Translations under genes and position numbers: made by a program
Source of the DNA: Spirochaetota bacterium
GTDB taxonomy: Bacteria; Spirochaetota; JAAYUW01; JAOAHJ01
DNA length: 43,017 nt
Direction: 5' to 3'
Assembly: GCA_026415295.1 (NCBI GenBank)
Contig: JAOAHJ010000025.1
Location: 1-43,017 of the forward strand
The notes under the pieces: model-generated
Told to the model about the DNA's origin: nothing
Database searches by the model: none
Seen by the model: the letters and a program-made list of their open reading frames with translations, nothing else
Shown: piece by piece, positions 1 to 43,017 of the stretch
How positions within the stretch are numbered: the first letter of the stretch is position 1
Layout of the letters: every line of letters starts with the position of its first letter

Positions 1-369
1 TATCCATATGATCCATATTATTGGAAGAAACTTCTTGTTGGAAAGAGAATGAGAATTAATAAAATAACTCTTCCACAGACATTAGATAAAAATAAAGATA
101 CTGTTGTAACTATTAATGTATCAGTTCTTGATTATCCAAAAGATGTAGCTGTTGATGCAGATAAAGGAACAGTTAAAGCAACATTAGTATTACCAGATGG
201 AAAAGAAAAAGTTTATACAGCAACAATGACTGGAAAAGGTGTATTTACAGTTACTATACCAGCAGCTGATACTAAAGCTTTAGCTGCAGGTTCTTATGTA
301 CTTGTTATTGAAGCTGTTTATGGAAATGAAGCTCCAGCTGTAGAAACTACATTCTTAATTTTCTTCTAA
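1..369 (+). CDS. C-terminal end of a probable peptide ABC transporter substrate-binding protein (5' partial)
   Basis: Frame 1 is open from the first base to the TAA at 367-369, so this is the tail of a gene that begins left of the window. The ATG at 49 is internal: 16 in-frame codons precede it, starting YPYDPYYWKKLL. The visible part (about 122 residues) has two pieces: a short segment ending in KKLLVGKRMRI, then about 95 residues rich in V/T/A with alternating hydrophobics (for example VVTINVSVLDYP and SYVLVIEAVYG), which looks like a beta-sandwich (Ig-like) domain at the extreme C-terminus. No SBP family motif can be seen in the fragment. The assignment rests on position, directly upstream of two OppB/OppC-type permeases and two OppD/OppF-type ATPases. 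The add-on domain could dock to the cell surface or to the permeases. It could instead be an unrelated surface protein. Confidence 0.6.
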   Translation, partial: YPYDPYYWKKLLVGKRMRINKITLPQTLDKNKDTVVTINVSVLDYPKDVAVDADKGTVKATLVLPDGKEKVYTATMTGKGVFTVTIPAADTKALAAGSYVLVIEAVYGNEAPAVETTFLIFF

Positions 370-408
370 TAATTTTTAATTAAATTAATTGATTTATATT
401 TTATTGAA

Positions 409-448
409 TTTGGGGTAATCCTTAAAAGGATTACCCCAAAATTTTTTT
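409..448 (+). terminator. Strong intrinsic terminator after the substrate-binding protein
   Basis: A perfect 13-bp stem (TTTGGGGTAATCC at 409-421 with its complement at 428-440) closes a 6-nt loop and is followed by seven T at 442-448. It is the clearest intrinsic terminator in this AT-rich window. It separates the binding-protein gene from the permease genes. Such an arrangement usually allows the binding protein to be made in excess over the membrane complex. Confidence 0.9.
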
Positions 449-511
449 AAATACACTTATAAAAAATTATTTATTTAGAAAAAAATTATAAAATATAGTA
501 ATTAGATTTTC

Positions 512-540
512 TTGATTTTTTATATTAATTATGATAAATA
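512..540 (+). promoter_or_regulatory. Candidate promoter for the opp permease/ATPase genes
   Basis: TTGATT at 512-517, a 17-bp spacer, then TAAATA at 535-540 preceded by TGA (extended -10). The predicted start near 547 gives a short leader with the Shine-Dalgarno AGAGGA at 558-563 before the ATG at 570. It follows the terminator at 409-448, so the permease operon probably has its own start. Confidence 0.45.
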
Positions 541-569
541 GTTATTAATAAATAATAAGAGGATTTAAT

Positions 570-1619
570 ATGTATAGGAAGTTTTTAATAAAAAGATTTT
601 TCAATGCTGTTATTATGTATGCTATCATATTAATTGTAGTTTCATATATTTTTAATGAGCAAGCTGAAAGAGTTGTAAGACAAAATATTGATGAACAAAT
701 AAAACAGGAAGCAATTAATATATCAAAAAAAGCAAATATGAATGCTGATCAGATGAAAGAATGGAAAGATAAAAGATTAAAGGAGTTATATAAAAGAAAT
801 TGGCTTGATAAACCTTTTTTATTTAGAGTTTTTTATAGAGCATGGAAAGCATTTTCATTTGATTTTGGTAACTCTATGTTTATGAGGTCTTCAAGTGGTG
901 ATAGATCTGTTTGGAAAATAATTGCAGAAGCTTTACCTAATACTATCTTGATTTTTACAACAGATTTTATAATAACTACAATAATTGGAATAGTTATGGG
1001 ACTAAAAATGGCTAGGAAACCAGGGGGTGTGCTTGATAGAACTGTTAGTTTTATTGCATTAGCAAACCATGGATTACCTTTATGGTGGCTTGGAATGGTT
1101 ATAATATTCTTTTTTGCTTATACTATAAAAGCTTTTCCTTCTGGAGGAATGTATTCAAATCCAAGACCTTTAGGGATCTTAGGTTTTTTGGATCTCTTAT
1201 GGCATATGACTTTACCAATTTTAACTCTTGTAATTGCCCAAATTTGGGGATCAGCTTATTACATAAGACAAATTGTGCTTGGAACAATGAATGAAGATTT
1301 TATAATGTCTGCAAGAGCAAGGGGGTTATCTGAGAGAAAAATTTTATATAGCCACACTTTAAGATCTGCTGCACCACCTATAGTTACAATGGTTTTACTT
1401 GGATTATTTGGATCTCTTGGAGGAGCTATTATATTTGAAGGTATATTTAGTTGGCCTGGAATGGGAAATTTATATTGGATTGCTTTACAGCAAAACGATT
1501 TAGCAGTTGTAATGGGGAATGTATCTATTAATATATTTCTGTTTATGATAGGGCTTGTTATACTTGATGTTATTTATGGATTATTAGATCCAAGGATTAA
1601 AGTTGGAGGAAAAGCATGA
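570..1619 (+). CDS. oppB: Oligopeptide/dipeptide ABC transporter permease, OppB/DppB type
   Basis: This is an inner-membrane subunit of a peptide importer. The 349 residues show an N-terminal membrane helix (about 8-29), a charged soluble stretch of roughly 50 residues (31-82, K/E/Q-rich, probably helical), then a block of hydrophobic helices from about 117 to the end. The cytoplasmic EAA loop that contacts the ATPase is visible near residues 242-262 (MSARARGLSERKIL). The C-terminus LLDPRIKVGG is typical of the family. AGAGGA at 558-563 sets the ATG start. The TGA stop overlaps the ATG of the next gene, so the two permeases are translationally coupled. The substrate could be di-, oligopeptides or, as in some related systems, sugars; the sequence does not decide. 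Confidence 0.92.
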   Translation: MYRKFLIKRFFNAVIMYAIILIVVSYIFNEQAERVVRQNIDEQIKQEAINISKKANMNADQMKEWKDKRLKELYKRNWLDKPFLFRVFYRAWKAFSFDFGNSMFMRSSSGDRSVWKIIAEALPNTILIFTTDFIITTIIGIVMGLKMARKPGGVLDRTVSFIALANHGLPLWWLGMVIIFFFAYTIKAFPSGGMYSNPRPLGILGFLDLLWHMTLPILTLVIAQIWGSAYYIRQIVLGTMNEDFIMSARARGLSERKILYSHTLRSAAPPIVTMVLLGLFGSLGGAIIFEGIFSWPGMGNLYWIALQQNDLAVVMGNVSINIFLFMIGLVILDVIYGLLDPRIKVGGKA

Positions 1620-3013
1620 AAATAAAAGAAATATTTTCTGAATTTAAAGAATTTGTTCTTGAGTTTATAAAGGTTAGAGTAGGAATAGTAGGTATAATAA
1701 TAATCTTATTATTTATAATATTAATGATTTTTGAACCTTTAATTTTACCATATAAAGAAACAAATAAAAGATGGAGAGATATTAAATATTGGGAGGATAA
1801 TCCTGTAGGTGTTCCACCAATTTGGTATAATTTTTTTCATAAAATGAAAAGACCAAAAACAGAATTTATAAATGATTATAAATTATCTGAAAGTGAAGAA
1901 AATGGAATTCTATTTAAAGAATATAGTTTTAATTATAATTTTAAATATGATTTTTCTCCTGAAAATATAATTGTTCATATGGATATAGAAGGATTAGCTA
2001 GTATTGAAATTTTATGTAAAAGGCCTGATGGAGAAATTTTAAGTTTGTACAAAAGAACTGGAATTTTTGAGAATGAACATGTAAGAATTCCACTTGAAAA
2101 TGAAATTAAAAATACTATTTTTGAATTTGTTAAAAGCTTTGAAAGTGAGACTAATCTTCAATATGTTGACATTTTTCAACTAAAAACTATGGATGTTTTG
2201 TTTGGGCAAAAAAAAGAAAATATAACTGTTAAACCTGAAATGCTTAAAGGAAATTATAATATGATTATAAAATGTATTTTAAAAGAGGATACTAAATTAG
2301 AAAATGTACGAATAGTTATCACTGGTAAAGTTTCAGGACTTCTTGGAACAGATAATGCAAAAAGAGATATTTTTTCTGGTATAATTGCTGGAATAAAATG
2401 GGCTTTAACAATTGGATTATTAACTGCAATTGTTTCTGTTTTTATTGGCTTATTTTGGGGAGTTACAAGTGCTTATTTTGGTGGAACAATAGGAAATATA
2501 ATGAATAGAATATATGAATTTTTTATAAATATTCCTATGCTACCAATTTTAATAGGAATCTCAGCTGTATTTAAAATTAACATATGGGTTTTAATTATAT
2601 TATTATGTATTTTTAGTTGGACTGGATCAGTTAGAACCATAATGGCTATATCTTTGCAAATAAAAGAAGAAGTATTTATAGAAGCTTCTAAATCACTTGG
2701 GGCAAACCATTGGAGAATTATTTTTAAACATATAATGCCTTTGATTTTACCTTTAACTTTTGCAAATATGGCTTTTGCTGTTCCAGGGGCTATACTTTCT
2801 GAAGCTGGTTTAAGTTTGTTAGGATTAGGTGATCCGACTATTGTGACATGGGGTTCAATATTACATGATGCTCAAACAGGTTCTGCTTTTATAAATGGTT
2901 TATGGTGGTGGATTATTCCACCAGGATTAATAATGTCTTTACTTGCAAGTAGTTTTGTATTTGTTGGTTGGGCAATGGACAAGATATTACATCCAAAGCT
3001 AAGAACAAGATAG
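1616..3013 (+). CDS. oppC: Oligopeptide/dipeptide ABC transporter permease, OppC/DppC type, with large insert
   Basis: This is the second permease of the importer and overlaps the previous gene by ATGA. At 465 residues it is much longer than the roughly 300 usual for OppC. The extra length lies between the first membrane helix (about 22-48) and the transport core (from about 258), as one mainly polar segment of about 200 residues rich in beta-prone stretches, which topology would place outside the membrane. The core keeps the EAA loop (EASKSLGANHWRIIFKHIMP near 355-375) and the family ending GWAMDKILHPKLR. The insert may shape substrate capture or hold the binding protein with its extra C-terminal domain; that is inference. 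Confidence 0.92.
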   Translation: MKIKEIFSEFKEFVLEFIKVRVGIVGIIIILLFIILMIFEPLILPYKETNKRWRDIKYWEDNPVGVPPIWYNFFHKMKRPKTEFINDYKLSESEENGILFKEYSFNYNFKYDFSPENIIVHMDIEGLASIEILCKRPDGEILSLYKRTGIFENEHVRIPLENEIKNTIFEFVKSFESETNLQYVDIFQLKTMDVLFGQKKENITVKPEMLKGNYNMIIKCILKEDTKLENVRIVITGKVSGLLGTDNAKRDIFSGIIAGIKWALTIGLLTAIVSVFIGLFWGVTSAYFGGTIGNIMNRIYEFFINIPMLPILIGISAVFKINIWVLIILLCIFSWTGSVRTIMAISLQIKEEVFIEASKSLGANHWRIIFKHIMPLILPLTFANMAFAVPGAILSEAGLSLLGLGDPTIVTWGSILHDAQTGSAFINGLWWWIIPPGLIMSLLASSFVFVGWAMDKILHPKLRTR

Positions 3014-3062
3014 AAATTTATCTTGATATTATTTACATAAAATTATTAAAAAAGGGAAAGAT

Positions 3063-4034
3063 ATGGAAAAAGTTTTAAGTGTAGAAAATTTAAAAGTTTA
3101 TTATTATACATCTGCAGGAATAGTTAAAGCTGTTGATGATATTTCATTTAGTTTATCGAAAGGAGAAACTCTTGGCCTTGTTGGTGAATCAGGATGTGGT
3201 AAAACTACTACTGGTTTTGCTTTACTTGGTATGCCAACAACTCCAGGGAAAATAGCAGGGGGTAAAATATTAATAGAAAATGAAGATATAACTAAATACT
3301 CAGAATTTGAACTTAGAAAAAAAATTAGGTGGAAAAAGATTTCTATGGTATTTCAAGGAGCTATGAACTGTTTAACTCCAGTTTATACTGTTGGGAAATT
3401 GATGATGGAGACAATGATACAGCACTATGGTAATGTTGATAAAAAAGAAGCTAAAAATAAAATTATAAAATATTTAAATTTAGTGGGTCTTTCTGATGAT
3501 ATTTATGATAGATATCCGCATGAACTTTCAGGTGGTATGAAACAGAGAGTTGTAATTGCTATGGCTTTGTTTTTAGAACCACATATTGTCATACTAGATG
3601 AACCTACTACTGGCCTTGATGTTGTTGTTCAAGCACAAATATTAAATCTTATAAAAGAATTAAAACAAAAGATAAATATTGCTTCTATATTTATAACTCA
3701 TGATCTTGCAACAGAAGCAGAGATATCTGATAGATTGTGTGTTATGTATGGTGGCAAGATAATGGAAATAGGTTTAAATGAACAAATATATGCAAGGAAA
3801 GAGGATTTTATCCATCCTTATACAGAAAAACTTTTAAAAGCTACTCCATTACTTCATAAAAAAGTTGATGAACTTTCTTTTATTCCTGGAACTCCACCAG
3901 ATCTCTTAAATCCACCTCAAGGTTGTAGATTTTATGAAAGATGTCATGTTAGATTAGATAAATGTAAAGATTTTGAACCTCCTATTAAAGAGATAGAAAA
4001 GGATCATTTTATTGCTTGTTGGGTAAGAACTTAA
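3063..4034 (+). CDS. oppD: Oligopeptide ABC transporter ATPase, OppD/DppD type
   Basis: One of the two cytoplasmic ATPases that power the peptide importer (323 residues). It shows Walker A GESGCGKTT, ABC signature LSGGMKQR, Walker B IVILDEPTTGLD and the switch histidine in FITHD. The C-terminal extension carries the usual peptide-transporter domain with spaced cysteines (GCRFYERC, then KC, then ACW), a pattern that can bind an iron-sulfur cluster in DppD/OppD proteins. A GGGAAAG Shine-Dalgarno precedes the ATG at 3063. It lies 49 bp after oppC and 39 bp before oppF. Confidence 0.93.
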   Translation: MEKVLSVENLKVYYYTSAGIVKAVDDISFSLSKGETLGLVGESGCGKTTTGFALLGMPTTPGKIAGGKILIENEDITKYSEFELRKKIRWKKISMVFQGAMNCLTPVYTVGKLMMETMIQHYGNVDKKEAKNKIIKYLNLVGLSDDIYDRYPHELSGGMKQRVVIAMALFLEPHIVILDEPTTGLDVVVQAQILNLIKELKQKINIASIFITHDLATEAEISDRLCVMYGGKIMEIGLNEQIYARKEDFIHPYTEKLLKATPLLHKKVDELSFIPGTPPDLLNPPQGCRFYERCHVRLDKCKDFEPPIKEIEKDHFIACWVRT

Positions 4035-4073
4035 ATATTCATGTGTTTTTATAAAAATATTAGGAGAAAATTT

Positions 4074-5111
4074 ATGAATGGAAATAAATCAAATGATAAT
4101 ATAATATTAAAAGTTGTTAATCTTAAAAAATGGTTTCCATTACAACATGGATTTCAATCTATAATTTTAAAGGAAAAAAAATTTGTTAAAGCTGTAGATG
4201 GAATAAGTTTTGAAGTAAGAAAAGGAGAAACATTTGCTATTATTGGAGAATCTGGATCTGGGAAAACTACAACTGGAAAACTTATTATGAGATTAATCGA
4301 ACCTACAGATGGTCAAATAATATTTAATGGTAGAAATATTGCTCATATAAAGGGAAAAGAATTGAAAGAATATAGAAGAATGTGTCAAATGATTTTTCAA
4401 GATCCTTATGCATCAATGAATCCAAGATTTAGAATTAAAAAAGTTTTAGCTGAGCCTTTAGTTATACATAAAATTGGTGATTTAAAATATAGGTTAGACA
4501 TTTCAAAAGAATTGTTAAAAAGTGTAAAAATATTTCCACCAGAAGAATATCTTGATAGATTTCCTCATATGTTATCAGGAGGACAACGACAGAGAGTAGC
4601 AATTGCAAGAGGAATTGCTTTAAAACCACAAATTATTGTAGCTGATGAACCAGTATCTATGATAGATCTCTCTACAAGAGCAGAAATTCTTGCGATGATG
4701 AGAAGCTTACAGAAAGAGATGAATTTAACTTATATTTATATTACTCATGATTTATCTACTGCAAGGTATTTTGCTGATAGAGTTGCAGTAATGTATCTTG
4801 GAAAGATTGTTGAAATGGGGAATATAGATGAAGTAATAGATAACCCTATTCATCCTTATACAAGAACTTTAATAAATGCAGTATGTGAACCACTACCTGG
4901 AAAAGTAAAAACATTAAAGGATATAAAAATTAAAGGGGAAATACCTTCTGCAGCTAATATACCATCTGGGTGTAGATTCCATACAAGATGTATTTTTGCG
5001 GAGAGAGAATGCTGGGAGTTGGAAGAACCATCACTTATCGATATTGGTAATGAACATTTTCATGCATGCAGAAGATATAAAAGTTTGCCTGAATTTATTT
5101 ATTCACAATAG
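4074..5111 (+). CDS. oppF: Oligopeptide ABC transporter ATPase, OppF/DppF type
   Basis: Partner ATPase of OppD (345 residues from the chosen start). Motifs are Walker A GESGSGKTTTGK, signature LSGGQRQR, Walker B IIVADEPVSMID and switch ITHD, with a C-terminal Opp-type cysteine region (GCRFHTRC, REC, HAC). I chose ATG 4074 because AGGAG at 4062-4066 sits 7 nt upstream and the OppF homology begins just after it; the in-frame ATG at 4041 has no such site. The signature and Walker B residues look catalytically complete. It is the last gene of the operon, followed by an AT-rich gap and a convergent gene. Confidence 0.93.
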   Translation: MNGNKSNDNIILKVVNLKKWFPLQHGFQSIILKEKKFVKAVDGISFEVRKGETFAIIGESGSGKTTTGKLIMRLIEPTDGQIIFNGRNIAHIKGKELKEYRRMCQMIFQDPYASMNPRFRIKKVLAEPLVIHKIGDLKYRLDISKELLKSVKIFPPEEYLDRFPHMLSGGQRQRVAIARGIALKPQIIVADEPVSMIDLSTRAEILAMMRSLQKEMNLTYIYITHDLSTARYFADRVAVMYLGKIVEMGNIDEVIDNPIHPYTRTLINAVCEPLPGKVKTLKDIKIKGEIPSAANIPSGCRFHTRCIFAERECWELEEPSLIDIGNEHFHACRRYKSLPEFIYSQ

Positions 5112-5135
5112 TATAAAATATTATTACTTAAAAAA

Positions 5136-5297
5136 AATTTATCTAAAAAAAATCTTTTATTAAATTATTATATTTATAGTTTTTATTAGTGTATAAAAAA
5201 TTTATCTATTATGTATTATAATGATGCATTATAATATAAATAGTGTTTATAGGTTAATTTTTTATTATATTAATATATTATGTTTTTTAGATAAATT
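5136..5297. repeat. Intergenic 15-bp inverted repeat flanking 132 bp
   Basis: AATTTATCTAAAAAA at 5136-5150 is repeated exactly, inverted, at 5283-5297. The pairing resumes after one mismatch on the outer side. A related TTTATCTA occurs once more inside. The segment lies between the convergent oppF and the large diguanylate cyclase gene and codes for nothing that I can see. It could be a small MITE-like relic or chance in very AT-rich DNA. Confidence 0.4.
5214..5236. repeat. Perfect 10-bp stem-loop between convergent genes
   Basis: TATTATAATG at 5214-5223 and its exact complement at 5227-5236 enclose a 3-nt loop. It sits inside the larger inverted repeat at 5136-5297. The stem is nearly all A-T and there is no T-run on either strand directly after it, so it is a weak terminator candidate at best. 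Confidence 0.45.
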
Positions 5298-5330
5298 ATT
5301 TTTCTGAATTTTTAATGAAAAATTGGAAAT

Positions 5331-8300
5331 TTATTCTTGGTAAACAATTGATCTGTTTTTCCCCAAGCTTTTTGCGAAATATAAGGCTTTATCTGCTTTG
5401 TTTATGAGCTCTTCTAATATGAAACCATCTTCTGGATAACTAGAAATACCAATACTAACTGTCATACTGTAAGGAATTCCTTGAATTTTAAGAAGTTCAA
5501 TGTTTTTTCTTATTCTTTCAGAAATAAAAAAACCATTTTTAATATCAGTGTTAGGTAAGAAAATTATAAATTCTTCTCCTCCGTATCTTCCAACAAAATC
5601 ATAGCTTCTAAGTGATTTTGTTATTGTATTGGCAATGCATTTTAGTACAAAATCACCTTTTTGATGTCCAAAAGTATCATTAATTTTTTTAAAATCATCA
5701 ATGTCAACCATTAAAAGGCAGTGGTTTTTACTAATTTCGCTTTTTTCAAAATATTCGAGAGTTTTATTTATAAAAACATCTTTTAAATATAATTCAGTTA
5801 ACCTATCTTTCATATAGAAATTTTCATTTTTAATAGAAATATAATAATTAGAAATAAGTAATGAAAGTAAATATAAATGATTAATGTCTATATTGGTTTT
5901 AATGTTAATTTTTTTATCAAGATATATAAAACCAGTAAGTAGATTTATATCGGAAAAGTTATTGTTGTATAAATGTCTTCTGTAGTATTTATTATTATAA
6001 ATTGGAATTATAATAATTTGAAAAATTTCAGAATTTTTAAATATAAAATTTTGAGGTTTTGATAAGATAGATAAATCATTTTTCCAAATCATATTAATGG
6101 GTTCATTATTAAGAAAAAAAATATTTTTATTATAGTATTCAAATTCAATTTTAAAATCATTGTTTCCGTTATTTTGAAAAAAAATTATCCTATCAAAATT
6201 CAAATCATCTAATAGCTGTACTAAAATATTATTAAATGATTTATTTTTATTAAAATTTAATATATAAAAACTATAATTATTAAAAAAATTAACTTGTCTA
6301 TACTTTATATTTATAAAACTGTTATCTTTTATAAAAGATTCAATTTTACTTAATAATTTATTATAATGTGGAAATAATGAGGAATCTAAATAAACTTTTT
6401 CTAAATGTTTTTTATATAAAGTCAATTTTTTTAGGTAATAATTTAGATATTTGTTATTTAATGACTTTAAACACTTTACATATTTATAAAAAAGAAATAT
6501 TTTAATATAGTTACTTGAAGAAAACCAGTAATCAAGTTCTTTTAATTTAAAATACTTATTCAAATATCTATAAACAATTTCTTCAGATTTATTTGTTTTA
6601 GATAATTTTAAATAAAGGATAATATTAGGAGGAATAAAATTTAAATTATTATTATTATTATTTATTGTGTCTAGCAAAGATTCAATAATATATTCTCTTC
6701 CTAATATATTATAACCAAAATCAAAAATAATTTCGTATATAAGATCGATATTTATTAATTTTTGTTGTGATTTTATAGATTTTTTTAAAAAAGAAGCAAA
6801 GTCTTCTATATCATTTAAATAATTTAAATTAAAATTAATCTTTTTTAAATCAATTTTTAATAAATCAAAAATAATATATTTATAAAAAGATAAAGAAAAA
6901 TAATATAAATCTAGTATTTCTTCAATTATTGTATGATCTTTTTTAATATTTTCATATATGTTTAAAAGATTATAAAATATTGTTATTATATAATTTTCTT
7001 CCTTATTTACAATTAAAAAATTTGAGATAATAATAGAAAATTGTAATATTCTCCTTAAATAATTATTATTATAATATAGATTTTCATTAAAAAGAGAATT
7101 AAAATATTTTTTTAATATGGCATTAATTTTATTAAATTTTAATCCATTATAACAGTTTATTGTATAATTACAAAGAGCAAGTGCAAAATAGTTAATATTA
7201 TGAAGGCTTTTAGATATCTTGAGTGCTTTATATGAAACATTAATCTTTTGTTTTATATCAATTTCAAGTAAGTTCTTATTGTTTAATGCTACAAAATAGA
7301 GAGTGTTATCAAATAATTTAAGAGAAATTTCATATGCTTTTAAAAGATAGATAGATGCTTCATAGTATTTTTTACTTCTATAATAAAATGTTCCAAGGTT
7401 GCTTAATGCTCTAAAAATAAAATATTTATTATCATACTTTATTGCTATTTTATAAAGATAATTTGAATAAGCCTTTGATTTTTTATGATTTTGTTGATAA
7501 AGTAAAGAGTAGGATATTTTATAAATGGAGTTAAGATATAACTCATTTTCTTTGTCAATTTCATTAAAAGAGTAAAGAAATCTTATAAACTTCTTTGATA
7601 TTTCAATTGTTTGAGTAGTTTTAAAATTTAAAAAATAGTATGAGCTTATAAGTGAATAATAAATTTTTAAATCGGTATTGTTAAATAGATCTTGATATTT
7701 TTCAATAGTTTCAACTATATCTTTAGATTCATTAATTTTCCCATATGTTAAAAATATAAATAATTTAGAAAATAGAATTATATAATTATTTTTTAATTTA
7801 TCTTTCTTATTGAGTAGAAGATCTAGTTTTTCAGTGATTTTATTGCTGTTATTTTTATAATATATTAAATAATAAGAAATTTGAAAAATAATAGAAGATA
7901 AATTATCTTTTAATTTTTTAAAATTTAATGTCCTATTTTTAACTTTTTTTAATAATTCAAAATACTCTTTCTCATTTATAAAATGGTTTGAAACAAAATA
8001 TTTGTATAGAACTTTTTGGTAAAATATTTCAGCTGCAAATTCGTAGTTTTTAATTTCAATTAAATACAAGATAAGTGCATAAATTTCATTATTGTTTAAG
8101 TTATCAAAGTTTTGAAGGTAAATTTTGCATACATTTTCTAATATTTTCTTTTTATTGTGTTTTTGAGAAATATATTCAAGGACAAGCATTCTTGTAATTC
8201 TAATATCTGCTGGTAAAAATCTTCCTTCATCAATATTAATTAATATTTTATTCTTTATTAGAAAATTAATTATTGGTATGAGATTATGTCCTTCGATATT

Positions 8301-9836
8301 TTTAAAATATTCAATTTTAGATGGTTTATCAAAATAATAAAAATAAAGAGAAAATATTTTTAAATCAATATTTTGAATTAGTTTAAATATTAATCCAATT
8401 TCTTTATTTAATAAAAGATTTGATATTTTTTTTTGGTTAAAAAATATATTATTATTTTTTAATATTAAAAAGTCTGTAAAATTATTTTGTAAAATAAAAA
8501 TTAATTTATCAAGATTTAAGTTTGCTAAATTTTCTTTTTCCTCGTTTGCAATAAAAGAAAATTTTATTAGAAAATTAACAAAATATTCAAATAAATTTTT
8601 ATTTTCATCGAGATTTATAAAATGTTTATAAGTTATTATTTTAAAAAATTTTAATTCATTATACTTTAGAGTATTTATAAAAAAAGCAATATTGGAATTT
8701 TCAAGTTTATAAAGAGTCATTAAAAATTCTAAACTAAATTTATCCATGTAATCAAAGTTATTAATAAAAATTATGATGTTATAGGATTTTGTGATAGTTT
8801 CAATTAATTCTATTAATTCATTTATAATTTTTTTAATTTGGAATTTTATAATATCATCATGTTTATGATATAATTTGTTTATTATAATATTATTATAATC
8901 TATAAAGGATTTGGTATATAAATTTTTTGATGTCTTTTCTATAAAATCATAAAGTAAAGAAAATTTATCTGGAGTTCCATTTAAATTTAAAAATATAATA
9001 TTGTGTTTTATTGATAAATCTTCAATTAAGTTAGAAATTAATATCGAAAGATATGATGGGAAACCTGCCAAGTTTATAATATGTGGGTTGTTACTAAATC
9101 GAAAATTATTTTTTACTTCAAAGTTTATAAAAGAATATAAATTATAATTATCATTTTTATATATAAAATTATTAAACTCATTTTTAATATCTTTAATTAA
9201 TGGTTCAAAAAAATCTATTGATATTTTAAAATTATTTGAATAATAATGTAAAATATAGTTAAATTTTTCTTCATCAATTATAAGTTGGTCTTTAATAACA
9301 GGTTCATAATTATAAATCTTAAGTTGATTCGAAGCAATATTGGATAAAAAGTATAAATCTTTCGAAAGGTTAGAATTACCTTTTATTAGAATAAAGTAAG
9401 GGTAATTGTTATTATCAAGAATTATATAATCTAAAGAGATATTGCCTATAGAAATATTAACTTTATTAGCCCAATTAACTATAAATACTAATTTTTTTAG
9501 AACTTCTATTTTTTCGTTATTATCAAGATTAATTTTTGATAAAGGTCTAAATTCAAAGTAATCAAATAAAATTAAAACTGAATGGGTATTTATATAAAAA
9601 TCATCAATGTAATAAATTTTTTGAATATTATTAGGTGATTTTATAAAAGGTAAAGAATTATATTTATTTTCTAAATAAAGATCAAATAGTTCATTAAAAT
9701 CATCATTTGTAATATTATTTAAAATAATTCCTATATATCTTTGATTAGTATTATGATCATATATATATGAAAAAGAACAATTTTTTACTTCAAGAAATGT
9801 TTCAAGTATTTCATAAAAAAAGTTAATAAATTTCAT
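5331..9836 (-). CDS. Giant signalling protein: degenerate kinase-like/STAND-like N-terminus, TPRs, GAF-like domain, C-terminal GGDEF diguanylate cyclase
   Basis: 1501 residues from ATG 9836; a TTG three bases upstream is also open. The C-terminal domain (about 1343-1501) is a complete GGDEF diguanylate cyclase: metal-site MVDIDDF, active loop GGEEF at 1419-1423 and inhibitory I-site RSYD at 1410-1413, so it should make c-di-GMP with product feedback. Before it, about 1155-1335, is a GAF-like alpha/beta region. The middle is helical, with a recognisable TPR (ALSNLGTFYYRSKKYYEA). The first 230 residues resemble a protein kinase fold without its catalytic motifs. Residues 250-370 resemble an AAA/STAND ATPase in which the Walker A position reads LAGFPSYLSIL (no GKT), while a Walker B-like IIIFINNFDYMDKF remains. 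This matches the kinase-ATPase-TPR-GAF-output layout with the first two enzymes apparently dead. It has no membrane helix. It is a single gene on its strand. The GGDEF call is sure; the N-terminal calls are by eye. Confidence 0.85.
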   Translation of the reverse strand: MKFINFFYEILETFLEVKNCSFSYIYDHNTNQRYIGIILNNITNDDFNELFDLYLENKYNSLPFIKSPNNIQKIYYIDDFYINTHSVLILFDYFEFRPLSKINLDNNEKIEVLKKLVFIVNWANKVNISIGNISLDYIILDNNNYPYFILIKGNSNLSKDLYFLSNIASNQLKIYNYEPVIKDQLIIDEEKFNYILHYYSNNFKISIDFFEPLIKDIKNEFNNFIYKNDNYNLYSFINFEVKNNFRFSNNPHIINLAGFPSYLSILISNLIEDLSIKHNIIFLNLNGTPDKFSLLYDFIEKTSKNLYTKSFIDYNNIIINKLYHKHDDIIKFQIKKIINELIELIETITKSYNIIIFINNFDYMDKFSLEFLMTLYKLENSNIAFFINTLKYNELKFFKIITYKHFINLDENKNLFEYFVNFLIKFSFIANEEKENLANLNLDKLIFILQNNFTDFLILKNNNIFFNQKKISNLLLNKEIGLIFKLIQNIDLKIFSLYFYYFDKPSKIEYFKNIEGHNLIPIINFLIKNKILINIDEGRFLPADIRITRMLVLEYISQKHNKKKILENVCKIYLQNFDNLNNNEIYALILYLIEIKNYEFAAEIFYQKVLYKYFVSNHFINEKEYFELLKKVKNRTLNFKKLKDNLSSIIFQISYYLIYYKNNSNKITEKLDLLLNKKDKLKNNYIILFSKLFIFLTYGKINESKDIVETIEKYQDLFNNTDLKIYYSLISSYYFLNFKTTQTIEISKKFIRFLYSFNEIDKENELYLNSIYKISYSLLYQQNHKKSKAYSNYLYKIAIKYDNKYFIFRALSNLGTFYYRSKKYYEASIYLLKAYEISLKLFDNTLYFVALNNKNLLEIDIKQKINVSYKALKISKSLHNINYFALALCNYTINCYNGLKFNKINAILKKYFNSLFNENLYYNNNYLRRILQFSIIISNFLIVNKEENYIITIFYNLLNIYENIKKDHTIIEEILDLYYFSLSFYKYIIFDLLKIDLKKINFNLNYLNDIEDFASFLKKSIKSQQKLINIDLIYEIIFDFGYNILGREYIIESLLDTINNNNNNLNFIPPNIILYLKLSKTNKSEEIVYRYLNKYFKLKELDYWFSSSNYIKIFLFYKYVKCLKSLNNKYLNYYLKKLTLYKKHLEKVYLDSSLFPHYNKLLSKIESFIKDNSFINIKYRQVNFFNNYSFYILNFNKNKSFNNILVQLLDDLNFDRIIFFQNNGNNDFKIEFEYYNKNIFFLNNEPINMIWKNDLSILSKPQNFIFKNSEIFQIIIIPIYNNKYYRRHLYNNNFSDINLLTGFIYLDKKINIKTNIDINHLYLLSLLISNYYISIKNENFYMKDRLTELYLKDVFINKTLEYFEKSEISKNHCLLMVDIDDFKKINDTFGHQKGDFVLKCIANTITKSLRSYDFVGRYGGEEFIIFLPNTDIKNGFFISERIRKNIELLKIQGIPYSMTVSIGISSYPEDGFILEELINKADKALYFAKSLGKNRSIVYQE

Positions 9837-9956
9837 CAATTAAATTTTAAATAATTATTAAATAAATTCAATAAAATTTAGTTAAAAAAAGTTAACAAAA
9901 ATATAAATTACTTTAAAAAAAATTAAATTATTATAAATTGATTTTGGATATAATTT

Positions 9957-10853
9957 ATGAGAAGAAAAGATATTTCTAATTTTATAAAATCTGATTTATT
10001 ATTACTTTCTGCATCTTTTATATGGGGATTTGCATTTGTTGCTCAAAGAAAAGCAATGGAAAATATAGGCCCATTTTTATATAATGGTATAAGGTTTTTT
10101 TTAGGGGCTTCTTCTTTATTACCTTTATATTTTTATGATAAGATAAAAAATCCTCAAATTTTCAATAAAATAGTATATAATAAAAATAAGAAAATAAATT
10201 TAAAACTTTTTCTACTTGGACTTATTTTATTTATAGCTTCTTCTTTTCAACAAGTTGGAATTGTTTTTACTGATGCTGGGAAAGCTGGTTTTATTACAGG
10301 TTTGTATGTTGTTTTGGTACCAATATTTGGCATTATTATTAAAAGAAAAACAAGCTTATTTAAATTTATTGCAGCAATTATTTCTGTTGTTGGTTTATAT
10401 TTTTTATCTATTAAAGAGAATTTTACTATTTCTAAAGGTGATTTTCTAGTATTAATAGGAGCTTTTTTTTGGGCTATTCATGTTTTATATATAGATTATC
10501 TTGTAAAAAATGAGAACCCACTTAAAATATCACTATTTCAATTTTATATCTGCTCATTATGTTCATTGTTAATTTCTATTTTTTTTGAAAAAATTAACAT
10601 ATTAAAAATATATGATGCAATTATTCCTATCCTTTATGGTGGTATTTTATCTGTTGGTATTGCATATACTTTGCAAGTTTTTGGACAAAAAAAAGCTCAT
10701 CCATCACATGCTGCTATAATATTAAGTATGGAGAGCGTTTTTGCAGTTATAGGTGGTTTTTTAATTTTAAAAGAAGTACTAAATTATAGAGAAATATTGG
10801 GAGTTTTTTTGATGTTTTTTGGGATGATTTTTTCTCAAATATTTAATAAGTAA
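9957..10853 (+). CDS. DMT superfamily permease (EamA type)
   Basis: 298 residues with about ten hydrophobic helices arranged as two EamA repeats. Family hallmarks are FIWGFAFVAQRKAM near the N-terminus, FQQVGIVFTDAGKAGFITG at the end of the first repeat, and LSMESVFAVIGGFLILKE in the second. It probably exports or exchanges a small metabolite; the substrate cannot be read from sequence. The ATG at 9957 follows only a weak GGAT, and TATAAT lies right before the start, so the transcript leader may be very short. It is divergent from the diguanylate cyclase gene (120 bp) and ends 4 bp from the convergent next gene. Confidence 0.9.
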   Translation: MRRKDISNFIKSDLLLLSASFIWGFAFVAQRKAMENIGPFLYNGIRFFLGASSLLPLYFYDKIKNPQIFNKIVYNKNKKINLKLFLLGLILFIASSFQQVGIVFTDAGKAGFITGLYVVLVPIFGIIIKRKTSLFKFIAAIISVVGLYFLSIKENFTISKGDFLVLIGAFFWAIHVLYIDYLVKNENPLKISLFQFYICSLCSLLISIFFEKINILKIYDAIIPILYGGILSVGIAYTLQVFGQKKAHPSHAAIILSMESVFAVIGGFLILKEVLNYREILGVFLMFFGMIFSQIFNK

Positions 10854-10857
10854 TTTT

Positions 10858-11274
10858 TTAATTATTATTATTAGCTTTTCTGTATTCATCTATTAGATGG
10901 TTAAAAAGATCTTTAATTTTTAATGTGCCATTCTTATCTGTAAGGGTAAAAAATATAATTTTTTTTTCATTTTTAAATGGAAAATTTTTAATTATATTTA
11001 AAAGATTTTTCGAATTTTTTAAGTAAATAAAAATAAAAGATTCTTTATTAAAATCTGAAGTTTTAAGAAAATAATCTAATCTTTGCTCCATAGGAAAGAA
11101 TGAAGCTTCTTCTATGGATTCCTTTATAGATTGAGATAAAGTAATATTTTGATCATCGGGGAAAAAATCTAATATAAAATCATGTTCAAATATGCTTAAT
11201 AAATATTCTTTTATTTTTAGAAATTCTTCATAGGAAAAATTGTTAATTAATATAATATTTTTATTGATATTCAT
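10858..11274 (-). CDS. Small DUF3783-like protein
   Basis: 138 residues with no signal peptide or membrane helix. The N-terminal half is acidic and helical. The C-terminal half alternates strand and helix (FIFIYLKNSKNLL, then KKIIFFTLTDKNGTLKIKDL and HLIDEYR). The last 35 residues resemble the DUF3783 pattern, in which a strand is followed by a T-N/D-x-W/L-x-x-x-x-L helix. That match is by eye and moderate. Function unknown. It is divergent from the tRNA-Pro gene and convergent with the DMT permease; the two stops are 4 bp apart. Confidence 0.55.
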   Translation of the reverse strand: MNINKNIILINNFSYEEFLKIKEYLLSIFEHDFILDFFPDDQNITLSQSIKESIEEASFFPMEQRLDYFLKTSDFNKESFIFIYLKNSKNLLNIIKNFPFKNEKKIIFFTLTDKNGTLKIKDLFNHLIDEYRKANNNN

Positions 11275-11295
11275 AAAAATATTAAATCATACATA

Positions 11296-11323
11296 TTGAC
11301 ATTTGTAAAGTTTTTTTTAAAAT
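11296..11323 (+). promoter_or_regulatory. Promoter of tRNA-Pro
   Basis: TTGACA at 11296-11301, a 16-bp spacer, and TAAAAT at 11318-11323. The predicted start near 11330 leaves a leader of about 28 nt before the tRNA at 11358. A consensus -35 box is expected for a stable RNA gene. Confidence 0.6.
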
Positions 11324-11357
11324 CTAGTTGAATATTTGAATTACTAAATTTATTAAT

Positions 11358-11431
11358 CGGGCTGTAGCGCAGTTGGCTAGCGCACTACTTTGGGGTAGTA
11401 GGGGTCGCTGGTTCAAATCCAGTCAGCCCGA
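11358..11431 (+). tRNA. tRNA-Pro (anticodon GGG)
   Basis: A 74-nt cloverleaf folds cleanly: acceptor CGGGCTG with CAGCCCG (7 bp, including the C1-G72 pair typical of bacterial proline tRNA) and discriminator A; D stem GCGC/GCGC; anticodon stem CTACT/AGTAG with loop TTGGGGT, giving anticodon GGG and G37; 5-nt variable loop; T stem GCTGG/CCAGT with TTCAAAT. The 3' CCA is not encoded. A T7 run follows directly and may end transcription. The ABC exporter gene on the other strand stops 5 bp downstream. Confidence 0.96.
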
Positions 11432-11436
11432 TTTTT

Positions 11437-13323
11437 TTATATTTGCATTCCTAAAAATTGACTTTGGTAAAGTTGATAATAAAATCCTTTTTTATTTAAT
11501 AATTCTTCATGGGTACCTGTTTCTATTATTTTTCCTTCATTCATTACAATTATTTTATCAGCATTTTTAATTGTAGAGAGTCTATGAGCTATTACAAAAC
11601 AAGTTCTTCCTTTCATGAGTTCTTTCATTGCCTTTTGAACATGAATTTCAGTTAATGTATCAACATTGCTAGTAGCCTCATCTAATATTAATATATCAGG
11701 ATTTTTTAAAAAGGCTCTTGCAATTGTGATTAATTGTTTTTCTCCTACTGAAATATTAGTTGATTCTTCATTAATTACTGTATTGTAACCATCAGGTAGC
11801 AAAGAAATGAAATGGTGGGCATAAGCTTTTTTAGAAGCCTCTATAATCTCTTCATCTTTAGCTCCATCTTTACCATAAGCTATATTCTCTTTTATTGTAC
11901 TATTAAATAACCATGTATCTTGAAGAACCATTCCTATAAATGATCTTAAATTTTTTCTTTTAATTGTTTTTATATTAATATCATCTATTAATATTTGGCC
12001 ATTGTTTATTTCATAAAATCTCATAATAAGGTTAACTAGAGTAGTTTTCCCTGCACCAGTTGGTCCTACAATAGCTATCATTTCCCCTTCATTAATATTT
12101 AAAGAAAAATCTTCTATTAATCTTTTTTCAGGTAAATATGAAAAGTAAACAGAATTAAATTTAACTTTACCTTTAATTTCTATTAATTCAATACTATTTT
12201 CATTTTCTTTTTCTATTTCATCTTCATCAAGTAATTCAAAAATTCTTTCTGATGCTGCAATAGTTGATTGAATTAAATTAATTATATTTGAAATTGCAAT
12301 TATTGGTTGTGTAAATTGGTTTGAATATTGAATAAAAGCTTGGATATCACCAATAGTAATTATTTTTTTTGTTACAAATATACCACCAACAACAGCAATG
12401 ATTACATATCCGATATTAGAAATAAAATTCATAATCGGCATAATAATTCCTGAAAAAAACTGTGCTTTCCATCCAACATTATATAATTTTTCATTAATAC
12501 TTGAAAATTTATCTATTGAATCTTTTTCTCTATTATAACTTTTTATTATAATATGACCAGAGAATGATTCCTCTATATGACCATTTATTTCCCCTAATAT
12601 TTTTTGTTGTTCTCTAAATTGTTTTTGAGATTGTTTTGCAATAAAAGAAGTTGAGAAAATGCTTAGAGGTAAAGTTAAAATAGTAATTAATGTAAGAAGG
12701 GGGTTGATTGTGAGCATCATTATGATAACTCCTATTATAGATATAATAGAAGAGAAAACCTGAACAAGTCCTTGTTGTAAAGTAGAGCTTATAGTATCAA
12801 TATCATTAATAAATCTACTAAGTATATCTCCATGAGTTTTTGAATCGTAATATTTTAAAGGTAATTTATTAAGTTTATTCATCATCTTTGATCTTAGATT
12901 TTTAACGAGTTTCTGAGAAACTCCAGCCATAATATATTGTTGAACATAATTAAATAAAATTGTAACAATATACATTAAAGAAAGATTGAAAAGTATTTTA
13001 TAAATTTTTTGGTAATCTATTCTATAATTAGGAGAAAAATATCTTGCTATTATACCTTCAAAAAGAATAGTTAATGCTTTTCCCATTATTTTAGGGGCAA
13101 GAATGGCTAAGATTGTGGAAAATATTGTAAATAAAAGAACAATTAATAAGGAAATATAAAATGGTCTAAGTTCAAAAAGTAGTCTATTAAGTGTTTTGTT
13201 AAAATTTTTCGGTTTTTCAGGGGGAACTCCAAGATGTGCTCCCGGGCCTCTAAAACCAGGCCCTCGCATACCTATTCTTAATGTAGGTGTGCTTGTAGTT
13301 TGAAATTTATCTTTTTCTGACAT
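11437..13323 (-). CDS. Heterodimeric ABC exporter, subunit with the catalytic Walker B glutamate
   Basis: 628 residues: a short Gly/Pro-rich N-terminal tail (GMRGPGFRGPG), six membrane helices (about 50-350), then the nucleotide-binding domain. Walker A GPTGAGKTT at 420-428, Walker B ILILDEA with catalytic E549, and switch H580 (IAHRLST) are canonical. The ABC signature at 524-530 is altered to ISVGEKQ. The partner gene just upstream has the opposite pattern, so the pair should form one good and one degenerate ATP site, as in TM287/TM288- and BmrCD-type exporters. It is likely a multidrug or lipid exporter. AGGAG lies before the ATG. It is the last gene of a three-gene marR operon, 60 bp after the partner. 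Confidence 0.92.
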   Translation of the reverse strand: MSEKDKFQTTSTPTLRIGMRGPGFRGPGAHLGVPPEKPKNFNKTLNRLLFELRPFYISLLIVLLFTIFSTILAILAPKIMGKALTILFEGIIARYFSPNYRIDYQKIYKILFNLSLMYIVTILFNYVQQYIMAGVSQKLVKNLRSKMMNKLNKLPLKYYDSKTHGDILSRFINDIDTISSTLQQGLVQVFSSIISIIGVIIMMLTINPLLTLITILTLPLSIFSTSFIAKQSQKQFREQQKILGEINGHIEESFSGHIIIKSYNREKDSIDKFSSINEKLYNVGWKAQFFSGIIMPIMNFISNIGYVIIAVVGGIFVTKKIITIGDIQAFIQYSNQFTQPIIAISNIINLIQSTIAASERIFELLDEDEIEKENENSIELIEIKGKVKFNSVYFSYLPEKRLIEDFSLNINEGEMIAIVGPTGAGKTTLVNLIMRFYEINNGQILIDDINIKTIKRKNLRSFIGMVLQDTWLFNSTIKENIAYGKDGAKDEEIIEASKKAYAHHFISLLPDGYNTVINEESTNISVGEKQLITIARAFLKNPDILILDEATSNVDTLTEIHVQKAMKELMKGRTCFVIAHRLSTIKNADKIIVMNEGKIIETGTHEELLNKKGFYYQLYQSQFLGMQI

Positions 13324-13383
13324 TTATAACTCCTAATATAAAATTTTTAAAATAATGTTTGTTTATAATAAAATTTTTATCTT

Positions 13384-15135
13384 TTATATTAAATGCAGAA
13401 TATCTTCTTCTGATAGTTGTGATTTAACAAAATTTTTATAAACTTCACATGTTTTTAATAAACTATTATGATTCCCAATACCTGCAATTTTACCATCTTC
13501 TAAGACAATAATTTGATCTGCATCAAGAATTGTTGCAACTCTTTGGGATACAATTATAACTGTAGAGTCTGCACAAAATTTTTTAAGTTCTGATCTAATT
13601 TTACTATCTGTTTTGAAGTCTAAAGCTGAAAAAGAATCATCAAAAATATAGAAAAATTTTTTTTCTGCAATAGCTCTAGCAATAGAAATCCTTTGTTTTT
13701 GCCCACCTGAAAGGTTTGTTCCTCCTTGAGCAATTATAGAATAAAATTTATGCTGCATTTTTTCAGCAAATTCACTTACCATAGCAATATTAGCAGCATT
13801 TAATATATCATTTTCATTGATTTCTCTACCAAATTTAATATTGTCAAAAATAGTATTACTAAATATAATAGGTTTCTGTGGAGAATAACCAAAAAGATTT
13901 CTTAATTCATTTTGGTTAAAATCTCTTATATCAATATTACCAATTGTAATTTTACCACTTGAGACATCGTAAAATCTAAGAAGTAGATATATTAAAGTGG
14001 ATTTTCCAGCTCCTGTATTTCCGATTATAGCAGTAGTTTTGTTTTCGGGTATAGAGAGGCTTATATTTTCAAGAACAGGTTCTTTGCTTAAAGGATAATA
14101 AAAAGTTACATTATCAAAAATTATTTCTTTGTTTTTTAATTTTGATATTGTAGTAACATTTTTATTTAATTTAGTAACTTTATCTTTTATGCTATTTTCC
14201 TTATTTAAAACCTCATCAATTCTATTAATGGATGCGACCGCTCTAGGTAGAAATGTAAAAATAACTGAAATCATGCCAAAAGCAAAAAGTATCTGAATTA
14301 CATATTGTAAAACTGCCATAAGATCGCCTATATTTAATTTTTTAAGATCAATTAATTTAACACCATAAGAAATGATTGCAATTGTAGTAAAGTTCATTAT
14401 AAACATCATTAAAGGAAAGATAATTGAGTTAATTCTATTTACTAACAAAGCACTTCTTGTAAGGTCAATGTTAGCAAGATTAAATCTAGATTCTTCATAA
14501 TCTTCTTTATTAAAAGCTCTTATAACTCTTACACCTAATATATTTTCTCTAACAATTAAATTTATTTTATCTATTTTATTTTGAAGTTGTTTGAATAGAG
14601 GCATGGTTTTTATTATCAATAAACTTATTCCAAAAAAAAGTAAGGGTAAGGAAACAAAAAGTATACTTGAAAGTTTAGAGTTTATAGAAAAAGCCATAAT
14701 TATTCCACCTATAGAAAGTATAGGCGCACGAATTACCATTCTCATCATCATAATGGAAAATTGTTGAATTTGTATAATGTCATTTGTATTTCTATTAATT
14801 AGAGAAGCGGTGGAAAAGGAATCAAATTCAGCAAGGGAAAAGCTAGTTACTTTATTAAAAACTAAATATCTTAGATCTTTAGCATAAGATGCAGCAATTT
14901 TTGCAGAGGTAAGATGAGATAATACACCGAATATTACACTAATAAGAGATATGAAAAGCATTTTTAACCCTATTTGAATTATATAATAAATGTCTTGCTT
15001 GGTTATTCCCTTATTTACAATATTTGACATCATATTTGGAAGGTATAGATTAAGCAAGGCTGCTATAGCTACTAAAATTATAGTTATTAATGCTTTAATC
15101 GTATAAGGTTTGAAATGTTTTAATGTTGTTGACAT
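13384..15135 (-). CDS. Heterodimeric ABC exporter, subunit with degenerate ATPase residues
   Basis: 583 residues: six membrane helices (about 12-300), then the nucleotide-binding domain. Walker A GNTGAGKS (372-379) and signature LSGGQKQR (from 475) are canonical. The catalytic glutamate is replaced by aspartate (IFDD, D500) and the switch histidine by glutamine (VSQRVAT, Q531). These two changes, with the altered signature in the partner, fall in the same composite ATP site, which should bind but barely hydrolyse ATP. The other site combines the partner's E549 and H580 with this subunit's LSGGQ. AAGGAAA sets the ATG. It lies 38 bp downstream of marR. Confidence 0.92.
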   Translation of the reverse strand: MSTTLKHFKPYTIKALITIILVAIAALLNLYLPNMMSNIVNKGITKQDIYYIIQIGLKMLFISLISVIFGVLSHLTSAKIAASYAKDLRYLVFNKVTSFSLAEFDSFSTASLINRNTNDIIQIQQFSIMMMRMVIRAPILSIGGIIMAFSINSKLSSILFVSLPLLFFGISLLIIKTMPLFKQLQNKIDKINLIVRENILGVRVIRAFNKEDYEESRFNLANIDLTRSALLVNRINSIIFPLMMFIMNFTTIAIISYGVKLIDLKKLNIGDLMAVLQYVIQILFAFGMISVIFTFLPRAVASINRIDEVLNKENSIKDKVTKLNKNVTTISKLKNKEIIFDNVTFYYPLSKEPVLENISLSIPENKTTAIIGNTGAGKSTLIYLLLRFYDVSSGKITIGNIDIRDFNQNELRNLFGYSPQKPIIFSNTIFDNIKFGREINENDILNAANIAMVSEFAEKMQHKFYSIIAQGGTNLSGGQKQRISIARAIAEKKFFYIFDDSFSALDFKTDSKIRSELKKFCADSTVIIVSQRVATILDADQIIVLEDGKIAGIGNHNSLLKTCEVYKNFVKSQLSEEDILHLI

Positions 15136-15173
15136 AAAAATTTCCTTAAAAAATATTAATTATTAAAAATTTT

Positions 15174-15611
15174 TTAAATTTTAATGTTATTTAAACTTAA
15201 AATAATTTTGTTAAATAAATATTTTAAATTTTCTCTTTCTTCCTCTGTGAAGGAATTTATTATTTCTTCTTCTATATTTTTTATAATATCATATGTTTTT
15301 AATGAAATTTCTTTTCCTTTCTCAGTAAGTTGGACATAAAGAACTCTTTTGTCTTCTTCTTTTGATATTTTTTTTACAAGTTTATTTTTTTCTAATTTTT
15401 TAATTATAACAGTTACAGTAGAAGCTTTTACATGAATTTTCTTTGAAATTTCATTTAATGATAAGAAATTATTTTTAAGTAAAAGAAGTAAAATTGGAGG
15501 TTGACCAGGATGAAGATTTAGTTTTTCAAGTTTTGAATATAATAAAGAAAATATTTTTTTTGATAATTCAAATATTAAATTTAAATATTTTAAATCTTCT
15601 TTATATTCCAT
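15174..15611 (-). CDS. MarR family transcriptional regulator
   Basis: 145 residues with the MarR winged helix-turn-helix at about 35-105: LSLNEISKKIHVKASTVTV forms the helix-turn-helix, and DKRVLYVQLTEKGKEI is the wing plus the conserved T-x-x-G-K/R. N- and C-terminal helices supply the dimer interface. The helix-turn-helix region is preceded by LHPGQPPILLLL, matching the L-x-x-x-Q-x-x-x-L family pattern. It is the first gene of an operon with the two ABC exporter subunits and probably represses it until a toxic ligand binds. A perfect palindrome at 15639-15650, overlapping the likely -10, is the probable operator. The Shine-Dalgarno is weak. Confidence 0.9.
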   Translation of the reverse strand: MEYKEDLKYLNLIFELSKKIFSLLYSKLEKLNLHPGQPPILLLLLKNNFLSLNEISKKIHVKASTVTVIIKKLEKNKLVKKISKEEDKRVLYVQLTEKGKEISLKTYDIIKNIEEEIINSFTEEERENLKYLFNKIILSLNNIKI

Positions 15612-15638
15612 AAAATAATAGTTAAGTAAATTTAATAG

Positions 15639-15650
15639 TTAGATATCTAA
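15639..15650. promoter_or_regulatory. Probable MarR operator palindrome
   Basis: TTAGATATCTAA is a perfect 12-bp palindrome. It lies 28 bp upstream of the marR start, just downstream of or touching the predicted -10 at 15650-15655. Position and form suit autorepression by the adjacent MarR protein. Confidence 0.55.
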
Positions 15651-15678
15651 TAATTAAAATATTTTTAAAAAAAGTCAA
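15650..15678 (-). promoter_or_regulatory. Candidate promoter of the marR-ABC exporter operon
   Basis: On the minus strand TTGACT (complement of 15673-15678) is followed by a 17-bp spacer and AATTAT (complement of 15650-15655). The -35 box is good and the -10 box is weak. The operator palindrome abuts the -10. Confidence 0.4.
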
Positions 15679-15771
15679 TTAATTTTAGGAAATAAAATTA
15701 AAAAATTAAAAATTATTATGGTAAAATTAAGAAAAAAAATAAAATGAAAAAATTTATAATACTTCTATGTA

Positions 15772-15799
15772 TTGAAAAATAAAAATATAAAGTTAATAT
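15772..15799 (+). promoter_or_regulatory. Candidate promoter of the M55 aminopeptidase gene
   Basis: TTGAAA at 15772-15777, a 16-bp spacer, TAATAT at 15794-15799. The start would be near 15806, giving a leader of about 44 nt with AGGGG at 15839-15843 before the GTG start. Confidence 0.4.
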
Positions 15800-15849
15800 A
15801 TTTTAAAAGTTAAATATTAATTTTTAATATAAATTTACAGGGGATTAAA

Positions 15850-16677
15850 GTGAAAGTATATATTTCTTTTGATTTTGAAGGTATAGCTGGGGTTGCTTTT
15901 TGGAGAGAAACTGATAATGATATGAAATGGAATAAATTAGCAACAGAGCAACTTAAAGCATTTATAAATGGTATTAAGAATAAAAATAAAGATGCTGAAA
16001 TTATTGTTTCGGATTCACATTCTTTTGGTTCATCTTTATTATGGGAAGAATTGGATGGAGTTAAGTTGATAAGAGGTTGGCCTAGGGTTTATTATATGAT
16101 AGAAGGTATTGATGATACATTTACTGATTTAGTTCTTTTTGGGTATCATACTTCCCCTTCGGAAAATGGTATGATGGGCCATACATATTCTTCTTCATCT
16201 TTTTATACTATTAAAATAAATGAAGAAATAGTTGATGAAGCAAGAATAAATTCCTATTTTGCATCTGAGTTTAATGTTCCTCTTTCTTTTATTTATGGAG
16301 ATAAACAGACTATAGAAACTGCTCCAGGATATCCTGATTCTATAGAATATTGTATATCTAAAGATTCTATTTCAAGGTTTTGTGGAATCATGAATCCTAA
16401 AAATGAAATTTTAAGTTTACTTTATAAAAAGGGTGAAGATTTAGGAAAAAAAAGAAAAATAATTTATCCCAAAAGAAATGATAAAGGCGAAATATATCCT
16501 TTAAATTGTGAAATTGAATTTTTAGATACTGCTAGAGCAAAATTAGCATCAATTCTACCTTATGTTAGATTAATTGAACCAAGGAAAATACAATTTTTTT
16601 CAGAAAATATGAAACATTTTTATAGAACCTTGAATGCAATATCATTAATTTGTTATTCTGTAAATGCAATAAAATAA
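15850..16677 (+). CDS. dppA: M55 family D-aminopeptidase (DppA type)
   Basis: 275 residues of the M55 metallopeptidase family, zinc enzymes that remove N-terminal D-amino acids (or other residues) from short peptides. Likely zinc ligands and catalytic residues are visible in order: FDFEG (D8, E10), SDSHS (D55), FGYH (H100), GHTYSS (H111, probable catalytic) and E130 in NEEIVDEARIN. No signal peptide, so it acts in the cytoplasm. The start is GTG at 15850 with AGGGG 6 nt upstream. The gene has its own promoter candidate. The peptide importer at the left of the window could supply its substrates, for example peptidoglycan-derived peptides, but the two are not in one operon. Confidence 0.92.
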   Translation: MKVYISFDFEGIAGVAFWRETDNDMKWNKLATEQLKAFINGIKNKNKDAEIIVSDSHSFGSSLLWEELDGVKLIRGWPRVYYMIEGIDDTFTDLVLFGYHTSPSENGMMGHTYSSSSFYTIKINEEIVDEARINSYFASEFNVPLSFIYGDKQTIETAPGYPDSIEYCISKDSISRFCGIMNPKNEILSLLYKKGEDLGKKRKIIYPKRNDKGEIYPLNCEIEFLDTARAKLASILPYVRLIEPRKIQFFSENMKHFYRTLNAISLICYSVNAIK

Positions 16678-16748
16678 ATATTTTTTTGATAAAAATTTTT
16701 TATACTAAAATGTATTAATATATTATTAAGTAGAAATTGGGGATTAAT

Positions 16749-18752
16749 ATGATAATAAAAAACAAGGTACAAAAAAAACTTACTAAAAAAGATTTAAATT
16801 ATCTATTAATTCTTTCAAAACAATTTCCTACAATTGAAAATGCAATTACAGAGATAATTAACTTAAATGCAATTTTAAATTTGCCTAAGGAAACAGAACA
16901 TTTTATCTCTGACCTTCATGGAGAATATGAAGCTTTTATTCATGTTAAAAATAATGCATCTGGAGAAGTAAAAAGAAAAATAGAAACATTTTTTGAAGAT
17001 AAGCTAAGTAGTGAAGAAAGAAAAGAGTTTGCTAACTTAATCTATTATCCTAAAGAAAAACTGGACAGAGTGCTAAAAGAATTTAAAAGTGATATAGAAA
17101 GAATAAATTGGTATAAAGAAACACTATATAATTTAATATTATTCTGTAGGTATGTATCTTCAAAATATACAAGATCAAAAGTTAGAAAAGCATTGCCCCA
17201 AAATTTTAGCTATATAATTGATGAACTATTAAATGAAGATAGAGAAAAAAGACATAAGAAGAAATATTATAATTCAATAATCGAAGCTATTATTGAATTA
17301 AATAAAGCTAACGAATTTATTATTACTCTTTCAGAATTGATAAAAAGATTTATTGTTGGTAGAGTTCATGTTCTTGGAGATATATTTGATAGGGGACCTG
17401 GGGCTGATATTATAATGGAAGAACTCATAAATTATCACTCAGTCGATATAACTTGGGGTAATCATGATATATTATGGATAGGAGCAGCATCAGGAAATCC
17501 AGCATGCATTGCAAATGTAATTCGTATATCATTAAGATATGGTAATCTTGATACTTTAAGAGAAGGTTATGGTATAGATCTTCTTCCTCTTGCCACCTTT
17601 GCTCTAGATTTTTATAAAGAAGATAAAGCATTAAAGTTTGTGCCAAAAGTTAAAGATGATGAATTTAGCAAAAGTGAAATTGACCTTATAACAAAAATGC
17701 ATAAAGCTATTACTATTATTCAATTTAAACTTGAAGGTCAACTTATTAAAAAAAGGCCTGAGTTTGAAATGGAGGATAGATTGCTTCTTGATAAGATAGA
17801 TTATAATAATTATAGGGTTAAAATAAATGGCAAAGATTATGAGTTAAATGATAAATTTTTTCCAACTATTGATCCTAATGACCCATATAAATTAACAAAT
17901 GAGGAAAACAAGGTTGTAGAAAAGCTAATAGCTTCATTTATTAATAGTGAAAGACTTGCGAAGCATGCTCGATTTCTTCTTTCAAATGGAGAGATAATTT
18001 TAAAATATAATGGTAATTTACTTTTTCATGGGTGTATTCCTATGACAAAAGAGGGTAAATTTAAAAAATATTTTGTTGAAGGAAAGGAATTAGATTTTAA
18101 ACAATTTATTATGCTATTATCTAAGCATGTGAGAACTGGCTTTTTTTCAAATAACAAAGAGGAAAAAGAGTATGGAGGAGATATAATGTGGTATTTATGG
18201 TGTGGCCCAGCATCTCCTCTTTTTGGAAAATATGCAATGAAGACATTTGAAAGGTACTTTATAGATGACAAAGATACACACAAAGAAGAAAAAAATCCTT
18301 ATTATGAGTTTAGAGAAGATGAAGGTGTTGCAAAAGAAATATTAAAAATGTTCGATTTGAATGAAGAAAAAGGTCACATTATAAATGGTCATATGCCAGT
18401 TAAAGTAAAAAAAGGAGAATCACCTGTTAAAGCAAATGGAAGATTAATAAATATTGATGGAGGGTTTTCAAAAGCTTACCAATCAGAAACTGGTATTGCA
18501 GGATATACTTTAATATTTAATTCTAGGGAATATGTTTTAGGTGTACATAAACCTTTTGAATCTTTAAAAAAAGCTATTTATGAAGGTTATGACTCAATTC
18601 CAGATACTCTTGTTATTGAGAGATTAAATAGAAGGCTTTATATTAAAGACACTGATATAGGTAAAGAATTAAAGATTCAAATTGAAGACTTAAAAAATTT
18701 AATAGAAGCTTATACATTAGGTTTAATAAAAGAAAAAGATAAAAAAAATTAA
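16749..18752 (+). CDS. fbp: Fructose-1,6-bisphosphatase class III
   Basis: 667 residues, close to the usual length of the class III (Firmicutes-type, FBPase_2) enzymes, which hydrolyse fructose 1,6-bisphosphate in gluconeogenesis. The metallophosphatase metal motifs are clear: HFISDLHGEYEAF, HVLGDIFDRGPGAD and WGNHDILWIGAASGNPACI, with later GHMPV and NIDGGFSKAY. I place the start at ATG 16749 because GGGGA at 16739-16743 is right before it. A TTG at 16737, in frame, lies within that ribosome site and cannot be the start. The rhomboid gene follows after 16 bp, so the two are probably co-transcribed. Confidence 0.96.
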   Translation: MIIKNKVQKKLTKKDLNYLLILSKQFPTIENAITEIINLNAILNLPKETEHFISDLHGEYEAFIHVKNNASGEVKRKIETFFEDKLSSEERKEFANLIYYPKEKLDRVLKEFKSDIERINWYKETLYNLILFCRYVSSKYTRSKVRKALPQNFSYIIDELLNEDREKRHKKKYYNSIIEAIIELNKANEFIITLSELIKRFIVGRVHVLGDIFDRGPGADIIMEELINYHSVDITWGNHDILWIGAASGNPACIANVIRISLRYGNLDTLREGYGIDLLPLATFALDFYKEDKALKFVPKVKDDEFSKSEIDLITKMHKAITIIQFKLEGQLIKKRPEFEMEDRLLLDKIDYNNYRVKINGKDYELNDKFFPTIDPNDPYKLTNEENKVVEKLIASFINSERLAKHARFLLSNGEIILKYNGNLLFHGCIPMTKEGKFKKYFVEGKELDFKQFIMLLSKHVRTGFFSNNKEEKEYGGDIMWYLWCGPASPLFGKYAMKTFERYFIDDKDTHKEEKNPYYEFREDEGVAKEILKMFDLNEEKGHIINGHMPVKVKKGESPVKANGRLINIDGGFSKAYQSETGIAGYTLIFNSREYVLGVHKPFESLKKAIYEGYDSIPDTLVIERLNRRLYIKDTDIGKELKIQIEDLKNLIEAYTLGLIKEKDKKN

Positions 18753-18768
18753 TTTTACAGGATAAAAT

Positions 18769-19458
18769 ATGATACCAATAAGAGATTACAATAAAACCAA
18801 AGGTTTTTCATTTTTTAACTGGCTTATATTAATTACAAATATTGTAATATTTGTTTATCAGGTAAAAATGAATGATAGAGAACTTAATGAATTTATTATG
18901 AAATATGCTTTTATTCCCCAAAGATTTTTCCAAGATCCTCTTACTTACTTTTATACTCTTATTACTGCAATGTTTTTACATGGAGGCTTTATCCATCTGA
19001 TAGGAAATATGTTGTTTTTATATGTCTTTGGCGATAATGTCGAAGATGCTTTAGGGCATTTAAGGTATCTTGTTTTTTATTTTTTAGGGGGTATAATTGC
19101 TTCTTTAGTTCAAGTTTTTTTTACAAATGACCTTTCTATCCCAAATATTGGTGCTTCAGGTGCTATTTCAGCAGTAATAGCTTCATATATGGTTCTTTTC
19201 CCTGGAGCAAAAATAGTAACTATTGTTCCAATATTTATATTCTTGTATACAATAAATGTTCCTGCTATAATTTTTCTATTTGTATGGTTTATAATTCAAT
19301 TTTTTTCAGGGGTTGCTCAGATTTATGAAGGTCAGTTTAACAATGTTGCATATTGGGCCCACATTGGTGGCTTTATTTTTGGATTGTTTTATGCTTTAGT
19401 TGGCAGAAAAAAGTATTTAAAAAAATATAGAAACTTTGATTATAGAGTTAGAGAATAG
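18769..19458 (+). CDS. Rhomboid family intramembrane serine protease
   Basis: 229 residues with six or seven membrane helices. The catalytic serine is in GASGA (S130) and the catalytic histidine in WAHIGG (H198). The HGGFIHLIGNM motif (H71, H76, N80) that forms the oxyanion and structural site is intact, so the protease should be active on membrane proteins. The N-terminus MIPIRDYNKTKGFSFFNW resembles the bacterial group that begins with IPLRD. CAGGA at 18757-18761 sets the ATG. It is close behind fbp, a pairing with no obvious functional meaning. Substrate unknown. Confidence 0.93.
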   Translation: MIPIRDYNKTKGFSFFNWLILITNIVIFVYQVKMNDRELNEFIMKYAFIPQRFFQDPLTYFYTLITAMFLHGGFIHLIGNMLFLYVFGDNVEDALGHLRYLVFYFLGGIIASLVQVFFTNDLSIPNIGASGAISAVIASYMVLFPGAKIVTIVPIFIFLYTINVPAIIFLFVWFIIQFFSGVAQIYEGQFNNVAYWAHIGGFIFGLFYALVGRKKYLKKYRNFDYRVRE

Positions 19459-19473
19459 TCTTTTAATAAATTC

Positions 19474-20892
19474 CTATTTTTTAAATATTAGTTCCTGAAT
19501 TAGATAAGTTTGTTTTCTCAGTGGAATTTCTGATATAATTTTTCCTGATGGCGAGATTATCATTGTGTAGCCGGAGTTTGTAGCTCTTAAAATATATCTT
19601 CTATAATTTGCTGCATGGATTCTTGAAAGAAGTGTTGTTTGATATGCTCCTTTTAAATGATCAAACAAAGCATGATTTGTTAAAACAACAAAAAAATCAA
19701 TATTAAAATTTTTAATAAATAATTTTGATATTCTATCAAATACCTCTTCGTAACACATTAAAACAGCAAATTTTAATCCTTTATAATTAAAAACAGTATA
19801 TTTTTCACCAGGTTTTACATCATAATCAAAAGGTAAAGGATTTACAGAATAATAAGTATGTTCAATTTTGCCTTCATTAGAAAATAATAGAGCAGCATTA
19901 TAATTTTGGTAGACAGGATGGTTAAAAACCCATGGAGAGCAACCAAGGAGAATGCTTATATTTAATTTTTTACATAAGTTAGAAATTGGAATTTTTAATC
20001 TTTCATCATTGATGACATCGCCGGGAATTGCATATTCAGGCCATATTGCCATATCAAATTTTTCATTAAAATAAGCTTCTTCAGTTAGTTTTAAGTAACT
20101 ATCTAGAATATATAATACATGGTTTTTTCTGTGTTCCCAGCTTTCCCTAAAATTACCTTGTATTAGAGCAAATTTTATTTTAGCATAATTATCTTTTTTT
20201 CTCATAAATGTTTTTTCTAATATAAGATCGTTTAAATAAAGTGAGTAAAATATTGATGAAAGAATAAAGATTATATATATAAAAATTGAAATAAAAACTC
20301 CCTTTTTACTTTTTGAAAAATAAAAGCTTATTATCAACTGAGAAAATAAAATTATGATAAATGTAACACCGTATACTCCTATAAACTGAATATATGGGGA
20401 TGATAAAGGGAAAAAATAAGCCCATGTATAAAGAAATGCCCCTATTTTTGTTTGATCAAGAATAAAAAGAAGAATTAACCAGATAAATGGAAAAGCAGGG
20501 AAAAAAAATTTGTTTTTAAAAATTTTATTTAAATATTTTATATTTATAATATAATCAAAATGGAATGAAATAAAGTAATATAAAAATAAAACAAAAGTAG
20601 CAATAGGATAAATTATTTTGGAGTATATATTCATCCATGAAAAGTAAAATGTTCCTCCAGTTAATGAGAAAAGTATTAAAGAAATATTAAATAAGTACTT
20701 ATCTTTTTTAATGATATAAGTGTAGTATATTAAAAATAAAGGTATATTGAAAAAAAGTATGAGATTTGTGTCAGAAGTTACAGATAAATTAAGAAGAAAA
20801 GCTGATAATAAAGAAAAGAAAAAATAAAAAAAAGTTTTGGAGTTTTTTAATTTATTTAAATAATTTTTATAAATATATTTTAAAGTTTTCAT
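19474..20892 (-). CDS. lnt: Apolipoprotein N-acyltransferase-like protein with altered active site
   Basis: 472 residues: eight or so membrane helices (about 20-220), then a nitrilase-fold domain, the layout of Lnt, which adds the third acyl chain to lipoproteins in the inner membrane. The nucleophile Cys is in VLMCYEEVF (C380) and the base Glu in IWPEYAIPG (E286). The late motif TNHALFDHLKGAYQ and the RATNSGYTMIISPSG segment match Lnt well. However, the block that normally reads Y-x-K-x-x-L-V-P-F-G-E is here YYSVNPLPFDY, so the catalytic lysine aligns with S349 and the PFGE glutamate with Y, and about 20 residues are missing afterwards. It may work differently or be a paralogue. A TTGACA at 20933-20938 (minus) is a likely -35. 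Confidence 0.82.
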   Translation of the reverse strand: MKTLKYIYKNYLNKLKNSKTFFYFFFSLLSAFLLNLSVTSDTNLILFFNIPLFLIYYTYIIKKDKYLFNISLILFSLTGGTFYFSWMNIYSKIIYPIATFVLFLYYFISFHFDYIINIKYLNKIFKNKFFFPAFPFIWLILLFILDQTKIGAFLYTWAYFFPLSSPYIQFIGVYGVTFIIILFSQLIISFYFSKSKKGVFISIFIYIIFILSSIFYSLYLNDLILEKTFMRKKDNYAKIKFALIQGNFRESWEHRKNHVLYILDSYLKLTEEAYFNEKFDMAIWPEYAIPGDVINDERLKIPISNLCKKLNISILLGCSPWVFNHPVYQNYNAALLFSNEGKIEHTYYSVNPLPFDYDVKPGEKYTVFNYKGLKFAVLMCYEEVFDRISKLFIKNFNIDFFVVLTNHALFDHLKGAYQTTLLSRIHAANYRRYILRATNSGYTMIISPSGKIISEIPLRKQTYLIQELIFKK

Positions 20893-21035
20893 TTTATATT
20901 AACCTTATAAATAGTTACAAAAATAAGAAAAATGTCAATTTTGAAATAATTCCTTATAGTTTTTTAAAATTTTTTAATTTAATAAAATGTCAAAAGAAAA
21001 ATGAAATTATTTTATTAAAAAATTTAAGATATATT

Positions 21036-21533
21036 ATGAATATTATTATTGATAAGATTAAAACTAAGAATGTTGATGAAACAAAAGAGGTTGCTCTTAA
21101 TTTTGCTAAAATCTTAAAATCTAATGATATTGTTATACTTGATGGAGAACTTGGTAGTGGGAAGACTGTTTTTATGAAAGGAATTGCAAATTACTTTAAA
21201 ATAGAGGAAGATATTATTTCTCCTACTTTTCTCATTGTTAATTCTTATGATATAAAAGTAAATTTTGAAAATATTGTTACAAATAATAATAATTCTTTAA
21301 AATTAAAAATAAATCATTTTGATTTGTATAGAATTGATGATTTTGATGAGCTTTATTATATTGGAATAGAGGAATATATTGAAAGTAGTGGTAATATAAA
21401 TTTTTTTGAGTGGGGGATGAAATTTTTAGAAAATTTTATAGAATATAATATAAACAATATATATATTGTTAAGTTAAAAGTTTTATCAGAAAATGAAAGA
21501 GAGATAAAGATAGAAAAACTAGTGAAAGAATAA
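21036..21533 (+). CDS. tsaE: tRNA threonylcarbamoyladenosine biosynthesis ATPase TsaE
   Basis: 165 residues. TsaE is the ATPase that drives the TsaB-TsaD complex in making t6A at position 37 of ANN-decoding tRNAs. Walker A GELGSGKT (37-44), SPTF (62-65, switch region), HFDLYR (94-99) and FFEWGMKF are all family marks. A charged N/K-rich stretch at about 72-92 is longer than usual. The gene is followed by tsaB after 17 bp, the common pairing. Its own ribosome site is weak (AAGAT). Confidence 0.95.
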   Translation: MNIIIDKIKTKNVDETKEVALNFAKILKSNDIVILDGELGSGKTVFMKGIANYFKIEEDIISPTFLIVNSYDIKVNFENIVTNNNNSLKLKINHFDLYRIDDFDELYYIGIEEYIESSGNINFFEWGMKFLENFIEYNINNIYIVKLKVLSENEREIKIEKLVKE

Positions 21534-21550
21534 AATTTTTAAGGGACTAT

Positions 21551-22420
21551 ATGAATATTTTATTTTTAGATAGTTCTACAGAAAAGTTATATGCTGGTTT
21601 ATGCAAAGTTAAAAATTTTAATGAGTTTAATAAAATAAATAAATTTAATTTAGAAAAAGAATATAAATTAATAGTAAAAAATAGTGATCTTTTTGAAATC
21701 TATCAAATAATAATAGATGCAGGATTTAAACATACTGAAAATATATACGAAATAGTTTTAAATATTCTTAATTTAGGTAGACTTGATAATGTAAGTGATA
21801 TAGATTTGGTTGTTTTAGGTGCAGGACCTGGCTCATTTACAGGTATTAGAATTGCTTATTCATTTATTAAAGGATTATTAGTAAATTCTGATATTAAGAT
21901 TATTGAAATTCCATCTATATTTATTAAATTTATATCTTTTGTTTTTAATAATGGATTTATAAGTGAAGATGATATAATAGTACCCCTTATTTTTGGTAAA
22001 AAGAAAAAATTTTATGGAATGATACAAAGAGCTAAAGATTTAGAAAAAATTTTTAAGGAAAAGGGAGAAATAAATTTAATAAAAGATTTTTACTATTTTG
22101 ATTTTGAGATTAAAAATATTTTCTCAATTTTAAAAGATGTTATTGATAAAGATAACAATAAAAATATAAAGTTGTTCTTTGATTCTGAATTTAATCAGAA
22201 TGAAGAATTTTACAATGAATTTTATAAAAATAAAAATTTATTATTGATTCAAGAAGAAAAAAATATTAATCTTTATACATCCAAAATTGAAGTTGATCTT
22301 GAGAGAGTATTTTTATTTGTTTTAACTTATTTAAACAAAATATTTAAAAATAGTATAGATAAAATAGAGCCTTTTTATTTAAGAGAACCTGATGCGTATG
22401 AAAACTTAAAAAAGTTATAA
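21551..22420 (+). CDS. tsaB: tRNA threonylcarbamoyladenosine biosynthesis protein TsaB
   Basis: 289 residues of the ASKHA fold; TsaB is the non-catalytic partner that links TsaD to TsaE in t6A synthesis. The N-terminus MNILFLDSSTEKLYAGL and the signature GPGSFTGIR (92-100) are clear, and the C-terminus ends in PFYLREPDAYENLKKL as expected. It is longer than the common 220-240 residues because of K/N/D-rich insertions (for example 25-60 and 150-220), a trend seen across this AT-rich genome. AAGGGA precedes the ATG. tsaD is not in the window. Confidence 0.92.
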   Translation: MNILFLDSSTEKLYAGLCKVKNFNEFNKINKFNLEKEYKLIVKNSDLFEIYQIIIDAGFKHTENIYEIVLNILNLGRLDNVSDIDLVVLGAGPGSFTGIRIAYSFIKGLLVNSDIKIIEIPSIFIKFISFVFNNGFISEDDIIVPLIFGKKKKFYGMIQRAKDLEKIFKEKGEINLIKDFYYFDFEIKNIFSILKDVIDKDNNKNIKLFFDSEFNQNEEFYNEFYKNKNLLLIQEEKNINLYTSKIEVDLERVFLFVLTYLNKIFKNSIDKIEPFYLREPDAYENLKKL

Positions 22421-22543
22421 TATGATATATTTATTAAATATTTTATTTTTGTTTTTTAGAAATTCTTTCATTTAAAAAAATATTTTTTAAGAATAAATAA
22501 TTTCTTTTCTTTTTAAAAAAAGTTACTTTTAAGGTATATTTTA

Positions 22544-23803
22544 ATGTTAGATAAATTTAAAATTATTGAAATTGAAAATATTGAACTAAAAGAAAATATT
22601 GAAATATCGATATTATTATCAAAATATTTAAAGAAAAATAATTTAAGTTATTTTAATATAAATGATATAGTTGATAAAAAATTTATTTTAAATCTTAATA
22701 GTTCTTTTTATGGTCCTTTTTCTTGGAATGATAATTTTACATTCAAAAAAAGAATTAGTTGCGATGTTTATAGTCTAATTAAATCTGAAAAAGGATTATA
22801 TTATTTAAATCTTTTAGAAAAACCTAAAAATACAATAAAAATCTCCATTTTTCATGATAAAGAAAGATTTTATTCAATTTATAATGAAAGCTTTTTAGGC
22901 CAAAGTTTAAAAATTTATCCATTTCCTTTAGAAAAAATAAACTTTATTTTATGTAAAAAAATTGACCTCAATCAAAATATTATTAAAAAAGACCCTATAG
23001 ATTATAAAAATATTAATTTTGTTGAAGAGGAAGTTAATAATATTTTTTATAAATTAACAGGTATAGATCTTGATAATATAGAAAATTCTCATCTAATAAT
23101 AAAACTTGATCTTTATTCTTCTCTTGTTCCATGGGAAATACTTATAAAAAAATGTGTAAAGAATAAAAATACTATATCTTTTGTTTTTATACAATATGAT
23201 TTAAGCAATAGAATAAAATTAAATTTTGATAATTTATCCAATACTTTTAACAAAAATATTTCATATTTTTATTTTAAACCTGAAACAAAAAATTCTGAAA
23301 AAGAAAGAGAGATAGCATTTAAAGGTAATTATGATAGAATTATTCTTGTTGATAGTGAAGAATTGCTTATTAATAATTTTAGAAATGATTTCATAACATT
23401 TATTTCTGCACATGGATATCTTAAAGAGAACTTTAATACAATTATTTTAAATGAAAAACCTATTAGTCTAGAAGTTGTAGAATCACTTAAATCCTCACCA
23501 TTTTTTATTCTTTTTTTATCGTGCCTTATAACTATTTCATCAAAGGACAATATTATTAGGAAATTAATAAATAAAGGATTGAAAGAATCAATATTTAGTT
23601 CTTTTTTAATAGAGGACAATCTTTCTTATAATTTTTTTTATGAATTTTCTAAAGAATTAAATATTATAAATGATCCATTAATAAATTATATGTTCATACT
23701 TGAAAATAAATATAAAGATGGGTATGAGCTATTCAAATTTTTGTCATTTTATGATGAAAATAAAGTAACAAACATTTTAAATAGAGAAAAAATTTTTAAC
23801 TAA
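22544..23803 (+). CDS. CHAT-domain (caspase-like) putative peptidase
   Basis: 419 residues. The C-terminal part, about 185-380, carries CHAT-family landmarks in order: LVPWEIL (195-201), then FISAHGYL with the likely catalytic H290, a strand with IILNEKPISLEVVESL, then ILFLSCLIT with the likely catalytic C327, then KLINKGLKESIFSSF and NFFYEFSKEL, matching the usual 'll.aGa..vi.s....d....fy..l' ending. His-Gly and Cys are both kept, so a cysteine peptidase is plausible. The first 150 residues are unrecognised; no TPRs, signal peptide or membrane helix. It has its own gene start (AAGG upstream) after tsaB and converges on the anti-sigma-like gene, 101 bp away. CHAT peptidases are typically signal-activated. 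The target is unknown; the neighbouring anti-sigma-like protein is a candidate by position only. Confidence 0.78.
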   Translation: MLDKFKIIEIENIELKENIEISILLSKYLKKNNLSYFNINDIVDKKFILNLNSSFYGPFSWNDNFTFKKRISCDVYSLIKSEKGLYYLNLLEKPKNTIKISIFHDKERFYSIYNESFLGQSLKIYPFPLEKINFILCKKIDLNQNIIKKDPIDYKNINFVEEEVNNIFYKLTGIDLDNIENSHLIIKLDLYSSLVPWEILIKKCVKNKNTISFVFIQYDLSNRIKLNFDNLSNTFNKNISYFYFKPETKNSEKEREIAFKGNYDRIILVDSEELLINNFRNDFITFISAHGYLKENFNTIILNEKPISLEVVESLKSSPFFILFLSCLITISSKDNIIRKLINKGLKESIFSSFLIEDNLSYNFFYEFSKELNIINDPLINYMFILENKYKDGYELFKFLSFYDENKVTNILNREKIFN

Positions 23804-23904
23804 AATATTTTTTTTACATTAAAATAATAATTATAGGGTGTTTTATTTATAATTATATTTTATAAAATAATTAATTAATTTATAATTATTTTTTAATTTT
23901 TTCA

Positions 23905-24450
23905 TTATACAAATTTTGTGATTTTTTCATCTATTTCTAATATTAAGTATTTTTCTTTTATTAAAAAGGAAAGATCATTATTTAATGGATTTTTTTCAAA
24001 GTATAGAATTTTTTCTTTTTTATTATTTTTATCAATAAAGGATATTTTTAAATGATTAATTTTACTTTTTAAATTTATTTTGATACTTTTTTCATCATTT
24101 TCTGGAAAATATTTACAAAATATGATATATTTTTCTTCTTCAATTGTAAATTCTACAAATTTTCTCTCATTTGACCCTCTAAACTGAACTTCTTTTGTCT
24201 GATAGTTTATTTTTCTGTTAAAATTAATGAAAACAATTTTCGAAATTAGGTTATATAAAGAAAGACTTACAATATATTCGTTTTTTGAAATGGCTAGTTT
24301 TTCCATAAAATTGAGATCATTTAAAGTAACTAAAGCTTCCTGACAATATTTACAATTTTTAAGATGATTATTGTATAAATTTAAATCTGAATCAATATTG
24401 TTTGTAATAATATTATAAAAGTCTTCAATATCTAAATGATTAAATTTCAT
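23905..24450 (-). CDS. Zinc-finger anti-sigma-factor-like protein
   Basis: 181 residues from ATG 24450, chosen because AGAGGA lies just upstream; an in-frame ATG at 24498 lacks a ribosome site. Residues 1-45 look like a ZAS (zf-HC2) anti-sigma domain: a helix, then NNHLKNCKYCQEAL with H29-x3-C33-x2-C36. No membrane helix follows. About 75-181 is a mostly beta region (KFVEFTIEEEKYIIFCKYF, YLILEI) that could be a ligand or partner domain. So it would be a soluble anti-sigma factor rather than a membrane-spanning one. It lies 103 bp downstream of the sigma-like gene on the same strand, the normal order for a sigma/anti-sigma pair, and faces the CHAT gene. Assignment by motif and context. Confidence 0.65.
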   Translation of the reverse strand: MKFNHLDIEDFYNIITNNIDSDLNLYNNHLKNCKYCQEALVTLNDLNFMEKLAISKNEYIVSLSLYNLISKIVFINFNRKINYQTKEVQFRGSNERKFVEFTIEEEKYIIFCKYFPENDEKSIKINLKSKINHLKISFIDKNNKKEKILYFEKNPLNNDLSFLIKEKYLILEIDEKITKFV

Positions 24451-24553
24451 TTTTCCTCTTCTATTTTTTATTTTATATAATGTAAACTTATAATTCATTA
24501 ATTTTATAATTTAAAATATTTATAATATATACTAAAGTTTTTAATAAAAAATT

Positions 24554-25399
24554 TCATTTTTTTAAAAATTTTTCTTTTATTCTTGTTAATCTTATTCTTA
24601 AAGCATTTTCCGATAAATTTGTTAGTTTTGCAATAATTGAAATATCTCCGGTAATATTATAGGTGGATATTTTTTCAAAAATTTTTTCTTTTTTCTCACT
24701 ACTATCTATTTTATATATTTTATGTTTTAAAATTTCAAAAGTTTCATATTTCTTATTATTAGTATTTCTAAATTCATTTATTAAGTTTATCAAAACTGAA
24801 ATTTCAATATTTAATATATTTGAAACTTCAACTATTAATTTTTCATCTAATATTTCATAATAATATAGGCAAAAAATAGCTTTATCAATACCATTTAATG
24901 AATCAATAATATTGTTTATAATCTTCTTATAAAAAGCTTGATCATCATTTAAATAATAACTACTATTTGAATCAATATAAATAGGAGTATTTTCTTCAAT
25001 TTCATTTATACAATTTTTGCTGTTAATACTTTTACAATTTGAATAGATTTCGTTTAAAGAAATTTCTTCAATTTTCTTTTTAGTTGATTTTAAAAATTCA
25101 TAAAGTTTTGATTTAATAACAAGTATTAGATATGTAGAAATACTGCTTTTTTTTATATCATAATTATTAATAATATAATCAATTTTTTCATAAAAATATA
25201 AAGCAAAGTCATTTGCAAAGTCATCATCGTTTCTAAAATTTTTAGAATAAAATATAATATATGGATATAAAATTGAAAATATATAGTCTAGTTCTTCTTT
25301 ATTGAATTTATAATTTAAATTATTAGATTCAATTTTAGGATAAATGAAATTTTCAATCTTTTGAAATATTTGCTTTAAATCCAATTTTTGTCCCTTCAT
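24554..25399 (-). CDS. Divergent sigma-70 family (ECF-like) RNA polymerase sigma factor
   Basis: 281 residues. About 45-115 resembles sigma region 2 (IIFYSKNFRNDDDFANDF, then SSISTYLILVIKSKLYEFL, in the place of the usual A-x-D-x-x-Q-x-x-F and T-W-L-x-x-I-A-x-N). A long polar linker (about 115-170) follows. Then come two helix-turn-helix-like stretches: one near 170-220 (IDKAIFCLYYYEILDEKL) resembling region 4, and one at the C-terminus (IAKLTNLSENALRIRLTRI). The extra length is unusual for a 180-200 residue ECF factor. The gene starts inside the kinase gene (47-bp overlap). A TTG start at 25384 with AAGGGA upstream is an alternative. The order kinase, sigma, zinc-finger protein points to a regulated sigma factor. 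Similarity is low, so the call is moderate. Confidence 0.62.
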   Translation of the reverse strand: MKGQKLDLKQIFQKIENFIYPKIESNNLNYKFNKEELDYIFSILYPYIIFYSKNFRNDDDFANDFALYFYEKIDYIINNYDIKKSSISTYLILVIKSKLYEFLKSTKKKIEEISLNEIYSNCKSINSKNCINEIEENTPIYIDSNSSYYLNDDQAFYKKIINNIIDSLNGIDKAIFCLYYYEILDEKLIVEVSNILNIEISVLINLINEFRNTNNKKYETFEILKHKIYKIDSSEKKEKIFEKISTYNITGDISIIAKLTNLSENALRIRLTRIKEKFLKK

Positions 25400-26603
25400 T
25401 TAGTTTGGATTCTATTATTAACTTAAAATTATGCAGTTCTAATATTTTTTTTGTTAATGATAGACCAAATCCAAGTCCTCCATATTTTCTTGAAAGATCT
25501 TTAGAATGCTGATAAAAAAGTTTAAATATATTATTAATTGTCTCCTCATCCATCCCAATACCTTTATCAATAATAAAAATATAAGCGTAATTTTCATCTT
25601 TCTCTATAGATATCATTATTGGTTTATTGTCTTTGTTGAATTTAATAGCATTATCAATAAGTTGTTTTATAGCTATTCTAATAAATTCTGGATTTATTTT
25701 GATAAATATTTCATTTGATTGAGTACTTAAAATTATTGGTGTATTTATATTCTCATATTCTTTAATAATAGATTTAACAAATTCACAAATATTTATTTTT
25801 TCTCTATTAAAATTTTTTATTTTATCAGATATTTGTATAAATAACAAAAGGTTATCAATCATATATGAAAGATTATTACTGTTTTTAATTATTATTTGGA
25901 GAGCTTTTTTCTGTTGTTGATTTAGTTCGCCAAGGTCTTCTTCATTTAAAAGATCAAGATATCCTTTGATTGTTACTAAAGGGGTTCTAAATTCATGTGT
26001 GATATTATAAATAAAAGAGTTTTTTAAGGTTTCAAATGATTTTAATTGTTCATGTGATTCTGTCAATTTAGCTTGGGATATTTGGTTCTTTCTTATAAAA
26101 ATAATACTATTTAAAGATTTTGATAGCTCATCTACACAAGCTATAATAAGATTAATTTCTTCATTTAAAAAATCTATATCAAGATTTCTTGTAATTAAAA
26201 CAAAACCGATCATTTCATCAACGAAAATTAAAGGTAAAATTAAGGCTTTTTTTGATTCATTAAAAAACTCAAATATTGTTTGATTTTTTTGTATTTTGTT
26301 GAAGATAAGAGGGATTTTTAAATTATTCATTGTAATAATTTCTTTTTCTTTTATTGAATATTGATATTTTGTGTTAATTATACCCATTTTTGAAACTAAA
26401 TAAAAAGATGGTTCATTATAATCTTTTAAATATATTGCAGCTTTATCAATAAAAAAATGAATAGATAATTTTAATAAAAATTTTTGACAAATAATATCTT
26501 CAAATAGAAGATTGTTAAGTTCTGATAATATTTCTAAAATTATATTTGAATGAAAAATAGAGATATTTTTATTGTTATTTAATAATGTTGTACTCATATT
26601 CAA
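25353..26603 (-). CDS. GAF-domain sensor histidine kinase (cytoplasmic)
   Basis: 416 residues. About 25-165 looks like a GAF sensor domain (FIDKAAIYLKDYNEPSFYLV, ALILPLIFVDEMIGFVLI). A coiled segment leads to the HisKA domain with phospho-acceptor H203 in THEFRTPLVTIKGYLDLL. The ATPase domain has N box N318 (QLIDNAIKF), G1 DKGIGM (346-351) and G2 YGGLGFGLSL (374-383). No membrane helix and no receiver domain. The start is TTG at 26603, overlapping the previous stop as TTGA, with AGGA 5 nt upstream; ATG 26597 is an alternative. No response regulator gene is in the window, so its partner is unknown; it could act on the sigma/anti-sigma pair encoded next. Confidence 0.9.
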   Translation of the reverse strand: MNMSTTLLNNNKNISIFHSNIILEILSELNNLLFEDIICQKFLLKLSIHFFIDKAAIYLKDYNEPSFYLVSKMGIINTKYQYSIKEKEIITMNNLKIPLIFNKIQKNQTIFEFFNESKKALILPLIFVDEMIGFVLITRNLDIDFLNEEINLIIACVDELSKSLNSIIFIRKNQISQAKLTESHEQLKSFETLKNSFIYNITHEFRTPLVTIKGYLDLLNEEDLGELNQQQKKALQIIIKNSNNLSYMIDNLLLFIQISDKIKNFNREKINICEFVKSIIKEYENINTPIILSTQSNEIFIKINPEFIRIAIKQLIDNAIKFNKDNKPIMISIEKDENYAYIFIIDKGIGMDEETINNIFKLFYQHSKDLSRKYGGLGFGLSLTKKILELHNFKLIIESKLNEGTKIGFKANISKD

Positions 26604-27619
26604 TAATATCCTTTAATTATTAATCCATTAGAAGGTAAAGAAGGCCCTATTTTATCGATAAAAAAAAATGTTTTTATTGGAATAAAGTTTAAAAACTTAT
26701 TTCTTATGTTTATGTTTTGTATAAGACTTTGATCTATTAATAACATTGAGTTGCTTAATTTTTCTTTAGTTAACTTGACAAGAGTATTTATTAAATTTGT
26801 TTTTGATAATTTATATAAAAAAAATGATTGAAATTTAGAAGGGGCAATATTTGAAAATAATTTTTCTTCAAAATTGATATTTTCTATAAAAAATTTAGTA
26901 AAAATATTAGACTTTTTATAAATATTAAATTTAAAAATATTTAATTTTAGAAAGTCTTTTAATTCTTCTGTTGTTTTTAAATTTGTAATTTTAAAGAAAT
27001 ATTCAAAAGGGGAGATCATATTTATAGAATTTATAAGGTTTTTGTTTACATCTGTAATAGTAAAATATGTATCTTTTTTTTCCCAGAACTCATTATAGAT
27101 TTCAAAATTTAAATCTTTTTCAAAAAATAAAATGAGAAAAAAATTTTCAATTTTATTTTGGTTATATAATAATGAGGTATGTTTTTTCTCAAAATGTATT
27201 ATATTGTATTTTATTTTTGATGAGAGAATATTATAAAAATTGAATGAAAAATCATATAATGATTCAGGAGATAAACAATTAGTTATAACAAGTAAATATT
27301 TAATTTTTGGTTCTTCTATATTTAAGTTATTTAAAAAAAAATGGTAGTTTTCAGTTGGGTATATTACATATTTAACATTTTCTGGTAAAATGAAATGAAA
27401 AACAGAGTTATTTGAAATATTGCCATCATTTATTAAGTATTTATTATTTATTAATATGAAGTTTTTATTTGAATATTTTTGATCGAATTCAAAAAATGTA
27501 TCAAAATAAATATCATTAAAAAAAATTAAATTTATTTTATCCTTAACATATTCATTCTTTAATTCAATAGAAAATTTATTAATGTCAAAATTTTTATATA
27601 CTTTTTGAAGAATACTCAT
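26600..27619 (-). CDS. Unrecognised 339-residue protein at the head of the kinase-sigma genes
   Basis: I do not recognise this protein. It has no signal peptide or membrane helix. Composition is F/N/I/K-rich like its neighbours. The first 200 residues alternate short hydrophobic strands with helices (KINLIFFNDIYF, KYLLVITNCLS, NFFLILFFEKDLN), suggesting an alpha/beta fold, perhaps a degenerate nucleotide-binding or Rossmann-like domain, but no P-loop is present. The C-terminal 120 residues are helical and end PSLPSNGLIIKGYY. Its TGA stop overlaps the start of the histidine kinase gene (TTGA), so translation is coupled and it probably works with the kinase. It starts 44 bp after the DUF192 gene. 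Confidence 0.8.
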   Translation of the reverse strand: MSILQKVYKNFDINKFSIELKNEYVKDKINLIFFNDIYFDTFFEFDQKYSNKNFILINNKYLINDGNISNNSVFHFILPENVKYVIYPTENYHFFLNNLNIEEPKIKYLLVITNCLSPESLYDFSFNFYNILSSKIKYNIIHFEKKHTSLLYNQNKIENFFLILFFEKDLNFEIYNEFWEKKDTYFTITDVNKNLINSINMISPFEYFFKITNLKTTEELKDFLKLNIFKFNIYKKSNIFTKFFIENINFEEKLFSNIAPSKFQSFFLYKLSKTNLINTLVKLTKEKLSNSMLLIDQSLIQNINIRNKFLNFIPIKTFFFIDKIGPSLPSNGLIIKGYY

Positions 27620-27663
27620 ATTAAAAATTACTAAAAATAAGTAGTTAGTTATTTAAAGGATAT

Positions 27664-28161
27664 TCATTTTTTATTTTTTTGCTTTTTATGCATTTTAATA
27701 ATTTCTTCAAAAGGAGGTAATTTAATTGTATCTCCCGCAGATATTCCTAATTTGTTAAAGAGTCCTTTATTTACTTCTAAAGCGTATCTAACTGGGTAAA
27801 TTGAAGATACAGTATTTAATGAAAATGGTTCCATATCGTATATTCCAACAATAACGCCATCTTTTGTTATAAATGCAATCGAAAGAGGAATTTTAGTATC
27901 TTTCATCCAAAAAGAAACTACTTGATCATTTTCAAAAACAAAAAGCATTCCGTTGTATTCTGGTAAATTATCTCGTCCTGATAATCCTTTTTGTCTTTCT
28001 TCAGGAGTTAAAGCAATTTCAATAGATATTTTTTTATCCTTAATTTGAATAAAAAGTTTATTTGAACATGATTGAAAAATGGTTAAAAATTGTACAAATA
28101 TTGTGATAATGATTAATAATTTAAAAAATTTTTCTTTATTAAAAAATATGAATGATTTCAT
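27664..28161 (-). CDS. DUF192 lipoprotein
   Basis: 165 residues. An N-terminal hydrophobic segment ends in IFQSC, a lipobox with the lipidated Cys near residue 32. The rest is a DUF192 domain: IEIALTPEERQKGLSGRD, MLFVFENDQVVSFWMKDT, PLSIAFITKDG, and ALEVNKGLFNKLGISAGD all match the family, a small exported beta-barrel of unknown function. AAAGGA precedes the ATG. It has a good promoter (28185-28212) and lies 44 bp before the orphan-kinase-sigma genes, so it may be the first gene of that transcript, though its role there is not clear. Confidence 0.93.
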   Translation of the reverse strand: MKSFIFFNKEKFFKLLIIITIFVQFLTIFQSCSNKLFIQIKDKKISIEIALTPEERQKGLSGRDNLPEYNGMLFVFENDQVVSFWMKDTKIPLSIAFITKDGVIVGIYDMEPFSLNTVSSIYPVRYALEVNKGLFNKLGISAGDTIKLPPFEEIIKMHKKQKNKK

Positions 28162-28184
28162 AAATTTATCCTTTCATAAATAAA

Positions 28185-28212
28185 ATATTATTTTGTTTAA
28201 CTATATTGTCAA
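28185..28212 (-). promoter_or_regulatory. Promoter of DUF192 and possibly the kinase-sigma genes
   Basis: On the minus strand TTGACA (complement of 28207-28212), a 16-bp spacer and TAATAT (complement of 28185-28190). Start predicted near 28178, with AAAGGA before the ATG at 28161. It is back-to-back with the promoter at 28237-28264. Confidence 0.55.
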
Positions 28213-28236
28213 GTATAAAATAGTTAATTAAAATTA

Positions 28237-28264
28237 TTGAATTAAAATTATATTTTAATATAAT
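28237..28264 (+). promoter_or_regulatory. Promoter of the GerMN-domain gene
   Basis: TTGAAT at 28237-28242, a 16-bp spacer, perfect TATAAT at 28259-28264. The start would be near 28271, leaving a leader of only about 12 nt that includes AGGA at 28271-28274. Confidence 0.5.
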
Positions 28265-28282
28265 AGATTCAGGATAAATATT

Positions 28283-29203
28283 ATGCCAAAAGAAAGAAAA
28301 TTTTCTTTTATTAGAGATTTATTATTACCTTTAATATTATTATCTTTTGTTATATTTACAGGATATCTATTTTTTAATTTTCTTGTTGAATATGATGTTA
28401 TAAAAATTGCAAAAAATAATATTGAAAATAAAAAAGAAGAAAAAAAAGAAAATATTGAATCCAAAAAAGATAAGAGTGAAAGTTTAAATGAAAAAGACAA
28501 AAACCTAAATTTTTTAGAAAGACTTTTTCTTTTATTTAAAAAAGATAACTTTAATAAAGATAAAACAGAAATATTATTAAAAGATAATAACAAAATATCA
28601 AGTTCTGATTTAAAGGATGAAAATATAATTATAGAATCAAAAAATAATTCAGCAGAAAACAAAATAGAAACTACAATAAATAATAATCAAGTAGAAGAGA
28701 AAAATATTTCTACTGTAGATAAGACTAAAGCTCAAGAAAGTGTAGTTGAGAATAAGAAACTTGAAGAACAAAAAAATATTGAAATTAAATATATAGAAAA
28801 AGAATATTTTATTTATCTTGTTGATGTTGATGAAAGTGGGAATATAATTTTTAGAAAAATTAAAGTCAAAATCAAATTTATTGACTCTCCAATATTTGAA
28901 CTTATTAAAACTCTAATTTCATATAAAAGTTCTCAGTACAAAAATTTAATTCCAGAAGGAACACAAATAAAAAGTGCTTGGATAAAGAATGGTATCTGCT
29001 ATGTTGATTTTAACAAGAATTTTTTAAATAATAAATTAGGATATAAAGGAGTTGAAGCTCAAGTTTATCAAGTTGTAAATACTATTATGCAATTCGAAAA
29101 TGTTAAAGGTGTAATAATATATATAGAAGGTAAAGTTAGAAAATATTTTTCAGAAGAAGGTTTTATTATGGATGTAGTTTTTACCACAAAAGAAAAGTTA
29201 TAG
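28283..29203 (+). CDS. Membrane-anchored GerMN-domain protein
   Basis: 306 residues: an N-terminal membrane helix (about 11-38), a long low-complexity K/E/N-rich linker (about 45-175), and a C-terminal GerMN domain (about 190-300) with LIKTLISYKSSQYKNLIP, GICYVDFNKNFL and QVVNTIMQFENVKGVIIYI. GerMN domains occur in germination and lipoprotein-type envelope proteins and are thought to bind sugars or peptidoglycan. The linker suggests a spacer across the periplasm. The domain is present in non-sporing bacteria, so it is not evidence for sporulation. Strong promoter and AGGA ribosome site. Confidence 0.85.
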   Translation: MPKERKFSFIRDLLLPLILLSFVIFTGYLFFNFLVEYDVIKIAKNNIENKKEEKKENIESKKDKSESLNEKDKNLNFLERLFLLFKKDNFNKDKTEILLKDNNKISSSDLKDENIIIESKNNSAENKIETTINNNQVEEKNISTVDKTKAQESVVENKKLEEQKNIEIKYIEKEYFIYLVDVDESGNIIFRKIKVKIKFIDSPIFELIKTLISYKSSQYKNLIPEGTQIKSAWIKNGICYVDFNKNFLNNKLGYKGVEAQVYQVVNTIMQFENVKGVIIYIEGKVRKYFSEEGFIMDVVFTTKEKL

Positions 29204-29301
29204 AATTTAAATGCTATTTTATATGTATTAAATAAGAAAAATAGGATCAGTTTTTCTAAATAAAAATTAAATTAAAAACTTATAATAAAAGGGGAAGATA
29301 T

Positions 29302-30558
29302 ATGAAGGAAGCTCCAAAGTTAAATTTAAAAAAGAGTTTTGAAGAATTTGAAAGAGGAAAAAAATTGGTTCCTGGTGGAGTTTTAGGGATAAGGAGACCT
29401 TATAATTTTGTAGAAGGTGAGTATCCAATTTATTTTGATCATGGAAAAGGTGGAAGGGTCTATGATATAGATGGAAATGAGTATATAGATTATTTAGCAG
29501 CATATGGGCCAATTATAATAGGTTATAGAGAAGAGGAAATAGATGAAGCAGTAATAAAACAAATAAGAGATAAAGGTTTTTGTTTTTCATTAACTCAAAA
29601 AGTTCAAAATGATTTGGCAGAAAAGCTAATATCTTTAATTCCATCTGCTCAAAAATGTATATTTGTAAAAACAGGCTCTGATGCAACAACTCTTGCTATT
29701 AGACTAGCAAGGGCCTATACTGGTAAAATAAAGATAGCAAGGTGTGGTTATCATGGTTGGCATGATTGGTGTGTTGAAGTAAAAGGTGGAATTCCACAAA
29801 AGCTCTATGAGGATGTACTTGAATTTGAATATAATGATTTTAATATGGTTGAAAAAATTGTTAATGAAAATAAAAATGACCTTGCAGCAATAATAATAAC
29901 TCCAGTAGGTCATCCTCTTGCAAAACCAGTAGAAGAGCCAAAAGATAATTTCCTTCAAAAATTAAGAAAAATAACTGAAGAAAATGGAATAGTATTGATT
30001 TTTGATGAAATTAGAAGTGGTTTTAGAGTGTCAATAGGTGGAGCTCAACAATATTATGGTGTTATCCCGGATTTGTCTGTTTTTGGAAAAGCTATGGCAA
30101 ATGGATATGCTATTTCTGTTACTTGTGGTAAGAAAGAGATTATGGATAAGGCAGAGAAAGAAGTTTTTGTTTCATCAACCTTTTTTCCAAATAGTCTTTC
30201 TTATATTGCAGCATTAAAAACTATTGAAATAATACAGAGAGATAAAATAATAGAAACTGTTTGGGAAAAAGGGAAAAAATTACTTGATGGATTAAAAAAA
30301 GTTATTGATTCAATTCCCGAAACTCAAGCACATTTATCTGGAATACCTCCTATGCCATATATTACTTTTAATAAGGATGAAAAAGGATTATATAAATTAA
30401 AAAGAACTGATTTTTTTACTCAACTTATAAGAAGACATGTTTTTATGCAACCATATCACCATGGTTATGTTATTGCAAGGCATACTTATGAAGATATTGA
30501 GTATACAATTAATGCTGTCAAAGAGTCTTTAGAATATGTTTCAGAAAAAAAATATTAA
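29302..30558 (+). CDS. Class III aminotransferase (glutamate-1-semialdehyde aminomutase-like)
   Basis: 418 residues of the PLP-dependent class III family. The N-terminal FERGKKLVPGGVLGIRRP and YDIDGNEYIDYLAAYGP, the FVKTGSDATTLAIRLARAYTG segment, the aspartate in IFDEIRSGFR and the PLP lysine K263 in FGKAMANGY are all clear. The family includes HemL, but no other heme-pathway gene is nearby and the gene overlaps a sugar-kinase-like gene, so a transaminase for a sugar or polyamine-type substrate is as likely. GGGGAAG precedes the ATG. It overlaps the PfkB gene by 23 bp. Confidence 0.93.
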   Translation: MKEAPKLNLKKSFEEFERGKKLVPGGVLGIRRPYNFVEGEYPIYFDHGKGGRVYDIDGNEYIDYLAAYGPIIIGYREEEIDEAVIKQIRDKGFCFSLTQKVQNDLAEKLISLIPSAQKCIFVKTGSDATTLAIRLARAYTGKIKIARCGYHGWHDWCVEVKGGIPQKLYEDVLEFEYNDFNMVEKIVNENKNDLAAIIITPVGHPLAKPVEEPKDNFLQKLRKITEENGIVLIFDEIRSGFRVSIGGAQQYYGVIPDLSVFGKAMANGYAISVTCGKKEIMDKAEKEVFVSSTFFPNSLSYIAALKTIEIIQRDKIIETVWEKGKKLLDGLKKVIDSIPETQAHLSGIPPMPYITFNKDEKGLYKLKRTDFFTQLIRRHVFMQPYHHGYVIARHTYEDIEYTINAVKESLEYVSEKKY

Positions 30559-31744
30559 AATATATATTTTTGGTGAGATAGTTTTAGACCTTCTATTAAT
30601 AAAAGATGATTGTATTTTACCTGTGGTTGGTGGATCAGCTCTTAATACATTGTTAACTTTAAAATATTTTGGTAGAGATCCTTTATTTTTCTCAGAAATC
30701 GGTAATGATTTTGTTGGGGATCTAGTTTTAAATTTTTTAAATAATAAAGGCTTAATTATTGAAAATATTTTTAGAAGTGAAGAGATTAAGACAACTATAT
30801 CTATTGTAAAGTTTGATGAAAATAGAGAAGCTAAGTATAATTTTTATAAGAGTTATTATAAAAAACCATATTTGTATGATCCAATAAAAAAAATAAGTTT
30901 TAAAAAAGATGATTTTGTTTTTTTATCCTCTTTTTTTGCAGGAGATAATAGAAATAAAAAAATAATTAAATATTTAATTAAAAAGAGAAAAGAAATCGGT
31001 TTTAAACTTTTTTATGATCCAAATATTAGATTACATCATTTAAAACAAAACAAGGTTAAGTTAAATCAGATTTTAGATTTACTTAATAGTTCGGATATTA
31101 TTAGATTTTCATTTGAAGATTTACTAAACATTTTTAGATATTTTATCTTTTATAGAAATAATAATAAAATTTTTGTTAAAAAATTATTTTTTTTAATATT
31201 TAAAAAAGAATGGAAATTAATAGAAAAAATTAAAAAGCTTTTTAATAAAAATAAAGATATCTTTAAAGAATATTTATTGAGGATAATTTTTAATAAAGAC
31301 TTTTATTCAAAATTTAAAAATTATTTAGAAAATAATAGGGTTGATTTGATCAGGAAAGAATTTAAAAATTATTTAATCCAAAAGATATTTGATTTTTATA
31401 TTAAAGAAGCAAAAGTAGATTTTATTAATAAATTAATTATTTTAACTGATGGCCCTTATGATATAAAGGTTATTTTTGGGAAAGATATTTTTAGTTTTGA
31501 AGTTCCTCCTATAAAACCTGTTAGTACAGTTGGTGCTGGAGATACTTTTAATGGTTCTGTATTAAATAATATTTTGGAAAATTATTCTTTTTATGAAAAT
31601 TTTTTTAATAATCATAATTATAATAAAATAGAAAATAATTGTATAAATAGACAAAATATAAAAAACAAAATAGAAGAGCTAATTAATTTTAGTATAGAAC
31701 AATCCAAGAAGGTTTGCCTTTCTAATTCAAATTATCCTTCATAA
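30536..31744 (+). CDS. PfkB/ribokinase family carbohydrate kinase with a large insertion
   Basis: 402 residues, about 100 more than usual. N-terminal substrate-site motif GGSALNTLLTLKYFGRDPLFF and EIGNDFVGDLVLNFL, then the C-terminal family signature TVGAGDTFNGS, with catalytic Asp 336. Between them, roughly 195-300, is a K/F/N-rich helical insertion absent from ordinary ribokinases. The gene starts within the aminotransferase gene (23-bp overlap), so the two are coupled and may act on one pathway. Substrate unknown. The final 40 residues are N/K-rich. Confidence 0.88.
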   Translation: MFQKKNIKIYIFGEIVLDLLLIKDDCILPVVGGSALNTLLTLKYFGRDPLFFSEIGNDFVGDLVLNFLNNKGLIIENIFRSEEIKTTISIVKFDENREAKYNFYKSYYKKPYLYDPIKKISFKKDDFVFLSSFFAGDNRNKKIIKYLIKKRKEIGFKLFYDPNIRLHHLKQNKVKLNQILDLLNSSDIIRFSFEDLLNIFRYFIFYRNNNKIFVKKLFFLIFKKEWKLIEKIKKLFNKNKDIFKEYLLRIIFNKDFYSKFKNYLENNRVDLIRKEFKNYLIQKIFDFYIKEAKVDFINKLIILTDGPYDIKVIFGKDIFSFEVPPIKPVSTVGAGDTFNGSVLNNILENYSFYENFFNNHNYNKIENNCINRQNIKNKIEELINFSIEQSKKVCLSNSNYPS

Positions 31745-31778
31745 ATTTATAAACTTTTAATTTTGTGTTTCAAGCATT

Positions 31779-32840
31779 TTAATTTAATATTTTGTTTAAT
31801 ATAATTAATTTAATAAACAAATTCTCAATGTTTTGAATAGTTTCATTCAGTTGTTTATAATAATTGTTAATTTCAGATTGAGTTAAATTCGCTTTGGGCA
31901 AAAGGTTTTTTATCAATTCCACAAGAATTTTTATTTTGTAAATATTTTTATATGTAATATAATTTATTGAAGATAACATATTTCTAAAAGCTGACCAGTA
32001 ACCTTTTTCTTGTGGATTCAATTCTTTTTTTTCTTTAATTAATTGAAATATTTTTTGGAACCAAGCATTATTGTAAATTTCGTTTACTTTAGATTCCAGA
32101 AATTTGGTATTTTTATTTAGAATGTTTAGGATTTTAAATATTTCTTTTATTCTTATTTTGGCAATTTCTGAGCTATATCTGTTTCTTAAATTAATAAAGT
32201 TATCTATGGATTTATGTTCTTCTTTGATATTTTGCTGGGAAATTTTTTGAGGTTTTTTATTAAATTCAATAATTGTTGTTTCATTTTGTTCAACAAAAAT
32301 TGAATTTTTTTCATCATCATCATATACTTGGACTTTTCCTTCATAAACTTTGATTATAGAATCTCCTAAATCTGAGGAGGCAACTTCAAACTCAGTCCCT
32401 CTAACTGAAGCTATTCCAGTTGGAGTATTTACTACAAATTCTTCTTTACCAGTTAATTTAGAAACAAAGAGTTTAATTTTGCCGTAAAATATACTTAAGA
32501 ATGTCGTATTTTCATTATTGTTATTTAAGATTTGAGAAAGTGATAACTTTGAGTTTTCAAATATTGTAATAGTAGTGTTTTTATCAAGAAGAACTATTTC
32601 TACTTTAGACTCTTTTTCTGTAGTGACTATATCATCTGAACTTATTAATAAATCTAAATTAATTTCATATTCTTTTTGTTCATTTTGCTTAAATATTTTT
32701 GCTTTACCTGAAAAATAAGAAATTTTAGCAATAGGTTTTAAATTGTTTAGTTGATTAGTTTGAGAAAAAATTTTATTATTAAAATAAAATAATAAAATAA
32801 AAATAAATATAATAAATACCAATTTCTTAAATTTTATCAT
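31779..32840 (-). CDS. Exported FecR-domain protein
   Basis: 353 residues: a signal peptide (about 1-26, KLVFIIFIFILLFYF) with no lipobox, then a FecR domain at about 35-195. Its centre VVNTPTGIASVRGTEFEV and VYEGKVQVYD are near-consensus. The C-terminal 150 residues are helical and charged (KNTKFLESKVNEIYNNAWF). Without a partner sigma or FecA nearby it is not a transport regulator; such stand-alone FecR proteins of envelope location are common in some diderm phyla. AGGAG precedes the ATG by 10 nt. It converges on the PfkB gene. Confidence 0.88.
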   Translation of the reverse strand: MIKFKKLVFIIFIFILLFYFNNKIFSQTNQLNNLKPIAKISYFSGKAKIFKQNEQKEYEINLDLLISSDDIVTTEKESKVEIVLLDKNTTITIFENSKLSLSQILNNNNENTTFLSIFYGKIKLFVSKLTGKEEFVVNTPTGIASVRGTEFEVASSDLGDSIIKVYEGKVQVYDDDEKNSIFVEQNETTIIEFNKKPQKISQQNIKEEHKSIDNFINLRNRYSSEIAKIRIKEIFKILNILNKNTKFLESKVNEIYNNAWFQKIFQLIKEKKELNPQEKGYWSAFRNMLSSINYITYKNIYKIKILVELIKNLLPKANLTQSEINNYYKQLNETIQNIENLFIKLIILNKILN

Positions 32841-32854
32841 AAATCATTTACTCC

Positions 32855-32882
32855 TTAATAATAATTGAGTTTTTATTATTAA
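32855..32882 (-). repeat. Inverted repeat next to the fecR-like ribosome site
   Basis: TTAATAATAA at 32855-32864 and its exact complement at 32873-32882 enclose 8 nt. On the minus-strand transcript the 3' arm ends directly at the AGGAG Shine-Dalgarno of the FecR-domain gene, so the fold could affect access by the ribosome. All A-T, so weak on its own. Confidence 0.35.
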
Positions 32883-33037
32883 TAACATTTTTAAAAGTTA
32901 ATAAAAAATTTTTTATATTTTTATTTTTATAAATACAATAAATATATAGAATTAAAATTAGAAAAATACAACTTTTATTAATTTAAAAATTTTTTTAAAT
33001 TTGATATAATTCCATTTAATAAAGATCAATTTTTTAG

Positions 33038-33097
33038 TTGACAAAAATAAAGAGTGTATTACTTATATATGTATATATATACATATATATGTATATA
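33038..33097 (+). promoter_or_regulatory. Promoter and multi-site palindromic operator of the ABC/YtrA-type operon
   Basis: TTGACA at 33038-33043 is followed, after about 19 bp, by TTATAT near 33063-33068. The -10 runs into a perfect 26-bp palindrome at 33064-33089 with core TGTATATATATACA (33070-33083). The TGTA/TACA boxes at 33070, 33080 and 33090 repeat every 10 bp, on one face of the helix. The gene at the end of this operon encodes a GntR/YtrA repressor, which would bind here and shut off the promoter. Confidence 0.6.
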
Positions 33098-33178
33098 TTT
33101 ATTTTAATATTAATTTGATTTTTGATTAAAAGAACAAATTTTAAATATTTTTAATTAGTATGCTTATAAGGAGGATTC

Positions 33179-34024
33179 ATGATAACAATAAAAAATTTGT
33201 CATTTTCTTATCCTAAACATAAAGTTTTCGATTCCTTAGAAATGAATTTAGAAAGTGGGAAAATATATGGATTGCTTGGGAAAAATGGTTCTGGTAAAAC
33301 AACATTGTTTAAATTAATATCTGGAGTTCTTTTACCTGAATCAGGAAATATTGAAATAGATGGATTTAATACTATTTCTAGATCATTTAAAATTTATAAT
33401 GAAATATTTTTTTATCCAGAGGAAATATTTATCCCTGAAATGAAGATTAATGAATTTATTAATGTTTTTTCTGCATTTTATGAAAGGTTTAATAAAGATA
33501 AACTTTATAATTTATTAAAATTTATGGAGATACCTGAAGATTATCAAATATCAAAGTTATCTTATGGAATGTTGAAAAAATTTTATTTAATTTTTGCTCT
33601 TTCAACTGAAAATAAGATTTATCTTTTAGATGAACCTACAATAGGTCTTGATATTCCTTCAAAAAGTCAGTTTAGAAAAATTATACTTGATTCCTTACAA
33701 GAAGATAGAATATTTATAATATCTTCTCATCAGGTTAAAGATTTTAATAGACTTCTTGATGAAGTTATAATAATAGATAATGGAAAAATAATTTTTAAAA
33801 AAGAAATGGAATACATTAATGAAAATTATGGGGTACTATTTCTTCCTAAGGATTATCCAAATAGAGACTATATATTATATGAAGAAGAGGTAATTTCAGG
33901 AAAAATTTGTATAGTGGATAAAAGAAAAATGATTGGATTACCTGAAAATGTAAATATTCAGGATATTGATTTAGAGATACTTTTTAATTTTGTATTGACT
34001 TGCAAAGATAAATTAAGTTTTTAA
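33179..34024 (+). CDS. ABC transporter ATPase (BcrA/YtrB type)
   Basis: 281 residues. Walker A GKNGSGKTTL (34-43), Walker B IYLLDEPTIGLD and switch SSHQ are canonical; the signature reads LSYGMLKKF, as in the GntR-linked exporter group. The C-terminal 70 residues form an extra domain of the type found in BcrA/YtrB. With the permease at 35120 it should make a small exporter, of the kind tied to resistance to cell-wall-active peptides or to envelope stress. AAGGAGG right before the ATG gives strong translation. First gene of a four-gene operon under the operator at 33064-33097. Confidence 0.92.
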   Translation: MITIKNLSFSYPKHKVFDSLEMNLESGKIYGLLGKNGSGKTTLFKLISGVLLPESGNIEIDGFNTISRSFKIYNEIFFYPEEIFIPEMKINEFINVFSAFYERFNKDKLYNLLKFMEIPEDYQISKLSYGMLKKFYLIFALSTENKIYLLDEPTIGLDIPSKSQFRKIILDSLQEDRIFIISSHQVKDFNRLLDEVIIIDNGKIIFKKEMEYINENYGVLFLPKDYPNRDYILYEEEVISGKICIVDKRKMIGLPENVNIQDIDLEILFNFVLTCKDKLSF

Positions 34025-34059
34025 TAAATATTCAATATATAAGAGAAGAAGGAGATAAA

Positions 34060-35097
34060 ATGAAAAAAGAAATTAAGTATTTATTAATTATTGGCTTAAT
34101 ATTTATTTTTATTTTAATTTTATGTTCATATTTATTGACAATAAAAAGAAAAAATGTAGATAAAGATTTTAAAAGTGCAAATTTTAAATTTAATAATTAT
34201 ATAAATAATATAACAGAAGAACTTATAGAAAAAAAATTAAAATATAAATATTTTGAAGAGAAATTTTCGGAGTTTAATAATTTAGAAGAGTTAAAAAATA
34301 TAGATATAGAATTAATAAATATTAACTTAAAATTTAAAAAAAGTGATACTTCAACTATAAGAGTTGAAACAAGGCTTACTTATCATTCTAAATCTGAAGA
34401 AGATCTGAAAAAATATATAGATGAATATAACAAAGATATAAAAATAGAAAAGGATAGCTTTGTTATCAATTTTAGCCCTAAGAATAAATTTTATGGACCT
34501 GATATATTTAAAAATATAAATATTATAATAACTGGAGATATTACAGTATTTGTTCCTTTAAATTTAAAGTTAGAGAAATTTATTATTGATATAGTTTCTG
34601 GAGATATTGATTTTAAAGAAGTAAATATTATGACAAAATGTGAAATTAAAGGGATTTCTGGAAATATTTCAATAGAAAAATCTGAATTTGATAAATTAAA
34701 TGTAAATCTAGTTTCAGGAGATTTTGAAATAGAAAATTCAAATATGAATTATTTATTTGTAAATAGTGTTTCTGGAAATTTTTATGCTGATCTTCTAGTT
34801 TCAAATATACAAAAATTTCAGATTAAAACTATTTCAGGCAATATTGAATTAGATGTTAATAATAATTTTGATCAAATATATCTTGAAACTGTTTCAGGAG
34901 ATATTAAATTAAATATTAAAGGTTCTTCTTTTAATGATTTCTATTTAAAAGCTAATACTCTTTCGGGTGAAATTAATATAAATGATAAAAATTATAGTCA
35001 GAAAAAAGGAGAAATTATACTAAATGAAAATATCAAAGATAAGAAAGTGATAATAAATAGTATATCAGGTGATATAAATATTAATTCTTTTAATTAA
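34060..35097 (+). CDS. DUF4097-like beta-solenoid protein with one membrane anchor
   Basis: 345 residues: an N-terminal helix (about 5-26), a charged region to about 155, then a repeated beta region. The motif [V/I/L]-S-G-[D/N/E]-[I/F] occurs eight times (VSGDI, ISGNI, VSGDF, VSGNF, ISGNI, VSGDI, LSGEI, ISGDI) every 20 residues or so, the DUF4097 'adhesin-like' repeat expected to form a right-handed beta-solenoid. The anchor should leave the solenoid outside the inner membrane. It sits between the ATPase and permease genes of an exporter, so it probably helps the exporter or senses the envelope. GGAGAT sets the ATG. Confidence 0.82.
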   Translation: MKKEIKYLLIIGLIFIFILILCSYLLTIKRKNVDKDFKSANFKFNNYINNITEELIEKKLKYKYFEEKFSEFNNLEELKNIDIELININLKFKKSDTSTIRVETRLTYHSKSEEDLKKYIDEYNKDIKIEKDSFVINFSPKNKFYGPDIFKNINIIITGDITVFVPLNLKLEKFIIDIVSGDIDFKEVNIMTKCEIKGISGNISIEKSEFDKLNVNLVSGDFEIENSNMNYLFVNSVSGNFYADLLVSNIQKFQIKTISGNIELDVNNNFDQIYLETVSGDIKLNIKGSSFNDFYLKANTLSGEININDKNYSQKKGEIILNENIKDKKVIINSISGDININSFN

Positions 35098-35119
35098 TTA
35101 TAAAGGAAAGGAGCATTAT

Positions 35120-35944
35120 ATGGAAAAAATTTATAAAATTAAAGATAATAGATTAAATTCATTTAAAGATAATTTAACAAGAATAATTAAATTTGTTAGA
35201 ATGGAATTTTATTTGAATTTGAAAGATATTTTTTTAATTTTATTTATTATTTATGGTATTATAATGATTAATTTGATATTAAATTTAATATTTAAAAAAT
35301 TTAATTATAAAAATATTATAAACATAGAACCTTTCTATTATATAGCTTTATTTGTTGGACTTATCGTTATAGTTTCAAATTCATTTACCAGAATATATGA
35401 GAAAAAGTGGACTATTTTTTATTTAACCTTACCAGGTTCAGTTTTTCAGAAAGTTTTTTCAAAATTCATTTTTTCAGTTATCATTTATTTTATAATTAAT
35501 TATCTATTTTTTATTTTTTCATATTTTATTTTATATGGGTTCACTATTATTTTTTCATTAAAAATGAAGTTATATAACTTAAATTATTTTGTTAAAATTT
35601 TCACAAACTCTTTTTTTGGATATTTTTGGATTAGTTCTATTTTCTTTTTCTTTTCTACAATTTGGGAAAAAAATTCTTTTTTTAATACTGTTCTTGTTTT
35701 ATTTTTATGTTTACTTTTTTTAAATATTTCTATTTTTTTATTAGTAGACATATTAATTAAATTGAATATAATTGATGTTTTTAATTTTCAGCTAAACTTA
35801 AACGATTTGATAGATATTTTATATAGTGAAAAAAAATATAAATTATGGACCTTCTTAATAAGAATAATATTTTATTTAATCCCCTTTGTTTTTTATATCT
35901 TGTCTTATTATTCTTATAAAAAAAAGCAAATTACTGGGAGGTAA
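35120..35944 (+). CDS. ABC transporter permease (partner of the upstream ATPase)
   Basis: 274 residues with six predicted membrane helices (first near 35-60, last near 245-265) and loops rich in K/N/F. No sequence motif names it, but topology, length and operon position fit the membrane subunit of the YtrB/BcrA-type exporter. RFKR-like charged pre-helix MEFYLNLKDIF precedes TM1. AAAGGAGC precedes the ATG. The TAA stop sits inside the ribosome site region of the next gene (GGGAGG at 35936-35941), so the regulator is translated from the same message. Confidence 0.8.
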   Translation: MEKIYKIKDNRLNSFKDNLTRIIKFVRMEFYLNLKDIFLILFIIYGIIMINLILNLIFKKFNYKNIINIEPFYYIALFVGLIVIVSNSFTRIYEKKWTIFYLTLPGSVFQKVFSKFIFSVIIYFIINYLFFIFSYFILYGFTIIFSLKMKLYNLNYFVKIFTNSFFGYFWISSIFFFFSTIWEKNSFFNTVLVLFLCLLFLNISIFLLVDILIKLNIIDVFNFQLNLNDLIDILYSEKKYKLWTFLIRIIFYLIPFVFYILSYYSYKKKQITGR

Positions 35945-35951
35945 TGAATAG

Positions 35952-36299
35952 ATGAACTTGATGGATAAGATTCCTATATATAGCAAAATTTATGAAAATA
36001 TACTTGAAAATATATTATCTGGGCAATGGAAAGAGAATGATAAAATCCCTTCTATTCGAGATCTTGCACTTTTGGCAGAAGTAAACCCAAATACAGTAAT
36101 GAAAAGTGTAAGCAAGTTAATAGATATGGAAATATTAGAAAATAAAAGAGGAATTGGTATTTTTGTTAAAGAAGGTGCTTATGAAAAGGTTTTAAATATA
36201 AAAAGAAGGGAATTTTTTGATGTACTATTGCCTATGGTTATTAAGAGAGCAAAAATATTAAATATTGATATTGTTTCTGAAATAAAAAAATATTTGTAA
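35952..36299 (+). CDS. GntR family regulator, YtrA type
   Basis: 115 residues, the short GntR form with only the winged helix-turn-helix and a small C-terminal dimer helix. IPIYSKIYENILENILSGQW, KIPSIRDLALLAEVNPNTVMKS and ENKRGIGIFV are near-consensus for YtrA-type repressors, which often sit in operons with BcrA-like exporters. GGGAGG lies 10 nt before the ATG. As the last gene of the operon it probably represses the promoter at 33038 through the palindrome at 33064-33097. The inducer is unknown. Confidence 0.93.
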   Translation: MNLMDKIPIYSKIYENILENILSGQWKENDKIPSIRDLALLAEVNPNTVMKSVSKLIDMEILENKRGIGIFVKEGAYEKVLNIKRREFFDVLLPMVIKRAKILNIDIVSEIKKYL

Positions 36300-36514
36300 T
36301 TTTTTATTAATATTTGTTTTAAAAATTAGGAATAAAATAATAAAAAATGATATTAGATAAAGTTTTTATTTACTATAATTTTTATAAGTTTACCAATTTC
36401 AATAAATATTATATTATATTAAAAAAATATCTCAAATCAATGGTAAAATTTTTTTATTTAAAAAATTAATAACAACTAAAATAATAGAGTTTTTAAATTA
36501 TAAAATTATTTTTA

Positions 36515-37819
36515 TCAATTATTTTCTTCAGATTCATTATAATTTTCTGAAACAATATTTAATGAATATATATCAAAATCAATATCAATATGTTCATTTT
36601 CGAGTTTATCGTTATTATTTAAATAAAGAACTTTAGCTGGTTTAAATCCATTGAAAGCTGTAGCAGACATAATACTATATGCTCCAATATCTGTAGATAA
36701 AATATAATCTCCAATTTCAAGATTATCAGGCAAAAATATATTTTCATCAATAATGTCAATTGAATCACATGTAGGACCAGCTAATGTATAAGGTATGAGT
36801 CTATCTTTGTATGATATATCTAAAAATTTTTTGTCCAAAGGTATAAAATTAAATTTAGCATGATCATAAATTACTCCAGAGTAACAACCATATACGCCAT
36901 CATCCAGAAAAAGAAAATTTTTTCCAAATCTTTTTGACTTGCCAATAATTTTTGTTACAAGTGTCCCACATGGACCTGAAATAATTCTTCCAGGTTCTGC
37001 TATGACCTTATATTTGTACAGCTCATATTTTTCATAAATTTCTGAAAGTTCTTCAAAAAAAGTTGCGAGATTATCAGTGCCAGACCCACCTATAGTATCA
37101 ATAGGAAATCCTCCTCCAATATCTATTACTTCTAATTCAATATTATATCTTTTGTATACGTTTTCAAAAATATATAAACAATCTTGAATCGATTTTTCAT
37201 AATTTTTTGAAGAGAAGCTTTGTGTTCCAACATGAAAAGCTACACCAATAGGATTAAAACCGAGCTCTCTAGCAAAATAAATTAATTCAATAGCATCTTC
37301 AACTGGGGCACCAAATTTTTGAGAAAGATCTGTTTGGACACCTTCAGATTTAGTAAATATTCTAACTATAGCATTTGGTATATGTTTTAGTTTGAATTCA
37401 GTTAAGTAATTTTTTAATTTAACTAGTTCATGAATATTATCAAATGTAAAAGCCCAAACTTTATTTTTGCATGCAGAATAAAGGCTTTTTTTATTTTTAA
37501 TTGGATTTGCAAGGATCATTCTGTTACCTGGAATTTTCAATCTATCAAGAAGTTCTATTTCTCCAGCAGATGCAACATCAAAATTAAAATTATATTTTTT
37601 TAATAGTTCTATAATGTACTTGTCAGCGTTTGATTTAACTGCATAAAATGGTTTTATTTTAGGAAGATAATCTTTAAATAAATTTATAGACTTTAAAATT
37701 TCTTTTTGCTGAATAATTAAAAATGGGGTAGAATGTTTTTTTAATAATTCATTTGCGATAAGAATTTTTCTTGTTACTCTTTGGTTTTTATCTTTGTCAA
37801 GTATTTCTAAATAATTCAT
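36515..37819 (-). CDS. Ornithine/diaminopimelate-type decarboxylase (fold III, ODC-like)
   Basis: 434 residues. PLP lysine K62 in PFYAVKSN, HVGTQ, the phosphate loop IGGGFP (234-239), EPGR (275-278) and the catalytic C351 in GPTCDSIDI are all present. GPTCD favours ornithine or lysine decarboxylase over diaminopimelate decarboxylase (LysA), as does the TDIGAYSIMSATAFNG segment. It would then start polyamine synthesis; other polyamine genes are not in the window. AAGGAAT precedes the ATG. Last gene of the minus-strand cluster, 111 bp after the DUF115 gene. The C-terminal 40 residues are extra and acidic. Confidence 0.9.
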   Translation of the reverse strand: MNYLEILDKDKNQRVTRKILIANELLKKHSTPFLIIQQKEILKSINLFKDYLPKIKPFYAVKSNADKYIIELLKKYNFNFDVASAGEIELLDRLKIPGNRMILANPIKNKKSLYSACKNKVWAFTFDNIHELVKLKNYLTEFKLKHIPNAIVRIFTKSEGVQTDLSQKFGAPVEDAIELIYFARELGFNPIGVAFHVGTQSFSSKNYEKSIQDCLYIFENVYKRYNIELEVIDIGGGFPIDTIGGSGTDNLATFFEELSEIYEKYELYKYKVIAEPGRIISGPCGTLVTKIIGKSKRFGKNFLFLDDGVYGCYSGVIYDHAKFNFIPLDKKFLDISYKDRLIPYTLAGPTCDSIDIIDENIFLPDNLEIGDYILSTDIGAYSIMSATAFNGFKPAKVLYLNNNDKLENEHIDIDFDIYSLNIVSENYNESEENN

Positions 37820-37930
37820 TTCTATTCCTTTAATTTATTATATTATTATATTTTTAATGAAAAATTGTTTTTAATTTTATTTAAAAATTAATAAAAATTA
37901 ATCTATAAAATTGCTTGAAATCTATTTAAA

Positions 37931-39811
37931 TTAATTTTCTAAAATGTAAAGAATTTTATCAAGACTTTTATAAATATTTTTATAAAAATTTAGTGAATTA
38001 TATAAAAATTTTTCACTATCAAAAAATTTACAAAATTCAATATCAAGTATTTCTTTTTGAATAGTTAAATTTATAATTTTAAATCCTTCTTGATAATTTG
38101 AGATTTTATCTTCTAAAAAATTTAGTTGTAATAAAATAGAATCAATACTTAAATCATTTTTTTTATATTCAAATATTTTTTGATAAAGATATATTATATT
38201 TTCAATTAAAGTTTTTAGTTGATTTAGTTCTTCCTTTAATTTTTTTATATAATTACTATATGCTTCTTTATCAAAAAGTTGAACTTTTGTACTCTTATCT
38301 TTTTTAATATTTTCATATTCTATTTTTATTTTTTTTATTAAATTTTTAATATGTCTTTTTCTTTGGAGGGAAAATCTATCAAATTTATATTTAATAATAT
38401 TTTCTGGATTTTTATAGATAAATTTTTCATTAAACAAAACATCATTTGTAAGAAAATATGTTTTATTATCAATATAATTTGAAAACCAATATGAAAACAT
38501 TTCAAATTTTACATCTGTTCTTACTATTTCCCCTTTCAAATTTTTAAATTTAAAAGGTGAATTTTTTAACATAATTTTTGATATTATATCGATATAAGTT
38601 TTTTTATAATTATCAAAATAATAAAAAATATCTTCATAAAGACAATTTTTTGAATGTAACAAATTATCTGTATATGCTAAATCAAGTCCTATTAAATATT
38701 TAATTGGTGAGTTAAACAGTTTTGCAAGGTCATAGGCTGCTGAAGTTACTGTACCACCAGAAGAAAGTTCTATACATTTTTTATTTTTAAATTTATCAAA
38801 TATAGGTATTGGATGAAAAAAAATAGAGGTAAAAATTATTACACCTTTGTATTTTTTTAAAAAAATTGGATTAATAGTTGGTGGAACAATACAAATTGGC
38901 AATTTATCTTTGGATATTTTATTTTGAATAGATAAAATGTAAGAATTATTTATGCTTTGAGCATCGAAAGATACAACGAAATCTGGATAAATTTTGTATT
39001 TTACTAATACTCTAAATGCAGTATCTACAGATATTATGATAAATTTGTCTTTTAATTTTTTTATTAATTCGATATTTTTATATAAGGAATTTCCAGCACC
39101 AATAATTAAGCATGGAATTTTATCCCCAATATTTTTTAATATAGCTACATTTGGGTAGGTTAAATAATATTTATGATTTTTTAATATATTAATTATCCAT
39201 CTTTTACCAAATTTTTTAGCAGTTTCAATATTTATCTTTTTTTTGTTTATTAAAGAAATAATTTCATCATAAAAAGGTTTAATTTTATCAAGAATTTGAA
39301 AAAGTTCTGGAGTAATGAAAATATTGCAAGATGGAAATTTTATGGATTCTATAAAATTTAAAATTTCTTCCAAATCTGATGAAAACAATAAAATTATATC
39401 TTCAAAGTTAAAAGTGTTTAATTTATTATAATCATCTCTATTATTTATAGATAATTCTAATAAATTAAAATTGCTATTATTTTTTTCTAATTTTTCTTTA
39501 ATAAGTCCCTTTTCGTGATATTTTTCTAATATAATAAAAATATATTTTTTGTTTTTATTACTTAAATTATTAAAAAAATAACTAAGTTTTAGAATAGTTT
39601 CAAATTTGCCAATTAAAACTATATTTAAATATGAATTTGAATTAATTATTTCTATGAATGATTGCTTAGTTTTTATTTCAATTTCCCTATTAAAATATAT
39701 TTTATTAATGTTTAGTTGTAAATCATCAAAGTTTTCTTTTTTATATTTTTTATTTATAAGTGTAAGAAAAATAATATTTAAGTTAATTTTTTTATTTGAA
39801 AGATAATTCAT
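37931..39811 (-). CDS. Maf/DUF115 protein (6-hydroxymethylpterin diphosphokinase MptE-like family)
   Basis: 626 residues. The DUF115 domain lies at about 220-440: IPCLIIGAGNSLYKN, FIIISVDTAFRVL, PDFVVSFDAQ, then SSGGTVTSAAYDLAKLF and YLIGLDLAYTDNLLHSKN. In Campylobacter and spirochaete-like bacteria such Maf proteins modify flagellin by adding nonulosonic acid sugars. The C-terminal 180 residues are charged and helical. No signal peptide. It starts 5 bp after the penicillin-binding-protein gene and is likely co-transcribed. No flagellin gene is in the window, so the target is unknown. Confidence 0.88.
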   Translation of the reverse strand: MNYLSNKKINLNIIFLTLINKKYKKENFDDLQLNINKIYFNREIEIKTKQSFIEIINSNSYLNIVLIGKFETILKLSYFFNNLSNKNKKYIFIILEKYHEKGLIKEKLEKNNSNFNLLELSINNRDDYNKLNTFNFEDIILLFSSDLEEILNFIESIKFPSCNIFITPELFQILDKIKPFYDEIISLINKKKINIETAKKFGKRWIINILKNHKYYLTYPNVAILKNIGDKIPCLIIGAGNSLYKNIELIKKLKDKFIIISVDTAFRVLVKYKIYPDFVVSFDAQSINNSYILSIQNKISKDKLPICIVPPTINPIFLKKYKGVIIFTSIFFHPIPIFDKFKNKKCIELSSGGTVTSAAYDLAKLFNSPIKYLIGLDLAYTDNLLHSKNCLYEDIFYYFDNYKKTYIDIISKIMLKNSPFKFKNLKGEIVRTDVKFEMFSYWFSNYIDNKTYFLTNDVLFNEKFIYKNPENIIKYKFDRFSLQRKRHIKNLIKKIKIEYENIKKDKSTKVQLFDKEAYSNYIKKLKEELNQLKTLIENIIYLYQKIFEYKKNDLSIDSILLQLNFLEDKISNYQEGFKIINLTIQKEILDIEFCKFFDSEKFLYNSLNFYKNIYKSLDKILYILEN

Positions 39812-39816
39812 TTATT

Positions 39817-41676
39817 CTAATAATTTTCCTCTTTTAATTTTAAAATAAGGTATTTAATATTTTTAAGATCTTCCCCTGGTTCAATGCTTTGATAATATAC
39901 AAAGCCTGAACCAAAAACTTTAACTTTAATTTTTAATAGATTTGCAAGATAAATGGCTTCTTTTAATGTAAGATTAACAAATGAAGGAAGCTTGCCATTT
40001 GAGTTTAAATAAATATCTTCAACCTTTTTGTAATTTGAAAATTCTTCTATAATGCTTTGAATATCTTTTTTTATTTCTACTCTATTTTCTTTAATATCAA
40101 TATAATTTTTTAGCTTAATAACTATCTCTTTAAATACTGGTGCAGCAACAGATCCTCCATAGATATTTTTTTTGGGATCGTAGAATATAATATAAATAGA
40201 ATACAATCTATTTTTATAGTTGAAAAAACCTAAAAATGAAGCTAAGTTTTTATCTTTAAAATATCCTCCTTTAGGATCAGGTATTTGAGCTGTTCCAGTT
40301 TTTCCACCTATTTGGACCCCTTCAAGATTTATAAAAGCTTCTCTTCCTGTCGAGTCTTTAGAGATTCCTTCAATTAGTAACTTTTTAATAAATTCAGAAG
40401 TATTTTCAGAAACAGTTTTATGTAGAACTATAGGTTTTTCTTCTTTAATTCCTCCACCAGAGTATTCTATTTTTTTTATTAATTTAGGAGAAAAATAGTT
40501 TCCTCCATTTATTATAGAGGAAAAAGCTGATATCATTTGAATTGCAGAAACACCTATTTCCTGACCAATATTTATTATTGCTTTAGTCATTTTGGTCCAG
40601 TTTTTGGGAGTTTTTAAAATTCCTTTTGTTTCACCAGGAAACTCTATACCAGTAATTGAACCAAAATTTAGAGTTTGTAAAAATTTAAAAAAGGTTTCTT
40701 TATTTAAGTTTTCAGCTAATTTAATAGTTCCATAATTGCATGAGTATTTAAAAGTTTTTATAAGATCTATATTGCCATGCTCTGTTAAATCTTGTATTTT
40801 AATATTTTCAGTTAATTTATAATAACCAGTACAATAATCTTTAAAATTTAAGTTAATTAACCCATATTCAAAAAGACATGAAAAGGTAAAAACTTTAAAG
40901 GCAGAACCAGGTTCATATGAATCAATGAATAAATTGTTTTTAATTTGCTCCATATTAAATAGATAGTAAAGTTCAGGATCATAAGTTGGAAATTTAACTG
41001 CTCCTAATATCTCTCCATTTAAAGCATCTTGAACTATAACTCCACACCATTGAGGTTGTTCTTCTTCAAATCTTTTTTTTAGTATTGAGTATAAAAAGAA
41101 TTGTATATTTGAATCTATTGTACTATAAATTTTATTTTCAGAATTGTATAATATGTTATTAGCAAAATACTCAATACCTTCCATACCCTGAAGATAAATA
41201 TTGCAAAAACCTATTACATTTGAAAATAATTCTCCTTGAGGATAAACTCTTTTATATTCATCTTTAAAGTAAACTTTCTTTAATTTTTTTTCTTTTAAAT
41301 TATTATATTCATCTTCAGTAAGAAATCTTTTTATCCATAAAAATCTATTTTTACTTTTTGTTTTTATTTCTTCTATTAAATTATTTTTATTAATTGATAA
41401 TATATCTTCTAGATCACTAATTATTTGTTTATCTTTTTCTAGATTAACATTTGAAGGATCAATAAAAACAGATTTATACTTATAATTGCCTGCAATTAAG
41501 ACTCCATCTCTATCAAATATAAGTCCTCTTTTTGTAATTGATGTGATATATAAATTTTCATTTTTTAGAAATTTATATTTTGAAAAAATATAAAAATATC
41601 TAATAAAAATAATAACAAATAGAATAAGTATGAATAAAATAAATTTTTTTAATCTTTCCTCAAATTGTATAAGCAT
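39817..41676 (-). CDS. Class B penicillin-binding protein with C-terminal PASTA domain (FtsI/SpoVD type)
   Basis: 619 residues: one N-terminal membrane helix (about 11-30), a dimerisation region, and a transpeptidase domain with active serine S258 in the SxxK motif SAFK, SCN at 312-314 and KTGTA from 459. A PASTA domain occupies about 562-616 (LPSFVNLTLKEAIYLANLL). It cross-links peptidoglycan, most likely at the septum. No clear ribosome site precedes the ATG at 41676. It sits between the DRTGG and DUF115 genes. mraY or mur genes are not adjacent, so the usual division cluster has been split. Confidence 0.94.
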   Translation of the reverse strand: MLIQFEERLKKFILFILILFVIIFIRYFYIFSKYKFLKNENLYITSITKRGLIFDRDGVLIAGNYKYKSVFIDPSNVNLEKDKQIISDLEDILSINKNNLIEEIKTKSKNRFLWIKRFLTEDEYNNLKEKKLKKVYFKDEYKRVYPQGELFSNVIGFCNIYLQGMEGIEYFANNILYNSENKIYSTIDSNIQFFLYSILKKRFEEEQPQWCGVIVQDALNGEILGAVKFPTYDPELYYLFNMEQIKNNLFIDSYEPGSAFKVFTFSCLFEYGLINLNFKDYCTGYYKLTENIKIQDLTEHGNIDLIKTFKYSCNYGTIKLAENLNKETFFKFLQTLNFGSITGIEFPGETKGILKTPKNWTKMTKAIINIGQEIGVSAIQMISAFSSIINGGNYFSPKLIKKIEYSGGGIKEEKPIVLHKTVSENTSEFIKKLLIEGISKDSTGREAFINLEGVQIGGKTGTAQIPDPKGGYFKDKNLASFLGFFNYKNRLYSIYIIFYDPKKNIYGGSVAAPVFKEIVIKLKNYIDIKENRVEIKKDIQSIIEEFSNYKKVEDIYLNSNGKLPSFVNLTLKEAIYLANLLKIKVKVFGSGFVYYQSIEPGEDLKNIKYLILKLKEENY

Positions 41677-41703
41677 AAAAATAATAAATAAATTATAAAA
41701 TTT

Positions 41704-42051
41704 TTAATTTTTGTTTTCAGTTATTAATTTATAAATCTCTCCAGATATTTCAAATGAGGATTTTGTAGTCTTAAAAATTGGTATATCATTTTCTGAAGCT
41801 TTTATTATAGTTTCAGGATCTGGATCAGTATTATTTGATAGTATAATTCCTGCAATATCTTTTAAAGTAGCTACAGCAATTATATTTGGATGCTTCTGGA
41901 TTGTTATCCATAGATAGTTTGATTCTATATTTGCAATAACATCAGATAGTAAATCAGAGCAGTAACCCCATGATACATCAAAATTTTTAATATCTACATC
42001 AGGGTTAACATGGATTAGATTTAATTTTTCTTTTATAATTGATAATTTCAT
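41704..42051 (-). CDS. Stand-alone DRTGG-domain protein
   Basis: 115 residues. The whole protein fits a DRTGG domain: CSDLLSDVIANIE, WITIQKHPNIIAVATLKDIAGIIL and DIPIFKTTKSSFEISGEIYKLI. Such small proteins are thought to be regulatory or ligand-sensing and often neighbour anti-sigma or hydrogenase genes elsewhere. AGGATAAAA before the ATG. It lies 105 bp after ridA and 27 bp before the penicillin-binding-protein gene. The ligand is unknown. Confidence 0.8.
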   Translation of the reverse strand: MKLSIIKEKLNLIHVNPDVDIKNFDVSWGYCSDLLSDVIANIESNYLWITIQKHPNIIAVATLKDIAGIILSNNTDPDPETIIKASENDIPIFKTTKSSFEISGEIYKLITENKN

Positions 42052-42156
42052 TTTTATCCTCTTTTAATTAATTTTAATTATAATTTTGTAATGAATTTTA
42101 AATTGATTAATTAATATAATTTCAATAAATAAAAAATAGTTGCTAATTTTTTTAAA

Positions 42157-42540
42157 TTAATCAATAAAGGCAATAGCTTCTATTTCTATGTCTGCTTCTT
42201 TTGGTAGCTTAGATACTTCTATAGTGCTTCTTGCAGGGAAATCATTTTTGAAGTATTTTGAATATACTTCGTTTACCGCTTGAAAAGTTGAAAGGTCTTT
42301 TAAAAAAATAGTTGTTTTTATAATATTGTTCAGAGTTAGATTTTTCTCCTTTAAAATATTTGAAATATTAATTAAAATCTGTTCAGTAGCTTCTTTTATA
42401 TTATTTTTTATTAATTCTTTTGTTTGCGGGTTTATTGGTAATTGGCCTGAAATAAATATTAGTTTACCAACAACAACAGCTTGAGAATATGGACCAATTG
42501 CTTCAGGGGCATTTTTTGAGTAAATAATTTCTTTGCTCAT
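42157..42540 (-). CDS. ridA: RidA family enamine/imine deaminase
   Basis: 127 residues, full length. RidA hydrolyses reactive 2-aminoacrylate and related enamines formed by PLP enzymes. AIGPYSQAVVVG near the N-terminus, FISGQLPINPQTKEL and ARSTIEVSKLPKEADIEIEAIA near the C-terminus with the catalytic arginine (PARSTIEV) are all conserved. AAGGAG precedes the ATG. A perfect tandem 15-bp repeat lies just upstream (42561-42590). Two PLP enzymes (the aminotransferase and decarboxylase) are elsewhere in the window. Confidence 0.96.
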   Translation of the reverse strand: MSKEIIYSKNAPEAIGPYSQAVVVGKLIFISGQLPINPQTKELIKNNIKEATEQILINISNILKEKNLTLNNIIKTTIFLKDLSTFQAVNEVYSKYFKNDFPARSTIEVSKLPKEADIEIEAIAFID

Positions 42541-42560
42541 ATTAAAACTCCTTTTAAATA

Positions 42561-42590
42561 TTATTATGGAATGTTTTATTATGGAATGTT
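42561..42590 (-). repeat. Perfect tandem duplication of 15 bp upstream of ridA
   Basis: TTATTATGGAATGTT occurs at 42561-42575 and again at 42576-42590 without a mismatch. It lies 21-50 bp upstream of the ridA start, where promoter or operator sites are expected. Confidence 0.7.
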
Positions 42591-42765
42591 GAATTAATTT
42601 AATATGATTATAAAAAAAAATAAAGTTATTATAATAAAAAAGTCGATAAAAAAGAAAAATTAAATAAAAATAGAATTATAAGTTTACTGAATTTAATAAT
42701 TTTTTCAATTATTTTAAAAATATTATTATAGATATTTTAGAGATTTATATAATTAAATTTTTTTA

Positions 42766-42793
42766 TTGTTTTTTTATTGGTTTGATATATTAT
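42766..42793 (+). promoter_or_regulatory. Candidate promoter of the right-edge gene
   Basis: TTGTTT at 42766-42771, a 16-bp spacer, TATTAT at 42788-42793. The leader would be about 60 nt, with AAAGG before the ATG at 42863. Confidence 0.35.
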
Positions 42794-42862
42794 ACAAAAT
42801 GTAAAAAGAATTATTAAATTTAGTTATAAAATTTAAAATCTTATTTATTAAAGGTAATTTTA

Positions 42863-43017
42863 ATGGGAAAAAGAGTTATTCTAAAAGATTATGAATTTAA
42901 AGTTAATAGATTAGTTCTTTTAATTGCTTATATAGTTCTAATTTCAGGTTCTATTGTTTTTTTAGTAGATACATTTTTAAAAAAAACTGCCCCAATTGAA
43001 GCTCCTTTTTTATATTT
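42863..43017 (+). CDS. Start of a membrane-anchored protein (3' partial)
   Basis: ATG at 42863 with AAGG upstream opens a frame that continues beyond the window. The 51 visible residues begin MGKRVILKDYEFKVNRL, followed by one hydrophobic helix (about 18-37, LIAYIVLISGSIVFLV) and a polar stretch. Single-pass N-terminal anchor with the rest probably periplasmic; function cannot be told from so little. Confidence 0.75.
   Translation, partial: MGKRVILKDYEFKVNRLVLLIAYIVLISGSIVFLVDTFLKKTAPIEAPFLY

Follow-up and report, generated by a model that had tools for sequence, protein, structure and literature searches.

The window analysed here is a 43,017-nucleotide stretch of a Spirochaetota genome, in which a gene for a predicted divergent CHAT peptidase (separase-like, clan CD; 419 aa; positions 22544–23803, forward strand) is faced by four genes on the reverse strand. 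These encode a 181-aa zinc-finger anti-sigma factor (23905–24450), a 281-aa ECF-like sigma factor whose regions 2 and 4 are set apart by a long spacer (24554–25399), a cytosolic histidine kinase with GAF-like, HisKA and HATPase_c domains (25353–26603), which overlaps the start of the sigma gene by 47 bases, and a 339-aa protein of no recognised family (26600–27619), which overlaps the start of the kinase gene. The anti-sigma reading frame is open to 24498, which would give 197 aa, but the start at 24450 chosen in the original prediction is a better fit to the relatives. The forward-strand genes tsaE (21036–21533) and tsaB (21551–22420) precede the CHAT gene, with tsaB directly upstream of it. 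No response regulator adjoins the kinase gene in the window, a repeat search of the window returned no CRISPR-like repeats, and no cas genes were noticed in it. Both the gene positions and the absence of CRISPR from the original prediction were thus confirmed for the window.

Pfam PF12770 (CHAT) gives no match to the CHAT protein of the window itself. It does, however, match orthologues from neighbouring families above its cut-off (8.6e-14, 2.4e-12, 5.9e-11 and 3.4e-9). A profile-profile comparison of the CHAT proteins of the window's order with these orthologues gave an E value of 8.1e-5, compared with 0.39 and 0.82 for unrelated controls, and placed H290 (23411–23413) on the catalytic His and C327 (23522–23524) on the catalytic Cys. 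H290 is followed by G291, and the catalytic His-Gly is therefore present. A Pro, H290 and C327 are invariant across 32 aligned CHAT proteins, and the catalytic His and Cys are found in 64 of 64 readable homologues. Hence, the protein is not a pseudo-enzyme, and the CHAT domain with the two catalytic residues that was first read from the sequence holds.

Unfortunately, AlphaFold modelling with the four CHAT proteins of the window's order turned out to be unusable (pLDDT 37), and a relative with a deep alignment was modelled instead (pLDDT 91). Its fold matches were separase (1e-11), Csx29 (3e-11, 8eey_B), SAVED-CHAT (3e-8) and DdvA (2e-6). Separase, the best fold match, is also a sequence-profile match of the CHAT family, but the spirochaete proteins are bacterial and about 420–470 aa long, and no securin-like partner was seen. 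No TPR match was obtained for the window protein or its orthologues, as had been claimed originally. The N-terminal part is mixed beta/alpha in the model of the relative. The earlier suggestion that this part is a sensor is hinted at by weak EVE and Dev_Cell_Death (DCD) matches in the orthologues.

The window sigma factor scores 35.6 bits (E 6.7e-9) against TIGR02937, which is below the cut-off of 42.9, whereas several of its orthologues are above it (47–113 bits). A profile-profile comparison (96% probability, E 3.5e-9) agrees with this assignment, and both of the sigma70-ECF regions, 2 and 4, are present in the family, which bears out the sigma-like gene of the original prediction as ECF-like. 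It does not belong to CAS_III-E_sigma (NF041236), for which the best relative reaches 24.9 bits against a cut-off of 100. A six-sequence sigma set searched against the genome collection matched spirochaete MAGs only. The anti-sigma factor is found along the greater part of its sequence (residues 41–196) by a zf-HC2 anti-sigma profile from which it had been left out (E 1.1e-4), and it contains the predicted H45-x3-C49-x2-C52 motif (24343–24366, 197-aa numbering), the HxxxCxxC of zf-HC2 (ZAS) anti-sigma factors. This motif aligns with the C..H..C..C ligands of the relatives, which match zf-HC2; the window protein shows no obvious Cys as its upstream ligand. The sigma profile matches SigW (2e-7) and the anti-sigma profile RsiW (1.3e-4), two chains of one crystal structure (5wuq), so that the proposed sigma/anti-sigma pair is upheld. 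The spirochaete proteins differ from these relatives in two respects. Compared with SigW and other ECF sigma factors that have a zf-HC2 (ZAS) anti-sigma factor, the sigma factor carries the long spacer that separates regions 2 from 4, and, unlike RsiW, the spirochaete anti-sigma factor looks soluble and carries a C-terminal beta domain and a linker Arg, with CHAT rather than a membrane protease as the proposed protease.

All four genomes of the window's order, which come from two families, retain the block. Eighteen genomes from 7 families have the CHAT, sigma and anti-sigma genes side by side, in one of three arrangements, where about 0.15 genomes would be expected by chance; their neighbourhood is not a chance one. 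Absence of the CHAT gene beside the sigma pair in relatives would have refuted the original prediction, but the gene is there. In the first arrangement, CHAT, sigma and anti-sigma genes are co-directional (L095–L097, L154 and L172–L174; in L004, CHAT and sigma run up to the contig end). The CHAT and sigma reading frames overlap in several of these operons, and five genomes, from two families other than the window's, have tsaE-tsaB directly ahead. The second arrangement is the convergent one (the window and L019–L021), and in the third the order is sigma, anti-sigma, CHAT (L107, L124, L128, L143, L147 and L152). The arrangement in family f6 carries a separate CHAT clade. This sigma factor is present in 91 of the 94 genomes with CHAT, compared with 135 of 393 overall, and in 19 of the 21 CHAT families of the phylum (Fisher test at family level, 7e-8). 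The co-occurrence extends to unlinked genes. It speaks against the switch proposed below that CHAT does not adjoin the sigma gene in several families.

The original prediction had also placed the kinase in the conserved order, and this part stands for the window's order only, while the other three genes recur in the 7 families. HisKA and HATPase_c are clear in the kinase, and the GAF domain of the original prediction gives a marginal match (GAF_2 at 0.0028, reached by one orthologue out of four). The kinase is absent from the CHAT-sigma operons of other families, apart from one with a histidine kinase gene a little way upstream, and its membership of the block is specific to the window's order. 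Gating by the kinase, as proposed earlier, finds no support beyond the gene order conserved there. The 339-aa protein has no recognisable relatives and is likewise conserved only within the order.

A comparison of the anti-sigma factors revealed a new feature, an Arg that their linkers have in common. It is near-invariant (46 of the 53 anti-sigma factors that adjoin this sigma in the phylum) and lies in the variable linker that joins the part binding sigma to the beta domain at the C terminus. In the window it is Arg107 (VQF-R-GSN, 197-aa numbering; 24178–24180, reverse strand). The flanking positions are A, S or P at P3, V, T or A at P2, and G, S or N at P1'. In the alignment modes tried, the Arg is better conserved than the zinc Cys (28/53). 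A conserved Arg in a variable linker looks like what is expected of a cleavage site, and separase cuts after Arg. The cleavage of the anti-sigma factor by CHAT, as predicted originally, appears better supported through this residue.

The conservation of the Arg has exceptions. In the three genomes of family f2 the CHAT dyad is retained, but K, I and S stand where a linker Arg would be expected, with no clear Arg and no zinc finger, and their anti-sigma factors show no profile link to the zinc-finger family; the cleavage site there must differ or have moved. Conversely, the Arg is still present in 4 of 6 loci whose genome shows no CHAT, where it could be used by another protease or matter for the structure, or the CHAT gene could have been missed. 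Arg or Lys is found in 44 of 47 cases with CHAT and in 4 of 6 without it, numbers that are too few to matter. We also considered co-variation of the Arg with the Asp of the CHAT W-x-I-P-D motif. Both are lost in f2, but families f13 and f4 keep the Arg without the Asp column. Hence, the co-loss is one event at best and was not used as evidence.

We favour, at a probability of about 0.58, a chromosomal non-CRISPR switch that is old in Spirochaetota and in which the CHAT peptidase cuts the anti-sigma factor at the linker Arg and frees the sigma factor. The N-terminal zinc-finger part of the anti-sigma factor would hold the ECF-like sigma factor inactive. Upon a signal, perhaps sensed by its EVE/DCD-like N-terminal domain, CHAT would cut after the conserved Arg, and the part that binds sigma would come apart from the beta domain at the C terminus. 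The sigma factor would be free at once, or when the fragment has been degraded further, and would then turn on its genes. The kinase, if it is involved, would be an extra input in the window's order only. The interpretation put forward originally is thus partly supported.

The best reading is that such a switch may work like a known CRISPR pathway, but with different parts. In type III-E CRISPR systems, Csx29 cleaves Csx30, which relieves CASP-sigma (Strecker et al. 2022, PMC10028731). In both cases a CHAT peptidase of the same fold adjoins a sigma factor and its inhibitor, and the inhibitor, similar to Csx30, is divided into an N-terminal part that binds sigma and a second part at the C terminus. 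However, the spirochaete CHAT has an EVE/DCD-like N-terminal domain in place of the TPR domain of Csx29, and the inhibitor is a zf-HC2 anti-sigma factor with a conserved linker Arg that is not known to be Csx30-like. Furthermore, the locus is vertically inherited, of housekeeping character and situated beside tsaE-tsaB.

Alternatively, CHAT could have the sigma factor as its target, or could act on the complex and leave the linker uncut, for instance by degrading the sigma factor or by pulling the anti-sigma factor off as a binding partner. We consider this unlikely, although several observations point that way. The overlap of the CHAT and sigma frames would also fit direct contact between the two proteins. 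In DdvS/DdvA of Myxococcus xanthus (PDB 8rot, 8rlz), a zinc-finger anti-sigma factor and a CHAT fold also form one regulatory unit, and there the CHAT domain belongs to the anti-sigma factor and is not a second protein directed against it. DdvA, however, is a single transmembrane chain, whereas in all linked loci examined the spirochaete CHAT and anti-sigma factor come from separate genes and have no obvious membrane segment. ECF54 sigma factors, similarly, have CHAT, subtilase or carboxypeptidase proteins in their genetic context, and control by such proteases without an anti-sigma factor has been proposed (PMC8999054). Judged by that description, the spirochaete sigma factor is not an ECF54 member, as an anti-sigma gene directly follows it in the linked loci. 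The intact dyad argues against CHAT being a mere binding partner, and the conserved Arg that resembles a protease site lies in the anti-sigma factor, the only protein covered by this screen.

It is improbable, too, that CHAT is the output of the sigma/anti-sigma pair, e.g. a suicide or processing protease with other proteins as its targets. The same co-occurrence and operon linkage would be expected of such an effector, and elsewhere SAVED-CHAT and caspase-like proteins serve as effectors in defence. In the window's order, however, the CHAT gene lies behind the housekeeping gene tsaB, with a gap of 6 bases or an overlap in L019 and L020, and the sigma operon runs on the other strand. For the CHAT protein, the 339-aa protein and the kinase context of the window, Pfam, NCBIfam and PADLOC gave no useful match to a known defence system. 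PADLOC matched nothing among CHAT, sigma and anti-sigma factors except for a marginal JetB hit (0.0096) to the window anti-sigma factor, and viral contigs and a viral fold library yielded nothing.

About as improbable is a redox or metal switch of the ZAS type, or a kinase-gated one, with CHAT functionally separate and kept by synteny around tsaB: HxxxCxxC does resemble redox-sensing ZAS proteins, many families have the sigma/anti-sigma pair without an adjoining CHAT, and the kinase is the best-conserved protein of the block (~40% identity), but CHAT joins the sigma gene in at least two unrelated arrangements, one of them (f6) with a separate CHAT clade, and co-occurs with it when unlinked, and conservation of the zinc ligands, which f2 has lost, is lower than that of the linker Arg.

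We return to the proposed CHAT-operated switch. In its most specific form, to which we would give even odds, it is a phylum-wide and vertically inherited system in which an Arg-specific CHAT with an EVE/DCD-like sensor releases an unusual ECF sigma factor by cutting its soluble zinc-finger anti-sigma factor at a single conserved linker Arg; it would be the counterpart of the Csx29–Csx30–CASP-sigma pathway outside immunity, and possibly what that pathway evolved from. Gene switching by a caspase-like protease that cuts a sigma inhibitor is known from the immune pathway of CRISPR type III-E (PMC10028731). If true, our reading would give a bacterial gene on-switch run by a caspase-like enzyme outside CRISPR and a natural substrate for CHAT proteins that have no assigned role. 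The candidate cleavage site is a single residue and is directly testable in dozens of orthologues. A conserved version of this wiring in the housekeeping chromosome of spirochaetes would make it both older and wider than CRISPR.

On the forward strand of the contig, part of a 2.1-Mb spirochaete genome, tsaE (21036-21533) and tsaB (21551-22420) are followed by the CHAT gene (22544-23803). The reverse strand carries, from right to left, genes for a DUF192 protein, a 339-aa protein, a histidine kinase, a sigma-like protein and a zinc-finger protein. Since the kinase and sigma genes share 47 bases and the 339-aa and kinase genes share 4, they probably form an operon converging on CHAT. The gene set singled out in the original prediction recurs in relatives as part of a longer series: each of the order's four genomes, which fall into two families, keeps DUF192, a ~340-aa gene, kinase, sigma, anti-sigma, convergent CHAT and tsaB. 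The 339-aa protein (26600-27619), always directly ahead of the kinase, is conserved in this order only (17-23% identity) and had no match in Pfam, NCBIfam or the PDB. Elsewhere on the contig (5331-9839), a 1502-aa protein ends in a C-terminal GGDEF domain, and ~1300 of its residues have no Pfam match at 0.001.

CHAT-sigma-anti-sigma operons in other families were reached through sigma homologues. Among ~80 fetched loci, the three genes are co-directional in eight genomes (families f4, f5, f13 and f23), in one of which (L004) the contig stops in or just past sigma and the anti-sigma is not visible; in five of the eight the operon lies directly behind tsaE-tsaB. The convergent arrangement is that of the four genomes of f1 and f2. 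Six genomes of f6 have the order sigma-anti-CHAT, with CHATs of a separate clade, and a seventh shows anti-CHAT on a broken contig. The chance expectation for such linkage is ~0.15 genomes.

The window CHAT itself is too divergent in sequence for a Pfam match. Its assignment as a CHAT protein with His and Cys kept is nevertheless upheld by its orthologues in neighbouring families, which score above the PF12770 cut-off (8.6e-14 to 3.4e-9). A profile-profile comparison of the CHATs of the window's order with these orthologues gave an E-value of 8.1e-5 (controls 0.39 and 0.82), with the catalytic residues in register. Both residues are kept in 64/64 readable homologues, and a 32-sequence alignment has just three invariant columns, a Pro and these two. 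The model built for the window CHAT from four sequences was unusable; structural matches rest on a confident model of the orthologue L095 from the 32-sequence alignment (pLDDT 91.4, pTM 0.89). Its top PDB matches are separase (1e-11) and Csx29 in the Cas7-11/Csx30 complex (3e-11), followed by SAVED-CHAT (3e-8) and DdvA (2e-6), a transmembrane anti-sigma factor whose PDB chain is titled CHAT domain-containing protein. The N-terminal domain of the orthologues weakly matches EVE (0.0015) and Dev_Cell_Death (0.003-0.05), PUA-like domains whose ligands elsewhere are nucleic acid or modified bases; we take this possible likeness as a lead only. In the window's order this domain is shortened around a retained YGPF-x-W motif. 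In the CHATs of three f2 loci (L019, L020, L021) the W-x-I-P-D motif is without its conserved Asp. CHAT proteins of ~600 aa with a long C-terminal extension (L030, L031, L032, L033, L168-L171) occur in several families without a sigma gene beside them, and in f2 genomes another CHAT gene, longer than the first, lies at a different place (G001:C10:21637-22266, G003:C53:9814-10455, G002:C154); a single CHAT gene was seen in the window's genome.

The window sigma matches the sigma70-ECF model at 6.7e-9, under the model cut-off, which several orthologues exceed. The profile of these orthologues found SigW in the PDB (2e-7), and that of the adjacent zinc-finger proteins found RsiW (1.3e-4), the partner of SigW within one crystal. 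An anti-sigma profile made without the window protein recovers the latter (197/181 aa) at 1.1e-4 over residues 41-196. By these profiles the 281- and 181-residue proteins are recognised as a sigma/anti-sigma pair, as predicted. The proposed GAF histidine kinase has HisKA and HATPase_c, whereas its GAF domain is marginal. No response regulator gene adjoins it; it is fixed in the window's order only and might be unrelated to CHAT.

For the linker analysis, 53 anti-sigma proteins were gathered by their position directly downstream of the sigma gene, not by motif. A single Arg column is kept in 46/53 under three MAFFT modes, outranked only by the start Met and a Tyr conserved in the C-terminal beta domain and tied with a Gly of that domain; the best zinc Cys column reaches 28/53 and the median column ~0.23. 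This Arg sits in the linker that joins the sigma-binding part to the beta domain. It is preceded by A/S/P at P3 and V/T/A at P2, followed by G/S/N at P1' (40/53), and beyond it a polar stretch of variable length runs 50-89 residues to G-x-Y. A site cut by an Arg-specific clan CD peptidase would be expected to show such a conserved Arg, standing alone among small residues in an otherwise variable linker. In the 197-aa form of the window protein the candidate site falls at Arg107 (VQF-R-GSN, codon 24178-24180). Neither the zinc motif nor a clear linker Arg has been kept in the three f2 anti-sigmas (L019 6742-7245, L020 8916-9425, L021 10381-10890).

This sigma is present in 91/94 genomes with a strong CHAT match vs 135/393 genomes overall, a figure inflated by relatedness; at the family level it is found in 19/21 CHAT families (Fisher 7e-8). 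Both presence lists were compiled by hand. In other families sigma and anti-sigma adjoin while CHAT sits elsewhere, and even so CHAT and sigma occur together. In a defence library the anti-sigma and kinase have marginal or generic matches, and CHAT and sigma have none. This lack of a match for CHAT and sigma, and a place right after tsaE-tsaB in several families, point to a chromosomal module of old, vertical descent rather than a mobile defence island.

In Csx29-Csx30-CASP-sigma a CHAT peptidase cuts an inhibitor and so relieves a sigma factor (PMC10028731), and the spirochaete switch may work in a like manner. The switch does not belong to that type III-E system, because no TPR was found in the spirochaete CHAT, the window has no CRISPR-like repeats, and the sigma falls outside the III-E family by the NCBI cut-off. 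A review records that ECF54 sigma factors, which come without an anti-sigma, have CHAT proteins nearby (PMC8999054). In our literature search, CHAT together with an anti-sigma appeared in the type III-E paper only; the large ECF reclassification and the DdvA structure papers lay outside this search, and earlier work may already describe the spirochaete groups.

With the parts linked, an intact CHAT dyad and a conserved candidate site in the anti-sigma, we infer a reaction in which an arriving signal would activate CHAT, which would cut the anti-sigma linker and release sigma for transcription. The tsaB-CHAT order holds throughout the window's order, and tsaE-tsaB-CHAT (21036-23803 in the window) is found in two further spirochaete families (L095-L097, L173, L174). 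This gene order ties the CHAT peptidase to t6A tRNA modification genes.
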